This document shows positions 1-64,000 of a stretch of DNA of 64,000 bases, in pieces. Origin of the DNA: Marinobacter sediminicola. Its GTDB lineage: Bacteria > Pseudomonadota > Gammaproteobacteria > Pseudomonadales > Oleiphilaceae. The stretch covers positions 1 through 64,000 of the forward strand of contig NZ_JAVIXR010000005.1 of assembly GCF_031157525.1 (NCBI RefSeq). Direction: 5' to 3'. Within the stretch, counting starts at the first letter, position 1; each line of letters starts with the position of its first letter. The position numbers were made by a program, and so were the translations under genes. Under the pieces are notes generated by a model. That model saw nothing but the letters and a program-made list of their open reading frames with translations, was not told where the DNA came from and made no database searches.

Positions 1-69
1 TCCAAAACCCTGCGGAGCCATGGATGGCGGAGCGGAGCCTACAAGGACGTATTCACGGCGTGTTTTGGA
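1..69 (+). repeat. Palindromic repeat element, copy A (left arm truncated by window start)
   Basis: This is the right part of a dispersed element seen four times in the window. The conserved 53-nt centre is at 9-61, bounded by CCAAAAC (2-8) and GTTTTGG (62-68). The bases after 69 (AAGCTCAACCCCGCGG) resemble the reverse complement of the arm of copy B, so the right arm probably continues to about 85. Its partner lies outside the window, so pairing cannot be checked here. The centre carries several substitutions relative to copies B, C and D, making this the most diverged copy. It lies about 100 nt before the vasH start codon, so a vasH transcript starting upstream would carry it in its leader. 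Confidence 0.8.
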
Positions 70-172
70 AAGCTCAACCCCGCGGTGTGCGGGCGGTAAA
101 CCAGAGCCAAGCCTCACGCTGTGCGACCGGGCCAGAACAAAGCCGGATAACAGGAACATAAGGGAAAAGAAA

Positions 173-1753
173 ATGGGACGGATGCAGATGGAACTGCACA
201 CCGGCATTGAACTGGCAGTCGCACTGACGCGACAAACCACATTGCCGGATTTGCTGAAAACCGCTACGAAACAGCTGGAAAACGCATTCGGCCTCACTCG
301 CTGCTGGGCACTCGAACTCGACCTCAGCGGCCGCACACTCCACTGCAGCGACCTAGCTGAAACCGGCGAATTCGACTGTGGCGACTTCAGCCACCCCTTC
401 GCCCACCTGCTGCAAACCGGCAAAGCTCGCGAACTTACAAGGGCCGCCAGTTACCGCCTCGATCACCCAGGCTTCCAAAGCCTCATCGAAGCCAGCGACC
501 GCCCGAAATCCCTCTGGCTCGAACCCCTAAAAGGCGACGACGGCAGAACCCTGGGTATACTTGTGCTCTGTCGCGACGAAACTGACTGGAGCGGAATAAA
601 CGACCAGCCACTATACCGCGGCCTGCTGCAGCTGCTCGCTCACCAATGGATCGCCCAGCTGCAAAGCCGTGATCAGGTATGGCAACGCCGGCTGCTCAAA
701 CGCTCGCTGGACAACCTGCACGATGCAGAAACCGTGCGCAAACGCTGCGAAGCCCTGTCCCGCACCCTTGTTGGTCCCTCGGAATCCATGACAGGTCTGC
801 GCGCGCAAATTGTTCGCGCCGCCAGTAGTCAGCTATCCGTTCTGGTGCAGGGTGAAACCGGTTGCGGCAAAGACGTCGTGGCCAGAGGCATTCATGAGCT
901 ATCAGATCGTGCCGACGGTCCCATGGTCGTGGTCAATTGCGCCGCTATTCCGGACAGTCTGCTGGAGAGCGAACTCTTCGGCCACACCAAAGGCGCCTTC
1001 TCCGGCGCTGACCAGGCTAAAGAAGGGCTTTTGGCTCAAGCCAATGGCGGCACCCTGTTTCTGGACGAAATCGGCGACATGCCCATGGCGCTGCAATCCA
1101 AACTCTTGCGAGTGCTGGAAAGTCGCCAATTTCGCCCCCTTGGTGCGCAAACGGAACAGCACTCCGACTTCCGACTGGTCGCGGCTACCCATCAGCCTCT
1201 GCGCCAGAGTATCGAAGACGGTTACTTCCGCCGGGATCTGTTCTACCGCCTGAGCCAGTTCCCGCTGCAGATCATGCCACTGCGTGAACGCCTGGACGAC
1301 CTTGAAGCCCTCAGCCGCCACTTTATTCGCCTGTATACCGAGCGCGAGGGTGTTGGGCCACTGGGCATCAGTAGCCACGCACTGCGCACTCTTGCAGCCT
1401 ACGACTTTCCCGGTAATGCCCGGGAGCTACGCAATATTATCGAGCTAGCCTGCCTGCAGACTCCCGCAGGAGACGACATTCAACCGGAAATACTCCGGCT
1501 CACCGATATGTTCCCAGATCTGGCAGGCCCGAAAATGCCTGACCTACTACCAAGCAGTTCCGATGAACACGTTGCCTCTGGCACGGAAGATATCCGGGAC
1601 CTCAAAGCCGCCGCCCAGGCATTTGAAGCTGCGGTTATCCGTGATCGCTTGCGCCAGTACGGCGGTAACCGCGCTCAAGCAGCGGAAAGCTTGGGCCTGC
1701 CCAAGCGCACGCTCGCTCACAAATGCCTGAAATATCAGGTTGCCGAATCATGA
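173..1753 (+). CDS. vasH: Sigma-54-dependent activator of type VI secretion (VasH-like)
   Basis: This 526-residue protein is a bacterial enhancer-binding protein that would activate sigma-54 promoters of type VI secretion genes. The first roughly 180 residues look like a GAF-type sensory domain. The AAA+ domain carries Walker A GETGCGKD near residue 227, the sigma-54 contact loop at 274-279, and Walker B LFLDEIGDM near 296. The C-terminal 30 residues form a Fis-type helix-turn-helix (GGNRAQAAESLGLPKRTLAH). The contact loop reads GAFSGA where the family consensus is GAFTGA. An in-frame ATG at 20 lies inside repeat copy A; I chose 173 because it has an AAGGGAAAAG ribosome site and begins at the expected GAF boundary. 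The stop overlaps the next start (ATGA), and the order vasH-vasI-tssA-tssM matches Vibrio-type clusters. Confidence 0.9.
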   Translation: MGRMQMELHTGIELAVALTRQTTLPDLLKTATKQLENAFGLTRCWALELDLSGRTLHCSDLAETGEFDCGDFSHPFAHLLQTGKARELTRAASYRLDHPGFQSLIEASDRPKSLWLEPLKGDDGRTLGILVLCRDETDWSGINDQPLYRGLLQLLAHQWIAQLQSRDQVWQRRLLKRSLDNLHDAETVRKRCEALSRTLVGPSESMTGLRAQIVRAASSQLSVLVQGETGCGKDVVARGIHELSDRADGPMVVVNCAAIPDSLLESELFGHTKGAFSGADQAKEGLLAQANGGTLFLDEIGDMPMALQSKLLRVLESRQFRPLGAQTEQHSDFRLVAATHQPLRQSIEDGYFRRDLFYRLSQFPLQIMPLRERLDDLEALSRHFIRLYTEREGVGPLGISSHALRTLAAYDFPGNARELRNIIELACLQTPAGDDIQPEILRLTDMFPDLAGPKMPDLLPSSSDEHVASGTEDIRDLKAAAQAFEAAVIRDRLRQYGGNRAQAAESLGLPKRTLAHKCLKYQVAES

Positions 1754-2463
1754 TGCACCCGACTGTTTCGGTGTACTCAAATTTGCGCCCACTCACTGTC
1801 GGTGTTGTCGCACTTGGCCTTCTCTGTTTCTGTGCACCGGGTTTTGCGGATCAGAATACGCAAGCACAGGCTGACCTTTTGGAGGAGGCCCGCGGGTGCA
1901 CCGGCGAAACCCAGCGGCTGAAACGGTTGGCGTGCTTTGACGAAGTTTTTCGCACCCCACTGACGGAAGCCGAACTGGTAACCGGGCCCGATGCCAGAGT
2001 GCGCCGTTTGGTCGGCTCCCTTCGCTGGCGAGAGGCTTATGCGCAGGACAGTGCCGAACCTTCTTCTGGCAACCTTAGCTACCGCAATACCGGGCAGGCC
2101 GCCGGCCTATTGGTGACCGTGCCCGCGCTGGGAGCAAAGCCGCCTCGCCCTTTGCTTGCCCTCCAGTGCCACAACAACATTACCGAGCTGACCCTGATGT
2201 TGCCGGAGCCGCTGGATGCAGAGCGTGTAAACCTTGGGTTTGGCACCACAGAAGCCGCCGGCCAGGGTGCCTGGCGAGTGCGCGATAACGGATACATGCT
2301 CAGCATTGGGCGCGGCCTGCCAGCTATCCGGGCGGTCAAGGCGATAGAGCAAAAAACCGATATTCGTGTTTATTCGGAAAACAGCCGTATAGACGGCCTG
2401 CTATTCGATCTGACCGGTTTTGAAAACGCCATTCGCCCGCTCCGTGAAAGCTGTGGTTGGTAG
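1750..2463 (+). CDS. vasI: Type VI secretion-associated protein VasI/TagO
   Basis: The 237-residue product matches the VasI/TagO family, small exported proteins encoded in Vibrio-type T6SS clusters whose exact role is not settled. Residues 1 to about 33 form a signal peptide with a hydrophobic core (VGVVALGLLCFCAPG) and a likely cut after GFA. The mature N-terminus has the family's paired-cysteine segment (CTGETQRLKRLACFDEVF). Two further cysteines, near the middle (LQCHNN) and at the end (ESCGW), suggest disulfides in the periplasm. The start overlaps the vasH stop as ATGA, so translation is probably coupled; a second ATG follows immediately at 1753. Confidence 0.85.
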   Translation: MMHPTVSVYSNLRPLTVGVVALGLLCFCAPGFADQNTQAQADLLEEARGCTGETQRLKRLACFDEVFRTPLTEAELVTGPDARVRRLVGSLRWREAYAQDSAEPSSGNLSYRNTGQAAGLLVTVPALGAKPPRPLLALQCHNNITELTLMLPEPLDAERVNLGFGTTEAAGQGAWRVRDNGYMLSIGRGLPAIRAVKAIEQKTDIRVYSENSRIDGLLFDLTGFENAIRPLRESCGW

Positions 2464-2508
2464 CCGAGTTGTGAGTGTAAAAATGCAAGGACGCGAGGAA
2501 CGAAGGTT

Positions 2509-3963
2509 ATGCAGGTAATAGAACAGCATCCCTACATTGAGCAGGTCGCCACCCTCCTGGAAGGCGAGCTGCCTGCCGGGCAAGGGCTGGGAGAGGATGC
2601 GGCGCTCGGGTTCCTTGAAGACGAAATCATGAAAATCGGCTCCCTTGCCCATACCGATATTGATTGGGGCAAGGTTGAGAGCGAATCCCTGAAAATACTT
2701 TCTGCTCGTAGTAAAGATCTTAAAGTTCTTGGTTATCTCCTGATTGCCTTGCAGCAAGGCGCTGATGGAGAGCGCTTTGCACTTTCGCTGTATCTGCTCC
2801 AGCGCGTACTGGACAGCTGGTGGGATGAAGGCTGGCCGTATCCGGGGGATAAGGGTAAGCGGGCGCGGAAAATGATGTTCACGCAGATGCTCCAGCGGGC
2901 AGGCAAAGCTGTGGCAGGAAGCGCCTTTGATGCCAGTGTGGGCGATGGGCGACTTTTTTGCCTTGAGGTGCTGGCAAAAATTGAGGCGCAAGCGCAACAA
3001 AAAGAGCTGCCTGACGATGCGCTGCTGGATCTAAAACGAGCTGTCGAAAAGTTACCCCAAGCCCAGGAAGTTGGTGGTCCATCCGGGGCGAGCGCAGAGG
3101 CGACCTCTGAGCGCTCTAATGCGGCAAGTGATAATGCCAAATCGGGGCCAGCGCCTTCCGCTGTGACAGCCAGCCCGGCACTTGGTGCCCTGACGCTGGA
3201 CCCGAGTAATGAGCGGGCCACCCGCCAGAGTTTACTGAAAGTGGCAGATTTACTGACCGGTACCGAACCCGAACGGCCCCTGGGCTACCAGATTCGCCGG
3301 TACGCTATCTGGCAGAGCATTACTGCGGTACCGCCAACCCGGGATGGCAAACGCTCTGACCTGGCTGCCGTGAGCGGGGATCGTGTTGCGGAATACCGTG
3401 AAGCCCTTGAAAAAGCCCCCGATCAGGCGCTTTGGCAGCGCATAGAACAAAGCCTGTCGGTCAGCCCCTTTTGGCTCGAGGGCCACCGGCTCAGTGCCGG
3501 TGTGGCGACGGCCTTGGGATGCGATGCCTGCGCTGAGGCCATTCGTACAGCCGTTAACGAATTCGTGGAAAGACTGCCGCAGCTGGCGGAACTGACGTTT
3601 AACGATGGCACGCCGTTTCTATCCCCCGAAGCCCAGGAGTGGCTTTGGTCTGCGCCTACCCATACTCAAGGGCAGTCTGGTGGCAGTGCCAGCCCGTGGG
3701 AGCAAGCTTATGACACAGCGCGAGAGCTGATTGCCCAGAAAGGACTGGCGCCGGCGATGCAGCTGCTTGAAGACGGGCTTGCGGGCGCCCGCGAGCCACG
3801 GGAGCAGTTCTACTGGCGCTTGGCATCGGCACGGCTGATGAAGGAAAGCGGCCTGGTGAGCCTGGCGTCACGGCAAATTCAGGACTTGCGACAACAGATA
3901 AGTGGTTTGGTTATCGAAGATTGGGAGCCTGCGCTCCTGAAGCAACTTGAACGGCTGGCCTGA
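2509..3963 (+). CDS. tssA: Type VI secretion protein TssA (VasJ-like)
   Basis: TssA proteins organise the T6SS baseplate and sheath distal end in the cytoplasm. The 484-residue protein opens with an ImpA_N domain (about residues 10-130; note LPAGQGLGEDAALGFLEDEI and the following DIDWGKVESESLKIL). A low-complexity Ala/Ser/Pro-rich linker spans about 195-235. The C-terminal part resembles the VasJ subgroup (VRE-like helical extension with WLEGHRLSAGVATALG). The ATG at 2509 follows an AAGG ribosome site. The gene lies 45 nt after vasI and 56 nt before tssM, in one apparent operon. No signal peptide or membrane segment is present. Confidence 0.88.
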   Translation: MQVIEQHPYIEQVATLLEGELPAGQGLGEDAALGFLEDEIMKIGSLAHTDIDWGKVESESLKILSARSKDLKVLGYLLIALQQGADGERFALSLYLLQRVLDSWWDEGWPYPGDKGKRARKMMFTQMLQRAGKAVAGSAFDASVGDGRLFCLEVLAKIEAQAQQKELPDDALLDLKRAVEKLPQAQEVGGPSGASAEATSERSNAASDNAKSGPAPSAVTASPALGALTLDPSNERATRQSLLKVADLLTGTEPERPLGYQIRRYAIWQSITAVPPTRDGKRSDLAAVSGDRVAEYREALEKAPDQALWQRIEQSLSVSPFWLEGHRLSAGVATALGCDACAEAIRTAVNEFVERLPQLAELTFNDGTPFLSPEAQEWLWSAPTHTQGQSGGSASPWEQAYDTARELIAQKGLAPAMQLLEDGLAGAREPREQFYWRLASARLMKESGLVSLASRQIQDLRQQISGLVIEDWEPALLKQLERLA

Positions 3964-4019
3964 GGGCGTAGTCGGAATACTGTCTAATTAATTACGAATA
4001 CACAGCAGGAATGGACACC

Positions 4020-7000
4020 ATGTGGAGAAAAGCTTTACTCATCGGGCGCTGGCTTCTGCCATACATTCGAAACGCGGCACCGGTCACCCTGGCCCTTGGC
4101 GTGATAGCACTATTGATCGCCACCTGGTGGCTGGGGCCGAAGTGGGAGGTGCGTGGTGAGTTCCCGCTGGCAGCCTGGCAAATGCGGTCGCTGGTTACCC
4201 TAGGTGTTGTGCTATTGGTTGTGCTGATCTGGGGCACGGTGCTAGCCCGTCGTCTTGGCAAGGTTAATGCCGCTAAAGCCGAGGAGGAGCAAGAGCAGGA
4301 AGATCCGATTCTGCCTATGGAACGCAGACAGCAGCGTTTGTTGGATCGCCAGCTTGCCGCCCTGAAGAACAATCTGCCGGGTCGTCGGGGTGTTTATCGC
4401 TTGCCCTGGTATTTGGTTATGGGTCTGGAAGGGGCGGGGAAAACCAGCCTCATTCAGCGTTCCGGGCAGACATACACTCTCACCAACGTTACCCGCAACA
4501 ATCGGGCAGATCGCAATCCGTTCGGATTCGACTGGTGGATTGGCGATAACGGCGTACTGATCGATCCCGATGGCGAGCTGTTGAGTCAGAACCAAAACCA
4601 GAGCGCAGCTGGGGAAATACAGCAGCGGCTTTGGACACATTTTATCCAGTGGCTAGAGCGAAATCGCCCGCAACGTCCACTCAACGGCGTGATCCTTGCG
4701 GTTGATCTGGCGCAGTTGAGCACGGCCAGCGAGGGGCAGCGTGAAGCTCATGCTATTTTGCTACGCACCCGCCTGAGAGAGCTGATGGAGCAGATAGGTT
4801 CGCGCCTGCCGGTGTATGTTTCGTTTACCAAAATGGATTTGCTCTATGGTTTTGGGCCCTTTGTTCGCACGCTCGGCAAGCAGGAGAAAGAGCAGGCGCT
4901 GGGGTTCACTTTCCGGCTGGAAGGTCAGTTGGATAACGATGAGTGGCTGAATGAGTTTGCCGAGCGTTACAGCGAGATGGTCGCGGGATTGAACATGCGT
5001 TTGCCCGACGTACTAGCCAGCACCCGTGACTCTGAAGATCGCACAGCGGCATATTCGTTTACCCGTCAGCTGGCTGGCATGAAGCCCGCGCTTGAAAGCT
5101 TCCTCACCAGCCTTTTATCGGCAGATGCATTCTCCACACCCGCATTGGTGCGCGGTACCTACTTCACCTCGGTCGTGCAGGAAGGTGTTCCGGAAGATGC
5201 GTTTGTCTCAGCCGCCGCCAACCATTACCAGGTATCTGGCCCGATTCAACCAGCCCAGCGCACGGGCCAGTCTGCAAGCTTGTTCACCCAGACGCTCTTC
5301 CCGGGGATTATCTATCCTGAAGCGGGGCTTGCCGGAGATAACCGGCGGATTGTGCGTAGTCGCCAGCGCAGGGTGGCGGTTGCTGCTGTTGTTGCTGTGT
5401 GTGCCGGAGCGGGTATAACCGCAGGTTGGCAGCATTTCTTCATTAAGAATGCGGAAGCGGCTGCGTCGGTTGAAGCGCGGGTTAACGGATTCATCGATAA
5501 CTGGCAACCCGTAGGCTTTGAGCCGGATACCACTGGCCGTAATCTGCTTGAACCCCTGGATCAGCTGCGCCAGGCAACACTGGCGTTTGGGGACCATCGT
5601 AAACAGTGGCCGCTCGTCAGCGAAATGGGCCTGTACCAAGGCCACAAGGTTGGCCCGGAAGTGGAAGCCTCTTACCTTGACATGCTGGCATACCAGTATT
5701 TGCCAGCGCTCATGTTCGGTGTCATGGGTGAGATGAGCCGCGCGCCAGACAACAGCCCGGAACGGCTTGAGCACCTGCGAGTGCTGCGAATGCTCTACGA
5801 TGCCAGTGGCCGCCGGAGCGATATAGTCACCACCTACATGACCCAGTACTGGCAGAAAACCTTTCCGGGCCGTCGGGATGTTCAGCAGAGACTGATGGCA
5901 CACCTCGACTATGCCATGACATACACCGATCTTGCTCAGCAGGCCGAGCACGGAGATGTAACGGCTGATATGGCTTTGGCGCCATTCAAAAGCAGCGTGC
6001 AGTGGTCGCAACACGAACTGGGGCGCATGCCGACGCCTGATCGTGTGTACCGGGATTTGGAAGTTGAGGCTGGCCGCGAGTTCAGCCAGCCAAACGATTT
6101 GGCCCGCACATCGGGGCCCGCGTTCAGTAATGTTTTTATGCGTGTGGACCAGTTTGGCGAGCCAGGACAACCGTCGGAAGTGACACAGGACCCCTTGAGC
6201 ATTCCTGCCTTGCTGACCCGGGACGGTCTCGAAAAATGGTTCCTTAGAAAGTCTGCCACGGTAACTGACCTGGCTTTGGTTGACGCTTGGGTACTGGGCC
6301 GCAGGGACAATGTGGACTTCAGCAAAGCTGATGAGGCAGAACTATTAGCCAGCTTGCAAAACCTTTATGCGGAACACTATGCCAACGCATGGCGCACGGC
6401 CCTGAGCCGGGTCGACATTCAACAATTTGACGACCTCAACCACGGGGTGCGGATACTGGAAAGCCTTACCAGCGGCCACCAGCCCATGGCGCAGTTCCTT
6501 GGTCAGGTACGTCGGAACACGCAGCTGATCCCTCCGGCAGAGGGAGATGCCGCCGTGGCACGAGAACTGCTGGAGCAGTCGGCGCACTTCCGCATGTTGC
6601 AGAATATCGAACGCCAGTTCACTGATCTGAACCAGGTCACCCGTAAGAATGGAGATCAGCCGAGTGGGCTGGAGCAAATCATGCTTGTGGTTAACGATCT
6701 GCACGAATACATGCGCAATATCCAGGAGGCGCCAGATAAGGGCAGGGCGGCACTCAATGCGGCTCGGGCCAGAATGGGACTGCAGGGGGCAGACCCGATT
6801 TTCACGCTGCAACGAATGGCGGGGCATCAGCCAGAACCACTGAACAGGCTATTGAACCGGTTAGCCACGGAAAGCTGGCGTGTACTGCTCGACCAAGCAG
6901 TGGCGCAGCTGGAGCGGGAGTGGTATCGGGAAGTATATCAGCCCTTCCAGCAGAATCTCGCCAGGCACTACCCATTTAATGCCAGTGCCGGTCGCGATGT

Positions 7001-7601
7001 GGCCTTGCAGGATTTTGAGCGGTTTTTTGCGCCAGGTGGCGTGCTGGATACCTTCTACAAGGACAACCTCAAACTGTTCCTGGAGGATCATCCGGAGCAG
7101 GTAGGGGATGCGCGCCGAGCCGGGCTGGTGCGCCGGGATGTACTGGCGTCTTTAGGCAATGCGGATAAAATCCGCAGCGCCTACTTCACACGCAGCGGCA
7201 CGCTGGATGTGGAGTTTGCCCTCGAGCCCTTGAATCTGTCCTCCAACAAGCGCCGCAGTGTTGTGAACCTTGATGGCCAGCTGGTGGAGTTCAGTCACGG
7301 CCCGCGCCAGAGCATTCCACTGGTTTGGCCCAACACCCTGAGAGAAGCAGTTGAAAGCAGGATTACGCTGGTGCCAGTGCAGGTTAACCGTTCACCCCGC
7401 AGCATTTCGGAGAACGGCCCTTGGGCACTGTTCCGCTTGCTGGACAAGGCCGATATCACCGGCGTCAGCAGCAGTGCTGTGGATGTGCGTTTTCAGGTAG
7501 ATGACGGCGAAATGCGTTACCGCCTGCATGCGGCAAGCAATATAAATCCGTTCACACAGCAGCTTTTATCGGGGTATCGGATACCGCGCAGCTTGTACTG
7601 A
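4020..7601 (+). CDS. tssM: Type VI secretion membrane complex protein TssM (IcmF/VasK)
   Basis: TssM is the large inner-membrane component that, with TssJ and TssL, forms the trans-envelope complex of the T6SS. This 1193-residue protein has two N-terminal transmembrane segments (about 20-37 and 58-75), a cytoplasmic P-loop domain with Walker A GLEGAGKT at about 135-142, a third membrane segment near 445-465, and a long periplasmic region with the IcmF and C-terminal beta domains. The segment after the usual DWW motif reads VLIDPDGEL where many TssM proteins have a LIDTAG-type DxxG motif, so nucleotide handling may differ. An upstream ATG at 4011 abuts the AGGA ribosome site, so I chose 4020, which has nine-base spacing. 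No other T6SS gene follows. Confidence 0.92.
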   Translation: MWRKALLIGRWLLPYIRNAAPVTLALGVIALLIATWWLGPKWEVRGEFPLAAWQMRSLVTLGVVLLVVLIWGTVLARRLGKVNAAKAEEEQEQEDPILPMERRQQRLLDRQLAALKNNLPGRRGVYRLPWYLVMGLEGAGKTSLIQRSGQTYTLTNVTRNNRADRNPFGFDWWIGDNGVLIDPDGELLSQNQNQSAAGEIQQRLWTHFIQWLERNRPQRPLNGVILAVDLAQLSTASEGQREAHAILLRTRLRELMEQIGSRLPVYVSFTKMDLLYGFGPFVRTLGKQEKEQALGFTFRLEGQLDNDEWLNEFAERYSEMVAGLNMRLPDVLASTRDSEDRTAAYSFTRQLAGMKPALESFLTSLLSADAFSTPALVRGTYFTSVVQEGVPEDAFVSAAANHYQVSGPIQPAQRTGQSASLFTQTLFPGIIYPEAGLAGDNRRIVRSRQRRVAVAAVVAVCAGAGITAGWQHFFIKNAEAAASVEARVNGFIDNWQPVGFEPDTTGRNLLEPLDQLRQATLAFGDHRKQWPLVSEMGLYQGHKVGPEVEASYLDMLAYQYLPALMFGVMGEMSRAPDNSPERLEHLRVLRMLYDASGRRSDIVTTYMTQYWQKTFPGRRDVQQRLMAHLDYAMTYTDLAQQAEHGDVTADMALAPFKSSVQWSQHELGRMPTPDRVYRDLEVEAGREFSQPNDLARTSGPAFSNVFMRVDQFGEPGQPSEVTQDPLSIPALLTRDGLEKWFLRKSATVTDLALVDAWVLGRRDNVDFSKADEAELLASLQNLYAEHYANAWRTALSRVDIQQFDDLNHGVRILESLTSGHQPMAQFLGQVRRNTQLIPPAEGDAAVARELLEQSAHFRMLQNIERQFTDLNQVTRKNGDQPSGLEQIMLVVNDLHEYMRNIQEAPDKGRAALNAARARMGLQGADPIFTLQRMAGHQPEPLNRLLNRLATESWRVLLDQAVAQLEREWYREVYQPFQQNLARHYPFNASAGRDVALQDFERFFAPGGVLDTFYKDNLKLFLEDHPEQVGDARRAGLVRRDVLASLGNADKIRSAYFTRSGTLDVEFALEPLNLSSNKRRSVVNLDGQLVEFSHGPRQSIPLVWPNTLREAVESRITLVPVQVNRSPRSISENGPWALFRLLDKADITGVSSSAVDVRFQVDDGEMRYRLHAASNINPFTQQLLSGYRIPRSLY

Positions 7602-7640
7602 TTCCCGGGCGTGTTTTAACGGGCAATGGAGGTGCCTATA

Positions 7641-8558
7641 ATGAATTTGCGGGAGAAAGCGGGCTGGCAAGGGATGCAGGCCCGCCCAAAAGGGAGTATT
7701 TGCAGGCTTTTCCTGTGTGCTTCAGTGCTGGCTCTGGTGGTGTTTGTAAGGGTCAGTGAGGCCAGTCCGCCTCCAGTGCCGCTTGCCACTACCTATCAGC
7801 AAGGGATTGTACTGGAGAATTACTGGATCAGCGAAAAGCTTGATGGTGTAAGAGCTTACTGGAATGGCCGGGAGTTCTTGTCTCGCAATGGTAACGTCTA
7901 CAATGCGCCGGACTGGTTTATTGCAGGCTTCCCCAGTGTACCTCTGGACGGGGAGCTATGGATGGGGCGACAGCGCTTTGCAGAACTTTCCGGAGCCGTG
8001 CGCAAAGGTGTTCCGGTACCAGGTGAGTGGCGGGGCATCCAGTTTCATGTTTTTGACTTACCGGCCCCCGGGCCGTTTTATGAGCGATATGAACAGCTGG
8101 TAGCGCTAATCGGAAAAGCGGATACCCGTTACCTGGCGTTGGTAACGCAAACACCGGCCTCCACACATGCTGCGCTGATGGCGGACCTGGATAAGATCGT
8201 TGCGGAAGGCGGCGAGGGCTTGATGCTGAAGCGTCGCGATAGTCTTTATGAAGCAGGCCGCTCGGATGACCTCATGAAGGTAAAAACCTTCGCGGACGCC
8301 GAGGCGGTGGTGGTCGGGCATATACCCGGCAAAGGCCGTCTGCAGAACATGATGGGGGCCTTACAGGTGGAGCTACCGAGCGGTCGTCGCTTCCGCATTG
8401 GAACCGGGTTCAGCGATGAGCTGCGCACCCGGCCGCCCGCACCGGGAACGCGCATAACCTTCAAATACTACGGTTTCACTGCTACCGGCTTGCCACGTTT
8501 TGCGAGTTTTCTGCGTGTGCGTGACGATGAGCCAAAGGTCACAGGGCTTGAACCCTGA
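7641..8558 (+). CDS. ligE: ATP-dependent DNA ligase, LigE type, with signal peptide
   Basis: LigE enzymes are minimal ATP-dependent DNA ligases made only of an adenylation and an OB domain. They usually carry a signal peptide and are thought to act on DNA in the periplasm. In this 305-residue protein the hydrophobic stretch CRLFLCASVLALVVFV precedes a likely cut near SEA. The adenylation lysine is in EKLDGVRAYW (K66). Later ligase motifs are also visible: the DGELW glutamate, FHVFDL, EGLMLKR and DLMKVK. The OB domain ends near FLRVRDDE. A GGAGGT ribosome site seven bases before 7641 excludes the upstream ATG at 7626. It follows tssM by 39 nt, but I see no proof of a functional link to type VI secretion. 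Confidence 0.85.
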   Translation: MNLREKAGWQGMQARPKGSICRLFLCASVLALVVFVRVSEASPPPVPLATTYQQGIVLENYWISEKLDGVRAYWNGREFLSRNGNVYNAPDWFIAGFPSVPLDGELWMGRQRFAELSGAVRKGVPVPGEWRGIQFHVFDLPAPGPFYERYEQLVALIGKADTRYLALVTQTPASTHAALMADLDKIVAEGGEGLMLKRRDSLYEAGRSDDLMKVKTFADAEAVVVGHIPGKGRLQNMMGALQVELPSGRRFRIGTGFSDELRTRPPAPGTRITFKYYGFTATGLPRFASFLRVRDDEPKVTGLEP

Positions 8559-8707
8559 CAAGTTGTCTTCTGCGAAGTCTGTGTACAGTTACGAATTCCC
8601 GACCCTGTGCTAGAGTAATTTGTGAGCAGTCTTGCGGGCTGAAGGGCAAATAGGCCTGATCCAGCCCGTTGTCGAATGAAATCATGAATCGAATCAGGAG
8701 ACAGCCC

Positions 8708-9031
8708 ATGGAAAAGCAAACAACCAAAGATGATTACGCTCGCGTGAAAGACGATCTTCAGGTACTGCGTGATGACATTGCATCCTTGACCAAAGCGTTT
8801 GCAGACAGTCAGAAGGCCAGTGCCAATAACCTGAAGGATGAAATCAGCCGTGAGGCCCAATCGGTGTTTGAAAACCTGCGGAAGCGGGGCGATGCAGCTC
8901 TTACTCGTGCAACAGAAGCGGGCTCACACACTGTAGAGAGTGTGGAGCATAAAATAGAGGAAAGGCCATTTCTCAGTATTATCCTCATGTTTCTGGCGGG
9001 TGTCATTGTGGGCAAAATGCTTGATCGCTGA
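8708..9031 (+). CDS. YqjD/ElaB-family membrane-anchored protein (DUF883-like)
   Basis: This 107-residue protein has a charged amphipathic helical body (about residues 1-80) and one C-terminal membrane segment (FLSIILMFLAGVIVG). That is the architecture of YqjD/ElaB/YgaM proteins, inner-membrane proteins that associate with ribosomes or the envelope in stationary phase in E. coli. The ATG at 8708 has AGGAG at seven-base spacing; an ATG at 8669 without a ribosome site is rejected. The stop overlaps the start of the next gene as TGATG, and the partner gene is YqjE-like, the usual pairing. Function here is by family only. Confidence 0.75.
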   Translation: MEKQTTKDDYARVKDDLQVLRDDIASLTKAFADSQKASANNLKDEISREAQSVFENLRKRGDAALTRATEAGSHTVESVEHKIEERPFLSIILMFLAGVIVGKMLDR

Positions 9032-9543
9032 TGCTGCCTGATTCCGCAAGTATCCAGGGTATCCTTCGCAAAGCCGTCGCAGCTATTATCGGCATAGTGT
9101 TGACTCTGGTGTTACTCACTGCGCTGCTGGTGACCGGCTTTTACCTGCTGGTCAATGCAGCGACCCTGGCCCTGGCACCCCTGGTGGGTAAGCCGGGGGC
9201 CATGGCGATCACTGGGTTTGCATGCCTGTGCTTGCTTGCGCTGTTTTTCTATCGCATGACACGCACGCCCAAAACCCGCAGCGGGTCGGAAAGCAACCAG
9301 TCTGGCCTTAACTCAACTTCACCCATAGAGATACTGCGCTCGTTGATTGCTCGTAACCCTCTGGAGGCGGCAGCACTGGCTTTTGCCGTTGGCGTAGCCG
9401 AGCAGGGTGACCCGAGGCTGAAGAAACTGTTGCTCCAGGGCGGTATGGTTCTGATGCGTCAGTCTTCCGGTTCCGGCACCTCGGGAGCCAGTAACTCCGG
9501 AGATAGTGCCGCGCCTTCCGAAGATAACACTCCCACCGATTAA
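9031..9543 (+). CDS. YqjE-like phage-holin-superfamily membrane protein
   Basis: The 170-residue product has two adjacent transmembrane segments (about residues 18-45 and 58-78) in a hydrophobic N-terminal half typical of the YqjE/holin-III superfamily. A hydrophilic Ser/Gly-rich tail follows (GSGTSGASNSGDSAAPS). The segment AAALAFAVGVAEQGDPRLKKLL near 115-135 could be a further helix. It overlaps the YqjD-like gene by one base, so the two are probably translated together. The precise function is unknown. A short hairpin (9546-9562) follows the stop. Confidence 0.65.
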   Translation: MLPDSASIQGILRKAVAAIIGIVLTLVLLTALLVTGFYLLVNAATLALAPLVGKPGAMAITGFACLCLLALFFYRMTRTPKTRSGSESNQSGLNSTSPIEILRSLIARNPLEAAALAFAVGVAEQGDPRLKKLLLQGGMVLMRQSSGSGTSGASNSGDSAAPSEDNTPTD

Positions 9544-9545
9544 TC

Positions 9546-9562
9546 CTCTGCGCCACGCAGAG
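9546..9562. other. Short inverted repeat after the YqjE-like gene
   Basis: CTCTGCG and CGCAGAG form a seven-base-pair hairpin with a three-base loop, two bases after the stop codon. No clear T-run follows, so it is only a weak terminator candidate. The rest of the 290-nt gap up to 9833 shows no gene I can support and must hold the promoter of the outer-membrane protein gene. No convincing -35/-10 pair could be chosen. Confidence 0.4.
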
Positions 9563-9833
9563 CGTCTCGAAATTTACGTTCCTGAAAACCTTTCACCTGT
9601 GCTTTTCGGCGATGAGCATGCGTGGTTTTATATGAGGTAACGTATTGTTTTATTGAGGTTTGTGGTGAAAGTATTAAGAGAGTATGAAGAGATTTTAGTC
9701 TGGATGTAACCCAAATTGGCGATCAGGGGCGCTAGGGTAGTGTCACGTGTTTCGGGGGCGATGCATCAATCGACGCAGTCACCCGAGGAACGCTTTGACG
9801 AATGGATTTCTTAACTAGCGAGGAAAAAGCATT

Positions 9834-10412
9834 ATGAACTCTAAAGCTCGTATTGCCTGTGCCACGATTTTGTCTGCCAGTGTATTTGCTGCTCCGGTAG
9901 CTTTCGCCCAAGGCACCTCTGATCGTGACGCCTCCGGCCCATACATCAAAGGTAGTTATGGTGGATATAAATCCCACGGTGGTGACTTTGACGACTCCAA
10001 CGATCTTTACGGCGCTGGTCTCGGTTATCAGTTTAACCAGTTTTTTGCTCTGGAAGCGGCTTACATAGACTTCGGCAACTTCGGCAAAGACGATGTTGAG
10101 GGCAAACTCAAAGGTGGCTCACTGGTAGCGATTGGTCGTCTGCCTGTGACAAACAGTTTTGGTGTGTACGCCAAGGCGGGTGCTTTCGCAGCAGCACTTG
10201 ATGTGGACGCGTTCGATGAAAACGAGACCTATGATGAGGTAAGCCCCGTTGTAGGTGCAGGTGTCGACTTCCGCATCACGGAGCACCTGACCACATTCCT
10301 GGAGTACAACCGTTATAACGTGGATGTGGATGAAAACGACTTCAATGGTCAGTTGAACAACGACGGCCCCGACTTTGATACCGCTCAGGTCGGCCTTAAG
10401 TTCCAGTTCTGA
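9834..10412 (+). CDS. Outer-membrane beta-barrel protein, small OmpA/OmpW-like
   Basis: The 192-residue protein has a signal peptide (hydrophobic ATILSASVFAAPVAFA, cut near residue 25). It then shows the alternating pattern of an eight-stranded barrel: YIKGSYGGYKS, GAGLGYQFNQFFALEAAYIDFG, FGVYAKAGAFAAALD, AGVDFRITEHLTTFLEYNRYNV and a final strand AQVGLKFQF ending in the aromatic residue typical of BamA substrates. Loops are rich in Asp/Glu. The start has GAGGA nine bases upstream. A strong terminator follows at 10433-10469, so the gene is probably monocistronic. Substrate or ligand cannot be inferred. Confidence 0.8.
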   Translation: MNSKARIACATILSASVFAAPVAFAQGTSDRDASGPYIKGSYGGYKSHGGDFDDSNDLYGAGLGYQFNQFFALEAAYIDFGNFGKDDVEGKLKGGSLVAIGRLPVTNSFGVYAKAGAFAAALDVDAFDENETYDEVSPVVGAGVDFRITEHLTTFLEYNRYNVDVDENDFNGQLNNDGPDFDTAQVGLKFQF

Positions 10413-10432
10413 TTATCTGTGGTATGCCCCCC

Positions 10433-10469
10433 AAAAAAGGTGCAGAGGCTTGGCTTCTGCACCTTTTTT
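10433..10469 (+). terminator. Rho-independent terminator of the outer-membrane protein gene
   Basis: Left arm 10433-10449 and right arm 10453-10469 pair over 17 positions with one G-T pair and a three-base loop. The GC-rich part of the stem is flanked by an A-run on the left and a T-run on the right. The A/T flanks make it potentially active on both strands, but only the gene on the left ends here. Confidence 0.9.
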
Positions 10470-10579
10470 CTTGTTTCCCCTTAATAGCCTGTTTGCAGTT
10501 CATACCGATATACTGATACTGCGCTTCCCGGCGTGATCCGGAATGTAAAATGGTAAATAGCGGAACAGGAAAAGTGCTT

Positions 10580-11362
10580 ATGTCTGATAACCAACCCTTC
10601 GACTGGTCATCAATACCGGCAGCGGTGTGGCGTCGCCATCGTGCAGGCTTGCGAGCGGTGCGGCGGCTGGACCCGATTCAGTGGGGTTCTCTGACGGGCA
10701 TTGATCGTCAGCAACATGCGCTTGCTCGCAATACAGAACGCTTCCTTGCCGGCGAGCCGTCCAACAATGTGCTGCTTTGGGGAGCGCGAGGTACGGGAAA
10801 GTCATCGCTGATCAAGGCGTTGCTGAACCGATACCACGAGCAAGGCTTGAGAATCATTGAAGTGGACAAAGACGATTTGGTGAACCTGCCTGAGATCGTT
10901 GATGACATCTGCGATCTTCCATACCGCTTCATCATCTTCTGTGATGACCTGTCCTTTGACGTTGGCGAAACCGGTTACAAGGCTCTGAAAAGCGTGCTCG
11001 AAGGGTCACTGGAGCTGCCGCCTGAAAACGTTCGCGTATATGCCACGTCGAATCGCCGCCACCTGATGCCGGAGTTCATGTCTGATAACCTCAAAGGCCA
11101 TACTCAGGATGGTGAAATTCACCCGGCTGAAGCTATAGAGGAGCAGGTGTCTCTGGCTGATCGTTTTGGCTTGCAGTTGTCCTTTTACGCGTTTCCCCAA
11201 GAAGTATATTTGCAGGCAGTGGATGCATTGTTCCCGGAAGTTGCGGATAGAGAGCAGTTGCACCGCGAAGCCATTCGCTTCGCCACCCAAAAAGGCGTGC
11301 GCAATGGCCGCACGGCGCAGCAGTTTTACCGCCAGTTTTCGGGTGATGAACACCTTGGTTGA
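10580..11362 (+). CDS. DUF815-family P-loop ATPase
   Basis: This 260-residue cytoplasmic protein has Walker A GARGTGKSSLIKAL near residue 70 and an acidic Walker B-like strand FIIFCDDLSFD near 115. It also has a sensor-like segment VRVYATSNRRHLMPEF that marks the AAA-related DUF815 family. No substrate is known for the family. An ATG at 10550 exists, but 10580 has AGGAA at eight-base spacing and starts where homologous proteins are expected to begin. It converges on the DUF3422 gene with a six-base gap and no terminator between them. Confidence 0.8.
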   Translation: MSDNQPFDWSSIPAAVWRRHRAGLRAVRRLDPIQWGSLTGIDRQQHALARNTERFLAGEPSNNVLLWGARGTGKSSLIKALLNRYHEQGLRIIEVDKDDLVNLPEIVDDICDLPYRFIIFCDDLSFDVGETGYKALKSVLEGSLELPPENVRVYATSNRRHLMPEFMSDNLKGHTQDGEIHPAEAIEEQVSLADRFGLQLSFYAFPQEVYLQAVDALFPEVADREQLHREAIRFATQKGVRNGRTAQQFYRQFSGDEHLG

Positions 11363-11368
11363 AGCCTG

Positions 11369-12676
11369 TTACTGCCGTCTTGCCATGCGAATAAAGTGGT
11401 GGTGAACAACCCGGATGGACAGATACACCAAGGCAAGCGTGGCGGGAATGGCAATTCCCAGTGCCAGTGTTTTGTTGAAGATGATCCCCGCTTCGTAAAC
11501 CGAGTCCAGAGCCAGTTTTAGTAAGCCAATCAGGTAGTAGGTAATCGCAACCACGGAAAAGCCTTCAACCGTGTGCTGCATCATCAGCTGGATTTTGGAG
11601 CGCCTGTCCATGGAACTGAGCAGCTGCTGATTCTGGCTTTGGATAGCCAGCTCTACTCGAGTGCGCATCATGTCGGACGTGCGGTCTACCCGGCGGGATA
11701 GGTCCTCCAACCGCACACTAACAGCTTCACAGGTTTTGACGGCAGGGGTCAGCCGGCGAGTCATGAACTCAGAGATAGTGAGATGGCCTGACACTTCGTC
11801 TTCTCGCAGTTCTTCAAGGCGTGTCAGCACCAGCTGATGGTAGGCTTTGGTGGCGGAAAAACGGAAGGTGGAATGAGCACGAAAGGCTTCAATTCTGGCT
11901 GCAATGTGAGTCAGTTTGGCCAAAATGGTTTGCTCGTTCTGCGCTTCGTTATCAGCCAGCGCCTGAGTGATGACAGCCAGTTGCTGGTCCATATCATTGA
12001 GGACCGGTGTGATTTCGCGAGCTACAGGCAATGCCAACAAAGACATCAAACGATAGGTTTCAATTTCCATCAGCCGCTGAACGAGCCGGCCTAGCTGACT
12101 GTCAGACATGCTGTAATTGAGCACCATGAAACGGCCGAAATTGTCGGAGTGTAGCTGAAAGGTTCCCAGTACCCGCGCAGCCCCTTCCTGTGGGCTGCTG
12201 CCTACCAGACGCATACCCTCAAAATGCCGGCGCAAGAACGCAGGTTCGTTGCGGGCATGTTCCACTGACGGGCTAACGTCAATATGAAAGGCGGCGACTA
12301 CTATGCCTTCTAGCTGTTCGAGCCAGCCTTGAGGCAGCGCACTGATGCCGGTTTCCTCAAACGGCTCAGCATCGGAAGGCGCCAGATTGGTAAAGGTGTA
12401 AGCGGTGAATTCCAGATGCACTTCACGGCGAATGCGCAGCTGATCAAAGGTTTGCTCGTAGCAAGTAACCTCTTCCTCTGGCCAGGGTTGCCCCAGCATC
12501 CGGTGTAGGCTTTGCAGATGTTTAAACTGGCTGTTGCGCTGCTCTGACGTGGTCAGAACGGCGATATGGCTTACCTTTGCCTGTGATGGTAATACCTGAA
12601 AAGGGCGGGAGTGCAGCTCCTGATACAGGTCAGGGCGCAGGGGGTGAAACTCCAGTGCGACGGTCTTGGCAGTCAA
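11369..12676 (-). CDS. DUF3422-family membrane-anchored protein
   Basis: The 435-residue protein is mostly soluble, with helical segments that look like coiled coil (about residues 235-350). Two transmembrane segments lie close to the C-terminus (about 365-390 and 400-425), ending in a basic tail RVVHHHFIRMARRQ. The N-terminal ELHSRPF and FTAYTF segments fit DUF3422, a family of unknown function common in proteobacteria. Its ATG overlaps the stop of the sortase-system kinase (ATGA), so it is co-translated with that two-component system. This placement raises the possibility that it works in the sortase pathway. Confidence 0.8.
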   Translation of the reverse strand: MTAKTVALEFHPLRPDLYQELHSRPFQVLPSQAKVSHIAVLTTSEQRNSQFKHLQSLHRMLGQPWPEEEVTCYEQTFDQLRIRREVHLEFTAYTFTNLAPSDAEPFEETGISALPQGWLEQLEGIVVAAFHIDVSPSVEHARNEPAFLRRHFEGMRLVGSSPQEGAARVLGTFQLHSDNFGRFMVLNYSMSDSQLGRLVQRLMEIETYRLMSLLALPVAREITPVLNDMDQQLAVITQALADNEAQNEQTILAKLTHIAARIEAFRAHSTFRFSATKAYHQLVLTRLEELREDEVSGHLTISEFMTRRLTPAVKTCEAVSVRLEDLSRRVDRTSDMMRTRVELAIQSQNQQLLSSMDRRSKIQLMMQHTVEGFSVVAITYYLIGLLKLALDSVYEAGIIFNKTLALGIAIPATLALVYLSIRVVHHHFIRMARRQ

Positions 12677-14760
12677 GAGTCTGTCCTTGGTTTATCCGTA
12701 AGCTTTGGGATGATAACGCGGAAGGATGCGCCGTCAATGCCCTTAAAGTGCTGGTTTTGGGCGTCAACCCGGCCACCAAAGAAGTCGGCAATCAAACGCA
12801 CGATCAACAGCCCCTGGCCCAGATGCCCCTCGGTTTTGCCTTCACGCTGGGACACAAACGCCTCGAAAATGTCCACGCCCGAACTGGTTGGCAAGCTTGA
12901 ACCTTCGTTGAACACTTCGATTTGGTAGTGGTCAGTGTGTTGGTCCAGACGTATTTCAATTCTGCCCTTTTGGGGTGTGAAGTCGCGGGCGTTGTCGACC
13001 AGTTTGTCCAGCATCTGTACCAGCAGTTCCGGGGAGCCGACAAGGTTGATGCCGGATTCCGGTCCGGTGTAGCTAAGGTGATGATGCGGATCCAGCGTTT
13101 GATAGGCCGCGCTTGCCTGGCTGACCACCTCGGCCAGATCGAAGGATTCTTTGTCTGCATGATCGAAACTCTGTTCCAGCCTCGCGGCTTCGCTCATGCC
13201 ATTGAGGATTTGCCGCAAACGTTCAGTACCTGCGGTCGCACGCCCGATGTATTGCGAACGTTCATCTTCAGTTTCGGCGTGAGAGAGGTTTTCAAGGGAT
13301 GAGCGCACCACGGCCACCGGGGTTTTGAGTTCATGGGAAAGCCGTTTTGAAAAGCTTTCCAGATACCGGTTGTAGCCGTGTAGCCGGTCGGCCATTTGCG
13401 CGAAATGGTTCTGCAATTGGCCCAGTTCATCCTTGGCCCCGGAGCCGGGCAGGGTACCGATAATCCGCCCATCCTGATCTATGGTGGCGTTGACTGCGCG
13501 CTGTAAGCGGGCAATGCGCCAGGATAACCAGCTGGCATAACCCAGCAAAACCAGCGTCAGGCCAATAATAATCAGCGTGCTGCGGGCAATAACGGAACCT
13601 AGCGTGGAGCCCGCCAGCGTTAATAACTGGTCCAGGGATTGCTCAAGTATCAGGGTCCGGCCCCCAAAGACGGGTTTGGTTGTCATCAGCCAAACATGGT
13701 CGTCTTCATGCCGCACCAGCCCTTCTTCGGGAATGCTACTCACATCCAGTCGGTTGGTATGAATGGAGAGGCGTGCAGGTGAGGGCTGGTAAAACTGCAC
13801 CAAGGCCCGTAGGGCATTCAGGCTTATGTGCTCCACAATTTGCAGCGGGCTGAGTTCATCAAACTCCGGGGCTGCCTGCCGGGACGGTGTTGCCTGTTGG
13901 GCGATCACCCAGCCCGCCGGCTCGATCAGTCGCGCCATTTGGCCTTTGCTCATTCCGGGAATCAGTTGCCGCTCAAGTTCGGATTGGCGTTCCACCAGAA
14001 CCGGCAGTGGGGCGGTAGACGTTCCGGCTTGCGCTAATCCGGAACTGTCCTGCCATTTCGCAGCAAAACCGAAATGGCTGCCTTGTGGCGGCTTGGGTAA
14101 TTTCAGTTCCAGCTGCCAGCCATTGCCTACGCTGTTCCAATGCCCGCTCACCCGGTAATCGGGGTTGTTGTTACGTGCACTGTTTGTTGTATCAATTGTC
14201 GTCGCATACACCGTGCCTGGTGGTGAGGCGCGCATGAGCCAGGAGGTGGTTTGGGCATCGGGATTGAGTGCTTTGCTGCCTGCAGGTTCGAGCCATAATA
14301 AGAGCTGGTCGTGGGGCTGATTGGGTGCGCCGGGGTTGAAGAATTCGGGCTGGCGGTTGCTGAGACGTATCAGCAGGTACAGGTGGCGTTGATCGGTTGC
14401 GGCTTGCCAGTGCAGGGTGGGTTTGTCGGAGCTTTCTGTGGGTTGTTTTGAATAGGCAGAGGGCTGCCAAAGCCGGGATTGTTCGCCCTCATCGTAACCA
14501 GGCCAGTCATGGCCGTAGCCGTCGAGATTGATCGGGCTGGTGAGGCTTTCCATGTAAATGGCGGGTGTTTGGGGCTTAACAGCGGGAAGCCCCAGGCTGA
14601 GGTCGCCGGCGGTGTTTGCCAGCCGGTCAGCTTGATCTTGCAGTTGTTGCAGCGCCTGCTGCCGAAGTGCCTGATCCAGCTCCAGCACGAACTGCAAACC
14701 GGCCCAGGGGATGAGTAGCATCAGCAGGCTGGCAATAAAGAGCTGGCGTTTGAGTGTCAC
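12673..14760 (-). CDS. pdsS: Histidine kinase of the proteobacterial dedicated sortase system
   Basis: This 695-residue membrane kinase should sense an envelope signal and phosphorylate the adjacent regulator. An N-terminal membrane segment (LFIASLLMLLIPWAGLQFVL) is followed by a large periplasmic domain of about 350 residues that begins like a carbohydrate-binding family 9 fold (INLDGYGHDWPGY, HLYLLIRLSNRQ). A second membrane segment lies near 385-410. Then come a HAMP-like linker, the H-box RLSHELKTPVAVVR, an N-box NLVGSPELLVQMLDKLVDNARDF and a GQGLLIVRLIADFFGG box. Gene order with regulator, sortase and VIT/VWA target identifies the dedicated system defined in TIGRFAMs. It starts three bases after the regulator stop and overlaps DUF3422. 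Confidence 0.9.
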   Translation of the reverse strand: MTLKRQLFIASLLMLLIPWAGLQFVLELDQALRQQALQQLQDQADRLANTAGDLSLGLPAVKPQTPAIYMESLTSPINLDGYGHDWPGYDEGEQSRLWQPSAYSKQPTESSDKPTLHWQAATDQRHLYLLIRLSNRQPEFFNPGAPNQPHDQLLLWLEPAGSKALNPDAQTTSWLMRASPPGTVYATTIDTTNSARNNNPDYRVSGHWNSVGNGWQLELKLPKPPQGSHFGFAAKWQDSSGLAQAGTSTAPLPVLVERQSELERQLIPGMSKGQMARLIEPAGWVIAQQATPSRQAAPEFDELSPLQIVEHISLNALRALVQFYQPSPARLSIHTNRLDVSSIPEEGLVRHEDDHVWLMTTKPVFGGRTLILEQSLDQLLTLAGSTLGSVIARSTLIIIGLTLVLLGYASWLSWRIARLQRAVNATIDQDGRIIGTLPGSGAKDELGQLQNHFAQMADRLHGYNRYLESFSKRLSHELKTPVAVVRSSLENLSHAETEDERSQYIGRATAGTERLRQILNGMSEAARLEQSFDHADKESFDLAEVVSQASAAYQTLDPHHHLSYTGPESGINLVGSPELLVQMLDKLVDNARDFTPQKGRIEIRLDQHTDHYQIEVFNEGSSLPTSSGVDIFEAFVSQREGKTEGHLGQGLLIVRLIADFFGGRVDAQNQHFKGIDGASFRVIIPKLTDKPRTDS

Positions 14761-14763
14761 GGT

Positions 14764-15465
14764 TTATAGCTCACGGGCGTTCCAGCGATAACCCATGCCG
14801 TAGGCGGTCTGGATACTGTCAAAGGCGCTGTCGATCTGCAGGAATTTGCTGCGGATGCGTTTGATGTGGGAGGTGACGGTGTTGTCATCCAGGTGCGTGT
14901 TGGCGGCCTCCATCAGTTGATCGCGACTGCGCACGTGGCCGGGGTGCTGTACGAGTGAGTGCAGCATCCAGAATTCGGTCACGGTGAGGTCTATGGCGTT
15001 GTCATCCCAGGCTACGGTCATGCGATCCACGTTCAGGTCGAGGCGACCACGTTTCACGATTTCATCCGGTTTTTGCAGGGCTTCTGCCCAGGCGTCTGCC
15101 CGGCGCAGCAGGGCGGTCACTCTTGCCAGCAGGTGTTCTATGCTCATGTCTTTGGTGACGTAGTCGTCCGCGCCCAGGCGCAGGCCGTGTACTGAGTCTA
15201 TGTCGCTGTCGCGGGCGGTGAGGAAGATGATGGGCAGGGTTGCGGATAGCGAGCGCAGGTCCTGGCACAGGGTGAAGCCGCCTTCGGGCTCATTGCCGAG
15301 GCCGACGTCGATGATGGCGAGGTCGGGGAGGCTTTGGCGCAGGACCTGCCAGGCGGAGGAACGATCACCGTATGTGGATACGCGATAGCCGCGGCGTTCG
15401 AAGGCGGCGCGGTAGTTGTCGCGGATGGCGGGTTCGTCCTCTATCAGGACCAGATGCTTTTTCAT
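14764..15465 (-). CDS. pdsR: Response regulator of the dedicated sortase system (OmpR family)
   Basis: The 233-residue protein has an N-terminal receiver with the acidic pair in LVLIEDEP, the phospho-acceptor aspartate in LAIIDVGLG (an insertion NEPEGG follows), and the conserved lysine in ADDYVTKDMS. The C-terminal winged helix (about 140-233) carries LTVTEFWMLHSLV and TVTSHIKRIRSKF, typical of OmpR-type DNA recognition. It likely controls the divergent target-sortase genes, whose start lies 193 nt away. No clear Shine-Dalgarno sequence precedes the ATG. I could not identify operator repeats in the shared gap with confidence. Confidence 0.9.
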   Translation of the reverse strand: MKKHLVLIEDEPAIRDNYRAAFERRGYRVSTYGDRSSAWQVLRQSLPDLAIIDVGLGNEPEGGFTLCQDLRSLSATLPIIFLTARDSDIDSVHGLRLGADDYVTKDMSIEHLLARVTALLRRADAWAEALQKPDEIVKRGRLDLNVDRMTVAWDDNAIDLTVTEFWMLHSLVQHPGHVRSRDQLMEAANTHLDDNTVTSHIKRIRSKFLQIDSAFDSIQTAYGMGYRWNAREL

Positions 15466-15658
15466 GGTTTTTGGCTGTTGTCCGTGGGTGTTGGGGTCTA
15501 TTTAAACACGGGAGGCGTTTAGAACAAGGGTAGCGTGCGGTGTTGCCATAATTCATCATTTTTTGTTCGTGGAATGTTTGATTCTGCCATGGGGGTGCCT
15601 TTTTGGGTTGGTGAAATGGCTGTGTCTGATTTAGTCATGTAGCCAAAGGATTATTGCC

Positions 15659-17929
15659 ATGATGTTTTCTTCCCTTTCATCTAAACATAGTGCCTTCCCG
15701 TTTAGTCTGAACCCGCCCTCCGGTGAGGTTGAGGCCCCCTCCAAAACACGCTGTGAATACTTCCCTGTACGCTCGGCTCCGCCATCCATGGCTCCGCACG
15801 GTTTTGGAGGGGGCCTCAACCTCACCGGAGGGCTCAGTGCTCGCCAGGGGCAGCGGGTGGTGCGTTTTATGGAGGGGGTTAGCTTGTGGATGGCTATGTT
15901 GCTGGTTTTGTTTGTGCAGCCGATTTATGCAGAAGCCAACACCGGCAATGAAGATTCCGCAGGAACGCTGCACTTTGTGGACGGTAAAGGGCAGTGGCAG
16001 GAACCCGCTTTGGTGCTGGGGAGTGACTTTGATGTTCGGGTTAGTGGGCTGATTTCAGACAGTAAACTGGTGCGGACGTTCAAGAACACGAGTGATGACT
16101 GGCGAGAAGGAGTGTTTGTTTTTCCGCTGCCGGAGAAGGCCAGTGTTTACGGGCTGACCATGAAGGTGGGGGAGCGCACGATTGTGGGGGAGGTTCAGCC
16201 CCGCGAAGAGGCGAAGAAGACTTATGAAGCGGCTCGGGATTCCGGGCGGCATGCGGCGACGGTTGAGCAGCAGCGGCCGAATTTGTTTACCACTCGGGTG
16301 GCGAATATTCCTCCGGGGGCTGAGGTGAGTGTGGAGCTCAGTTATCAGCAGTTGGTGAGTTATCGGGATGGGGTGTTTGAGTTGAGTGTGCCGACGACGC
16401 TAACACCCCGGTATATGCCGGGTGAGCCTTTGGCGGTGGCGCCGCAGCAGTGGCAGGGCGGTTGGGCAGTGCCTACTACCGAGGTGCTGGATGCGGATGC
16501 GATCAGTCCGTTTACGGTGGATGTGGCGGATGTTGCAGCGGACAGTCACAGAGCTTCAGTCAAGTTCACGATTGATGCCGGGCTGCCGTTGGCGCAGGTG
16601 TTCAGTCCCAGCCATCAGGTGGCGACTGAGCAGGATGGTCAGGTGGTGATGGTTGAGCCACAGGCGGGTGACATTGTGATGAACCGGGATTTCGTGATTC
16701 GTTGGCAGCCGTTTGCGGGGCAGGAGCCGGGCGCGGCTGTGTTCCATCAGCAGTGGGAAGGGGAAGATTATTTGTTGGCGATGCTGGTGCCGGGGCGGGC
16801 GGGTAAAACCCGTTTGCCACGGGAGCTTACGTTTGTGATTGATACCTCGGGCTCTATGGCTGGGGAATCCATTCGGCAGGCGAGAGAAGCGCTGCAACTG
16901 GGGTTGGAAACCTTGGCACCAGGTGATCGGTTCAATGTGATTCAGTTCAATTCACAGCCTCACGCCTTATTTATGCAGCCGGAAATGGCCACAGCCAATA
17001 ATCTGGCCCGAGCCCGTCAGTATGTGAGTGGGTTGAAAGCTGACGGTGGAACGGAGATGGCTTCAGCGCTGACCTTGGCTTTGCAGGGGCAAGGCAAGAG
17101 CACAGGTGAGCGGCAGGAAGACGCAGTAAGAGTGCGTCAGGTTGTGTTTATGACGGACGGTGCCGTTGGCAATGAGTCGGCGCTGTTCAGCCAGATTCGT
17201 CGCCAGTTGGGTGATCACAGGCTGTTTACCGTGGCAATAGGGTCGGCGCCTAATATGCACTTTATGCGGGAGGCTGCGCGGTGGGGGCGTGGTAGCTATA
17301 CCTCGGTGCAGGATCTGGCCGATATGAGCGGTCCTTTGGCCAGGTTGTTTGCAGCCATGGAAGCGCCGGTGATGACGGATATTCAGGTTACCTGGCCGGG
17401 GCAGTCTACAGCGGCAATGGAAGACAGCTTTCCGCAGCGGCCCGGTGATTTGTTTCAAGGTGAGCCCTTGTTGCAGGTCGTGCGAGGAGTGGCACCCGCC
17501 GGTGAGTTGAGCGTGTCTGGCCGATTGCCGGGTGGTGGAAGCTGGCAGCAAAGCCTGGATTTGCAGCAGGCGGCTTCAGGTACTGGGCTGAACCGTTACT
17601 GGGCGCGGGAGAAGATCGACAGCTTGCTGGACGACGCTCGGATAGAGGGACAGGAGCCGGATAAAGAGAGAATCACCAAGTTGGCGGTTGCCCACAACCT
17701 TATGTCGCCCTATACGAGCTTTGTGGCGGTGGATAAAACGCCGGTGCGGGCTGCTGAAAGCGCTTTGTTGAAAGATAATCTGCCTACGCTGCTACCTGCA
17801 GGAAGTCAGCCGGGCATGGCGCGCTACCCGCAAACCGCAACCTTTGCGCCTCTGATGATTGCCTTGGGTTTGCTTGGTTTGATGCTTTCGCTCGCAATTG
17901 CCATGCTTCAAAGACGGGTATACCCATGA
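15659..17929 (+). CDS. Dedicated sortase target protein with VIT and VWA domains; repeat copy B within its 5' frame
   Basis: This is the secreted substrate of the neighbouring sortase. Read from 15659 it has 756 residues: a signal-like hydrophobic segment (WMAMLLVLFVQPIYA, about 77-91), a VIT domain (about 100-230), and a VWA domain starting at FVIDTSGSMAGES (near 392) with its metal-binding DxSxS. A sorting-like motif YPQTAT (near 723) precedes a C-terminal membrane segment and basic RR. The ATG at 15659 has AAAGGA eight bases upstream, but then palindromic repeat copy B supplies residues about 20-58 ahead of the signal peptide. Alternative starts in the same frame are 15869 (near a weak GGTGG) and 15890 (GGAGGGG eleven bases before); these would leave the repeat in the leader. 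The body is certain; the start is not. Confidence 0.85.
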   Translation: MMFSSLSSKHSAFPFSLNPPSGEVEAPSKTRCEYFPVRSAPPSMAPHGFGGGLNLTGGLSARQGQRVVRFMEGVSLWMAMLLVLFVQPIYAEANTGNEDSAGTLHFVDGKGQWQEPALVLGSDFDVRVSGLISDSKLVRTFKNTSDDWREGVFVFPLPEKASVYGLTMKVGERTIVGEVQPREEAKKTYEAARDSGRHAATVEQQRPNLFTTRVANIPPGAEVSVELSYQQLVSYRDGVFELSVPTTLTPRYMPGEPLAVAPQQWQGGWAVPTTEVLDADAISPFTVDVADVAADSHRASVKFTIDAGLPLAQVFSPSHQVATEQDGQVVMVEPQAGDIVMNRDFVIRWQPFAGQEPGAAVFHQQWEGEDYLLAMLVPGRAGKTRLPRELTFVIDTSGSMAGESIRQAREALQLGLETLAPGDRFNVIQFNSQPHALFMQPEMATANNLARARQYVSGLKADGGTEMASALTLALQGQGKSTGERQEDAVRVRQVVFMTDGAVGNESALFSQIRRQLGDHRLFTVAIGSAPNMHFMREAARWGRGSYTSVQDLADMSGPLARLFAAMEAPVMTDIQVTWPGQSTAAMEDSFPQRPGDLFQGEPLLQVVRGVAPAGELSVSGRLPGGGSWQQSLDLQQAASGTGLNRYWAREKIDSLLDDARIEGQEPDKERITKLAVAHNLMSPYTSFVAVDKTPVRAAESALLKDNLPTLLPAGSQPGMARYPQTATFAPLMIALGLLGLMLSLAIAMLQRRVYP
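15715..15833 (-). repeat. Palindromic repeat element, copy B
   Basis: Arms 15715-15747 and 15801-15833 are perfect reverse complements over 33 bases, enclosing the conserved 53-nt centre (15748-15800). Read on the minus strand, the centre matches the orientation of copies A and D. Its centre differs from that of copy C by one base. Beyond the perfect arms, pairing resumes after a four-base bulge (CTGA on the left, its complement on the right). The element contains two direct GGCTCCG repeats. It lies inside the open frame of the sortase target gene. Confidence 0.92.
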
Positions 17930-18570
17930 GCCGTTCGCTGCTGTTGTTGATCACAAGCTCTGCCTTGTTGCTGGTATTCGGGCTTTGGGTACCGATCAAG
18001 GCTGTTGTGGCTCAGGAACTGCTGGAAATTGCCTGGGCTGAGAGCCAGGCCAGGCAAACTGAATCACGGCCCTGGCCCTGGGCAGATACCTGGCCGGTGG
18101 CAAAATTGTCGATGCCGGAGCTTGGTGATTCGATGATCGTGCTGGCAGGTGTTCATGGGGAGAGCCTGGCCTTCGGGCCGGGGCAAATGATGGGTGGCAG
18201 CGGCTCTGGGAGTGCGGTTGTTATTGCCGGCCACCGCGATACCCACTTTCGGCCTCTCAAACACCTGGAACCTGGCAATGAGCTTCGGTTGCAAGGCCGG
18301 GACGGGCGCTGGCAGGGCTACCGGGTGAGTGCAACAAGAATTGTGGATAGCCGTTCGGAATTCATCGATACTCATAAGTTACCTGCGGGCACTCTTTTGC
18401 TGGTTACCTGTTATCCCTTCGATAGCATGGATGCGGGTGGTCCCCTACGTTATGTGGTGGAGGCCCATGCAGACGATGCAGCCCGAGTAGCCGGTGTAGA
18501 AGGTGCTCATAGCCAAGTCCGGTATAGTCCGGCCGTATTGGATAAAATTGACACTGTTGCAGGCCTATAA
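17926..18570 (+). CDS. Class GN (marine proteobacterial) sortase
   Basis: Sortases are membrane-tethered cysteine transpeptidases that cut a C-terminal sorting signal and anchor the protein. This 214-residue enzyme has an N-terminal membrane segment (LLLLITSSALLLVFGLWVPI) and the catalytic triad: His103 in AGHRDTHF, Cys162 in LLVTCYPF and Arg175 in GPLRYVVEA. Its ATG overlaps the stop of the target gene (ATGA), so enzyme and single dedicated substrate are made together. The kinase and regulator for the system run divergently just upstream. Identification is from motifs plus this neighbourhood. Confidence 0.93.
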   Translation: MSRSLLLLITSSALLLVFGLWVPIKAVVAQELLEIAWAESQARQTESRPWPWADTWPVAKLSMPELGDSMIVLAGVHGESLAFGPGQMMGGSGSGSAVVIAGHRDTHFRPLKHLEPGNELRLQGRDGRWQGYRVSATRIVDSRSEFIDTHKLPAGTLLLVTCYPFDSMDAGGPLRYVVEAHADDAARVAGVEGAHSQVRYSPAVLDKIDTVAGL

Positions 18571-18617
18571 ACTTGGCGTACACTTGTGCGCCAAAATCCT
18601 GAGGCAGAGTTTTTCGT

Positions 18618-19325
18618 ATGGGCTTTATCAGAAATTTTCTGGCTTGGCTGAGTGTTCCAGTGCTTTGCATACTCGCCCTGCCATTTTTTATTGTCCGGCC
18701 GTTCAATCCGGACAATAACCGGCTTCTGGCCATCGCATTGGCGCGAACCGGCCGCGCAATACTGGGCATGGAGCGACCGGTGGAAGGTGTGGAGAACATG
18801 CCTCAGGATCGCCCTGTGGTGGCAATTTGTAATCACCAATACAACGATGATCTTTTTGTGGTGGGAGACTTGGTGGCGCCGCGCACCGTAACGGTGGGCA
18901 AGTCATCACTGGTCTGGGTTCCATTTTTTGGCTGGGCATTTTGGCTGGGGGGGAATGTGATATTGAACCGTGCCCGTTCCCGCAAAGCTGTTGCAGTCAT
19001 GCAAGCTACCAGCGAGGCAATCACCCGCGAGAATAAGAGCCTGTGGGTGTTCGTGGAAGGTACCCGCAGCAAGGGGCGTGGGCTGCAGAAGTTCAAAAAA
19101 GGTGCTTTCTATGCAGCGGTGACGGCCGGGGCGCCAATTGTTATGGTGTGTGCTGCTGAATATCGCAATAAAACGTTTGGTTGGCAGGGTAGGCGCGAGC
19201 CTGTGCCTATGCGGATTCTGCCTCCGGTAGAAACCACAGGGCTGACCACCGAGGATGTTCCAGCGCTGATTACACGTTGCCATAAAGAGATGGCAGAGGC
19301 GATTGCTGAACTGGGTCGGGCGTAA
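18618..19325 (+). CDS. 1-acyl-sn-glycerol-3-phosphate acyltransferase (PlsC-like)
   Basis: This 235-residue inner-membrane enzyme would acylate lysophosphatidate in phospholipid synthesis. The N-terminal segment FLAWLSVPVLCILALPFFIV is a membrane anchor. The catalytic HX4D motif is in CNHQYNDDLF, followed by a glycine-rich hydrophobic block and FVEGTRSKGRGL, which corresponds to the EGTRS glycerol-phosphate-binding motif. GAPIVMVCAAEY matches the later conserved block. It lies 47 nt after the sortase gene, with no terminator seen, and could share transcription. The exact acceptor (PlsC or a paralogue with another lipid) cannot be told from sequence. Confidence 0.85.
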   Translation: MGFIRNFLAWLSVPVLCILALPFFIVRPFNPDNNRLLAIALARTGRAILGMERPVEGVENMPQDRPVVAICNHQYNDDLFVVGDLVAPRTVTVGKSSLVWVPFFGWAFWLGGNVILNRARSRKAVAVMQATSEAITRENKSLWVFVEGTRSKGRGLQKFKKGAFYAAVTAGAPIVMVCAAEYRNKTFGWQGRREPVPMRILPPVETTGLTTEDVPALITRCHKEMAEAIAELGRA

Positions 19326-19377
19326 TGGCTCTGATTAACGAACTCCTTAAACAACCCCCCTCAAGGAGGTGCGAACA

Positions 19378-19620
19378 ATGAACCTGATTTTCTTTCTGAT
19401 TATTGGTGGTTTAGCTGGCTGGCTTGCCGGTGTGATTATGAAAGGCCGCGGCTTTGGCGTATTGGCCAATGTGGGTATTGGTATTGTTGGCTCATTCCTT
19501 GGCGGTTTTGTGTTTCGCCTGCTTGGCCTGGCAGCCCAAGGCGCTATTGGAGAGCTGGTAACTGCGACAGTAGGTGCGGTATTACTATTGGCGATTGTCA
19601 GTCAAATAAGGAAGAGCTGA
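19378..19620 (+). CDS. GlsB/YeaQ/YmgE-family stress-response membrane protein
   Basis: The 80-residue product is almost entirely hydrophobic, with three membrane segments and the family's glycine signature (GGLAGWLAG, GIVGSFLGG). These transglycosylase-associated proteins are small inner-membrane proteins often induced by envelope or acid stress; the mechanism is unknown. AAGGAGGT at 19363-19370 is seven bases before ATG 19378 and overlaps an in-frame GTG at 19369, which rules that GTG out as the start. The next gene begins two bases after the stop. Confidence 0.85.
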   Translation: MNLIFFLIIGGLAGWLAGVIMKGRGFGVLANVGIGIVGSFLGGFVFRLLGLAAQGAIGELVTATVGAVLLLAIVSQIRKS

Positions 19621-19622
19621 GC

Positions 19623-20024
19623 ATGTTGTTACCAGTTACCGGAGTGTTTGCTGCTGTACTCGGTATATTGATGTTGGTGCTTTCAGGATACGTTGTGAAG
19701 TTTCGCCTGAAGTATAAAAAAGGCATAGGCGTTACTGATGACGCTGATTTTCAGGCGGCGGTTCGCGCCCACGGAAATCTGGTGGAGTACGCTCCCATCG
19801 GGCTGATTATGCTTGGTATTGCGGAAATGAACGGTGTGGCGAGCGGTCTTATTTACTGGACAGGCATGGCCTTGGTGGTAGGTCGTCTTCTTCATGCCTG
19901 GGGAATGATTAACGGCCATGGTGAGGAGCACAAAGCGCGGGCTCTTGGCATGGTTCTAACTTGGCTGTCCATGCTGGTTGCGGCAATTTTGTTGCTGTGG
20001 AACGTGTGGCAGGTACACGGCTAA
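19623..20024 (+). CDS. MAPEG-family membrane protein
   Basis: The 133-residue protein has four predicted membrane helices and the MAPEG signature (FQAAVRAHGNLVEYAPIGLIMLGIAEMNG), in which the conserved HxNxxE segment contacts glutathione in characterised members. Bacterial members are glutathione-transferase-like enzymes or of unknown role. It follows the GlsB-like gene with a two-base gap and is probably co-transcribed with it. It converges on the OmpA-domain gene with a 58-nt gap holding an imperfect GC-rich inverted repeat without a T-run. Confidence 0.82.
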   Translation: MLLPVTGVFAAVLGILMLVLSGYVVKFRLKYKKGIGVTDDADFQAAVRAHGNLVEYAPIGLIMLGIAEMNGVASGLIYWTGMALVVGRLLHAWGMINGHGEEHKARALGMVLTWLSMLVAAILLLWNVWQVHG

Positions 20025-20082
20025 CTGATCCAGAGACACGGCCCGGGACTGCTCAAATTGCTGGCCCCGGGCATCTCTCTTC

Positions 20083-20523
20083 CTAAAGCGCTTTCGCCAT
20101 CTCTCTGGTCAGATACTCAATCTCAACCCGGCGGTTAGCGGCTCTATCTTCCTGTTTTGTAAAGGGTCGGGCTGATCCCCAGCTTGCAACCAGAATGCGG
20201 GGTTCAGCAATCCCCTCCTGTACAAGAAGCTTCACAACCGCGTTTGTTCGCAGTCGGGACAGGAAGTGGTTGTAATCCTCGGCTCCAAAATTGTCAGAGT
20301 GACCATGAATCCGAACGCTCACCGACGGGTGCAGTCTCAGGTAGACAGCGTGTTGCCTGATAATTTCGGTGTCTTGGTTATCCAGTGTGTGCTTGTTGAA
20401 GCCGTAGTGAAACCTCATCCGGTGTGGGCGCTTGCCTTCGGCCATGAGGGTAGCTGCATTAAAGCCGGAAGCGACGGCAGCTTTGGCAATCAACTCTGGG
20501 TTGTCCAATACGAGTACAGTCAT
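20083..20523 (-). CDS. OmpA C-terminal-domain protein without a visible export signal
   Basis: The 146-residue protein consists almost only of an OmpA-type peptidoglycan-binding domain: VRIHGHSDNFGAEDYNHFLSR followed by RILVASWGSARPF and the closing RAANRRVEIEYL. The DxxG region and the NRRVE arginine that contact peptidoglycan in this fold are present. What is missing is a signal peptide, lipobox or membrane helix: the N-terminus is MTVLVLDNPELIAKAA. I chose the ATG at 20523, which has AAGGAT upstream; a GTG start at 20574 would add 17 charged residues and still give no signal. It may be cytoplasmic, exported by another route, or mis-started. Confidence 0.7.
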   Translation of the reverse strand: MTVLVLDNPELIAKAAVASGFNAATLMAEGKRPHRMRFHYGFNKHTLDNQDTEIIRQHAVYLRLHPSVSVRIHGHSDNFGAEDYNHFLSRLRTNAVVKLLVQEGIAEPRILVASWGSARPFTKQEDRAANRRVEIEYLTREMAKAL

Positions 20524-20716
20524 CTGCAGTATCCTTGGTTCAGACCTCTGGTTTTTCTTGTTATTCCCGCTCACTATTACCCGAGACAGAAATAACGGTA
20601 ATTAGCGGATGGTGTAGTGTGCCATCTCGCTGAAAATCATTTAAGCGCGAAAACAAGACACTGGTATGATAGAAAACAGTTTTTCAGGGACAGATTATGA
20701 TGAATTGTGACCGCCC

Positions 20717-22165
20717 ATGTTGATTATTCCTGCTGAGAACGCCATTAACTGGAAGCGCCCGCCCTGGGTTACCCTCGGGTTGATGCTCACCTGCATGCTG
20801 GTTTTCCTGTTTTATCAGGGAGGGGACAGCCGCAAGCTTGAGCAAGCTGTGAGTGAGTATCTGGATGCAGGGCTGCACCAGCTGGAAGCACCGGCATATG
20901 AGGACTTCCTGCAGCGGGAAATTCGCTTTGAAGGCCAGGAAGACCGGGTTTTTGAGCTGCAACAGTTTCAGAAGCTGAGGGAAGAGGGCGAAGACTTCTG
21001 GCTCTCCGCCAGCCTGTTGATGGATCGCGAGTTCTATCAGTATTTGCTTCAGAATAGTGATGTGATCTGGGCCCCCGCAGAGCGAAGGCACTGGTTAGAG
21101 CAGCGCGTCCTCATTGAAGAAACCTATATTCAGCGCCTGAGTGCCCAGCAGTTAGGCCTGATTCCCGCAAAATTGTCTTTGTACACGCTGATTACCTACC
21201 AGTTCCTGCACGGCGGCTGGGGGCATATTATCGGCAACCTGCTCTTCCTGTTCCTGCTTGGATTTACCGTAGAAAAGGCCCTCGGCCCTGGCCGCTTTCT
21301 ATTGGCCTATCTGGCCTGTGGCGCATTGTCGGGGGTTGTTTTTACTGCCTTCTCGCTGGGGAGCTTTGTTCCCTTGGTGGGCGCCTCCGGCTCTATTTCC
21401 GGGCTGATGGGAATGTATGTGGCCATCTACGGCCTGCAGAAAATACGCTTTTTCTATTTCCTCGGCGTGTACTTCAACTACTTCCGGGCACCTGCCATAG
21501 CCATACTGCCGGTGTGGCTGGGCAAGGAAATCTACGACTACTGGTTTGCCGGCGCAACTGGCATTGCCTACATGGCCCACGCTGGCGGGTTGCTTGCAGG
21601 TGCAGGCCTGGTATGGCTGCTGGGTAAAAGCTGGTTGCAGGTACGCGAGGAATTTTTTGAGCCGGAAGAAGATGAGCAAGACGAGCGTTTCACTACCGGG
21701 TATGCCCAAGCCATGGCCAGCCTTGGCCGCATGGATTTCGACCTGGCTCGACGCCAGTTTGAGGCCCTGCGTGAAACCTACCCCGACAGGCCCATCTTGC
21801 TAGAGCACCTTTACAACCTCGCCAAACTGCGCCCGGATTTACTCGAGTACCAGGTCCGTACCCGCGATCTGATGAACGATTCGCTGAGCCGCCGTCAGCC
21901 AGAGCAGATGATAGCTGTGTGGCAGGAGTACCTGAGTAAAGGCGAAAGCCATAATCCCCTTGCGGCGGAAGATCATAACCGGGTGTTATTCGCCAGCCTC
22001 AAACAGCACGATCTGAAAGCCGCAGAGAAAGCCTTTGAGCGGCTGCGTGGAGCGGATGATCCATTATTGACAACTGAGGCGTGCAGATTGCTCGCCGAAG
22101 AGTTTGAAAAGCTCCAAATGGCACCGAAGGCTAGGCATTATCGCCAGTTGCTGCAGGCTGGCTAA
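20717..22165 (+). CDS. Rhomboid intramembrane serine protease with C-terminal repeat region
   Basis: The 482-residue protein has a rhomboid core. The catalytic serine is S224 in GASGSISGLMG and the partner histidine is H288 in YMAHAGGLLAG. The oxyanion/L1 region is the HGGWGHIIGNLLFL segment near 170. A loop of about 100 charged residues separates the first membrane helix from the rest. After the last helix, the C-terminal 180 residues are soluble and TPR-like (LGRMDFDLARRQFEALRETYPDR). Substrates are unknown. The ATG lacks a strong ribosome site. The gene converges on the zinc-finger membrane gene, with repeat copy C filling the gap. Confidence 0.88.
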   Translation: MLIIPAENAINWKRPPWVTLGLMLTCMLVFLFYQGGDSRKLEQAVSEYLDAGLHQLEAPAYEDFLQREIRFEGQEDRVFELQQFQKLREEGEDFWLSASLLMDREFYQYLLQNSDVIWAPAERRHWLEQRVLIEETYIQRLSAQQLGLIPAKLSLYTLITYQFLHGGWGHIIGNLLFLFLLGFTVEKALGPGRFLLAYLACGALSGVVFTAFSLGSFVPLVGASGSISGLMGMYVAIYGLQKIRFFYFLGVYFNYFRAPAIAILPVWLGKEIYDYWFAGATGIAYMAHAGGLLAGAGLVWLLGKSWLQVREEFFEPEEDEQDERFTTGYAQAMASLGRMDFDLARRQFEALRETYPDRPILLEHLYNLAKLRPDLLEYQVRTRDLMNDSLSRRQPEQMIAVWQEYLSKGESHNPLAAEDHNRVLFASLKQHDLKAAEKAFERLRGADDPLLTTEACRLLAEEFEKLQMAPKARHYRQLLQAG

Positions 22166-22180
22166 ATTCGGAGGTAGCCA

Positions 22181-22289
22181 GGAGGGTGAGGGGAGGCCCT
22201 TCCAAAACACGCTGTGAATACCTCCCTGTACGCTCGGCTCCGCCATCCATGGCTCCGCACGGTTTTGGAAGGGCCTCCCCTCACCCTCC
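22181..22289 (-). repeat. Palindromic repeat element, copy C
   Basis: Arms 22181-22208 and 22262-22289 are perfect reverse complements over 28 bases around the conserved 53-nt centre (22209-22261). The right arm ends at the base before the stop codon of the minus-strand gene (CTA at 22290-22292 on the plus strand). The left arm starts 15 bases after the rhomboid stop. Pairing appears to resume beyond a few-base bulge at GCCAG/CTGGC. There is no T-run, so any terminator role would rest on the hairpin alone. Confidence 0.93.
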
Positions 22290-23744
22290 CTAATCTGGCA
22301 CTGCGAATGACGCCTTTGGGCCTTTAAGCAGTTCTTTCTTCTCAGCTTGCTCCAGAAACACCGGAACTTGCTCATGCAACGGGTGATTCACGCAACGCTT
22401 TTGGATAAACGTCAGAAAGGCCGTTGCCTTTTCCCACTGGCCCATTCCGTTGGCAAGAGTTTGAGCAACCAGCAAATAAGCAGGAGCCAGCTCGTCGCTT
22501 TCCGGAAAACGCTTGTGGAAGTCCTGTAGCAGTTTTAGAGCCAGCTTGTATTGCCCCCGCTGATACAGGCAGCGCGCGGAGCGAACGGCCAGTTCCGGCT
22601 CATCCAGTTTGAAACCAGGCTCAGCCTCTTCAAGCAGGCTCACAACAGACGCAATACCTTCGCCGTCGTTGCGGTCTGCCAGCCAGCCAAGAATCCGTGG
22701 GTGGTATTGGTAGAGCTCAGTGGCATCATTCCGGGCGACCAATAGCTGGTATAGCTGGCCAATACGCAGAGGGTCCTCACGGTTGCGCTTCAGTGCTTCC
22801 TTCAGCATGCCCTGTACCCGGTCGTAGTTGCCGTCCTTCAGGTTCATATCAATGTCGGCGTCAAAGCGCGCACCACGATCCCGCTGGTGCATATCCACAT
22901 CGGTGGAATCATCCTGAATATCTGAGGCGAAACCCAGCTCTTCCTGGTACTGGAATAACAGGTAGCCAAGCATATTGAACAGAATCAGCGTGAAGGTACT
23001 GTTCAGAAAGCCGGATAACGGCTGTGAAAACCAGAAAGGAAAATGGTTGTAGGCAAAATCCTGAGCCACACCCGAGGCCAGGGTAAGCAAAATCAGGTAA
23101 CCGTAGAGCAGGAAGTAGGGGGTGCCGATACGGGAAATAAGCACCGCCAGATTCATTGGGTTTACCGCCGCGCCCACAGAGCGCTCCATGGCCAGCACCA
23201 TAATGCTCGCGGGCATGGCCAATACCACGAATGCGAGCGCCAGCAACATCAGCAAGGGGCCGCCCACCATAGCGGCTGCGCCTATCAGACCGCCCATTAC
23301 AATGAAAACCAGCAGCTGGAGAATAACAATATTGAACCCACTGCCAGTAAAGGCGACTGACACGCTGGGTGGATTCAGATGGCCCTCGGCTGTGTGATTG
23401 ATCACCGCATAGGTGTACTTGAAGAGTGCCAAGGCCAAAACCAGCCAGATCAGTATGCCGATCAGGTTGGCGGGAGCAACAAGGGGTACCAACGTGCAGA
23501 TCGCAATGACGATCAGTGGATCTGTATGAAACGGGTAGCGGAAAAACGCGCCGATTCGGTTCCAGAAAGGCACCACTTCGGTGGCGGCTCCCATATAGCG
23601 CATGGCCTTACTACAAGTTGGGCAAAGTGCACGGCGCTGGCGTGTGTCGGCATCGGGCATGCAGCGGCTGCAATAATGCATCTGGCACTCGCTGCACTGC
23701 CATTTGGCAGGGTCGCCTGGGTGATAGTGACAATCGTGTTTCAT
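22290..23744 (-). CDS. Zinc-finger (B-box-like) multi-pass membrane protein with TPR-like tail
   Basis: This 484-residue protein begins with a cysteine/histidine-rich domain of about 45 residues (CHYHPGDPAKWQCSECQMHY, then CSRC and CPTC pairs) that resembles a B-box zinc finger. Next come about six membrane helices (residues 70-280) and a soluble C-terminal region with TPR-like repeats (GNYDRVQGMLKEALKRNRED, GQYKLALKLLQDFHKRFPE). I do not recognise a characterised orthologue. The start at 23744 has AGG nine bases upstream; an ATG at 23753 abuts that site. It lies directly after the HD-GYP regulator gene on the same strand and is probably in the same transcript. Confidence 0.65.
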   Translation of the reverse strand: MKHDCHYHPGDPAKWQCSECQMHYCSRCMPDADTRQRRALCPTCSKAMRYMGAATEVVPFWNRIGAFFRYPFHTDPLIVIAICTLVPLVAPANLIGILIWLVLALALFKYTYAVINHTAEGHLNPPSVSVAFTGSGFNIVILQLLVFIVMGGLIGAAAMVGGPLLMLLALAFVVLAMPASIMVLAMERSVGAAVNPMNLAVLISRIGTPYFLLYGYLILLTLASGVAQDFAYNHFPFWFSQPLSGFLNSTFTLILFNMLGYLLFQYQEELGFASDIQDDSTDVDMHQRDRGARFDADIDMNLKDGNYDRVQGMLKEALKRNREDPLRIGQLYQLLVARNDATELYQYHPRILGWLADRNDGEGIASVVSLLEEAEPGFKLDEPELAVRSARCLYQRGQYKLALKLLQDFHKRFPESDELAPAYLLVAQTLANGMGQWEKATAFLTFIQKRCVNHPLHEQVPVFLEQAEKKELLKGPKASFAVPD

Positions 23745-23745
23745 G

Positions 23746-24732
23746 TTAGGCATCCTGCCATTGGGCGCGAATTTTCAATATGTCGGGCAGGCACTGGAAA
23801 AATGCCTCAACCAAATCCGGGTCAAAGTGCTTACCGGCCTGCTCGCGGATTAGCCCGGTGGCTTTGTCTATGGGCCAGGCGCTTTTATACGGGCGCTCGC
23901 TGGTGAGCGCGTCGAATACGTCAGCCAGTGCAACAATCCGGGCTGATACGGGGATGTCTGTACCCTTGAGGCCTTTGGGATAACCGCTGCCATCCCATTT
24001 TTCATGGTGGTTCAATGCCACTTCCCGGGCCATATCGAGCAGGCTTGAGCCGTCATCGCCAATAATCTCGGCCCCTATTGTTGGGTGTGTCTGCATTACA
24101 GCCCACTCATCTGCGTCCAGTTTTCCCGGCTTTTGAAGAATGGCATCGGGTATACCGATTTTGCCCACATCATGCATGGGTGCCGCATTCAACAAGGTGT
24201 CAGACCAGGTTTCACCAAACCCTGCCTGCAGTGCGATCAGTCTGGAGAAGTGGCTCATGCGGATAACGTGCAGCCCCGTTTCGTTGTCTTTGTATTCAGC
24301 AGCGCGGCCCAGACGTTGCACTACGGCCAAGCGGGTCTTCACCAGTTCATCCATTCGCACCAGCGATAAGTGGGTTTTTACACGGGCCCTTACAATGGCT
24401 GCATTTACGGGTTTGGTAATGTAGTCCACAGCGCCAAGCTCAAACCCTCGGGTTTCGTCGTCAGAACCTGACAGAGCGGTGACAAAGATAATCGGGATAG
24501 TGCTGGTTCGGCTTTCGGCCTTGAGTGTTTCGCACACAGTGTAGCCGGACATACCCGGCATCATAACATCCAGAAGAATCAGGTTCGGCTTTTCACTCCG
24601 CGCTAGCTCCAGCGCGCGCTCACCGTCTTTTGCGAACAGCAAACGATACTGATCAGACAGTATGTTGCGGAGCACCTGGAGGTTTGCAGGCTCGTCGTCT
24701 ACCAATAGAAGAGTCTTGGTGTCATTCAACAT
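23746..24732 (-). CDS. Response regulator with HD-GYP output (c-di-GMP phosphodiesterase)
   Basis: The 328-residue protein couples an N-terminal receiver to a C-terminal HD-GYP domain, which hydrolyses cyclic di-GMP. In the receiver the acidic pair is in LLLVDDEPAN, the acceptor aspartate in LILLDVMMPG, and the lysine in AVDYITKPVN. In the output the HD pair is in AAPMHDVGKIGIP and the GYP-type motif is HHEKWDGSGYPKGLKG, followed by ALADVFDAL and HFDPDLVEAF; all metal ligands appear present. The start overlaps the hybrid-kinase stop, and GGAG precedes it by nine bases. The kinase next door is the obvious phospho-donor. Confidence 0.93.
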   Translation of the reverse strand: MLNDTKTLLLVDDEPANLQVLRNILSDQYRLLFAKDGERALELARSEKPNLILLDVMMPGMSGYTVCETLKAESRTSTIPIIFVTALSGSDDETRGFELGAVDYITKPVNAAIVRARVKTHLSLVRMDELVKTRLAVVQRLGRAAEYKDNETGLHVIRMSHFSRLIALQAGFGETWSDTLLNAAPMHDVGKIGIPDAILQKPGKLDADEWAVMQTHPTIGAEIIGDDGSSLLDMAREVALNHHEKWDGSGYPKGLKGTDIPVSARIVALADVFDALTSERPYKSAWPIDKATGLIREQAGKHFDPDLVEAFFQCLPDILKIRAQWQDA

Positions 24733-27620
24733 CAGGAGAACTCCAGGGTCTTTCGAAAGCTGATTAATATTTCCGCGGCTTTTTCCGGCTCGAACTCATC
24801 CAGCATCAGGTCCATGGCGTTCGAGCAGTCAGCTGGAAGCCCTGGCTTGAGCTTATTGATATCGTCGTCGGGCAGTTCGCCGTGGCTCAGGCGTTCGATC
24901 ACATGGTTTAGCAAGCGTGTATCCAATGCAGTCACCGGTGTTTCCGTCACTATTTCAGGCGGGGCGGGCTGTTGTTTGAGCCAGACAATGGCAGCGTCAA
25001 AGCGTAACTGCACGTTTTCCCATAAGGATTCAGGTGCAGGGTTCCCGGTTTTGAGTACGGCTTCCAGCTCTGCCAACACGCTGGCGAGTTGGTTGAACCC
25101 AAGATTGCCGGCAATACCCCTGAGTTTGTGGGCGGCAGCAGCCTGATCACCTGCCTGGCTACGAAGTGCACGGGGTTGGTTGCCAGGCTCGTTCAGGAAG
25201 CGCGTAGCTGCGCTCTGATGCTTGGCAACGTCCGGCCAGAGGTGGCGCACTGTGCCTTGGTCGATGACTGCACCCATATTTTGGCTTGTGATTTGTTCGG
25301 GGCCGGCGCTATCGATGCCTAACACGATCGCTATTTCGTGGGTCAGCTGTGGCATGTTTATGGGTTTGGTTGCAAAGCCGTCCATGCCTGCTTTTGCGGC
25401 TTCCCGGCGATCAGATTCCAATACGCTGGCAGTCAGGGCAATCACCGGTGTGTAGGCTCGTTGATCAGTAGTTTCGATCTGACGAATGGCCCGGGTTGCA
25501 TCATGGCCATTCATTTCGGGCATCTGCACATCCATCAAAACCAGATCAAAGGCTTCGCGGCGATAAAGATCCAGAGCCTGCTTGCCATTGTTGGCAGTGG
25601 TCACCTGGTGGTTTCGCTGGGTCAGCAGTGACGATAGAAGCTCAAGGTTTTGTGCTACGTCATCAGCCACCAGAATTCGCAACGGTGGCAGAGTCACCTC
25701 TTGCTCGGAATGTTGATCGTCATCCACCGGCTCACCTTCGGAAATAGCCAGGGTTACCTGGAAGGTGGAGCCTATGCCAGGGGTGCTGGCTACGGTAATC
25801 TCGCCGCCCATGAGTTCCGCTAATTGGCGGGCGATGGTGGTTCCCAGCCCGGTGCCCCCGAAGCGTCGGGTCATACTGGAATCGGCCTGGGTGAAAGGCT
25901 CAAAGATTTTATCAAGTCGGTCAGCAGAGATGCCGATGCCGGTATCTTCCACCAGGATGACCACTTTCTGTGGCTCCGGATGTTTGACCCGCAGGGTCAC
26001 CCCTCCGGTTTGCGTGAATTTCACCGCGTTGCTTAGCAGATTCAGTATTACTTGCTGAATGCGTAGAGGGTCGCCCTTGAAATAATCCCCTGCTTCAAAA
26101 TCCAGATTAAGATAAAGACCCTTGCGGTTTGCAAGGAGCGACTGGGTGGCGACGACCTGTTCACAAAGGTGCCTGAAATTGAAACTTCGGGATTCAATCT
26201 CAATGTGACCGCCATCCAGCTTGGCAGAGTCCAGAATGTCGTTAAGCAGGCTCAGTAGCGACCTGGCGGAAGCCTTTACTACGCCCAAATGCCGCGCCTG
26301 GGGCTCTTCCAGGGGCGTGTCCAGTACCAGATCGGTGAAGCCAATGATGGCGTTCATAGGCGTGCGAATCTCGTGGCTCATGTTGGCCAGAAAGGCGGTT
26401 TTAGCTGCAGCAGCTTCTTCCGCCAACTCTTTGGCCTGCCGCAGTTCGGTTTCCATCTTGTGACGTTCGGAAATGTCCGTTAAAAAGCCAACGAAGGTGC
26501 TTATGCCGCCCAGCCGGGATTCGCCAATGGCGAGGAGTACGGGAACCTGGTGGCCATTCTTGTGAAGGGCCCACACCTCCCGGTTGGAGCCGATGATCTT
26601 GGGCACACCGGTACGCAGGTAGTTTTTCAGATAGCTGTCGTGGGCATCCCTATGGGGGTTGGGCATCAGCATCATCACGTTTTTGCCGAGGACCTCTTCT
26701 GCCTGGTAACCCAAAATACGCTCGGCAGATTCGCTGAACGACAGCACAATGCCGCGGTCGGAAATCTTCACTATGCCATCTACCGCCGCATCCAGAATGG
26801 CCTGAATTTCACTCGTGGCTTCCTGGCTGCGCCTCATGAGTGCCCAGTAGCGCGCCACAGCGTTCACACTGGCGGCCAGTAAGCTGAGGCTCACCGTAAT
26901 GAAAGCAATGGTGAAGGCAAGTGCAGTTTGGCGGTTGCTGCCGGGCAGGAACCCCGGCTCCGGCTCGCCGATAAAGCGAGCGGCTTCCATGGCCGTGTAG
27001 TGCATACCCGCGATGGCAAGACCCATTACGGCACCAGCCAGGAGCCGACGTTTGTATCCGCGCATGCGGGTTCTGCGCCGCAAACCGAAGCTGATCCACA
27101 GGGCTAAGGTGCCAAGTAGCACCGCAACCACAATAGAGAGCACGAACAGCAGAGGGTCGTATCTAAGCGCCGGCCCGATCTCCATCGCTGCCATACCCAG
27201 ATAATGCATAGTGCCTATGCCGGCCCCAACGATCACGCCTCCACCAATCAAACGCGCAGGGTTAAGGTCATGTCGAGCAAGCAGGCTGAGGGCCACCCAG
27301 GATGCAAACAGGCTGGGAGCTGCCGATAGGGCGGTGATCCAGGGGTGATAGTGAACATGGGCAGGCATCTCGAAGGCCAACATGCCTATAAAGTGCATTG
27401 ACCAGATACCGAAACCCAGGGAGGCTGAGCCACTGATTAAATGCAGACGCTGCAGGTGCACAGTTGTACTGCGCCGGGCCGCCGCTGCCAGGGTGAGCGC
27501 CAGATAGGAAGCACCTATGGCAATGGCCAGCGATAGCGCTACCAGACCAGTCTCATATTGGCCCGACACCAGCTTGTCGGCTGCCAGATTGAGCACGAAA
27601 AAGTTATCAAGCGCCAGCAA
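24732..27620 (-). CDS. MHYT-PAS hybrid sensor histidine kinase with receiver and HPt domains
   Basis: The kinase has an MHYT membrane sensor with three MH(F/Y) motifs (SMHFIGML, MHYLGMAAM, MHYTAMEAA) over seven helices, a family proposed to sense a diatomic gas through bound metal. It continues with a PAS domain (ILDAAVDGIVKISDRGIV), the H-box NMSHEIRTPMNAI, an ATPase domain with GTGLGTTIARQLAELMGG, a receiver with LVLMDVQMPEM, and an HPt domain with HKLRGIAGNLGF. The longest open frame starts at 27782, but MHYT proteins normally start just before the first helix. I favour the TTG at 27620, which has AAGG about nine bases upstream. The stop overlaps the HD-GYP regulator start, suggesting a paired phosphorelay. 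Confidence 0.88.
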   Translation of the reverse strand: MLALDNFFVLNLAADKLVSGQYETGLVALSLAIAIGASYLALTLAAAARRSTTVHLQRLHLISGSASLGFGIWSMHFIGMLAFEMPAHVHYHPWITALSAAPSLFASWVALSLLARHDLNPARLIGGGVIVGAGIGTMHYLGMAAMEIGPALRYDPLLFVLSIVVAVLLGTLALWISFGLRRRTRMRGYKRRLLAGAVMGLAIAGMHYTAMEAARFIGEPEPGFLPGSNRQTALAFTIAFITVSLSLLAASVNAVARYWALMRRSQEATSEIQAILDAAVDGIVKISDRGIVLSFSESAERILGYQAEEVLGKNVMMLMPNPHRDAHDSYLKNYLRTGVPKIIGSNREVWALHKNGHQVPVLLAIGESRLGGISTFVGFLTDISERHKMETELRQAKELAEEAAAAKTAFLANMSHEIRTPMNAIIGFTDLVLDTPLEEPQARHLGVVKASARSLLSLLNDILDSAKLDGGHIEIESRSFNFRHLCEQVVATQSLLANRKGLYLNLDFEAGDYFKGDPLRIQQVILNLLSNAVKFTQTGGVTLRVKHPEPQKVVILVEDTGIGISADRLDKIFEPFTQADSSMTRRFGGTGLGTTIARQLAELMGGEITVASTPGIGSTFQVTLAISEGEPVDDDQHSEQEVTLPPLRILVADDVAQNLELLSSLLTQRNHQVTTANNGKQALDLYRREAFDLVLMDVQMPEMNGHDATRAIRQIETTDQRAYTPVIALTASVLESDRREAAKAGMDGFATKPINMPQLTHEIAIVLGIDSAGPEQITSQNMGAVIDQGTVRHLWPDVAKHQSAATRFLNEPGNQPRALRSQAGDQAAAAHKLRGIAGNLGFNQLASVLAELEAVLKTGNPAPESLWENVQLRFDAAIVWLKQQPAPPEIVTETPVTALDTRLLNHVIERLSHGELPDDDINKLKPGLPADCSNAMDLMLDEFEPEKAAEILISFRKTLEFS

Positions 27621-27891
27621 GCGGGATACCTTAAGGGGGCTAAGTGTGTAGGAAAAGCCTACCTTAACTCTCAGTGATGGGCCCGCAAATCGAATTTTGT
27701 TTAAATTTTGTAGTTTGGCAATCATCCCCCTGAATACCGAACATTCATGGGCGTGACCTTGAACTATAATTATTTGATGCAATAGTTATACAAGACTTCA
27801 CATTCCCTGACTTTTGCGCCAGCCTGCTTGTCTGATGTCGCAGTGTAGCTTGTAAAAGTGCTCGGATCATGGCGAATAATGGAGGCACAGT

Positions 27892-30660
27892 ATGTCGAAC
27901 AATAGCCTTGGAAAAGATAGCCTGAACACACTCAGCAGCTTGAGTGCAGGCGGTAAAACGTTTCATTATTACAGCCTGCCCAAAGCGGCAGAATCCCTCG
28001 GTGATATCAACCGACTCCCCTTTTCATTGAAAGTGCTCCTCGAAAACCTGCTGCGCAACGAAGATGGCGTAACCGTGGATCAAAGCCACGTTGATGCCAT
28101 GGTGCAGTGGCTGAAAGACAAGCGCTCAGACACCGAAATCCAGTTCCGCCCAGCGCGGGTACTGATGCAGGACTTTACCGGTGTACCCGGCGTGGTGGAT
28201 TTGGCAGCCATGCGCGAGGCTGTTAAAAAGGCCGGTGGAGATCCAGCTCTGATCAATCCTCTATCCCCTGTGGACCTTGTGATCGACCACTCGGTGATGG
28301 TAGACGAGTTCGGCACGGCTAGTGCTTTCGGGCGTAACGTGGAAATCGAGATGGAGCGCAACCAGGAACGTTACGAGTTCCTGCGCTGGGGCCAGCAGGC
28401 CTTTGATAACTTCCGTGTGGTTCCGCCTGGAACCGGCATTTGCCACCAGGTAAACCTCGAGTACCTGGGCAAAACTGTCTGGCACAAGAAGCAGGGCGAT
28501 AAAACCATTGCCTATCCGGATACGTTGGTAGGCACAGACTCCCACACCACCATGATTAACGGCCTGGGCATTCTTGGCTGGGGTGTTGGTGGTATCGAGG
28601 CAGAGGCTGCCATGCTTGGCCAGCCAGTCTCCATGTTGATACCGGAAGTGGTGGGCTTCAAGATTTCCGGCAAGCTGCGCGAAGGCATCACCGCAACGGA
28701 TCTGGTTCTTACTGTGACCGAAATGCTGCGCAAAAAAGGCGTGGTTGGCAAGTTTGTGGAGTTCTATGGTGACGGCCTGAAAGACATGCCGGTGGCAGAC
28801 CGTGCCACCATTGCCAACATGTCTCCGGAATATGGCGCCACCTGTGGCTTCTTCCCGGTGGATGAGCAAACCCTGAAGTATTTGCGCTTGACTGGTCGCG
28901 ACGACCAGCAGATCGAACTGGTTGAAGCCTATGCCAAAGCCCAGGGGTTGTGGCGTGAGCCAGGCCATGAGCCGGTGTACACCGCGACGCTGGAACTCGA
29001 CATGGGCGATGTCGAAGCCAGCATGGCCGGCCCTAAGCGCCCGCAAGATCGGGTAGCGCTGAAAAACATGAAAGCGGCCTTCGAATTGTTGATGGAAACA
29101 TCTGAAGGTGGCCCGGATGCGCCCGATAAGCGTGAAATGGAGCTTAAATCGGAAGGCGGGCAAACCGCCGTGGGCGTTGATGACAGTTATCATCACCCCT
29201 GCAGCCGGGAGATCACTCTGAATGGGCAGGATACCCGCCTGGACCCGGGCGCAGTCGTGATTGCGGCTATCACCTCCTGTACCAACACGTCTAACCCCAG
29301 TGTGATGATGGCGGCCGGGTTGGTGGCCCGGAAAGCGGTAGAGAAGGGCTTGACCACCAAGCCTTGGGTGAAAACGTCACTGGCGCCGGGCTCCAAGGTG
29401 GTCACAGAATATCTGGCCGCAGGCGGATTTCAGGATGATCTGAACAAGCTGGGCTTTGACTTGGTAGGTTACGGCTGCACAACCTGCATCGGTAACTCTG
29501 GCCCATTGCCGGATTCGGTTGAAAAAGCCATTACGGATGGTGATATCACAGTAGCCTCTGTGCTGTCTGGTAACCGTAACTTCGAAGGCCGCATACACCC
29601 GTTGGTGAAAACCAACTGGTTGGCGTCACCTCCTTTGGTGGTTGCCTATGCGCTGGCTGGTAACGTGCGGTTGAACCTGCAGAAGGATCCTCTGGGCAAA
29701 GACCAGGATGGTAATCCGGTGTACCTGAAAGACCTGTGGCCAAGCCAGCAGGAAGTTGCTGAGGCTGTGGAGAAAGTCAAAACTGACATGTTCCGGACCG
29801 AGTACGCGGCGGTATTCGATGGCGATGCTACCTGGCAAGCCATAGATGTGCCTGAAACGAAGGTGTACAAGTGGTCAGAAGATTCTACCTACATCCAGCA
29901 CCCGCCCTTCTTTGAAGGTATGGGCCCGGAGCCAGATCCGATTGAGGATATATCCAACGCAAATATTTTGGCACTGCTGGGGGATTCCGTGACAACGGAT
30001 CACATCTCGCCGGCCGGCTCATTCAGCGCCGATAGCCCCGCAGGCAGATATCTGCAGGAGCGCGGTGTTGAGCCGGGCAACTTCAACTCTTATGGTTCCC
30101 GCCGGGGTAATCATGAGGTGATGATGCGGGGTACCTTTGCCAACGTACGTATCCGTAACGAAATGCTGGATGGCGTTGAGGGCGGTTTCACCAAGTTTGT
30201 GCCCACTGGGGAGCAAATGGCGGTTTATGATGCGGCCATGAAGTACCAGGAGCAGGGCACACCGTTGGTTGTGATTGCTGGTAAGGAATACGGAACCGGC
30301 TCAAGCCGCGACTGGGCAGCCAAAGGCACTCGCCTGCTTGGAGTTCGTGCGGTGGTGGCAGAATCCTATGAGCGAATCCACCGCTCCAACCTCATTGGCA
30401 TGGGTGTGATGCCCCTGCAGTTCCCGGAAGGTACGGATCGAAAGAGCCTGAAACTGACTGGAGAAGAAACCATCAGTATCAGTGGGTTGTCCGGAGATAT
30501 AACACCGGGCCAAACGCTGACCATGACGATCACCTACAAGGACGGCTCAACCGCGACTTGCGATCTGAAATCGCGGATTGATACTGCAAATGAAGCTGTC
30601 TACTTCCATCACGGCGGCATCTTGCACTATGTGGTGCGTGAAATGCTCAAATCTGCCTGA
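27892..30660 (+). CDS. acnA: Aconitate hydratase A
   Basis: AcnA interconverts citrate and isocitrate in the TCA cycle using a [4Fe-4S] cluster. The 922-residue length is typical of the AcnA/IRP type. Cluster cysteines are in [14 protein letters not shown] and [14 protein letters not shown]. Substrate and active-site segments include [14 protein letters not shown], the [12 protein letters not shown] block of the swivelling domain, and [16 protein letters not shown]. The ATG has GGAGG at a suitable distance. It is transcribed alone, with a terminator at 30688-30721 and the divergent MHYT kinase upstream. Confidence 0.97.
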
Positions 30661-30687
30661 ACTAGCTGATTAACGGGTTCAGACTTG

Positions 30688-30721
30688 AAACCGGCAACCC
30701 ATTCGGGTTGCCGGTTTTTTA
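30688..30721 (+). terminator. Rho-independent terminator of acnA
   Basis: AAACCGGCAACCC (30688-30700) pairs with GGGTTGCCGGTTT (30705-30717) over 13 bases with a four-base loop, followed by a run of Ts. The T-run reaches into the stop codon of the convergent histidine kinase gene (30719-30721). Confidence 0.92.
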
Positions 30722-32716
30722 TGGTTCACCAATAACTGCCACAGGCAGGCGTATCCAGAAGGTTGCGCCCTGGCCCGGCAAAGACTCAAAGCCGACATCG
30801 CCACCCATGGCATTTATCAGTTCGCGAGTTATCGCAAGCCCAAGGCCTGTGCCACCCCGGCTACGGGTGTCGGAGCTGTCGGCCTGGGCAAAGCGCTGGA
30901 AAATTGCGCTTCTAAAGGCTTCCGGAACACCGTCTCCACTGTCTTGCACGGAAATAGTGACCGTTTGAGCCCCCTCCAGGATCTGCTGTTTCGCCGACAC
31001 ACCAATACGCCCACTATCGGGGGAGAATTTCATGGCATTGGATATCAGGTTGTTAAGGCTTTGCAGCAGGCGCTGGCCGTCTACAAATACGTCAACGGCG
31101 GGTATGTCTGAAGCAAGGTGAATGGTAACTTCCCGCTGCGCACCATAGGCCCGGTTTTCACTCACTGCCTGCTCGAGTAACGGCAGTAGAGGCTGGTATT
31201 GCATGCTGATGGTCAGCTTTCCGGTTACCAGCTTTTCGATATCAAGAAGGTCGTCGATCAACCTGGCCAGCTGCTTGGCATTGCGCTCGGCAATGGCCAT
31301 CATATCTTGTGCTTTTTGAGGTAGCGTGCCCGCCGCCCCCCCGGCCAGAAGCCCGATCGCTCCTGTAATTGAGGTGAGCGGCGTGCGGAGCTCATGGCTC
31401 ACGGTCGATACAAACTGGTTCTTCATGCGCTCGATCTTTTTACGCTCCGAAATATCCTCCAGCAGAACCCAGAGCAGCTTTCGGCCAGCAGAATCGAGTA
31501 TTAGCATGGCGTGAACGATGGCTGGGTAGCTGTTGCCGTAGCGGTCCACAATTTCTTGTTCGATGGGCCCGAAATAGCCTGAGTGCTGTAGCTGTTCCAG
31601 AACCTCTGCTTGCATGGATACATGGTTGGGGGAAAGCAGCTGGCGGTAACCAAGCTCCAGGAATTCTTCCTTGCGATAGCCGGTTGACTTGAGCATCGAA
31701 GCGTTCACATCGATGATTTCACCGGTGCGGTAGTCCGCCAGAATGATACCGCTGGGTGCCAGTTCAAACAGCCGCCGAAGCTGCTGCTCGCTTTCCTCGA
31801 TCCCCAGAAGCGCCCGCTTTTTATCGTCTATGTCTTCCAGGTAGCCGTGCCAGATGATGCTGCCATCAGAGAGTTTTTGAGGTGTGGAGTGGCCTTCAAT
31901 CCAGCGTACTTTGCCCTCTGGATGGCGAATGCGGAACTGGATAGACCATGTGCACAGGTGTTGCGATGACTCTTTGATACTGCCCACTACCGCTGGGTAA
32001 TCCTCAGGATCTATCATCGTGAAAAGTGCCGCGGCATCATTCCGAGCCTGTGCCGGGGTGACGCCAAAGGTGCGCTCTATACCTTTGCTGCTGAAAGGAA
32101 AGGTCATGCGCCCATCCGGGAAGAGCCGGAACTGGTAGAGGCCGCCGGGCACCAGATCCGCAAGCTGTTTGAGCATGATCAGGGATTCATTCTGCTTTTG
32201 CAGTTCCTGTTCCCGATAGTGAATAGCCAGCTCCTGGGCGCTGATCTGCTCTTCTATGCAGTCGGCAATATCTCGTAGGCACTGGAGATCTTCTTCGTTC
32301 AGCTTTCTGGGCGCCCTGTCAATAACACACAGGGTTCCCAGGGCGTGGCCATCGGAGCTGCGCAGCGGCGTGCCGGCATAGAAACGAATGTTCGGCGCGC
32401 CGGTTACCAAAGGGTTATCGCGGAAACGTTCATCGGCACAGGCATCTTCTATCAGCAGCGGCCGATCGGTCAGAATGGCGTGTCCGCAAAAGGAAATGCA
32501 TCGCGGGGTTTCGCTGACGTCCAGCCCGACAATGGATTTAAACCACTGCCGGTCACGGTCAATCAGGGAGATCAGGGCAATGGGGGCATCCAAAAGCCTG
32601 GCGGCCATGCGGGTGAGGCGGTCAAACCGGGCTTCGGGGGGAGTGTCAAGAATCCGAAGTTGATCCAGAGCGGCTTGCCGGTCGCTCTCGTTGGCAGGCA
32701 CCTCGGGCTCTTTCAT
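30719..32716 (-). CDS. Cytoplasmic GAF-PAS sensor histidine kinase
   Basis: The 665-residue kinase has no membrane segment. A GAF domain (about 25-160, with SLIDRDRQWFKSIVGLD and CISFCGHAIL) is followed by a coiled-coil stretch and two PAS domains, the second containing LFELAPSGIILADYRTGEI. Then come the H-box TVSHELRTPLTSI, N-box NNLISNAMKFSP and G-boxes DSGDGVPEAF and GTGLGLAITRELINAMGG. Its kinase core closely resembles that of the next gene upstream, suggesting duplication. Its start overlaps that gene's stop (ATGA). No DNA-binding partner is encoded nearby; the receivers at 34603-37827 are the likely targets. Confidence 0.88.
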   Translation of the reverse strand: MKEPEVPANESDRQAALDQLRILDTPPEARFDRLTRMAARLLDAPIALISLIDRDRQWFKSIVGLDVSETPRCISFCGHAILTDRPLLIEDACADERFRDNPLVTGAPNIRFYAGTPLRSSDGHALGTLCVIDRAPRKLNEEDLQCLRDIADCIEEQISAQELAIHYREQELQKQNESLIMLKQLADLVPGGLYQFRLFPDGRMTFPFSSKGIERTFGVTPAQARNDAAALFTMIDPEDYPAVVGSIKESSQHLCTWSIQFRIRHPEGKVRWIEGHSTPQKLSDGSIIWHGYLEDIDDKKRALLGIEESEQQLRRLFELAPSGIILADYRTGEIIDVNASMLKSTGYRKEEFLELGYRQLLSPNHVSMQAEVLEQLQHSGYFGPIEQEIVDRYGNSYPAIVHAMLILDSAGRKLLWVLLEDISERKKIERMKNQFVSTVSHELRTPLTSITGAIGLLAGGAAGTLPQKAQDMMAIAERNAKQLARLIDDLLDIEKLVTGKLTISMQYQPLLPLLEQAVSENRAYGAQREVTIHLASDIPAVDVFVDGQRLLQSLNNLISNAMKFSPDSGRIGVSAKQQILEGAQTVTISVQDSGDGVPEAFRSAIFQRFAQADSSDTRSRGGTGLGLAITRELINAMGGDVGFESLPGQGATFWIRLPVAVIGEP

Positions 32717-34500
32717 GATGTTGTGCCCTCTGATAAGACGTTGCTGTCCAAGGGTAGTTCAACCCAAAAGTGGGCGCCATTATTGTTGTAGTAGCCGACA
32801 GAGCCGTTCAGAAGGTCTGCAATCTGCCGATTGATCGCCAGGCCCAGTCCAGTGCCATTCGTTGCGCGGGTTGTGCCAACCTCTGCCTGGGAAAAGCGAC
32901 TGAATATCTGGGATTTAAATGTCTCAGGAACGCCTTTACCCTGGTCGCTCACAGTAATTCGCAGTGTGTTCTGATCCGTTTTTTCTGCATGGAGCGTGAC
33001 CAGGCCACCTTTTGGTGAAAACTTGATGGCATTGCTCACGAAGTTATCCAGAATCTGCCGCAATCTATGGCCGTCGGTGTGCAGGGGTATCTCGGGGACG
33101 TCTGGAGTGGCCAGGCTGACGCCGACCTCCCTGGCCATGGTTTCGTTCCCACAGACAGTTTCCGCCAACAGCTTTGGCAGGTCCTCAGGCTGAAAACTCA
33201 CCCGCATCTTGCCGCTGGACAGCTTGTTGAAATCGAGCATGTCGCCGATGAGTAATTGCAGGCGATCGCCGTTGCGCAGTGCCAGCGACACCATTTCTTT
33301 GGCGCGCACCGGTAATTCGCCTGCGGTGCCGGATTGGAGCAGTCGCATGGCACCATTTATTGAGGTCAAGGGTGTTCGCAGCTCATGGCTGACATTGGCA
33401 ACAAAGTTGTCCTTGAGTCGGTTGTTGGCATCCCGCCCATCCATAAGCTGGTTAAATGCCTGCGCCAGATCCCGAACCTCTGGAGCGCCTTGTTCTGTGA
33501 GGCGGCGGGAAGATTCCGGTTTCTGGATCATCGAGCGGATACGACGGGTCATCTGAGTGAGAGACGCGGTTGTTGAGCGAAGCGCCATGTAGGTCATCAG
33601 TAATATGCCGAAGGTGACACCGATGCTGATCATAAAGAACCGGCTGAAGGCTTGCTTTGCGGGAGCAGTCGCAAGGGACTTTGGAACCGCGCGTATAAAC
33701 AGCCAGCCAAGTCGGTGCAGGTGGTTGGTTGCATAGATCAGCGTTTCGCCTGTGTTTGTTTCAACCTCGCCAAAACGGACACCTGAAAGGGCCGCATCTA
33801 TCAGCAAGTTTTCCCCGGGGTCTGGAAGATCCTCAATGGCTTTACCGTTAGGGGCGCCCTCTATGAACAGGAAGTTATCAGAGTCTACCACCAGGAAAAT
33901 TGCATCTTCACTGGCACTATCCCGCACGCTTCCGGGAATCAAAAGCGACTGGTGCATTCTTAAAGTGCCACTGAGGAAGCCCAGGAGCTCCCCGTTATCA
34001 CCTTTAATGGGCGCAATAAATACCATTAAGGGCACACCTGTTGCCCGGCCGATCAGGGGGCGGCTGATAACGGGGCGTTGAGTGTTGATGGCCTCTTGCC
34101 AGTGGGGGCGGTCGGCGTAATGGGTGCCCAATCTGCCTGGAGAGAAGATGTTTTCAGCAATCAAGACGGCTTCTGGCGTCAAAACGCTCAGGCTGTGTGG
34201 GAACAACTCTTCCAGGTTTTTCTGTTTCTTCAGTAAATTCGTAAGCCTTTCCGGGGAAAGCAATTGGCCCTCGGTGCTTAGAATCGATGCAAATTGCGAC
34301 AGCACATTGGTGCGGAACTCCAGATCCTGGCTAACCAAACTGGAGATGTGAGCTGTTTCGTTCTCCTGTTGCGCCAGCAGATTTGTTGAGAAATCTTCGA
34401 GCAGTGCACTGTAGGCGGCATATATAACAGCGCCAACGGTGGTAAGGCAGCCAGTCAGGATGATGATGGCCAGGCGGGTGCCCAGAGATAAATGATTCAA
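32713..34500 (-). CDS. Membrane sensor histidine kinase with Cache-like periplasmic domain
   Basis: The 595-residue kinase has a membrane helix at about 10-30, then a periplasmic region of about 240 residues. That region has the dCache-type segment TPEAVLIAENIFSPGRLGTHYADRPHW and FIAPIKGDNGELLGFLSGTL. A second helix lies near 280-300, followed by HAMP-like residues, the H-box NVSHELRTPLTSI, N-box DNFVSNAIKFSP and GTGLGLAINRQIADLLNG. The start is a TTG at 34500 with AGGAG six bases upstream; no better ATG is in frame. It is divergent from the HPt-REC-GGDEF gene 102 nt away and overlaps the GAF-PAS kinase, so both kinases are probably made from one transcript. Confidence 0.87.
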   Translation of the reverse strand: MNHLSLGTRLAIIILTGCLTTVGAVIYAAYSALLEDFSTNLLAQQENETAHISSLVSQDLEFRTNVLSQFASILSTEGQLLSPERLTNLLKKQKNLEELFPHSLSVLTPEAVLIAENIFSPGRLGTHYADRPHWQEAINTQRPVISRPLIGRATGVPLMVFIAPIKGDNGELLGFLSGTLRMHQSLLIPGSVRDSASEDAIFLVVDSDNFLFIEGAPNGKAIEDLPDPGENLLIDAALSGVRFGEVETNTGETLIYATNHLHRLGWLFIRAVPKSLATAPAKQAFSRFFMISIGVTFGILLMTYMALRSTTASLTQMTRRIRSMIQKPESSRRLTEQGAPEVRDLAQAFNQLMDGRDANNRLKDNFVANVSHELRTPLTSINGAMRLLQSGTAGELPVRAKEMVSLALRNGDRLQLLIGDMLDFNKLSSGKMRVSFQPEDLPKLLAETVCGNETMAREVGVSLATPDVPEIPLHTDGHRLRQILDNFVSNAIKFSPKGGLVTLHAEKTDQNTLRITVSDQGKGVPETFKSQIFSRFSQAEVGTTRATNGTGLGLAINRQIADLLNGSVGYYNNNGAHFWVELPLDSNVLSEGTTS

Positions 34501-34602
34501 TGCATGCTCCTGTCTGGCAATTTGCGTTAAAACTTGCTTTGATTGAACCGTAATTCAAACCGAATTCACAGCGTTTACGCGCGTTAATTAGCAAGAGCCC
34601 TT

Positions 34603-36261
34603 ATGCCCGAAAGCCCTTCCTCCGAGGTGCGGAAAAAACTGGAGACTCTTCGTAATCGTTTTCAGGATAAAACGATTAGTGAAATCGAAGGTTTGGTTGC
34701 CAGCATCTTCAGCGCCTCCCAACGCCCCGAGGCCATTGGCGAGCTGGTGGCTGCCTATCAGTTGTTGCACAGACTTGCAGGATCAGCCGGCACTTTGGGT
34801 TTTACACAGCTGGGGGAGCAGGCCAGAAAACTTGAGCTGGCTATCAAGCCTTTCGCAGATCAGGTTACGGAAGGGGCTGAGAGAGAGCATGTCCGGCAGC
34901 AGTTAAGGCAGCTGCTGGCAAGCGGTTTTGAAAAGGATCTGGTGGGTCTTGGCAGCCTTTTGGGTGTGGCTGACCCGGTATCAACCGGGTGGCACAAGCC
35001 GGTGCCAGTGGAGTCTGATAACCAATTTGTATTGTTGATTCTGGATCCGGATCAACAGCATGGCGATTTGGTATCCCAGGGTTTGGCGCTCTATGGCTAT
35101 GAGGTTCGTAGCCTCAGTAGCGCTGATCAGTGGCCAGACAGCATGGGTGATGTGGATCTGGTTATGATTCGGGATACCCTGTTGCAAGACGAGGGAGCCA
35201 GCTGGCTGTCCAGGCTGCACAAGCTTCCGGTGATTTGCTTCAGTGAAGCCCATGACTTTGCCACCCGCTACAGGCTGGCGCGTTTGAATGTCGATGCCTG
35301 TGTTGATGCTACTCTGGACATTCCGGCCCTTGCAGATCAGGTAGAGCAGCTTTTGGCAGAAGGTCTGGCAACGCTCAGCGGCAAGGTTATGATTGTAGAC
35401 GACGATAGAGAGCTGCTTGAACACTATCGCGTTGTACTGACCAGTGGCGGCATGCAAGTGCGCGCGTTTGATGACCCCTCACGGATGTTGTCTGAGTTGG
35501 CGGAGTTCCGGCCCGATATACTGCTCATGGATGTGCAGATGGGGCAGTACGAGGGCCCTGTTTTGGCCCGAATGCTCCGGTTTCAGGCTGAGTGGCTAAG
35601 CCTGCCCATTATTTTCTTTTCGTCTGAAGCAGATCGTGATCTTCAGCTGGACGTTCTGGCTCGTGGTGGTGATGATTTTGTTACCAAGCCTGTTTCCGAT
35701 GAGTACTTGCTGCGCACCGTGAGAATACGCTGTTTCCGTGCCCGGCAGCTCGACAAGCTTGTTTCGCTGGATAGCCTCACGGGCTTGTTGAAACATGCGC
35801 TGGCCAAAACAGAGCTTAATCGTGAGCATGCGCGTGCGGCGCGCAGCGGGCACAGTTCAGTTGTCGCCATGCTGGATCTGGATCACTTCAAGAGGGTGAA
35901 CGATTCATACGGACATGGTGTTGGCGATATGGTGATCAAGGCTTTATCCAACTTGTTGCGCCACCGCTTGCGGGATACGGATATTATCGGTCGTTATGGT
36001 GGAGAGGAGTTTGTTGTCGTGTTGCCGGAGTGTTCCTTGGTCAAGGCGGTTGAGGTGCTGGAAGCACTGAACAAGGATTTTGCCCAACTGGCGTTTAAAG
36101 GCGGCAGCGAGGAGTTCTCAGTGACTTTCAGTGCTGGCGTTGCCGAACTTAACGCTTATGAGTCTGGTGAGCAGGCTATAGACGCCGCCGACCGGGCTCT
36201 TTATGAGCGCAAGCGAGCAGGGCGGAATGGCGTTACCGTGGCTTCAGAAAGCAACTCTTGA
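34603..36261 (+). CDS. HPt - degenerate receiver - receiver - GGDEF diguanylate cyclase
   Basis: The 552-residue protein should make cyclic di-GMP under phosphorelay control. An HPt domain (about 5-110) has the phospho-histidine in LLHRLAGSAGTLGF. A first receiver-like domain (about 142-250) keeps the fold, but where the acceptor aspartate is expected it reads VDLVMIRD, and the conserved lysine is not seen, so it looks inactive. A second receiver (about 262-380) is intact: VMIVDDDREL, ILLMDVQMG, DDFVTKPV. The GGDEF domain (about 390-545) has the active-site GGEEF and an inhibitory RxxD site (RDTD) five residues before it. The start follows a weak AAGAG. The next gene begins at the stop codon. 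Confidence 0.92.
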   Translation: MPESPSSEVRKKLETLRNRFQDKTISEIEGLVASIFSASQRPEAIGELVAAYQLLHRLAGSAGTLGFTQLGEQARKLELAIKPFADQVTEGAEREHVRQQLRQLLASGFEKDLVGLGSLLGVADPVSTGWHKPVPVESDNQFVLLILDPDQQHGDLVSQGLALYGYEVRSLSSADQWPDSMGDVDLVMIRDTLLQDEGASWLSRLHKLPVICFSEAHDFATRYRLARLNVDACVDATLDIPALADQVEQLLAEGLATLSGKVMIVDDDRELLEHYRVVLTSGGMQVRAFDDPSRMLSELAEFRPDILLMDVQMGQYEGPVLARMLRFQAEWLSLPIIFFSSEADRDLQLDVLARGGDDFVTKPVSDEYLLRTVRIRCFRARQLDKLVSLDSLTGLLKHALAKTELNREHARAARSGHSSVVAMLDLDHFKRVNDSYGHGVGDMVIKALSNLLRHRLRDTDIIGRYGGEEFVVVLPECSLVKAVEVLEALNKDFAQLAFKGGSEEFSVTFSAGVAELNAYESGEQAIDAADRALYERKRAGRNGVTVASESNS

Positions 36262-36287
36262 ATCAAAGGGAAATTGAGATCGTCGCG

Positions 36288-37439
36288 ATGGATGTATTGA
36301 TACTTGAAGATGATGAACTGGTCGGCGCTCTTCTGGAAACTGTTGTGGCAGGCGCATATCCAGGAGTCGTAGTCCGGGTTCATACGCTGGTAGCAGAAGC
36401 ACTTGATAGCTGGCAGAAAAAACCTGCAGATCTGGTTATTACTGATTGGAACCTGCCAGATGGCTCCGGCCTTGAGGTGATTCGTGCCGTTCGAAAACTC
36501 AGCGGCCAAGTACCCGTAGTGATGATCAGTGGTCGCGCAGATCGTGATTCCATTCTTGCGGCGGCTCATCTGGGCATTAATGCCTACATCAGTAAGCCGT
36601 TTCAGGTAGAAGCACTACACCAAAAGCTCTTGGCATTAGCGCCCCTCTCAAGTGGTCAGGGTGAGAGCGCCAACAGCACCCTGGAAGAGAAAATGGAGGC
36701 TGCCTGTAACTCGCCGATACAGTTGCCTGGCCAGATTGACACGGGTGCTATTCTGGCGTTGATCGAGAAGCATGACGAGCTGGGTGCTATCGCGCTCGCA
36801 ACCGAGTGGAAGGCCGAGCCAGCCTTGAGTGCAAAGATGCTCGACGTGGCGAACAGCGCGTCTTTTCGCCGCTCAGGAACATCAGTAAAGACCGTGCGCG
36901 AGGCCGTCAGCACTATCGGTATCGCAATGGCATTGAACCAGGCGCTGGCTTTGTCTCTGGATATTGCAGGGAAACTATCCTGCCCGCGCTTGGCAGAGAG
37001 GGCGCTGATAGAGCAGGAGCAAGCGTTGCGGGTTGCCGAGGTGGCCAGCACATTGGCGCGAAAAATTGGCGATAACCCTGCGCCCTATTACACAGCTGGA
37101 TTGCTGAGCCGTGCAGGGGAGCTGGCAGCTCTGAAAGTGCTGCAAAATCAGTGCGATGATAGTGGAGAGATGCCGGAGATTGAGCTGGTTGATTCTGCCA
37201 TTGCCTACTGGGCAGAAAAGCTTGGCAATCGAATCAAGGTACAGTGGCGCTTGCCGCTGGATCTCAGGGAGTTGATTGGAGCTGTCTATTTTGTAAGCAG
37301 GGGCAATGTCAGTCAATCAAAGCTGGTGATGCGAGCCGCGGCCCTGCTCGCGGCTGGTCAAGCAGATGATCCTGAGTGTCTCACGCTGTTGAGACGACTG
37401 GGGATTGAGCACAAGGAGGAAAGCCACGATGCCACCTGA
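36288..37439 (+). CDS. Response regulator with HDOD output domain
   Basis: The 383-residue protein has an intact receiver (DVLILEDDELV, LVITDWNLPDG, NAYISKPF) followed, after about residue 150, by an HDOD domain (LIEKHDELGAIALATEWKAE, LDVANSASFRRSG, VREAVSTIGIAMALNQAL). HDOD domains resemble HD domains without the metal-binding pair and act in signalling rather than hydrolysis. A TTG at 36258 overlaps the previous stop, but the ATG at 36288 starts at the normal receiver boundary and has an upstream GAG. Its end overlaps the next receiver gene by 11 bases. Confidence 0.88.
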   Translation: MDVLILEDDELVGALLETVVAGAYPGVVVRVHTLVAEALDSWQKKPADLVITDWNLPDGSGLEVIRAVRKLSGQVPVVMISGRADRDSILAAAHLGINAYISKPFQVEALHQKLLALAPLSSGQGESANSTLEEKMEAACNSPIQLPGQIDTGAILALIEKHDELGAIALATEWKAEPALSAKMLDVANSASFRRSGTSVKTVREAVSTIGIAMALNQALALSLDIAGKLSCPRLAERALIEQEQALRVAEVASTLARKIGDNPAPYYTAGLLSRAGELAALKVLQNQCDDSGEMPEIELVDSAIAYWAEKLGNRIKVQWRLPLDLRELIGAVYFVSRGNVSQSKLVMRAAALLAAGQADDPECLTLLRRLGIEHKEESHDAT

Positions 37440-37827
37440 GAATCTGAAACGAATCCTGATGGTTGAGGATGAACCGGATATTCGAACGGTTGCGGAGCTG
37501 GCTTTGGAGGCTATCGGCGGGTTTGAGCTCACTGCCTGTGAATCCGGGCAACAAGCGCTGGACAAGATCGAGGAGTGCAGGCCCCAGTTGATTGTTCTTG
37601 ATGTGATGATGCCGGGGATGGATGGCCCGGCAACCTTGAAGGCTATACGCAGCCTGACAGGTTACGCCAACACGCCGGCGGTTTTTATGACGGCCAAGGT
37701 TCAGAGTGACGAGGTGCAAGGTTACCTGGAACTGGGTGCAGCCGGTGTTATTCCCAAACCATTCGATCCGCTTACGTTGGCAGATCAGATAAGGGATATC
37801 TGGAACGAGGCCCGTGCAATCGGTTAA
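37429..37827 (+). CDS. Stand-alone CheY-like receiver protein
   Basis: The 132-residue protein is a single receiver domain: acidic pair in ILMVEDEPDI, acceptor aspartate in LIVLDVMMPGM, threonine/alanine switch in VFMTAK, lysine in GVIPKPFDPLT. There is no output domain, so it acts by protein contact or as a phosphate shuttle. AAGGAGG precedes ATG 37429 at good spacing and lies inside the 3' end of the HDOD gene. It is the third receiver in a row in this cluster. Confidence 0.9.
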   Translation: MPPENLKRILMVEDEPDIRTVAELALEAIGGFELTACESGQQALDKIEECRPQLIVLDVMMPGMDGPATLKAIRSLTGYANTPAVFMTAKVQSDEVQGYLELGAAGVIPKPFDPLTLADQIRDIWNEARAIG

Positions 37828-37869
37828 GCTCGTTCCGGTTTTTTACTGTCGCTACTGCAAAAGGTTGTT

Positions 37870-38199
37870 ATGTCGTCCTCCCGAAACAACGATGAAACCA
37901 AAGCCAAGCTCAATCTGGAAACCTCCCGTATCCGCTGGCACGAGCTGCAAACCTACTACGCCCGAGGGCAGGTTGTGCGTGTTGGCAAAGCGCTGGATTT
38001 GTTGGATGTGGCCTGTGAACTCACCGCGGATAACCGCGCTCTGTTCGAGCAATGGCTGGCAACAGGCGATGTAGGGGATGTGTCGCCCGATCTGGCTCGT
38101 GTCTGGTACGACCGTAATGCAGAGCTCTGGGCTGTGGTTGTGGCACCCTGGGTGCTGGTTCAGGATCGCGCTGAGCCCTCTGACGCTGCAGTGCATTAA
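37870..38199 (+). CDS. DUF2288-family protein
   Basis: This 109-residue soluble protein fits DUF2288: an N-terminal charged segment, TSRIRWHELQTYYARGQVV, LDLLDVACELTADN, and the hallmark WAVVVAPWVLVQ near the end. The function is unknown. Its stop shares a base with the start of the LysO gene (TAATG), so the two are probably co-translated. Confidence 0.8.
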   Translation: MSSSRNNDETKAKLNLETSRIRWHELQTYYARGQVVRVGKALDLLDVACELTADNRALFEQWLATGDVGDVSPDLARVWYDRNAELWAVVVAPWVLVQDRAEPSDAAVH

Positions 38200-39110
38200 T
38201 GCTTACGGGTGCCCTGCTGATTCTTGCGCCATTGTTTTTTGGCTTTGCCCTGTCCCTCGAAAACCGCCGCCTGATGACCGTTATTCATTACACGGTAGAA
38301 GCTCTGGTGTACTTTATTCTGGCGCTGCTGGGGCTGGGGTTGGGTCAGATGGAAGGCCTGACGAGCCAGCTCGGCGCTATGGCCAGCCAAACGTCCGTTC
38401 TGGTGGCCGTTCTGTTTATGGCGAATATGACTGGGCTTTGGCTGTTCCACCGCTGGCGGCCTATGGTGCCAGAGCATCGGGAGGAGCCTGCCGGTAGCAC
38501 GGGCTATGTGAGGCTGTTTATGGCCGCTCTCAAGCCATTGATGGCGGTTATGGTGGGGTTGTTGGCAGGCTATTTTCTTTTGCCACCACTGCCGCAAGCG
38601 GAGCAACTTGCTACCTGGTCGCTGATGCTCTTGCTGTTTTTAATTGGCCTTCAGCTGCGCAATGCCGGGCTCTCCTTGCGCAAGCTCCTTATGAACACCC
38701 AGGGGCTGGGGATCGCCCTGATGCTTGTGGTTAGTTCTCTGCTGGCGGGTGTCGTGTTGATACCCGTATTGGGATTGCCATGGCACGATGTGCTGGCATT
38801 GGCCTCGGGGTTTGGCTGGTATTCGCTCTCGGGCATTGTGATTGGTGACGCGCTGGGGCCGGCCTGGGGCGGTGTGGCCTTCATGAACGATGTGCTGCGG
38901 GAAATTATTGCCCTGGCGATTATCCCACTGGTGATTGGCAGTCGGCCTGCCATGGCTATTGGCTATGGCGGAGCCACTTCGATGGATTTCACCTTGCCGG
39001 TCATCCGCAGCAACGGTGGGCTGAGCTGTGTGCCTGTGGCCATTGCCTCAGGTTTTTTGCTGTCGTTTTTGTCGCCGGTTTTTATGGGTGTTTTTCTGTC
39101 TTTTGGCTAG
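38199..39110 (+). CDS. lysO: Lysine exporter LysO family protein
   Basis: The 303-residue inner-membrane protein has about eight hydrophobic helices and matches LysO (YbjE), which exports L-lysine and toxic analogues in E. coli. Family segments include GFALSLENRRLM at the start, the central LQLRNAGLSLRKLL motif, SGFGWYSLSGIVIGD, and FMNDVLREIIALAIIPL. Two charged residues in helices, expected for substrate and proton coupling, are present in the last two blocks. It overlaps DUF2288 by one base and converges on the HD-GYP gene. Confidence 0.87.
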   Translation: MLTGALLILAPLFFGFALSLENRRLMTVIHYTVEALVYFILALLGLGLGQMEGLTSQLGAMASQTSVLVAVLFMANMTGLWLFHRWRPMVPEHREEPAGSTGYVRLFMAALKPLMAVMVGLLAGYFLLPPLPQAEQLATWSLMLLLFLIGLQLRNAGLSLRKLLMNTQGLGIALMLVVSSLLAGVVLIPVLGLPWHDVLALASGFGWYSLSGIVIGDALGPAWGGVAFMNDVLREIIALAIIPLVIGSRPAMAIGYGGATSMDFTLPVIRSNGGLSCVPVAIASGFLLSFLSPVFMGVFLSFG

Positions 39111-39131
39111 ACGGGAAAAGGCTGTTATGGC

Positions 39132-40340
39132 TCAGCTGAGAAATTTCCGGACATCAATTTTGTACTGCTCAGGGTCAACGGCGCGCAGTATCCGGTCTTG
39201 ATTTCCGGCTTTCGACAGGTCGATGGTGGTTACCGTAATCGGCATCCGGAACTTGGTGTGGTACATCACCCGGACCACCGGCAATCGTTGATCTTGTTCA
39301 TTGATTTCGACCACAACGCCGAGCCGACCGCTGTCCAGCAGAACAAGGGATCCTACCGGGTACAAGCCAAGGCAGCGGATGAATTGTTTCACCAAAGTAG
39401 GGTCAAGATGGCTCCCGCTCCATTCCAGGAGCTTCTTCAGGCCCTGAGAGGGTGTCATTCCCTTGTGGTACACGCGGTCGGCTGTAATGGCATCATACAC
39501 GTCTGCAATGGCGACCATGCGGCCGTAAACGGAAATCTCGTCGCCCTTCAGGCCTTCCGGATAACCGGAACCGTCCATGCGCTCGTGGTGCTGGGCTGCA
39601 GTGATTACCGTGAGTTGGCCGATTCCTTCCGTTGCCGACAAAATGTCACGGGAGTGCCGCGCATGAAGCTTCATGACCTCAAATTCTTGCGGCGAGAGCC
39701 GGCCCGGCTTGTGGAGTACTTCATCGGGAGTGAGGACTTTGCCAAGATCGTGGAGCAGGGCGCCCATAACAATCTGATGCATCACATCGGCGGAGAGCTT
39801 TCGGTATTGTCCGAATATGGTCATGAGTACGCTCAGATTAACTGAGTGCTCAAGCAGGTAGTTGTCTTTTTCGCGAATACGCCCCAGGCAGCCCAGTGCG
39901 TTGGCGTTTCGGGTTACAGAGTTTTGAAGTTCGCCAGCAAGCTTGTGGATTGGAGCGACATCGACAGGCGTGCCCAATTTTGCGTTTTTCATGAAGCTGT
40001 CGACCAACCCTTGGGCTTCAGTGTGAACGCCCAGAGCGTGTACCATTTCCTCAGAAAGCGGCACCCTGGGCTTTATGCCCGGTTTCTGCTCACCTGCCTT
40101 TTGCAGTGCTGCTTCATTGCGTGAATCTACTTCTGTCGCGGTTTCCGAGTCCTGGCTGTCCTTACCTTTTTGCACGTCGATATAAACAAACTGCACGCCC
40201 ATCTTGCGGATTTTTTCGATGGTTTCATCGCGCTTGATAACACCCCGCCTGCGTTGCGTGTTGTGGGGAATCCAATCGTTGTTCAGATCGGTAATGTACA
40301 TGCCGACCGTCAACGCGGAGACGGGGATGCGCTTTATCAT
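39132..40340 (-). CDS. HD-GYP domain protein with N-terminal DUF3391
   Basis: The 402-residue protein is a predicted cytoplasmic c-di-GMP phosphodiesterase without a receiver. The N-terminal DUF3391 domain (IPVSALTVGMYITDLNNDW) is followed by a charged linker and an HD-GYP core: ALLHDLGKVLTPDE, LHARHSRDIL, AAQHHERMDGSGYPEGLKG and AIADVYDAITADR. It closes with a small beta domain (GSLVLLDSGRLGVVVEIN). All HD-GYP metal ligands are visible. Its start overlaps the TatD stop by four bases. Confidence 0.9.
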   Translation of the reverse strand: MIKRIPVSALTVGMYITDLNNDWIPHNTQRRRGVIKRDETIEKIRKMGVQFVYIDVQKGKDSQDSETATEVDSRNEAALQKAGEQKPGIKPRVPLSEEMVHALGVHTEAQGLVDSFMKNAKLGTPVDVAPIHKLAGELQNSVTRNANALGCLGRIREKDNYLLEHSVNLSVLMTIFGQYRKLSADVMHQIVMGALLHDLGKVLTPDEVLHKPGRLSPQEFEVMKLHARHSRDILSATEGIGQLTVITAAQHHERMDGSGYPEGLKGDEISVYGRMVAIADVYDAITADRVYHKGMTPSQGLKKLLEWSGSHLDPTLVKQFIRCLGLYPVGSLVLLDSGRLGVVVEINEQDQRLPVVRVMYHTKFRMPITVTTIDLSKAGNQDRILRAVDPEQYKIDVRKFLS

Positions 40341-41146
40341 GGCTTCGGGAAAAACGTTCTCAGGCTGTTCTGGTAAGTCTGGATAATCACGTCGTCCAAA
40401 GGAAGGTCTTTCACTTCTGCTATTTTCTCAGCAACGAACGGCAGATAGTAAGGTGCATTCTCACGGCCACGATAGGGCACCGGCGTGAGGAACGGCGCAT
40501 CGGTTTCCAGCAGTATCTGGCTGATGGGCGTCATACGAACTATGTCCCGCACGTTTTCTGCCTTGTTGAATGTGGTGATTCCATTAAAGCCCAGATTCCA
40601 GCCCTGATCCAGCGCGTAGCGGGCAAGGCCCGGGCCGGAGGTGAAGCTGTGAATCACGCCACGCCGCTTGAGGGTCTGTTCAAACTCTTTGAGTATAGTG
40701 ATTGTATCTTCGTCTGCATCACGGCTATGGATAACCACCGGGCGGCCGCTGTCACAGGCAATCTGAAGCTGGCGCCGGAACACATCGCGCTGGATGCTGC
40801 GGTCTGCATTGTCATAAAAATAATCCAGCCCAATCTCGCCAACCGCAACAATCTTGTCGTCCTGGGCGTGGGTGCGGATTTCTTTTTCTACTGCATCGTT
40901 GTAGCTTTCCGCTTCATGGGGGTGGATGCCCTGTGTGCCATAAAGCCACGGCGCTATGGTGCTGAGCTCACGTACTGTCGACAGGTTACCCGGTGCCACA
41001 GCAATGGAAATCACCTTCTCGATGTTCACCCGCCGCGTTTCCTCCAGGATTTCCTCCAGGGGGCGATCCTTGAGGTAATCCAGGTGGCAGTGGGTTTCAA
41101 TAATCGGATGGTCGAATACGGGAATCTCGCGACGTTTTTTACTCAT
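40337..41146 (-). CDS. TatD-family metal-dependent hydrolase
   Basis: TatD proteins are TIM-barrel metal-dependent nucleases with 3'-5' exonuclease or deoxyribonuclease activity. In this 269-residue protein the metal ligands are HxH in IETHCHLDYL, Glu in AVGEIGLDYFYD, His in PVVIHSRDAD, His in GVIHSFTSG and Asp in LLETDAPFLTP. The length is normal for the family. It overlaps the downstream HD-GYP gene, an arrangement that suggests co-translation rather than a known joint function. Confidence 0.88.
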   Translation of the reverse strand: MSKKRREIPVFDHPIIETHCHLDYLKDRPLEEILEETRRVNIEKVISIAVAPGNLSTVRELSTIAPWLYGTQGIHPHEAESYNDAVEKEIRTHAQDDKIVAVGEIGLDYFYDNADRSIQRDVFRRQLQIACDSGRPVVIHSRDADEDTITILKEFEQTLKRRGVIHSFTSGPGLARYALDQGWNLGFNGITTFNKAENVRDIVRMTPISQILLETDAPFLTPVPYRGRENAPYYLPFVAEKIAEVKDLPLDDVIIQTYQNSLRTFFPKP

Positions 41147-41306
41147 GGGCAGGTGCTAGGCTCCAATACAGGCAGTTGGTTCAACTGCTATTCTGGTGTT
41201 CGAAGCGTTCAAGTTTATCAGCTGCCCGTATATTGGCCTACATCGGCTCGTAGGGGCTTTCCTTGATGGATCTTATTGCTCGGGTTTGAAACAGGTGGAG
41301 ATGCAG

Positions 41307-42578
41307 ATGCACGTTGTTGTGATTGGTGGTGGCGTTGTGGGTGTAACCACAGCCTGGGAGCTTTGCCGTCGCGGACATCAGGTGACGGTACTTGAACGCC
41401 ATGGCGTGGCTGGGGATGAGACCAGTAAGGGCAATGCGGCCCAGCGTTCTTATGGCGTGGTGTATCCCTGGGCCGACCCCAGCATGGTGTTCAAGGCGCT
41501 GCCCTGGCTTGTGAAGCAGGACGGCCCACTGAAGCTTAAGGTGCCACCGTCCTTAGCAGCTATACAGTTCATGTTTTCAACGTTGCGCTACGCTTGGTCG
41601 CCCGGGCTGTTTGGTTTGAACAAGCGCGCCATGATGCGCCTTGGAGCTCACTCCCGTGAGCGATATCAGAAACTGGAAGATGAGCTGAACCTGAAGTTTG
41701 ATGGTGCGCATAAGGGTTTGCTGCATCTGGCCAGTACCCCGGAGGAGCTGGAAGTGCACCGCGGCACACATCGAATTCTGAATGAAATGGGCGTAGCGTC
41801 CCGTTTGCTGACACCGGAGCAGGTCTATGAAGCGGAGCCGGGAATGGCGAGAACCGGGCCATTGTATGGTGCGCTCAGCTACGACACCGATGGAACGGGC
41901 GATTGCCACTTGTTTACCAGGGCGCTTGCCAAGGCCTGTGAAGAAAAAGGCGTCAAGTTTCGCTACAACGTTCAGGTGGAGCAGCTAACCGCGAGCAGCC
42001 AGAATGTTGAAATGGTGGTTCTTCGTAACGAGCGTGGACAGACAGAGGCTTTGGCTGCGGATGCCTTCGTAATCAGCGCGGGTTGCTGGTCCCCTGAGCT
42101 GGTGCGACCTTTGGGCATGAAGCTGCCTATATACCCAATCAAGGGCTACAGTATTACGGTGCCCTTGAAAGACCCGGCCAAAGCGCCAGCTACCACCATC
42201 CATGATGACAACTACAAAGTTGTGTCTACACGTTTGGGGGATCGATTACGTGCAACGGGCTTCGTGGAACTGGCGGGCTTCAATCGCGACATCCCGGAAG
42301 CGCGAATAGCGACCATTCGAAAATCGGTTGAGTCCCGTTATCCCGGTTGTGCAGATCTGGACCTTGCAGAAACCTGGACAGGATTTCGCCCTATGACGCC
42401 CGATGGCCCAGCTATTATTGGTCGCGGCCCGCGCCGAAACCTGTACTTGAATACCGGGCACGGTACCTTCGGGTGGACGTTGGCAGCGGCCAGTGCGGAT
42501 GTGATTGCACAGGTGATTGACGGCGAAGAACCGGCGGTTTGCCTGGATGCGTTCCGCCCGGGGCGTTATCAGGAGTGA
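41307..42578 (+). CDS. dadA: FAD-dependent D-amino acid dehydrogenase (DadA-like)
   Basis: The 423-residue flavoprotein should oxidise D-amino acids to 2-oxo acids, feeding electrons to the respiratory chain. It starts with a Rossmann dinucleotide motif (VVVIGGGVVGVTTAWELCRRGH), followed by DETSKGNAAQ, DGTGDCHLFTRAL, and the closing GFRPMTPDGPAIIGR and NTGHGTFGWTLA blocks typical of DadA. The open frame extends up to 41196, but the GGTGGAG ribosome site at 41294-41300 fits ATG 41307. The stop overlaps the next gene's probable GTG. The usual racemase partner is not adjacent. Confidence 0.85.
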   Translation: MHVVVIGGGVVGVTTAWELCRRGHQVTVLERHGVAGDETSKGNAAQRSYGVVYPWADPSMVFKALPWLVKQDGPLKLKVPPSLAAIQFMFSTLRYAWSPGLFGLNKRAMMRLGAHSRERYQKLEDELNLKFDGAHKGLLHLASTPEELEVHRGTHRILNEMGVASRLLTPEQVYEAEPGMARTGPLYGALSYDTDGTGDCHLFTRALAKACEEKGVKFRYNVQVEQLTASSQNVEMVVLRNERGQTEALAADAFVISAGCWSPELVRPLGMKLPIYPIKGYSITVPLKDPAKAPATTIHDDNYKVVSTRLGDRLRATGFVELAGFNRDIPEARIATIRKSVESRYPGCADLDLAETWTGFRPMTPDGPAIIGRGPRRNLYLNTGHGTFGWTLAAASADVIAQVIDGEEPAVCLDAFRPGRYQE

Positions 42579-43807
42579 CTGCTCGACCGGCCACCGAGAG
42601 CTTTTTTTCTCGGTGGCAAACCCTCAATGATTGGTTGATAAAGCACCGCACCATTTGGCAGCCAGCCCCGTTTACGGAACTACAGCCGGCCTGGGTTGAA
42701 GAATATCCCGGGTTGGCTCAGATGATGGCTGGGTTCACCGATGACGAGTGTGCTGAGTTGGCTGAGGCACCTGAAAGGCTGGCAAAGATCGCTTCCCGGC
42801 ATGTATCGGATCTGGCTCTGTATGGTCATCTGACAGATTTTCCAGACTTGGTGCCCGATCATTCGGATATTTTGGCGGCAACGCTGCCTGAAATCAGAGC
42901 AACCGATATGCCTGGGCGCAAACGGGAGCAGGCGGGTGCATTCGCCGCCGCGCTAAAGCCTCTGCAGCAACCGATTCTGGATTGGTGCTGTGGTAAGGGG
43001 CATCTTGCCCGAACCCTGGCTGCACAGAGCCAAGACGACGTTGCAGGCTTTGAATGGAACCCGAAGCTGGTAGCCGATGGTAACCGGCTTGCCAGACGTT
43101 TCGCAGATCCCGTTCAAATAGCCTGCCAGGATGTCATGGTGAAGGATGTGCCCGTTCCAACGAACGCTCACGGGGTCGCACTCCATGCCTGTGGTGACTT
43201 GCACCGGCAATTGCTGAAGGAGGGCGTTGCAGGTTCGCTTCCACGACTAAGTGTGTCACCTTGTTGCTATCACAAAACCGTTGAGGGCATTTACAGCGCT
43301 CTTTCAGAAGGCTCGGCTACCCATGAGCCAAAGCTTTTGCTGGATCGCAGTGACCTGCGCCTGGCGGTAAGAGAAACGGTAACAGCACCGGCCGGAGTCA
43401 GGGCGCAAACGAAAACGTTAAGTCAGTGGCGCTTGGGCTTTGACGGGCTACAACGGACCCTGCGCGGGGTGAATCAGTATCTTTCCGCGCCTTCATACCC
43501 ACCCAGGCTCATTAAAAATGGGTTCCCTGAGTTTTGCCATTGGGCTGCCAGTAAAAAACAGCTTTGTTTGCCAAAAGACACGGATTTCGAATTCTGGCTT
43601 TCCTATGGCGTGCAACGCCACCGGGACGTTCATCGCTATGAGCTTATCCGACATCTTTTTCGCCGGCCTTTGGAGGTATGGATGGTTCTGGACTATGCGG
43701 TTTTTCTGGAGGAGCAGGGCTATCAGGTGCGGATCGGTCATTTTTGTGAGCGATCTCTGACACCCAGAAATCTGCTGCTGGATGCCGTTAAAAAAAAGGC
43801 GCCCTAG
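42575..43807 (+). CDS. SAM-dependent methyltransferase-like protein
   Basis: The roughly 410-residue protein has a methyltransferase fold in its centre: motif I-like LDWCCGKGHLARTLA, FEWNPKLVADGNRLA and VALHACGDLHRQLL, then VSPCCYHKT, which recalls cysteine-containing methyltransferase domains annotated in GSTCD-like proteins. The substrate is unknown. I take the GTG at 42575, which overlaps the dadA stop (GTGA), as the start; an ATG at 42539 is also in frame. The final codons lie within the terminator of the opposing ompA-like gene (43793-43816), giving the lysine-rich end KKKAP. Confidence 0.7.
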   Translation: MTARPATESFFSRWQTLNDWLIKHRTIWQPAPFTELQPAWVEEYPGLAQMMAGFTDDECAELAEAPERLAKIASRHVSDLALYGHLTDFPDLVPDHSDILAATLPEIRATDMPGRKREQAGAFAAALKPLQQPILDWCCGKGHLARTLAAQSQDDVAGFEWNPKLVADGNRLARRFADPVQIACQDVMVKDVPVPTNAHGVALHACGDLHRQLLKEGVAGSLPRLSVSPCCYHKTVEGIYSALSEGSATHEPKLLLDRSDLRLAVRETVTAPAGVRAQTKTLSQWRLGFDGLQRTLRGVNQYLSAPSYPPRLIKNGFPEFCHWAASKKQLCLPKDTDFEFWLSYGVQRHRDVHRYELIRHLFRRPLEVWMVLDYAVFLEEQGYQVRIGHFCERSLTPRNLLLDAVKKKAP

Positions 43808-43816
43808 GGCGCCTTT
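43793..43816 (-). terminator. Rho-independent terminator of the OmpA-like gene, inside the methyltransferase 3' end
   Basis: AAAGGCGCCC (43795-43804) and GGGCGCCTTT (43807-43816) form a ten-base-pair stem. Read on the minus strand it is followed by a run of eight Ts, complementary to the A-run that starts just before 43795. It therefore ends transcription of the minus-strand OmpA-like gene. The stop codon of the convergent methyltransferase (TAG, 43805-43807) sits in the loop. Confidence 0.88.
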
Positions 43817-43853
43817 GCTGTCTTCACTTGCCTGTGTTCAGTTTATTGCCGAA

Positions 43854-45068
43854 TTAACGACGAACCTGAATGCGCGCTTCAACCCGGCGGTTTTCCGCAC
43901 GGCCTGCAGCGGTGGCGTTTGTGGCAACAGGTTCTTCTTCACCATAGCCCTTCGCACTCACTTTGGCCGGGTCAACTCCCAGAGGGCCAGTCAAGCGGCC
44001 TGCAACGGCTTCAGCGCGGCGCTGTGACAGGAACTGGTTGTAGCTTGCCTTACCGGTGTTATCGGAGTGGCCAGCGATTTCCACGAGAGTTTCCGGATTT
44101 TCCTTCAGGAAGTTTGCAACACGACGAATCTCATCATCGTAGGCATTGCCGATCACAGAACTGTTGGTCGGGAACTGAACCTCAATGGTAAAGGTCTCGA
44201 TAGTTTCGGTTACGCCTTCACACCCGGTTGCGTCCACTGTAGCGCCGGCAGACGTGTTGGGGCAGAGATCCTGGCTGTCGACCACACCGTCGTTATCGCT
44301 ATCCAGTTCGCAACCGCGGCTGTCTACCATGGCACCGCGTGGGGTGTCAGGGCAGGCATCCCGTGCGTCTGCTACGCCGTCGCCATCTGCATCCGGTTCA
44401 CAGCCAGTGCTGTCAACGGTTGCACCCGCTGGCGTGTTGGGGCATTGATCACGGGAATCGGGTACGCCGTCACCGTCTGAATCAGTTGTACGCTGGGGCG
44501 CGGGAGCAGGCGTACTACCAGTAGTGCGGTTAAACGCAAAGCTGACACCGAGAGAAACCTGGGTATCAAACGTGCTTTCGTCGATGCCGTGGAATTCACG
44601 CAGATCACCACGCACAGATATGGAATCTGATACGTTATAACGGAAACCAGTGCCCACGTTTACGCGGGTCTCATCATGGTCGGTGCCCGTTGTGCGATAG
44701 CTGATGGTATCACCCTTGCCAAACTCGGCGTGTCCGGCGCCCAGAGAAACGTACGGGTTCCAGGCTTCATTTTGAGGTGCGAAATAGTAGATGCCGTCGA
44801 TGCGAAGCTCTTCAAAATCAGAGGATCCGGCGACATATTTACGGTCTGCATCTGCGCGTGAATAGATTGCTTCAACTGCCCAGTTTGGTCTGAACCGGTA
44901 TTCCAGTCCCGCACCAAATGTACCTGTCTCGCTCAGATCACGGTCATCGTCAAAAAGTTGAAAGGCGGCAAACGGGTTGATGTAAACCGTCTCTGTGCGC
45001 TCAGCCAAGGCTGGGGCGGCAAGAGTACTGGCGATGGCCGCCATTGCGATCGGGCGCATGATGTTCAT
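43854..45068 (-). CDS. OmpA-family outer-membrane protein with thrombospondin type 3 repeats
   Basis: The 404-residue protein has a signal peptide (cut after ALA, residue 22), an eight-stranded barrel domain (about 25-180), a short proline-rich hinge (TPAPAPQ), three calcium-binding type 3 repeats (196-284), and a C-terminal OmpA peptidoglycan-binding domain (VEIAGHSDNTGKASYNQFLSQRR, ending NRRVEARIQVRR). This is the OprF/OmpA architecture that links the outer membrane to the wall. A strong AGGAGGT precedes the start and the 164-nt upstream gap is AT-rich, in keeping with high expression. A terminator follows at 43793-43816. Confidence 0.92.
   Translation of the reverse strand: MNIMRPIAMAAIASTLAAPALAERTETVYINPFAAFQLFDDDRDLSETGTFGAGLEYRFRPNWAVEAIYSRADADRKYVAGSSDFEELRIDGIYYFAPQNEAWNPYVSLGAGHAEFGKGDTISYRTTGTDHDETRVNVGTGFRYNVSDSISVRGDLREFHGIDESTFDTQVSLGVSFAFNRTTGSTPAPAPQRTTDSDGDGVPDSRDQCPNTPAGATVDSTGCEPDADGDGVADARDACPDTPRGAMVDSRGCELDSDNDGVVDSQDLCPNTSAGATVDATGCEGVTETIETFTIEVQFPTNSSVIGNAYDDEIRRVANFLKENPETLVEIAGHSDNTGKASYNQFLSQRRAEAVAGRLTGPLGVDPAKVSAKGYGEEEPVATNATAAGRAENRRVEARIQVRR
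44217..44483 (-). repeat. Three tandem 90-nt repeats encoding TSP3 calcium-binding units
   Basis: Residues 196-284 of the OmpA-like protein repeat with an exact 30-residue period. Each unit has DxDxDGVxDxxDxCPxT, then a variable GA-VD-S, then GCE. The Asp positions and paired cysteines match thrombospondin type 3 repeats. The third unit has Asn in place of the usual glycine-preceding Asp (DSDNDG). Unit number could vary between strains by recombination between repeats. Confidence 0.85.
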
Positions 45069-45232
45069 GCAGAACCTCCTGTTCGATTATTATTAAACAT
45101 GCTGAGTAATCAGGATGCTCACTTAGCTAAACAATTTAGGCTAAAGAAGTACAAAAAACAAAGAATTGATGATTAAGATTACATTAGAAAACCCACGCGG
45201 GAATGTTTCGATGCACCGTGCTGTGCAGTGAT

Positions 45233-47533
45233 TCACGCGGGTGGAGCACTAAAGTAAAGATGCGCGCTTTTTTTACTGAAGTTCATCTTTTCACCGTCGC
45301 TAAAATGAACCTCAAAAGAACTTTCGTCTTCAGCAACGACGGTGCCTGTGCCGAAAATAGTATGAGTGAGACGCGACAGGTGCCATAGGGGAGCGTTGCT
45401 GACAGTGTTTGTATTCCCTTCGCCTTCAAGGGCGATGCCTTCCTGCAGCGCATAGCGCGAGCTGACTGGCGTAAGTGTCGTTTGCAGTGTCAGTGAGCGA
45501 TCGGTATCTGGCGTCCGCTCATCCAGCCAGCCTCCGAACTCCCTCGCCAGATCAAAACAGAACTCTTCTACAAACCGACTGGGCCCTTGATCGCCATCCA
45601 GATGGGGCTGCTTGCTTACTGGCCGGGTGATCAGATGCAATGATTGCCGGGTGCGAGTCATGGCGACATACAGCAGGCGTCGCTCGCTTTCGAGAATGGA
45701 CCTTGCGTCGTCCTGAGGGCGTGGGCTGTGTGGCAGGTACTTCTCCTGCAGCCCGGGTATGATCACCCTTTGCCATTCCAGCCCTTTGGTGCGATGGATG
45801 GTGGAGAGTAAAACACCCCCGCCGGCCTGCTTCTCGCTGGCCTGTTGGCGCAGTGCTTTGAGGTGTGCAAGAGCACCTTTTGCGTCTTCACCCAGGCCTT
45901 TCAGATACTCGCGGAAGCCGTGAATGGTATCAATGCGTTCCTCTGCGCTGTCATGGGTCAGCGCCAGGCTTCGAACGCCCTCATACAGATCTGTGTGCTC
46001 CGCATAAACGGTAATCAACCCCGCTGCCGGGCCTGCATAGCCACGCAATTGCGCCAGAACCTCACCCAGCTTTCGTAGTTTGCGTGCTGCCATGGGCGCC
46101 AGCGCGCCAAAATCCAGCGCCAGCAAGCGCTCGTGCCAGCCTCCGGCGAAGCCCGCGAGAAAGCGCGCTAACTGCTCCAGTTCCGGTTCTTTAAGACCAA
46201 CATGGGGGAAGCGCAGAAGCAGGCGAGCCAGCTCCAGCCGGTCTTCTTCCGGTAGCTTTTCCAGTGTGCCGGAAACCACTTTCAGCAATGCTGTGACGGC
46301 CTGAACTTCACGGCTGAACAGCGCCCCTTTGCCCGCATCAATGCGATAGGGAATCTGCTTTGCCAGCAACTTGAGCTCAATAGGCACGCTCTGACTCCAG
46401 ACCCGGAACAGAATCGCAGTATCGGCCAGTGCGCTCTCTGCTTCTTCGCCAAGTATCTGCAGTACGGCATCCGCGTCATTCTCCACCCGGTGCAGGGCAA
46501 TTTCCGTGGCTGGCGTGGAAGGGTGGGAATGGCACAGTACATCCTTGCGCCCGGTGTTGTGGCAAATCAGATGGTTGGCCAGCAGAGCCACGCGATGGCC
46601 ATAGCGGAAGGTGTAGCTGAGGGTTTGTTCCAGAGGGCTTTCAAACTCGTCGCTGAAGCGCTTGAGAATGAATTCCGGCTTGGCACCGCGGAATTCGTAA
46701 ATAGTCTGGTCCGGATCTCCCACCACGGTTACCCGGGCCCGATCACCTGCCACATAACGCAGCAGCAGGTGCTGAATTTCGTTGGTGTCCTGATACTCGT
46801 CCACCAGAATCAGATCCATCTTGTTGCCCACCAGTCGCTGTAAAGGCGGATTCTGGTGTATGGCCATCACCGGTTCGTACAGCATATCCGAAAAACTGAT
46901 CCGGCTTTGCCCTTTGCGCCATTGTTCGAAGCTATGGAACAGGTCAATCAGGTACCGGTGCTTTTCTGAGTAGCCCAGTTCTTCAAACACTATTTCGGCG
47001 GGCGACAGGGTGGTTTTCACCATGTCGATAAATCCGGTTGCGGTTTCTACAAAGTCTTTCTTGTTGCGTCGGATCTCGTCCGCCAAATCCTCCGGTGCCA
47101 GCCTCCGTATCAACAGCCAGACCTGAAAGCTGATTTCCTGCTCGGTCAGAATTTTATCGGAGAACCCCGGCAGGTAGCCTTCCCGCACGAATCGTTTGTA
47201 AAGTCGCAGCCCCATGGCGTGATAGGTGCGTATCTCCGGCAGTGCTAACCCGCTCTGGTGGCAAATCTCCTGCAGCTTCCGTTCAAAATCCACACGGGCA
47301 CTGCGGTTGAACATAAGCACCAGAATGCGCGCAGGGTCGTGCCCTTGCTGCAGCAAGTAGCGAATGCGCCAGGCCAGCGTGGAGGTTTTTCCACTGCCGG
47401 CGACAGCTGTGATTACCGAGTGCTCGTAGCCGGCGGTAATAATCGCCCGTTGTTCGTCGGTGAGAAAATCAGGCAGATCAAGGGTGGGGGATTCAAGGGT
47501 CTTTGTTGGCATAGGTGCTATTGTACTGGCCAA
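45233..47533 (-). CDS. UvrD/Rep-family superfamily I DNA helicase
   Basis: This 766-residue protein is a 3'-5' helicase of the UvrD/PcrA type. Motif I is AVAGSGKTSTLAWRIRYLL, motif II LILVDEYQDTNEIQ, motif III TVVGDPDQTIYEFRGA, motif IV-like FRYGHRVALLA, motif V LSTIHRTKGLEWQRVII and motif VI RRLLYVAMTRTRQSLHL. The last 40 residues (HTIFGTGTVVAEDESSFEVHF) resemble the Tudor-like tail that binds RNA polymerase in UvrD and PcrA. It is distinct from the UvrD at 61988 and diverges from the DUF2237-tmcA operon across repeat copy D. Confidence 0.88.
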   Translation of the reverse strand: MASTIAPMPTKTLESPTLDLPDFLTDEQRAIITAGYEHSVITAVAGSGKTSTLAWRIRYLLQQGHDPARILVLMFNRSARVDFERKLQEICHQSGLALPEIRTYHAMGLRLYKRFVREGYLPGFSDKILTEQEISFQVWLLIRRLAPEDLADEIRRNKKDFVETATGFIDMVKTTLSPAEIVFEELGYSEKHRYLIDLFHSFEQWRKGQSRISFSDMLYEPVMAIHQNPPLQRLVGNKMDLILVDEYQDTNEIQHLLLRYVAGDRARVTVVGDPDQTIYEFRGAKPEFILKRFSDEFESPLEQTLSYTFRYGHRVALLANHLICHNTGRKDVLCHSHPSTPATEIALHRVENDADAVLQILGEEAESALADTAILFRVWSQSVPIELKLLAKQIPYRIDAGKGALFSREVQAVTALLKVVSGTLEKLPEEDRLELARLLLRFPHVGLKEPELEQLARFLAGFAGGWHERLLALDFGALAPMAARKLRKLGEVLAQLRGYAGPAAGLITVYAEHTDLYEGVRSLALTHDSAEERIDTIHGFREYLKGLGEDAKGALAHLKALRQQASEKQAGGGVLLSTIHRTKGLEWQRVIIPGLQEKYLPHSPRPQDDARSILESERRLLYVAMTRTRQSLHLITRPVSKQPHLDGDQGPSRFVEEFCFDLAREFGGWLDERTPDTDRSLTLQTTLTPVSSRYALQEGIALEGEGNTNTVSNAPLWHLSRLTHTIFGTGTVVAEDESSFEVHFSDGEKMNFSKKSAHLYFSAPPA

Positions 47534-47603
47534 CTGGTAGCACGGGTACCTGTGCCGTTAACATGGCTGATTAACTAAGCGAATCCACCTCATTAGTTGG
47601 AGG

Positions 47604-47710
47604 GCAGCGAGGCAGAACCTTCTCCAAAATCGTGCGGAGCCATGGATGGCGGAGCCGAGCGTACATGGATGTATTTACAGCGTATTTTGGAGAAGGTTCT
47701 GCCTCGCTGC
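47604..47710 (+). repeat. Palindromic repeat element, copy D
   Basis: Arms 47604-47630 and 47684-47710 are perfect reverse complements over 27 bases around the 53-nt centre (47631-47683). The inner arm bases are CCAAAAT/ATTTTGG, a paired change from the CCAAAAC/GTTTTGG of the other copies. It is in the same orientation as copy A. It sits between divergent genes, 70 nt from the helicase start and 27 nt from the DUF2237 start. Confidence 0.93.
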
Positions 47711-47737
47711 TAACTCCCAAAGCCGGAGAGAGTAAAC

Positions 47738-48115
47738 ATGGAAACTGAAAAATCGATAAACGTACTTGGGGAAAAGCTGGAAACATGTAGCACTGATCCG
47801 GAAACCGGCTTTTACCGGGATGGCTGCTGCAATACAGGGCCGGATGATCACGGATCGCATACTGTATGTGTTGTGATGACCGCCGAGTTTTTGGAGTTCT
47901 CCAAGGCTCGCGGGAACGATTTGAGTACGCCGGTTCCTGCGTTCGGGTTCCCCGGCTTGAAAGCCGGAGACGGCTGGTGCCTGTGTGCGGTTCGCTGGCA
48001 TGAAGCTTTTGAGGCGGGCAAGGCCCCTCGGGTGCGGTTGCGTGCAACGCATCAGGCGGCGTTAGCGCACTGTGATCTTGGTGATCTGAAGTCTCATGGA
48101 ATAGACCTCAGTTAA
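47738..48115 (+). CDS. DUF2237-family protein
   Basis: The 125-residue soluble protein matches DUF2237: NVLGEKLETCSTDPETGFYRDGCCNTGPDDHGSHTVCVVMT, then GWCLCAVRWHEAFEAGKAPRV. Several conserved cysteines are present (a CC pair and CLC), suggesting metal or redox chemistry, but no function is established. GGAGAGAG lies just before the ATG. Only 27 nt separate it from repeat copy D, so the promoter must lie in or beyond the repeat. Its stop overlaps the tmcA start. Confidence 0.82.
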   Translation: METEKSINVLGEKLETCSTDPETGFYRDGCCNTGPDDHGSHTVCVVMTAEFLEFSKARGNDLSTPVPAFGFPGLKAGDGWCLCAVRWHEAFEAGKAPRVRLRATHQAALAHCDLGDLKSHGIDLS

Positions 48116-50271
48116 TGAGTCCGGAAACGAAAACCTTTTCGCCATACCTGGACGCATGGCGTTCTCTTCAAGCCGAACTTGCGGCTGCAGGGCAGCGGCG
48201 GCTGGTGTTGGTGGAAGGCGCCCGCGATCTTGCCATGCAGTGGTTGCAGGCATTGTTGCCTGCTTTGGAGCTGGAAGGCGGGCTTTGGGTTGGAGAGGCT
48301 GGTGATGTCCCGGACGACCGCCTGACCAGCATTCAGTCTGCCAAAGTACGCCAGTGGCTGGGGCGGGAAACGTCGGTCATTGTGTGGGATGGCTGGCGGG
48401 GCAATCCGCCGGATGGGTTTGCGGCGCTCTCGGGCACGCTGAAGGCGGGTGGTTTTTTGTTCTGGCTAATGCCGTCGCTGGAGGAGTGGGGGCAATTTGC
48501 TGATCCGGATTATTCCCGAACGGGTCTGGATCACGATCAGTTGCATCCTTTCGCTGAGCGGCTGGCGGGCATTCTGGCTGCAGATTCGTCGGTGATCCGG
48601 GTGCAGCTCGGTTCGCCGCAGGCATTGGTCCTGCCGGAGCTGCTCAGCGCAACCTCTGAATTTACTGTTACCACAACACCGGATCAGCAAGCGTTGATCG
48701 GTAAGCTGGTAGCCTTCGGGCTTGGGCGCAGGCGGCGACCAATAGTGGTGACAGCCGATCGGGGGCGAGGCAAATCTGCTGCCTTGGGAATGGCTGCGGC
48801 ACAACTGCTGCAACAGGGGCGTCGGAACATTCTGGTAACCGCCCCTTCGAGAGATAATGTAAATACACTGTTTGAGCACGCTCGGGAAACCCTGGGCGCA
48901 GACGTGCTGGAAGCGGGTAACGATCTGATTGAAACCGTGACCGGCGCCCAGCTACGGTTTTTGCCGATCCGGGATTTGCTGCGGGAAAAGCCGGAGGCTG
49001 AGGTGGTTATGGTGGATGAAGCCGCCGCAATCCCCGTGCCCTTGTTAAAGCGTGTTCTTCTGGGTTGGCCGCGGGTGGCCTTTGCCTCCACCGTGCATGG
49101 CTACGAAGGCGCTGGGCGGGGATTTGCTATCCGCTTTCGCCTGATTCTTGATGAGAAGACGCCTCAGTGGCAGTCACAAGCGCTTTCTGAGCCGGTGCGC
49201 TGGGCAGATGGTGATCCATTGGAAACTCTTGTATCTGATCTTTTCTTGTTGGGCGCTGAGTACCAGCCGGTTGGGCTGCCAGACATAGCGGCGAGCGAAG
49301 TTGTGATTGAGCCCTGGCAACCAGCCCGGGCTTCAGAGGCCGAGCTGGCGGAGGCATTTGGCTTATTGGTGGACGCCCATTACCGCACAACGCCCGCAGA
49401 CCTTCGGCAGTGGTTGGATGACCCTGCAGCCAGAAGTTGGCGAGCTACCGTGAACGGTAAGACACTGGGCGTGCTTTGGGGTGCTGTGGAAGGTGGTTTA
49501 AGTGATGAACTGGCAGAGTTGGTCGCCAGCGGCAAGCGCAGGGTGCGAGGGCATCTTCTGCCCCAATCTCTGGCCAGCCACAGCGGGTTCCCTGAAGCCG
49601 CCAGCCAGCGGGGTTTGCGGATTATCCGCATAGCGGTATCTGCTCAGGCCCGGCGCTTAGGGCTTGGAAACCGGCTGGTTGCTGAAGCGGCCAAGAGTGC
49701 AGAACTGGAAGGTCTGGATTTTACGGGCACCAGTTTTGGCGGCAATTCCGATCTTTACACTTTTTGGGCGTCCTGCGGGCTGGAGTTTGTGCGCCTTGGG
49801 CTCCAGCAGGAGGCGACCAGCGGAGAGTATCCGGTGCAAATGCTTCAGGCTCACAGCGCAGGAGCTGTCACTTTGGTTTCGCAGGTGAGGGCTCGGCTGG
49901 CGCGACACTGGCTGACACTTGTGCCACTAAGCTGGAAAGATTTGGAGCCGGAGCTGCTGCTCGATGTAACGGCCGGCTTGCCATCAGAGTGCAAGCCAGA
50001 TGCAGCAGATATACGGGACCTGCAAAATTTTTCTGAGGGTCACCGGGGCTTCCGGCTGATGCTTCCGGTATTGCGGGAATTGAGTATGGTTTCCGGTGTT
50101 TCAAGCAGGCTTCGAAGGCATGATGAGGCGAATTTGTGGTGTCGGGCAGTGCTTCAAGGCCTGGATTGGCCGGAGCTCCAACGTGAAGGGTTATGTTCGG
50201 GGCAGCGTGACGGTGAAGATCGTTTGCGTCAGGTTACCCGTGAACTTCTGCAGAAGGGGCCAGAGTTGTGA
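48115..50271 (+). CDS. tmcA: tRNA(Met) cytidine acetyltransferase TmcA
   Basis: TmcA uses ATP and acetyl-CoA to make N4-acetylcytidine at the wobble base of elongator tRNA-Met. The 718-residue protein has an N-terminal DUF1726 region, an RNA-helicase-like domain with Walker A TADRGRGKSAALG (near 222) and Walker B VVMVDEAAAIPVPLL (near 302). A GNAT acetyltransferase domain follows with RGLRIIRIAVSAQARRLGLG (near 505-525), then a C-terminal tRNA-binding region. The length matches E. coli TmcA. The ATG overlaps the DUF2237 stop, so translation is coupled. Confidence 0.95.
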   Translation: MSPETKTFSPYLDAWRSLQAELAAAGQRRLVLVEGARDLAMQWLQALLPALELEGGLWVGEAGDVPDDRLTSIQSAKVRQWLGRETSVIVWDGWRGNPPDGFAALSGTLKAGGFLFWLMPSLEEWGQFADPDYSRTGLDHDQLHPFAERLAGILAADSSVIRVQLGSPQALVLPELLSATSEFTVTTTPDQQALIGKLVAFGLGRRRRPIVVTADRGRGKSAALGMAAAQLLQQGRRNILVTAPSRDNVNTLFEHARETLGADVLEAGNDLIETVTGAQLRFLPIRDLLREKPEAEVVMVDEAAAIPVPLLKRVLLGWPRVAFASTVHGYEGAGRGFAIRFRLILDEKTPQWQSQALSEPVRWADGDPLETLVSDLFLLGAEYQPVGLPDIAASEVVIEPWQPARASEAELAEAFGLLVDAHYRTTPADLRQWLDDPAARSWRATVNGKTLGVLWGAVEGGLSDELAELVASGKRRVRGHLLPQSLASHSGFPEAASQRGLRIIRIAVSAQARRLGLGNRLVAEAAKSAELEGLDFTGTSFGGNSDLYTFWASCGLEFVRLGLQQEATSGEYPVQMLQAHSAGAVTLVSQVRARLARHWLTLVPLSWKDLEPELLLDVTAGLPSECKPDAADIRDLQNFSEGHRGFRLMLPVLRELSMVSGVSSRLRRHDEANLWCRAVLQGLDWPELQREGLCSGQRDGEDRLRQVTRELLQKGPEL

Positions 50272-50341
50272 CCCGCTCGATTTAATTGTCAGGGCCACCT
50301 GCGCAAAATAGGCCACACTTTCCTGATAGAGACTGCTCGTT

Positions 50342-51049
50342 ATGGCCAAGGGAATCGGCTTCTCCCACCGCTCGCTCCTCCTATCTGTTCTTTTACTGGC
50401 GGCAGGCCTTCTGTCTGTGACGGGATGTGCTTCCCGAGAAACGCCTGCAAATCTGGATCAACAGGCGGAAAATGCTCTGGGGTCGGATCTTTATCAAGCA
50501 GCAGCGGAAGCAGATTTCGATGCAGTGAAAAGGCTGAAGGAGTCGGGTGCGCCGCTGAATACCTTGACCGGAAACGGCACACCGCTAATGGCGGCTGTGC
50601 GAGGGAAGGCGGATCGTGTTGTATGGTACCTGCTAAGCCAGGGCGCGAATCCCGATCTTGCCGAGAGCGATCAGGTTACGCCGCTAATGGTTGCTGCGGA
50701 ACAAGGTGATCGCCGGCTTACGCGCTTGTTGCTGTCTGGTGGTGCAAAGGTCAACGCGACCGACATGAAGGGCTTTACACCGGTTATACGCGCTGCGGAG
50801 ACGGGGCAGCTTTCGGTCGTGAAAATTCTGCTGACAGCTGGCGCAAACGTTAATGTCAGTCAGGATGGTGAATCACTGCTGATGAAGGTGGTTGCAACTG
50901 GCGACCTGCTGACCGCAGAAATGCTTCTTGCGGCAGGTGCTGATGTAAACTTTCGGGCAGAGAACGGCGAAACAGCGCTCGATGTGGCTCGCACAAATAA
51001 CCACCAGGACCTGGAAATGTTGCTGGTACAGGCCGGCGCTAACTTATAA
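50342..51049 (+). CDS. Ankyrin-repeat lipoprotein
   Basis: The 235-residue protein has a lipoprotein signal peptide (SLLLSVLLLAAGLLSVTGC, lipobox cysteine at 29) and then about five ankyrin repeats (for example GNGTPLMAAVRGKADRVVWY, DQVTPLMVAAEQGDRRLTRL, MKGFTPVIRAAETGQLSVVK). It is expected in the periplasm, anchored to a membrane, binding a protein partner I cannot name. It begins 70 nt after tmcA and converges on the enoyl-CoA hydratase-like gene. Confidence 0.85.
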   Translation: MAKGIGFSHRSLLLSVLLLAAGLLSVTGCASRETPANLDQQAENALGSDLYQAAAEADFDAVKRLKESGAPLNTLTGNGTPLMAAVRGKADRVVWYLLSQGANPDLAESDQVTPLMVAAEQGDRRLTRLLLSGGAKVNATDMKGFTPVIRAAETGQLSVVKILLTAGANVNVSQDGESLLMKVVATGDLLTAEMLLAAGADVNFRAENGETALDVARTNNHQDLEMLLVQAGANL

Positions 51050-51070
51050 AGACTTCAGCAATGCCAAGGA

Positions 51071-52174
51071 TCATTCCAGGTGCATGGGGTCGGTCTGATC
51101 ATCCCATACGGGCAGGAAGTGCGCATCAATAACCGCATCGGGCACGTCACGGATGCGGGAGAATGACCATTGCGGGCTTTGGTCCCGATCAATCAGCCGG
51201 GCCCGAATACCTTCTGCCAGATCGGGCCTGCGCACGCACTCCCAAGCCATGGCCAGTTCCATCCGGAATACATCTTTCAATGACATCTGCTGAGCTTTTT
51301 GAAGCTGGTTCCAGATTAGCCAAGCCGAAACCGGGCAACCGCCTTTGAGAGTTTTGACGCTGGCTTGCCACCATTCAGAATCGTTACGGACAGCCAGCAG
51401 TTGATCTACTATCTCGGGCAAACTGGAGCCCGCGCACAGCCTCGCAATATCACGTTCGTGCAACTCCAGTTGGCTGGCGGTCAGCGCCGGGTAATCCTGA
51501 GTTTCTGCCTGGCTTAACAGACGAAACAGGCGGCTGTCATCGGCAGCTCTGTTGCCACTCCAGCGCTCCGCCTGCAAGCTTGATAGCAATCCCTGATGAT
51601 TGGAGTCTGGTAATGCCATGTCTGCCAGCCCAACGCGCAGGGCGTCGCTCACATTCAGGTGGGCACCGGTCAGGCCCATAAATAACCCGAGACGGCCGGG
51701 CAAGCGATTGAGAAACCAGCTGGCACCCACGCCCGGAAACAGCCCAATAGACATGGCCGGCGTGGCGAGTGCAGCGTCTGGTGTAAGCAATCGGTACCGG
51801 CAAGCAGAATACAGGCCGAGCCCACTGCCCATAATGAGCCCATGCCCGAGCGCAACGACCGGCTTGGGGAATCTGCGCAGGGCATAAATCAGTTCGTATT
51901 CGTGCCTCACTATGCTGAAAGCAGCTTCGTTGTTTTTTGATTCCGTTATCGATTGATAAAGCTCGCGCAGGTCGCTGCCAGAGCAGAATCCGGTTTTGTC
52001 AGAGCCGCGTATCAATACAACACAGATGCGTTCATCATCAGCCCAGCGCGCAAGGCAATTCCTTAGTTGGGCGATCATTGCCTCGGATAAAGCATTCAGC
52101 GTTGTAGGGGAATTCAGGGTCAGTGTGCCGATAAGGCCCTCACGACAGGGAAGCTCTTGAACCTCTACAGACAT
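51071..52174 (-). CDS. Enoyl-CoA hydratase/isomerase-family protein, HIBCH-like, with altered active-site motif
   Basis: The 367-residue length and the segments FCSGSDLRELY, RFPKPVVALGHGLIMGSGLGLY and IGLFPGVGASWFLNRLPG place it in the ECH_2 branch with 3-hydroxyisobutyryl-CoA hydrolases (valine degradation). The oxyanion-hole glycines are visible. However, the family motif that normally reads MPExxIGLFPDVG is TPAMSIGLFPGVG here: the catalytic Glu position holds Ala and the Asp position holds Gly. It may have another reaction or none. No valine-pathway gene is adjacent. It is divergent from the cytochrome c gene. Confidence 0.72.
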   Translation of the reverse strand: MSVEVQELPCREGLIGTLTLNSPTTLNALSEAMIAQLRNCLARWADDERICVVLIRGSDKTGFCSGSDLRELYQSITESKNNEAAFSIVRHEYELIYALRRFPKPVVALGHGLIMGSGLGLYSACRYRLLTPDAALATPAMSIGLFPGVGASWFLNRLPGRLGLFMGLTGAHLNVSDALRVGLADMALPDSNHQGLLSSLQAERWSGNRAADDSRLFRLLSQAETQDYPALTASQLELHERDIARLCAGSSLPEIVDQLLAVRNDSEWWQASVKTLKGGCPVSAWLIWNQLQKAQQMSLKDVFRMELAMAWECVRRPDLAEGIRARLIDRDQSPQWSFSRIRDVPDAVIDAHFLPVWDDQTDPMHLE

Positions 52175-52293
52175 TAGTGGTGTCTCCGGGCGGTAAAACG
52201 CATTCTGGTGCGGTTTTTTGTTTGCATGGCGCCTGTAACTGGATAAACGTCAAGGAAGGCGATTCTTGAAGGTATCGCATTGATCTATGGCAT

Positions 52294-52321
52294 TTGCGCC
52301 ATGTTACGTCTGTGCTATAAC
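52294..52321 (+). promoter_or_regulatory. Candidate promoter of the cytochrome c gene
   Basis: TTGCGC (52294-52299) and TATAAC (52316-52321) have a 16-base spacer and lie about 75 nt before the cytochrome c start, in a 220-nt divergent gap. Both hexamers are near the sigma-70 consensus. It is a pattern match only. Confidence 0.4.
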
Positions 52322-52394
52322 TTCTGGCCAGTTCTCCATTAGGTTTAGAATACCTAGAAGCAATACTTAAAACGATGATGAGAGGTTAACCATA

Positions 52395-52730
52395 ATGAAA
52401 CTTAAACACTATGCAGTTGCAGGTCTTTTCGCCCTGAGTGCTGCCGTTCCTGCAGTATCTTCCGCGGCCGGTGATGTGGCGGCAGGTAAGGCAAAAGCAG
52501 CAGTTTGTGCAGCTTGTCATGGCCAGAACGGAATCGCCCAGATTCCAATGTATCCGAACCTGGCGGGCCAGCACGAGCAGTATCTGGTCTCGTCGCTGAA
52601 AGCATACAAGGATAAGCAGCGCAACGGCGGAATGGCAGCCATCATGCAAGGCCAGGCAGCTGCCCTCAGTGACGCAGATATTGCTAACCTGGCAGCGTAC
52701 TATGCAAGCCTGCCCGCTGGCGGCAAGTAA
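52395..52730 (+). CDS. Small periplasmic cytochrome c (c5/c4-like, single haem)
   Basis: The 111-residue protein has a signal peptide (cut near SSA-AG, residue 24). One haem-binding CxxCH motif (CAACH, 38-42) and the methionine-containing segment NGGMAAIM supply the likely distal ligand. [20 protein letters not shown] is typical of class I cytochromes such as cytochrome c4 halves. It would shuttle electrons in the periplasm. It is followed immediately by an inverted repeat (52741-52772) and converges on ppnN. Confidence 0.9.
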
Positions 52731-52740
52731 GCGTTATGAT

Positions 52741-52772
52741 GTCAATACAGCAGTTCACGCTGCTGTATTGAC
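52741..52772. other. 13-bp perfect inverted repeat between cytochrome c and ppnN
   Basis: GTCAATACAGCAG (52741-52753) pairs perfectly with CTGCTGTATTGAC (52760-52772) around a six-base loop. The ppnN stop codon (52755-52757) lies in the loop. There is no T-run on either side, so it may be a weak bidirectional terminator or an mRNA 3'-end stabiliser. Confidence 0.65.
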
Positions 52773-54137
52773 GATTCGGTAGCTTGGCCGATAAGCCGAA
52801 GACCCGGGCAGCTTCATGCGGTTATTCGCAACAAACTGTTCCAGCATAGCTTCAAGAGGCTCGATCAAAGACGGATCCCCAGTGATCTCAAAAGGCCCCT
52901 TCTCCTGCACCTTTCGTATACCCCCATCCTTTACGTTTCCGGCCACTATGCCACTGAATGCCTTTCTCAGATTGGCAGCGATCAGATGCACTGGCTGATC
53001 ACGGTGTAGTTCCAAGGCCAGCATGTTTTCGTGATCTGGCTCGAATGGCAGCTGGAATACCGGATCGATCTTCAGCATCCAGTTGAAATAATATGCATCC
53101 TGCATGGCACGACGGAAAGTTTCGACGTCTTTTAGGCCCTTTTTCATGGTTTGCGCCACCCGCACGGGGTCATCGATAATAATTTCGTACTTGCTGGCGG
53201 CTTCATCTCCGAGCGCGGTGCGGATGAACTTGTCGATCATCTCGAAGTACTCAGCATTTTCCTTTCTGCCAGTAAAAATCACCGGGAAGGGCAGGTCAGC
53301 ATTGTCCGGGTGCAGAAGGATACCCAGCAGGTAGAGAATTTCTTCAGCGGTACCAACGCCCCCGGGGAAAACAATAACGCCGTGGCCGCAGCGCACAAAG
53401 GCTTCCAGGCGCTTTTCGATATCCGGCATGATAATCAGTTCATTCACGATGGGGTTGGGCGCTTCTGCACCAATAATGCCTGGCTCGGTAATGCCAATAT
53501 AACGACCGTTTTTAACCCGCTGTTTTGCGTGGCCAATGGTAGCCCCTTTCATGGGGCCCTTCATGGCACCCGGGCCGCATCCGGTGCATATGCTAAGCTC
53601 TCTCAGGCCAAGCTGGTGGCCCACTTCCTTGCTGTACTGGTATTCCTCATGGCTGATGGAGTGCCCGCCCCAGCATACAACCAGATCGGGCTGGCGGCCG
53701 GTTTTCAGAGCCCGGGCATTCCGCAATATATGAAAAACCATGTTGGTCAGGTCTTCAGGCCCATTACCTTTCAGAATCCCCGCAAACTTGGGTGTGGAAT
53801 GGGTGTAAACAATATCTCGCAGAACCGAGAACAGGTGCTCCCGAATGGCCAGAAGCATTTCGTCATCCACAAACGCGTGCGCTGGGGCATTAATCAGCTC
53901 CAGCTTAAGGCCCCGGGGCTGTGGAATCAGTCGTATATCAAAATCCGCATAGGTCTCCATCAAGTCCAGACAGTCATCTGTAACCGCGCCCGTATTCAGC
54001 ACGGCCAGAGCGCATTGTCTGAACAGCTGGTAAAGGCCGCCCACGCTTTTGTCTTTGAGCAGATTGACTTCGTGATTGGACAGTATTTCCAAGCTGCCCT
54101 CTGGGGATACGAGAGCATTGATGGTGGGTGCGGTCAT
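52755..54137 (-). CDS. ppnN: Nucleotide 5'-monophosphate nucleosidase PpnN
   Basis: PpnN (YgdH) splits nucleoside monophosphates into base and ribose 5-phosphate and responds to (p)ppGpp in E. coli. This 460-residue protein has an N-terminal DUF4478 region (LVSPEGSLEILSNHEVNLL) and the LOG-type catalytic core, with CWGGHSISHEEYQYSKEVG, CTGCGPGAMKGPMKGATIGH and VIFPGGVGTAEEILYLLG (the PGGxGTxxE motif). A DUF3412 C-terminal region follows. An ATG at 54185 is in frame, but 54137 has AGGAG upstream and begins at the usual N-terminus. It diverges from thiI. Confidence 0.92.
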   Translation of the reverse strand: MTAPTINALVSPEGSLEILSNHEVNLLKDKSVGGLYQLFRQCALAVLNTGAVTDDCLDLMETYADFDIRLIPQPRGLKLELINAPAHAFVDDEMLLAIREHLFSVLRDIVYTHSTPKFAGILKGNGPEDLTNMVFHILRNARALKTGRQPDLVVCWGGHSISHEEYQYSKEVGHQLGLRELSICTGCGPGAMKGPMKGATIGHAKQRVKNGRYIGITEPGIIGAEAPNPIVNELIIMPDIEKRLEAFVRCGHGVIVFPGGVGTAEEILYLLGILLHPDNADLPFPVIFTGRKENAEYFEMIDKFIRTALGDEAASKYEIIIDDPVRVAQTMKKGLKDVETFRRAMQDAYYFNWMLKIDPVFQLPFEPDHENMLALELHRDQPVHLIAANLRKAFSGIVAGNVKDGGIRKVQEKGPFEITGDPSLIEPLEAMLEQFVANNRMKLPGSSAYRPSYRIVNTAA

Positions 54138-54247
54138 GAATGGAAAAGCTCCTGAGTGTTGTGGTAATACCCGATTTTGAGGCATAACGCCAAAGCGTTA
54201 CACTATGCGCTCTCCTGATCATACACCATTCGACAAAACGCCCATTT

Positions 54248-55702
54248 ATGAAACTTCTTATCCGTCCTGCCTCTGAGATTGCTATCAAGAGCAAGCCTGT
54301 TCGTCGTCGCCAGATGCGTCAGCTGCGCCAGAACATCCGTAGAATTCTGACCCGGCTTGATGAGAGTATTTTAGTTGAAGGCAGCTGGGACCGAGTGGAT
54401 GTTGATGTGCCCGATGGCCGAGGTCTGGAGGGTGTGGCTGTGGATGAGCTCATGCGCATCCCTGGTATTTCCACCATTCAGGAAATAGCCGCCTTCCCGC
54501 TTGTCAGCCTTGAGGACATTGCCGAAAAAGCAGTGGCAGCTTTTGCTGGCCGCCTCGACGGAAAAACGTTTGCGGTGCGGGCGCGCCGCCATGGAAAGCA
54601 TGATTTCCGCTCAATGGATCTCCAGCGCTTTGTGGGCAGCGAGCTGTATCTTTCTGCTTCCGGTGCCAGTGTGGATTTGCGTTCACCCGAGGTGGAGGTG
54701 CGCATCGAGGTGCGGGATGACGAATTCCACATTGCCAATCGCAAGCACCGTGGCCTGGGGGGGTATCCGCTGGGCAGTGTCGAGAATGTGTTGACGCTGG
54801 TCTCGGGCGGTTACGATTCATCGGTCGCCGCGTACCTGATGTTGCGCAGGGGTATGCGCAGTCACTTTTTGTTTTTCAATCTTGGTGGCATAGCTCACGA
54901 AGTGGGTGTGCGCCAAGTGGTTCACTACGTGTGGAGCCGTTACGGAGCTTCCCATGGGGCCAAGTTTATCTCCGTGCCTTTTGATGGCGTGGTGGAAGAA
55001 ATCATGAAGTCGGTTAGTCACCGGCATTGGGGCGTGGTGCTCAAGCGGCAAATGTTGAAAGCCGCGAGTGAGCTTGCGCGCAGCAATAACGCCGCTGGGC
55101 TGGTGACGGGTGATGCGGTAGCCCAGGTATCGAGCCAGACTTTGACCAACCTGAACGTTGTTGACCGGGCCAGCGACGAAGTGGTTTTGCGCCCATTGAT
55201 TGCGATGGACAAGGAAGCCATCATAAAGCTTGCGCGGGAAATTGGCACTGAGGCCTACGCGCGCAACATGCCTGAGTATTGTGGTGTTATCTCCCAGAAG
55301 CCGACTACCCGGGCCCGCTTGTACCGGGTCGAGGCCGATGAGGCCGAGATGGATCCGCTGGTTCTGGCGCAAGCTATTGAAGCCCGTGAAGAAACACTGG
55401 TCAGTGATTTGCTGGATACCACCACCACACCCGAAGATGTGGAGCTGGTAAAGACGCCCGCAGTAAGCGACGTGATAATTGATGTGCGCCATCCGTCTGA
55501 GGGGGAGCAGTCTCCTTTAATGCTCACCGGCAACGAGATTATGAAGATCCCGTTTTACGAGTTGAACCGCAGGATCCCTGAGCTTCCCGTTAACCGCCAG
55601 TACCTGCTTTATTGTGACCGCGGCGCAATGAGCCGGATGCATGCGGTGCACCTGAAAGCAGAAGGGCACGAAAACGTTAAAGTTTACGCGCCCGCCTCAT
55701 AG
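54248..55702 (+). CDS. thiI: tRNA 4-thiouridine synthetase ThiI with rhodanese domain
   Basis: ThiI adenylates tRNA U8 and transfers sulfur to form 4-thiouridine; it can also supply sulfur for thiazole synthesis. The 484-residue protein has a ferredoxin-like domain and THUMP domain (1-165), a PP-loop ATPase (SGGYDSSVAAYLMLRRG, near 185), and the cysteine segment EYCGVISQKPTTRA. A C-terminal rhodanese domain follows, with the persulfide cysteine in YLLYCDRGAMSRMHA. All parts of the long E. coli-type enzyme are present. It converges on the deacetylase-family gene with a four-base gap. Confidence 0.95.
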   Translation: MKLLIRPASEIAIKSKPVRRRQMRQLRQNIRRILTRLDESILVEGSWDRVDVDVPDGRGLEGVAVDELMRIPGISTIQEIAAFPLVSLEDIAEKAVAAFAGRLDGKTFAVRARRHGKHDFRSMDLQRFVGSELYLSASGASVDLRSPEVEVRIEVRDDEFHIANRKHRGLGGYPLGSVENVLTLVSGGYDSSVAAYLMLRRGMRSHFLFFNLGGIAHEVGVRQVVHYVWSRYGASHGAKFISVPFDGVVEEIMKSVSHRHWGVVLKRQMLKAASELARSNNAAGLVTGDAVAQVSSQTLTNLNVVDRASDEVVLRPLIAMDKEAIIKLAREIGTEAYARNMPEYCGVISQKPTTRARLYRVEADEAEMDPLVLAQAIEAREETLVSDLLDTTTTPEDVELVKTPAVSDVIIDVRHPSEGEQSPLMLTGNEIMKIPFYELNRRIPELPVNRQYLLYCDRGAMSRMHAVHLKAEGHENVKVYAPAS

Positions 55703-55706
55703 AGTT

Positions 55707-56720
55707 TCAGCAGCCCATACCTTTGAAGAACTGTTGTACGTTCTCGCTCAGGCTATCCAGATCATAGCCGCCTTCCTGCACGACCAGTGTAGGGAGGCCG
55801 AGCTGGTTCATATGTGTGCCAAGCCTGCAAAAGCCTTCCGACGTTACTGACACTTTGGCCTGCGGATCATCTTTATAGATGTCAAAGCCGAGCGTCAGAA
55901 TCAGTGCGTCTGGCTGGAACAGCTTGATAGCCGCCGCAGCCTCCTCGACTTTTACGAAAAAATCTTCCTCTGATGAACCGTGGGGCATGGGCAGGTTGAT
56001 GTTGTAACCGTAACCCTCGCCTTCGCCACGCTCATTCTCGAAACCAGATACCACCGGGTAAAAGTTAGTTGGGTCGCCGTGAATGGAGATGTAGAGCACA
56101 TCATTGCGCTCGTAAAAGATTTCCTGAATGCCCTGGCCGTGGTGCATGTCGGGATCCAGAATAACCAGGCGAGGGAACCGGGATTTCATGTGCTCAGCGG
56201 CAATGGCGGCATTATTGAGGTAGCAGAAACCACCCGCGGAATCCTTGCGAGCATGGTGGCCTGGTGGGCGGCACACCGCGTAGGAGGTGCGATCTCCTGC
56301 CATGAGCGCGTCGGCTGCAGCAAGAGCGGTCTGAGCCGACCAGTAAGCCGCTTCCCAGGTGTGCTCTCCAATGGGGCTGCTGCCGTCTGCCTGATACCGT
56401 GCCGCTTCTGCCAGAATGCCTGTGAGGTGGTTCGGGGAGCGAACGAAGATGTTGGACATGACTTCCTCCCCCCAGTCGTCCATTTTCTTCCAGCGACGAT
56501 GAGCAGACTCGAGAAAGCGCAGATACCCCAGGTCGTGCACCTTGGCAATCGGCCGGGCGCCCTGATCAGAAGGCTGTAATACCGGTATGCCTGCCGCTTT
56601 CAAACCCTCCAGCATTTGGTGGGTGCGATCCGGCACCTCCTGAGGCTGACGCATCTGACCCCGGGTGAAGTAGGATTGGGGGGCATGCTTGTCTTGAGCT
56701 GGATGGAAAAATGCTTTCAT
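55707..56720 (-). CDS. Histone-deacetylase-family amidohydrolase
   Basis: The 337-residue protein is a zinc-dependent deacetylase of the AcuC/acetylpolyamine amidohydrolase superfamily. Motifs are RPPGHHARKDSAGGFCYLNN (charge-relay histidines), DPDMHHGQGIQEIFY (zinc Asp and His), LTLGFDIYKDDP (second zinc Asp region) and VVQEGGYDLDSL. Bacterial substrates range from acetylpolyamines to acetylated proteins. The ATG at 56720 has AGGAGGT at six-base spacing, so the ATG at 56756 is rejected. It is divergent from succinate-semialdehyde dehydrogenase. Confidence 0.9.
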   Translation of the reverse strand: MKAFFHPAQDKHAPQSYFTRGQMRQPQEVPDRTHQMLEGLKAAGIPVLQPSDQGARPIAKVHDLGYLRFLESAHRRWKKMDDWGEEVMSNIFVRSPNHLTGILAEAARYQADGSSPIGEHTWEAAYWSAQTALAAADALMAGDRTSYAVCRPPGHHARKDSAGGFCYLNNAAIAAEHMKSRFPRLVILDPDMHHGQGIQEIFYERNDVLYISIHGDPTNFYPVVSGFENERGEGEGYGYNINLPMPHGSSEEDFFVKVEEAAAAIKLFQPDALILTLGFDIYKDDPQAKVSVTSEGFCRLGTHMNQLGLPTLVVQEGGYDLDSLSENVQQFFKGMGC

Positions 56721-56785
56721 TATCCGACCTCCTGGTTTCCGGTGCTGCAGCGGCATGACTCAGTTGCTGTGAATGCAGACACTGT

Positions 56786-56813
56786 GAGTATAGGCACTTG
56801 GGAGTATAGGCAC
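56786..56813. repeat. 12-nt direct repeat in the deacetylase/gabD divergent gap
   Basis: GAGTATAGGCAC occurs at 56786-56797 and again at 56802-56813, a 16-base period. It lies between two divergent genes about 66 nt before the deacetylase start and 130 nt before gabD. It could be a regulator-binding repeat or a small local duplication. The rest of the gap shows nothing else I can support. Confidence 0.6.
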
Positions 56814-56944
56814 AGATTGGGATTGGTCAAAAGCCGAGCTGTCGACTTTACAGGTAGTGATTCAGCATCCAAGATGAAGGTCGGATTCAATTCATATAAC
56901 CGTGCACCTTTGTGGGTGTCGTTACTGACTGAGCAGGAGCCGAA

Positions 56945-58399
56945 ATGATCGAGTCACCACTGCTGGGAAAGATGACTGGCTACATCGGCGGTCGCTGGAC
57001 TGACAATGAACAGGGCAACACCTTTGATGTATACAACCCGGCAACGGGCAAGGTGATTGCGCAGGTTGCTTCCATGCCTGAAAGTGAGGTGAAGGCGGCG
57101 ATCGAAGCGGGCAAGTCTGCACTGCAACTGACCAGCCCCTACAGCATCGACACCCGCAGGAAATGGCTGGAAGAGATCCGCGATGCGCTCAGGGCGAACA
57201 AGGAAGAGGTTGGGCGGATTCTGTGCCTGGAGCACGGTAAGCCGCTGAACGAGGCCCAGGGTGAAGTAGATTACGCCGCGGGTTTTTTTGACTACTGCTC
57301 CAAAAACATTCAAGCGTTGGATGCCCACGAACTCCCGGGGAAACCCCGTGACTGCACCTGGACAGTCCATTACCGCCCTGTTGGCGTTACCGCACTCATC
57401 ACGCCCTGGAACTTTCCCATTGGCATGATTGCCAAGAAGCTCTCGGCTGCCCTGGCGGCAGGTTGCCCTTCCGTGATCAAGCCGGCGAGCGAAACACCGC
57501 TGACCATGATTGCGCTGTTCGATTTGATCGACAAGCATGTGAACCTGCCTGATGGCATGGTGAACCTGGTGATGGGCAAGGCCAGTGTGATTGGCAAGGT
57601 TCTATGCGAGAGCCCGGATGTGCCCATGTTGAGCTTTACCGGGTCCACAGAAGTGGGTCGTAAGTTGGTTGTGGATACCGCTGACCAAATTAAAAAGCTG
57701 GCTTTGGAGTTGGGTGGTAACGCGCCGTTTATCGTGTTCGACGATGCGGATCTGGACGCAGCTGCAGACAACCTGATTGCCAACAAATTCCGTGGTAGCG
57801 GGCAGACCTGTGTGTGCGCAAACCGCATCTTTGTTCATGAAAAGGTGATGGATGCCTTTGGCGCGAAGCTCGCAGAGCGCGTGAACAAGATGACGGTAGG
57901 CGATGGCATTGGAGGCGATGTTGATCTTGGCCCACTGATTAACAAAGCCGGCTTCGACAAGGTGAAGCGCCATCTGGAAGACGCCCTGAACAAAGGCGCC
58001 TCACTGGTTGCAGGCAAACAGCCCGGCGATCTGGGCGAGGGCCACCTGTTCTTCCCGGCTACGGTGATTTCTGGCGTAACGCCGGAGATGTGCTGCTCCC
58101 GGGAAGAGACCTTTGGGCCTTTGGTGCCTATAGCGAGCTTCCGCTCCGAGGAGGAGGTGATCGCGGCAGGTAACGACACGGAATTTGGCCTGGCTTCCTA
58201 TGTGTTCACAGCGGATGCAGAGCGTGCGCAGCGGGTTGCTGCCGGACTGCGGTTTGGCCATGTGGGTTGGAATACCGGCACAGGGCCGACGCCTGAGGCA
58301 CCTTTTGGTGGCATGAAAGCGTCAGGAACCGGGCGCGAAGGCGGGCTTGAAGGGTTGTTCGAGTTTGTTGAGGCGCAGACCGTGCCAAGAGGTTTTTGA
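56945..58399 (+). CDS. gabD: NAD(P)-dependent succinate-semialdehyde dehydrogenase
   Basis: The enzyme oxidises succinate semialdehyde to succinate, linking GABA and related breakdown to the TCA cycle. This 484-residue protein has standard aldehyde dehydrogenase motifs: ITPWNFPIGMIAKKLSAALAAG, FTGSTEVGRKL, the general base in LELGGNAPFIVF, and the catalytic cysteine in GSGQTCVCANR, where the family's second nearby cysteine is also present. ETFGPLVPIASF and GGMKASGTGREGG close the fold. An ATG follows an AGGAG ribosome site. No GABA transaminase is adjacent. A strong terminator follows. Confidence 0.9.
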   Translation: MIESPLLGKMTGYIGGRWTDNEQGNTFDVYNPATGKVIAQVASMPESEVKAAIEAGKSALQLTSPYSIDTRRKWLEEIRDALRANKEEVGRILCLEHGKPLNEAQGEVDYAAGFFDYCSKNIQALDAHELPGKPRDCTWTVHYRPVGVTALITPWNFPIGMIAKKLSAALAAGCPSVIKPASETPLTMIALFDLIDKHVNLPDGMVNLVMGKASVIGKVLCESPDVPMLSFTGSTEVGRKLVVDTADQIKKLALELGGNAPFIVFDDADLDAAADNLIANKFRGSGQTCVCANRIFVHEKVMDAFGAKLAERVNKMTVGDGIGGDVDLGPLINKAGFDKVKRHLEDALNKGASLVAGKQPGDLGEGHLFFPATVISGVTPEMCCSREETFGPLVPIASFRSEEEVIAAGNDTEFGLASYVFTADAERAQRVAAGLRFGHVGWNTGTGPTPEAPFGGMKASGTGREGGLEGLFEFVEAQTVPRGF

Positions 58400-58420
58400 T
58401 CTGAAGGCTTTGACTTAAGC

Positions 58421-58452
58421 AAAGAAGGCGAGCCCGTGGGCTCGCCTTCTTT
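58421..58452. terminator. Bidirectional terminator between gabD and the PstS-like gene
   Basis: AAAGAAGGCGAGCC (58421-58434) pairs with GGCTCGCCTTCTTT (58439-58452), with T-rich and A-rich flanks. It lies between two convergent genes and can serve both strands. Confidence 0.88.
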
Positions 58453-58467
58453 GTTGCTGGCAGCTGT

Positions 58468-58881
58468 TTAAGGCGTAAGGATAACCTTCACAGAGCTGTC
58501 TACGTCGGCTTCATCAATGTAGCCGATGCTGCCGGGTGTTGATGAGACCTGGGCTTTCATTGCCGCAGCGCTACCAACTTCTGCAGGTGGCTGGCCGCGG
58601 CCAGTGAATACCTGTTTTGACCAGAAGGCTTTGAGCTGGGCATCGTTGCGCCCGGTTACCTTGTCGTGGAACTGGGCGCGAACCGGATCGCCTCCGGCCA
58701 TTTCAAATGGGGTCGCTTTCTGTCCGTCGGGCAGTTGGTTGCTACGGTTGAGGTACAGATCGCGGACCTGGTTTTCGGTGATGCTGTCCGGGCCAGCACT
58801 ATGACCAATTACGACAACGTCGGCCATTGCAAGGGGGCTGACCAGCAAGCTGGCCGCAAATATCAGGCTAAGCTTTTTCAT
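58468..58881 (-). CDS. Small PstS-like periplasmic substrate-binding protein
   Basis: The 137-residue protein has a signal peptide (cut after AMA, residue 20) and resembles only one lobe of PstS-type phosphate-binding proteins: VIGHSAGPDSITENQVRDLYLNRS, then FWSKQVFTGRGQPP and GSIGYIDEADVD. Full PstS proteins are over twice as long. No ABC permease or ATPase gene is near, so transport in the usual sense is doubtful. It follows the porin gene by 11 nt in the same transcript, and the chemoreceptor lies upstream. Confidence 0.8.
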   Translation of the reverse strand: MKKLSLIFAASLLVSPLAMADVVVIGHSAGPDSITENQVRDLYLNRSNQLPDGQKATPFEMAGGDPVRAQFHDKVTGRNDAQLKAFWSKQVFTGRGQPPAEVGSAAAMKAQVSSTPGSIGYIDEADVDSSVKVILTP

Positions 58882-58892
58882 GGGTGCCTCCG

Positions 58893-60101
58893 TTAAAATG
58901 CCGAGTCAAGTTTAATGGTGTAGACGTTGGTGCTGCTAGTATCGTTCGAGAGCATATATTGGGTATTCAGATTGGCATAACCTTTATCAAGCCCACGAAC
59001 GTGCGTTATGTCTGCCTTGATCGCAACCCCGGGGGTGATGTCCCAACGTGTGCCGACACTGTAATCCGTACGCTGATAGTTGAGGATTGACTCAGGAACC
59101 ACAACACCCTGGCTCGGAATATTGATGAAGAGACCTTTGCGCTCGTCTTCATCCTTGCTTTCGGTCCAGCCAGCGGCGATGTAGGGCGTCCAGCTGCCAA
59201 AACGATGGCCAATCGACAGATAGGCAGAATCGGTATCAGCGAACTTGCCGTCTAATTCTACTCGAGTGACTTCCGAGATGATCTGCCAGCTGCCGTCATC
59301 ATAGCTTGCGCCAATGCCATAGAAGTTACCTCGTTCACCGTCGGCCAACACGCTGTTAACGGTGATGGTTGGTGGGACAAGCGCTTTTAAGCGGGTTGCA
59401 TCAATATCTGCTTCAGCTGTCGCTGCAACAGCACGCAAAGTCCAGACATAATCAGTCCATGTCAGGTTTACACCCCCGATATTGCGAAGCTGAACTTCCC
59501 CGGTTGTGCCATCCTCATCAGTAAATCCGGTGAAAGCGTTTACTGTAAGAGATGAGTCATCAAAATTGAAGTTGTATGTCGCATCAGCACCCACATAACT
59601 GGTGATTGCGATAGGGCCGTAAACGCTTTGTGGCGGGCGAGCCCAAGGCTGAGAGTAACCGACTTCCAATGAATCGGAGTACATAAAGAACGGAATGCGC
59701 ATTTTACCTGCTCGCAACTGCAGATTGTTGGTGGGGCGATGGCTCAGATAGGCCCACTCTATTTGCGGCTCCCAGTCATCAGCGCCACGGCCAACGAGCT
59801 GTAGCACTGCCTGGCTCTTTTCAGTCACGTCAAAGGTGCCCTGCAGAGCTATCAAGCTGAGATCATTCACGCTGGTCGTTTCCGTTATGCCAGCGTAACC
59901 GGCATCGTTGCTTGCGCGTGCTACGCCGGTGCTGAAGAAACCGTTAAAACGAACACTGTCATTTTTAGCCGAGTTAACCTGTTGCTGCATAGCGTCGAGC
60001 TGCTGTTGCATGCGGGCCAATGTGTCTTCTGTGCTTTGGGCAGAAGCGGAACCGGCCGCAACAGCGAGCGCCAGTGGTGCGAGTTGTAGCAATTTCTTCA
60101 T
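58893..60101 (-). CDS. Porin-like outer-membrane beta-barrel protein
   Basis: The 402-residue protein has a signal peptide (cut after ASA, residue 21), a short coiled-coil segment (TEDTLARMQQQLDAMQQQV) as found in trimeric porins with periplasmic extensions, and a barrel of alternating strands ending in YTIKLDSAF with terminal phenylalanine. Segments such as LQLRAGKMRIPFFMYSDSLEVGYSQPWARPP recall the OprO/P and DcaP-type porins. Substrate is not predictable. It is just upstream of the PstS-like gene and downstream of the chemoreceptor gene. Confidence 0.8.
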   Translation of the reverse strand: MKKLLQLAPLALAVAAGSASAQSTEDTLARMQQQLDAMQQQVNSAKNDSVRFNGFFSTGVARASNDAGYAGITETTSVNDLSLIALQGTFDVTEKSQAVLQLVGRGADDWEPQIEWAYLSHRPTNNLQLRAGKMRIPFFMYSDSLEVGYSQPWARPPQSVYGPIAITSYVGADATYNFNFDDSSLTVNAFTGFTDEDGTTGEVQLRNIGGVNLTWTDYVWTLRAVAATAEADIDATRLKALVPPTITVNSVLADGERGNFYGIGASYDDGSWQIISEVTRVELDGKFADTDSAYLSIGHRFGSWTPYIAAGWTESKDEDERKGLFINIPSQGVVVPESILNYQRTDYSVGTRWDITPGVAIKADITHVRGLDKGYANLNTQYMLSNDTSSTNVYTIKLDSAF

Positions 60102-60134
60102 AGGGGCTTTAATCCGTACATTATCGAGGTTAAT

Positions 60135-61748
60135 TTACACGCGGAACTGGCTGGCAACGGTTTGCAGGCCGTTGCTGACGCTCTGAATATCGCGACTCAC
60201 GTTATCCAGCTCATCGGTGCTTTCCATGACTGCCTCGGCATTCCGGTGCATGTCCGTCATGTAAGTGGTTACTTCATTGAATGTGGTGCTTTGTTCGTAG
60301 GTCGCGGCCGCAATCTGTTCGTTCAGTTCGCTTATCTGCTGCACGTTTTGCAGAATGCGGGACAGGATCTCGCCGGATTCAGTGGTCGCTTCCACGCCTT
60401 CATGGGCCTTGTTCACACTGGCTTTCATGGAGGTGACCGCGGAAGACGAAAGCTTGGAAAGTTCGGAAATTACGCTCTGAATCTCTTCCGTTGCTTTATG
60501 GGTGCGCACGGCAAGCCCGCGCACTTCATCAGCCACAACTGCGAAACCTCGGCCATGTTCGCCCGCGCGGGCGGCTTCAATGGCAGCGTTCAAAGCCAGC
60601 AGGTTGGTTTGTTCTGCAACGGTTTGAATAGTGTCCAGAAGGCCGCCAACCCGGGCGGAGAACTCATCAAACTGGTTCACCAGGCCCGCAGTTTTTTCAA
60701 TGTCGCCGACCAGCTCGCGGATGGTCGCGACGTTATTCTGCACTTTCTCCTGGCCTGATTGGGCGAAGCGCGCAGCGTCCTGGGTTTGATCCGATGCACT
60801 TGAAGCAAAACCGGCAACTTCTTCAACGCTTTTTACCAGCTCATCCACAGAATTACGGGTAGAAGAAATCGCCTGGGCCTGGCTGCTGATGCGCTCAAGG
60901 TTTGCTCGGCTGGCATTGGTCAGATGGCCTGTGGCGGTGTTCAGTCCGTTCACGTCATCGCTGATAGTGGCAAACGATTTATGCAGCTTGGCAACGAACA
61001 GGTTGAATTGATTAACCAGTTCACGGAGCTCATCCCGGCCTTCGTAGTTCAGGCGCCGGGTCAGGTCACCTTCGCCGGAAGCCATGTTCTTCAGGGAGTC
61101 GATAATCTGGGTAAGGCTGGCGGATATGGAGCGGCCGATCACCAGGCTGATTGCAATCAGCACAACAACCGTAGAGACCAGGATAATCAGTGCCAGAGTC
61201 TGGGCGTTGCTTGAGGCTTCGGCGGTTTCCGAAATAGCGCTCTGGAACCGCGCCCGATTGTTTTCAAGCATGGTGTTCAGGCCGGCCTGTAGCTGCTCCA
61301 GGCGCGCTGCGTTGCGGGCCGCGTCGTCACCAATGCGAGTGAAGTCGGCGGTGCCGTCAATTATGGAGGTGGCAAGGCGCGACGCGTTGTCGTAGTAATT
61401 GTCGAGGTCTCGGCTCAGCTTTTGGATGTTGCTGGCTTGGGCGGGGCTCAGTTCCGCAATTTGTTCCAGGTTGGTCGCAATGGTGTCTCGATACGCCTGG
61501 GTTGCTTCCAGTTGCTGGTCGTCCCCCGTGGTAACTGCACCACTGATTTGTTGCTCCATCAACTTCAACTGGCCTTCGTTGATGGTGGTCAGCTCCAGCG
61601 TTGGATAAAGGCGATCTTTTACCTCGCTCAGGCGCTCAGAGTTGGAGCGTTCTGTTATAAATGCGAAGCCCTGACTGATCACGAATGCGAGGATGGCAAT
61701 GCTGACCAGTAAGCCAAGTTTTTGTGAGATTTTAAGTGATGACAGCAT
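60135..61748 (-). CDS. Methyl-accepting chemotaxis protein
   Basis: This 537-residue receptor has a membrane helix (about 12-32), a periplasmic four-helix-bundle ligand domain (about 33-180) and a second helix ([21 protein letters not shown]). A HAMP domain and a long cytoplasmic signalling region follow, whose hairpin tip carries the near-invariant [20 protein letters not shown] and VADEVRGLA. The C-terminus lacks a CheR-docking pentapeptide. ATG 61748 has AGGA eight bases upstream; an ATG at 61769 is also in frame. Ligand is unknown, but the downstream porin and binding-protein genes are candidates for the same nutrient. Confidence 0.92.
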
Positions 61749-61937
61749 AGTCTTTTCCTGACGGAACAACCCAGCGTGGCGGCACGATCATATAGGTTGC
61801 TATGGGTAGACGAAATGGTGATTGTGTTTCGTACTGTTATCTTCTGTTGTCGGCTGATTTTGCAGTAACTTTATAGTGAAGCGAGTCTAAACATTAGGTT
61901 AGCGAGCGGGATCGGGGCAGGCTTGGCTTCGACTTGT

Positions 61938-61943
61938 TATAAT
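61938..61943 (+). promoter_or_regulatory. Candidate -10 box of uvrD
   Basis: A perfect TATAAT lies 45 nt before the uvrD start in the 239-nt divergent gap between the chemoreceptor and uvrD. The matching -35 region is weak. I found no LexA-type CTGT-N8-ACAG site in the gap. Confidence 0.4.
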
Positions 61944-61987
61944 CCACAACCTGAATTCCCCATTCTCCGGACTACAGTGATTTCCCC

Positions 61988-64000
61988 ATGGATGTCTCCC
62001 ACATTATAGATTCTCTGAATGATGCCCAGCGTGAGGCAGTTACGGCACAGAATGACCACCTGCTGGTGCTGGCGGGTGCCGGCAGTGGCAAAACCCGGGT
62101 GCTGGTGCACCGGATAGCGTGGTTGATGCAGGTGGATCGTGTTCCACCCACGGGGATTTTGGCGGTCACTTTTACCAATAAAGCCGCCAAAGAAATGCGT
62201 TACCGCATCGAAGAGATGATGAATATTCCGTCTCGCGGCCTTTGGTTTGGCACCTTCCACGGTATCGCCCACCGTTTGCTAAGGGCGCATTCGAAGGATG
62301 CCGGGCTGCCGGAGAACTTTCAGGTGCTGGACAGCGATGATCAGCTGCGTATGGTCAAGCGGGTGATGCGGGAGGCGCAGATCGATGAGAGCCAGTTCCC
62401 GCCCAAGCAGGCTCAATGGTTTATCAGCAGCCAGAAAGACGAAGGGTTGCGGGCCGATCATATTCAGGAAAACCCGGGGGATCACTTCACTTCCACTATG
62501 GTGAAGGTGTACCGCCGATACGAAGAACTTTGCCAACAGAGTGGTCTGGTGGACTTTGGCGAGTTGCTGCTGCGTTCCCACGAACTCTGGCTGCACCGGC
62601 CGGAATTGCTGGCCCATTACCAACAGCGGTTTCAGCATATTCTGGTGGACGAGTTTCAGGATACCAATACCATTCAGTATGCCTGGCTGCAGGTGCTGGC
62701 CGGCCATCGCGTGCCGCTGACCGTGGTGGGTGATGACGACCAGTCCATTTACGGCTGGCGCGGGGCCAAAATCGAGAACATCCAGCAATACCAACGGGAT
62801 TTTCCGAACTCCCGGCTGGTGCGCCTGGAACAGAACTACCGCTCTACACAGCTGATTCTGAAAGCTGCTAATGCCGTAATTGCCAACAACCAGGGCAGGC
62901 TCGGTAAAGAGCTTTGGACAGATGGCGTGGAAGGTGAGCCCATCAGTCTGTACGCAGCATTCAACGAGCAGGACGAAGCCAACTATATCGCCGACAGCAT
63001 CTCCAGCTGGGCCAATGAAGGCAACCTGCGTAGCGAATCCGCCATCTTGTACCGCTCCAACGCCCAATCCCGGGTGCTGGAAGAGTCCCTGATGCGCCAG
63101 GGCATCCCTTACCGGGTGTACGGCGGCCTGCGCTTTTACGACCGCCAGGAAATCCGCAACGCCTTGGCTTACTTGCGTTTGGTGCACTACCGGCGGGACG
63201 ATGCAGCCTTCGAGCGAGTGGTGAACTTGCCCACTCGTGGCATAGGCGCAAAAAGCCTGGCGGAACTGCGTGAATATGCAAGCAACCTGAGCATATCTCT
63301 ATGGGAGTCGGCCGAGCGATTGCTGGCGGCCGGGCAGGTGAAAGGTCGCGCCAAAACCGGGCTGCAGGCGTTCCTCGATATTATAGAAGAGCTGTCTGCG
63401 ATGGCTGAAGGCGCGTCGCTTCATGGGCTTATGAAGCAGACCATCGAAGCCAGCGGCCTGAAGGACTATCACGCCAGTGAAAAAGGCGAGAAGGCTCAGG
63501 CGCGGGTGGAGAACCTGGAAGAGCTGGTGAACGCCCTTGCAGATTTTGATGTGGAAGAGGGTGTGGACCCGCTCTCGGAGTTTATTGCCCAGGCTGCACT
63601 GGATGCTGGTGAATCCCAAGCGGAAGACCACGAAGACAGCGTGCAGTTGATGACCCTGCACTCCGCTAAAGGCTTGGAATTCCCGTTGGTATTCCTTGCC
63701 GGTGTTGAAGAGGGTTTGTTCCCCCACAGCATGTCTCTGGAAGAGCCGGGGCGCATGGAGGAAGAGCGGCGGCTGGCCTATGTAGGCATCACCCGGGCCA
63801 TGAAAAAGTTGGTGATTACCTACGCCGAATCCCGCCGTTTGTACGGTCAGGAGAAGTTCAACGCGCTTTCCCGCTTCGTTCGGGAGATTCCCGGCGATTG
63901 CCTGCAGGAGGTGCGCCTACGTAATACGGTAACCCGCCCGGCCATGATGGATCGCCCTAACGAAGGCCTGTTCAGCCAGGACTCTGCCCAGCAGACCGGT
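61988..64000 (+). CDS. uvrD: DNA helicase II (UvrD), 3' end outside window
   Basis: UvrD unwinds DNA 3'-5' in nucleotide excision repair and mismatch repair. The window holds 671 codons with no stop. Motifs appear in order: SLNDAQREAV (Q motif), LAGAGSGKTRVLVHRI (I), FTNKAAKEM (Ia), ILVDEFQDTNTIQY (II), VVGDDDQSIYGWRGA (III), LEQNYRS (IV), LMTLHSAKGLEFPLVF (V) and EERRLAYVGITRAM (VI). The GLFPHSMS motif is also present. UvrD proteins are usually about 720 residues, so roughly 50 residues, including the Tudor-like tail, are cut off. The ATG at 61988 starts at the normal UvrD N-terminus (MDVSHIIDSLNDAQRE). Confidence 0.95.
   Translation, partial: MDVSHIIDSLNDAQREAVTAQNDHLLVLAGAGSGKTRVLVHRIAWLMQVDRVPPTGILAVTFTNKAAKEMRYRIEEMMNIPSRGLWFGTFHGIAHRLLRAHSKDAGLPENFQVLDSDDQLRMVKRVMREAQIDESQFPPKQAQWFISSQKDEGLRADHIQENPGDHFTSTMVKVYRRYEELCQQSGLVDFGELLLRSHELWLHRPELLAHYQQRFQHILVDEFQDTNTIQYAWLQVLAGHRVPLTVVGDDDQSIYGWRGAKIENIQQYQRDFPNSRLVRLEQNYRSTQLILKAANAVIANNQGRLGKELWTDGVEGEPISLYAAFNEQDEANYIADSISSWANEGNLRSESAILYRSNAQSRVLEESLMRQGIPYRVYGGLRFYDRQEIRNALAYLRLVHYRRDDAAFERVVNLPTRGIGAKSLAELREYASNLSISLWESAERLLAAGQVKGRAKTGLQAFLDIIEELSAMAEGASLHGLMKQTIEASGLKDYHASEKGEKAQARVENLEELVNALADFDVEEGVDPLSEFIAQAALDAGESQAEDHEDSVQLMTLHSAKGLEFPLVFLAGVEEGLFPHSMSLEEPGRMEEERRLAYVGITRAMKKLVITYAESRRLYGQEKFNALSRFVREIPGDCLQEVRLRNTVTRPAMMDRPNEGLFSQDSAQQTG

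Follow-up and report, generated by a model that had tools for sequence, protein, structure and literature searches.

RsmY and RsmZ present GGA in hairpin loops and carry several sites per RNA. The same arrangement is given for CsrB, a CsrA-sequestering RNA, in the available part of an account (PMC7652899) that also lists the CsrA SELEX consensus, RUACARGGAUGU, in which ACA and GGA do not vary, and the recognition motif of RsmE, an ANGGAN hexaloop. Among interspersed repeats, the Rickettsia palindromic element (RPE) is, in those parts of its descriptions that were available, a palindromic repeat of 100-150 nt that inserts in frame and adds a peptide to the gene (PMC2229807, PMC10969869). REP/RAYT repeats are short extragenic palindromes in many copies (PMC3733652, available in part), and ERIC, NEMIS/Correia and RUP are elements of ~100-200 nt with a stem-loop RNA, mostly intergenic and with some open frames (PMC2229807, available in part).

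An interspersed element of Marinobacter, one copy of which (copy B) lies in a sortase-target gene, shares something with each of these. Like RPE it is a palindromic repeat inserted in frame into a conserved protein gene, at one sortase locus only; compared with the partial descriptions of RPE it has a host of another genus, it is mostly intergenic, its arms are copy-specific and its ANGGAN hairpins are conserved. GGA in hairpin loops and more than one site per RNA are common to it and to CsrB, RsmY and RsmZ, whereas the Marinobacter element is dispersed in tens of copies, has two sites per short copy and has a very long stem. It resembles REP/RAYT in being a short, extragenic, many-copy palindrome and differs in its long copy-specific stem and conserved loop domain. 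It has the size, the stem-loop RNA and the mostly intergenic placement of ERIC, NEMIS/Correia and RUP, but its outer arms vary by copy, and paired ANGGAN hairpins are absent from the available parts of their descriptions. An interspersed repeat with a covarying pair of CsrA-type hairpins was found neither in the literature listings searched, which covered few subscription papers, nor in Rfam scans. Copy B is read here, with a probability of about 0.62, as one copy of an interspersed, mobile, structured element of Marinobacter whose core-strand RNA would bind CsrA/RsmA, and which has added ~40 passenger residues to its host protein.

Copy B and its host gene

The window is the initial 64 kb of a 235-kb contig. 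The features referred to below are as follows, with coordinates in the window; orthologues that have the element are called carriers.

1..69, plus strand: copy A, element core, truncated where the contig stops; its second arm is matched by the end of contig C2
14764..15465, minus strand: divergent response regulator, TIGR03787, proteobacterial dedicated sortase system
15645..15650, plus strand: RBS-like AAAGGA, 8 nt 5′ of ATG 15659
15659..15712, plus strand: pre-element stretch of 18 codons, with an excess of third-position differences among carriers
15659..17929, plus strand: TIGR03788 marine sortase target protein with VIT and VWA domains, 756 aa when read from the probable ancestral start
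15715..15747, plus strand: copy B arm 1, outer 25 nt copy-specific, inner 8 nt (TCCAAAAC) common in the family
15748..15800, minus strand: copy B conserved core, 53 nt; the strand that looks functional is the minus strand, which is antisense to the sortase target
15758..15769, minus strand: copy B hairpin 2, UAC-AGGGAA-GUA, ANGGAN hexaloop
15781..15792, minus strand: copy B hairpin 1, GCC-AUGGAU-GGC, ANGGAN hexaloop
15801..15833, plus strand: copy B arm 2, perfect complement of arm 1
15869..15871, plus strand: internal ATG (FMEG), an alternative start proposed in the earlier note, in 5/5 carriers and 2/23 non-carriers
15884..15937, plus strand: hydrophobic signal-peptide stretch LWMAMLLVLFVQPIYAEA, read off the sequence by eye
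17926..18570, plus strand: class GN sortase, TIGR03784, the gene after the sortase target
22181..22289, minus strand: copy C, arms 22181-22208 and 22262-22289, between convergent genes
47604..47710, plus strand: copy D, arms 47604-47630 and 47684-47710, upstream of the gene at 47738

The sortase-target protein scored 779.5 bits against TIGR03788 (cut-off 551.65), and the histidine kinase matched TIGR03785 over its length at 586.8 bits, slightly below the cut-off of 612.2. An earlier note on this DNA had placed a palindromic element between a well-positioned ATG and the signal peptide, within a frame that stays open through the hairpin. ATG 15659, AAAGGA at 15645-15650 and the internal ATGs at 15869 and 15890 were all located where it had put them, a second ATG following the first at 15662, and the frame runs from 15659 to 17929 (756 aa) without a stop. 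The element is a perfect, in-frame inverted repeat (15715-15833) with 33-nt arms, 100% complementary, and 53 nt between them. The open frame is present as claimed but is not notable alone, as 864 of 1338 frames (65%) through 223 copies of the family are open across the whole element.

When 15710-15838 was folded, z-scores of -10.0 and -10.7 were obtained for the two strands, none of 200 shuffles being as stable, and the stem of copy B was calculated at ~ -89 kcal/mol. Folding of 15625-15900 predicts an unpaired AAGGA and a start codon within a long-range helix, with the large hairpin starting 56 nt past the ATG. At the gathering threshold, Rfam gave no match in the window and only a tRNA in the loci scanned. 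A permissive scan of 15600-15950 returned 11 matches, all below their own gathering scores and taken as chance; the best three were microRNA-precursor families at 43.3, 38.2 and 37.7 bits, their gathering scores being 90-110.

The element family in Marinobacter

The short form of the element is ~110-120 nt long and consists of the conserved core, an inner 7-8 bp that is common to the family and, beyond these, copy-specific arms that extend most often to ~28 bp (range about 20-30 bp). With respect to terminal repeats of the MITE type, the outer arms are copy-specific, the inner 7-8 nt are common and the true ends of the element are not fixed. In the genome from which the window comes (the own genome), 32 places matched a 22-mer from the core with up to two mismatches, at least two copies being counted twice because they are split across contig ends with matching arms (C2/C37 and C7/C36). 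When 369 genomes of the class, Gammaproteobacteria, were searched with the 22-mer in a sample without other Marinobacter, it was found in the own genome only. A longer core pattern was present in 21 of 25 same-genus genomes and in 0 of 13 others. Among the matches listed for the 22-mer, 108 of 117 stretches were from Marinobacter and 9 from planctomycete or Kuenenia MAG contigs; the core-plus-arms element was seen only in Marinobacter among the sampled genomes.

For the analysis of stems and cores, 276 sequences were collected, 6 planctomycete loci having been excluded beforehand. Sequences with too little flank (21) or a weak stem score (32, of which 19 were further planctomycete loci) were dropped, and 223 copies were kept; this set contains none of those planctomycete loci, nor L242, L252 or L264. 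The position profile was built from the 140 of the 223 copies that lie in one register; 11 of 122 rows had been left out at an earlier step.

Paired hairpins in the core

On the core strand, hairpin 1 of the family is GCC-ANGGAU-GGC and hairpin 2 is UAC-ANGGAN-GUA, with a GGA-to-GGA spacing of 23-25 nt. ANGGAN was present in hairpin 1, itself a search pattern, in 222 of 223 copies. In hairpin 2, 213 of 223 copies had it together with three or more closing pairs, and these pairs covary (UAC/GUA 147, CAC/GUG 60, CCC/GGG 5, GAC/GUC 1). Since hairpin 1 and, through a core pattern that also fixed ACA-N-GGA-N-GU (up to two mismatches), part of hairpin 2 were contained in the search patterns, the fair test of the loop uses copies recovered by hairpin 1 only. 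In these, 138 of 139 copies had A-N-GGA-N in hairpin 2; the reverse complement had it in 0 of 139, and 1007 of 6950 shuffles (14%) did.

Among the 53 core positions, variability across the 140 in-register copies was highest at the two N's of hairpin 2 (major base 49% and 61%). In the 61 in-register copies recovered by hairpin 1 only, one N was the most variable position (41% major base) and the other (59%) tied with pair 0-26; A and GGA were at least 96.7% fixed and the closing pairs at least 93.4% fixed. Row by row, core pair 0-26 covaried as CG 90, UA 46 and GC 1 of 140 (137/140 Watson-Crick), and pair 1-25 as GC 114, CG 17 and UA 9 of 140 (140/140 Watson-Crick).

ANGGAN with GGA in the loops of short hairpins is what marks a CsrA/RsmA site; the core agrees with both the RsmE hexaloop and the CsrA SELEX consensus, and on these sequence features the core-strand RNA probably binds CsrA/RsmA. 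The own genome has one csrA match. Models of RsmY and RsmZ gave 0 matches in it, and at the gathering threshold no known Csr/Rsm sRNA family of Rfam was found in the window or the loci scanned. In the proposed mechanism, the core strand would be transcribed, often near gene ends, its RNA would bind a CsrA/RsmA dimer at two sites, and each element RNA would act as a dispersed binding or sequestering site. A wider proposal is that the tens of mobile RNA copies, with template-switched arms, fixed loops and a planctomycete look-alike, make up a genome-wide CsrA/RsmA sponge that replaces recognisable RsmY/RsmZ; this is put forward tentatively.

The same loops have also to be weighed as marks in selfish DNA. 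If folded single-stranded DNA matters for transposition, the ANGGAN loops could be recognition marks for an enzyme and not CsrA sites, and the many copies, the variation in presence or absence between species and a strand asymmetry that suits single-stranded DNA in folded form no less than RNA would all be accommodated. A search for the Y1 family found no RAYT-type Y1 transposase match in the genome (Y1_Tnp (HUH), 0 matches; the control search was positive in 5 of 14 genomes, including E. coli), and the variable loop bases are just those that are free in ANGGAN, with closing pairs that covary. We regard this explanation as doubtful. Identity with RAYT/REP was rejected on the same absence of a Y1_Tnp match in the genome.

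At copy B, the core strand is the minus strand, so that the sortase-target mRNA has the reverse complement, without ANGGAN. With its CsrA-like strand antisense, and pointing at the divergent response regulator, the insertion places no CsrA sites in the sortase-target mRNA. On the simplest reading, copy B acts mainly as a tolerated, translated in-frame spacer of ~40 residues before the signal peptide.

Evolution of the arms

Of 223 stems, 114 are perfect. The 6135 pairs in these copies comprise, on the core strand, 5973 Watson-Crick, 97 G·U, 14 A·C and 51 other pairs; for 136 distinct arms (3781 pairs) the counts are 62 G·U and 6 A·C. An A·C on one strand is a G·U on the other, and the 7:1 ratio of G·U to A·C therefore suggests that the folded core strand, as RNA or single-stranded DNA, is the tolerated form. 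The excess could also come from single-stranded DNA in folded form or from mutation linked to transcription.

Pairs of orthologous copies were compared using 78 of 187 candidates, from which 42 independent pairs were taken, 31 of them with homologous arms. In the 31 pairs, both partners of a stem pair had changed with Watson-Crick pairing kept in 85 cases, of which 34 were transversions; there were 4 double changes of other kinds and 38 single changes (22 G·U, 3 A·C, 13 other). Over all 42 independent pairs there were 202 double Watson-Crick, 57 single and 18 other double changes. Many paired transversions with few intermediates fit the copying of one arm onto the other through replication template switching, a process described, in the available parts of the accounts, for stems in RNA and for inverted repeats within genes (PMC8794818, PMC8604942). 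Arm complementarity may be maintained partly in this way.

Insertion into pre-existing palindromes, considered as the main idea for the copy-specific arms, was dropped because the arms have a positional consensus (at stem position 16, for example, 93 of 105 copies have G) and because orthologous copies change by pairs. Some orthologous arm pairs are no more alike than random pairs (random mean 13.4/28). Wholesale swapping of arms between copies was considered for these, but the adjoining intergenic sequence has also diverged in such pairs, and no burst of arm swapping is therefore claimed.

Long form and planctomycete hairpins

A long form of the element was found by pattern search in 41 of 90 Marinobacter genomes and is absent from the own genome. 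In 30 loci the core is opened at hairpin 1 by three additional hairpins; 22 of the 30 carried an automatic in-core flag and the rest had the same flanks by eye, and 27 of the 30 parse into three segments. One added hairpin, GGGCWGGCC-ANGGAN-GGCCWGCCC, shows compensating changes in its stem, its loop having been included in the pattern used for the search. In a second one the loop reads GACGCAGGAGC in 29 of the 30 loci. Five long-form loci were scanned with Rfam, and none gave a match at threshold.

In six planctomycete/Kuenenia stretches examined, the 22-mer was shared and the flanks were quite different. L212, a copy from the planctomycete set, has a long outer stem and inner hairpins, with one GGA loop besides the shared one. 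Five planctomycete-type genomes had 8-31 matches each (up to three mismatches), with stem-swapped variants that retain the AUGGAU loop. The hairpin motif is thus not confined to Marinobacter, unlike the core-plus-arms element in the genomes sampled.

Start codon of the sortase target

Of 33 same-genus genes that scored above the family cut-off, the 28 with a locus available were compared as orthologues; the same-order loci L064 and L084 were left out. Five of the 28 have the element at the N-terminus (L081, which is the own genome, L089, L091, L092 and L093), and 23 do not. The flanks of the orthologous site in element-free genes are too diverged for the junctions to be placed.

A motif of the AAGGA or GGAGG type precedes the upstream ATG in 28 of 28 orthologues. 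In the 23 element-free genes this ATG lies at -219 to -258 relative to the profile start, and in L067, L070, L071, L076 and L077 there is no other ATG between it and the hydrophobic stretch. With the upstream ATG and motif in 23 of 23 element-free orthologues, ATG 15659 is the likely ancestral start of the sortase target, to judge from this comparison, and the in-frame element would have added ~40 passenger residues ahead of the signal peptide. Differences between element-free N-termini fell 49/34/80 at codon positions 1/2/3 (8 chosen pairs, 257 codons, p 2e-5), as expected if the stretch from start to signal peptide evolves as coding sequence. The first of two readings offered by the earlier note, that repeat-encoded residues were added ahead of the signal peptide, is supported by these results; the opposite pattern, in which genes lacking the element would begin at positions corresponding to 15869 or 15890 and show no coding similarity upstream, did not occur.

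In carriers the coding test was applied to the codons that flank the element, 18 on the upstream side and 12 on the downstream side. Differences by codon position were 4/3/10 for L092-L093 (p 0.03), 8/6/15 for L081-L092 (p 0.03) and 5/4/8 for L091-L089 (p 0.17). Inside the element no third-position excess was present (66/74/45, summed over 10 non-independent carrier pairs). With an excess in the flanks and none within, selection seems to act on the host frame around the element, and the residues that the repeat encodes have the look of passengers. The core of L089 is 84 nt longer (long form) with the reading frame retained, and its stem is partly decayed (22 of 33 pairs), so the structure seems not to be essential at the sortase locus.

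The second reading was that the start had moved, carriers being translated from ATG 15869 (or 15890) with the element merely a 5′ leader hairpin. The 15869 position holds an ATG in all five carriers and 2 of the 23 non-carriers (L085 and L090; L068 is one codon off), the 15890 position in 4 of 5 and 0 of 23, respectively, and a very stable stem could hinder translation from the upstream start. Against such a shift, a simple motif scan found no RBS ahead of 15869 in any of the five carriers, AAAGGA and the upstream ATG are conserved in all five, the frame survives the 84-nt expansion, and third-position excess is found outside the element in two of three contrasts. A moved start is unlikely on this evidence. 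The ATG in 5 of 5 carriers does make an internal start possible, and ATG 15869 could be a secondary start that arose after the insertion; yet no RBS was found, and the five carrier species are related.

The simplest history is a single insertion between start codon and signal peptide before at least five species separated. With 15659 as the start, ribosomes would read through the hairpin, and the ~40 passenger residues would extend an n-region that was already long.

Genomic setting of the copies

Contexts were surveyed for the 157 of 223 copies with enough flank, using an approximate codon-usage gene caller that is blind to N-terminal cases like copy B. The element lay between tandem genes in sense (48) or antisense (34) orientation, between convergent genes (46), between divergent genes (22) or at edges (6); a sense-antisense bias between tandem genes is not clear from 48 versus 34. 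Upstream of the gene at 47738, the element has one orientation in L302, L303, L304 and L309 and the opposite one in L307, L310, L312 and L313, and it is absent from the 250 nt upstream of the orthologue in L305, L306, L308 and L311. The two orientations could result from inversion of the spacer or from separate insertions.

The predominance of convergent over divergent settings (46 versus 22 of 157) would fit ordinary terminators that work in both directions, or hairpins of the REP type without a protein partner of their own, but a terminator has no need of 53 nt of conserved core or of two near-invariant loops, and T is the majority base at no position just past the stem; an explanation of this kind is improbable. 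Still less credible is an RPE-like parasite selected for in-frame protein insertion, which would account for copy B being in frame and for most frames through the element being stop-free, but by the approximate caller a predicted ORF enclosed the whole element in just 1 of 157 contexts, which gives no sign of the frequent genome-wide insertion into coding genes seen with RPE, and among the 40 best-scoring open frames listed that pass through the element, 0 scored strongly as coding on each side of it. The earlier note's likening of copy B to Rickettsia palindromic elements therefore holds for behaviour at the sortase locus and fails for the family, which is nearly always intergenic; its interpretation of copy B as a whole was partly supported.

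Biological significance

If the element RNA binds RsmA, each new copy would carry a regulator-binding site to another gene, and a mobile repeat would be a direct route to rewiring or titrating a global post-transcriptional network. The family also provides hundreds of natural long stems with concerted arm change, which helps to separate template switching from compensatory selection. The copy in the sortase target illustrates the tolerance of a very stable hairpin between a start codon and a signal peptide.

Element structure and flanking sequence

A long form of the element, carrying three additional hairpins of which one is another ANGGAN hexaloop, was present in 41 of 90 Marinobacter genomes (loci L314-L343, L089 and L261). 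In a position profile of the flanks, weak CCAAAG-like motifs recurred immediately outside both stem ends of many copies (for example at loci L010, L013, L024 and L027), and these motifs are possibly additional element sequence.

The 22-mer used to search for core hairpin 1, GCGGAGCCATGGATGGCGGAGC, also occurred inside a different repeat of planctomycete/Kuenenia metagenome-assembled genomes (loci L155, L168, L178, L196, L212 and L220, also L242, L252 and L264). Allowing up to 3 mismatches, it was matched 8-31 times per genome in these assemblies (G425-G429). Folding of the L212 copy predicted a long outer stem, and the AUGGAU loop was kept in stem-swapped variants of this repeat.

Element copies at contig ends and upstream of the 47738 gene

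Window 1-69: element copy at a contig end
Contigs C1, C2, C6, C7, C8 and C36 of the same genome (G000): element at a contig end
Window 47604-47710: intergenic element copy, upstream of the 47738 gene

Several contigs of G000 start within an element, indicating that the assembly was broken by the palindromes; at least two copies are divided between contig ends, and each is thus counted twice. Upstream of the 47738 gene, element orientation differed between species, with four one way and four the opposite way among the compared loci (L302-L313); for four loci, the stretch shown contained no element.

Sortase locus

The TIGR03788 homologue at G049:C1:3815824-3817708 was split into three pieces, one containing an internal stop, and is apparently broken.

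Among carriers of the element at the sortase locus, the 18 codons preceding it were identical in L089 and L091, while over the 12 codons following it L089 had 8 differences from L081, the locus of G000, and 17 from L091. This switch in the affinity of L089 from L091 to L081, seen by sequence comparison, suggests recombination within or close to the element.
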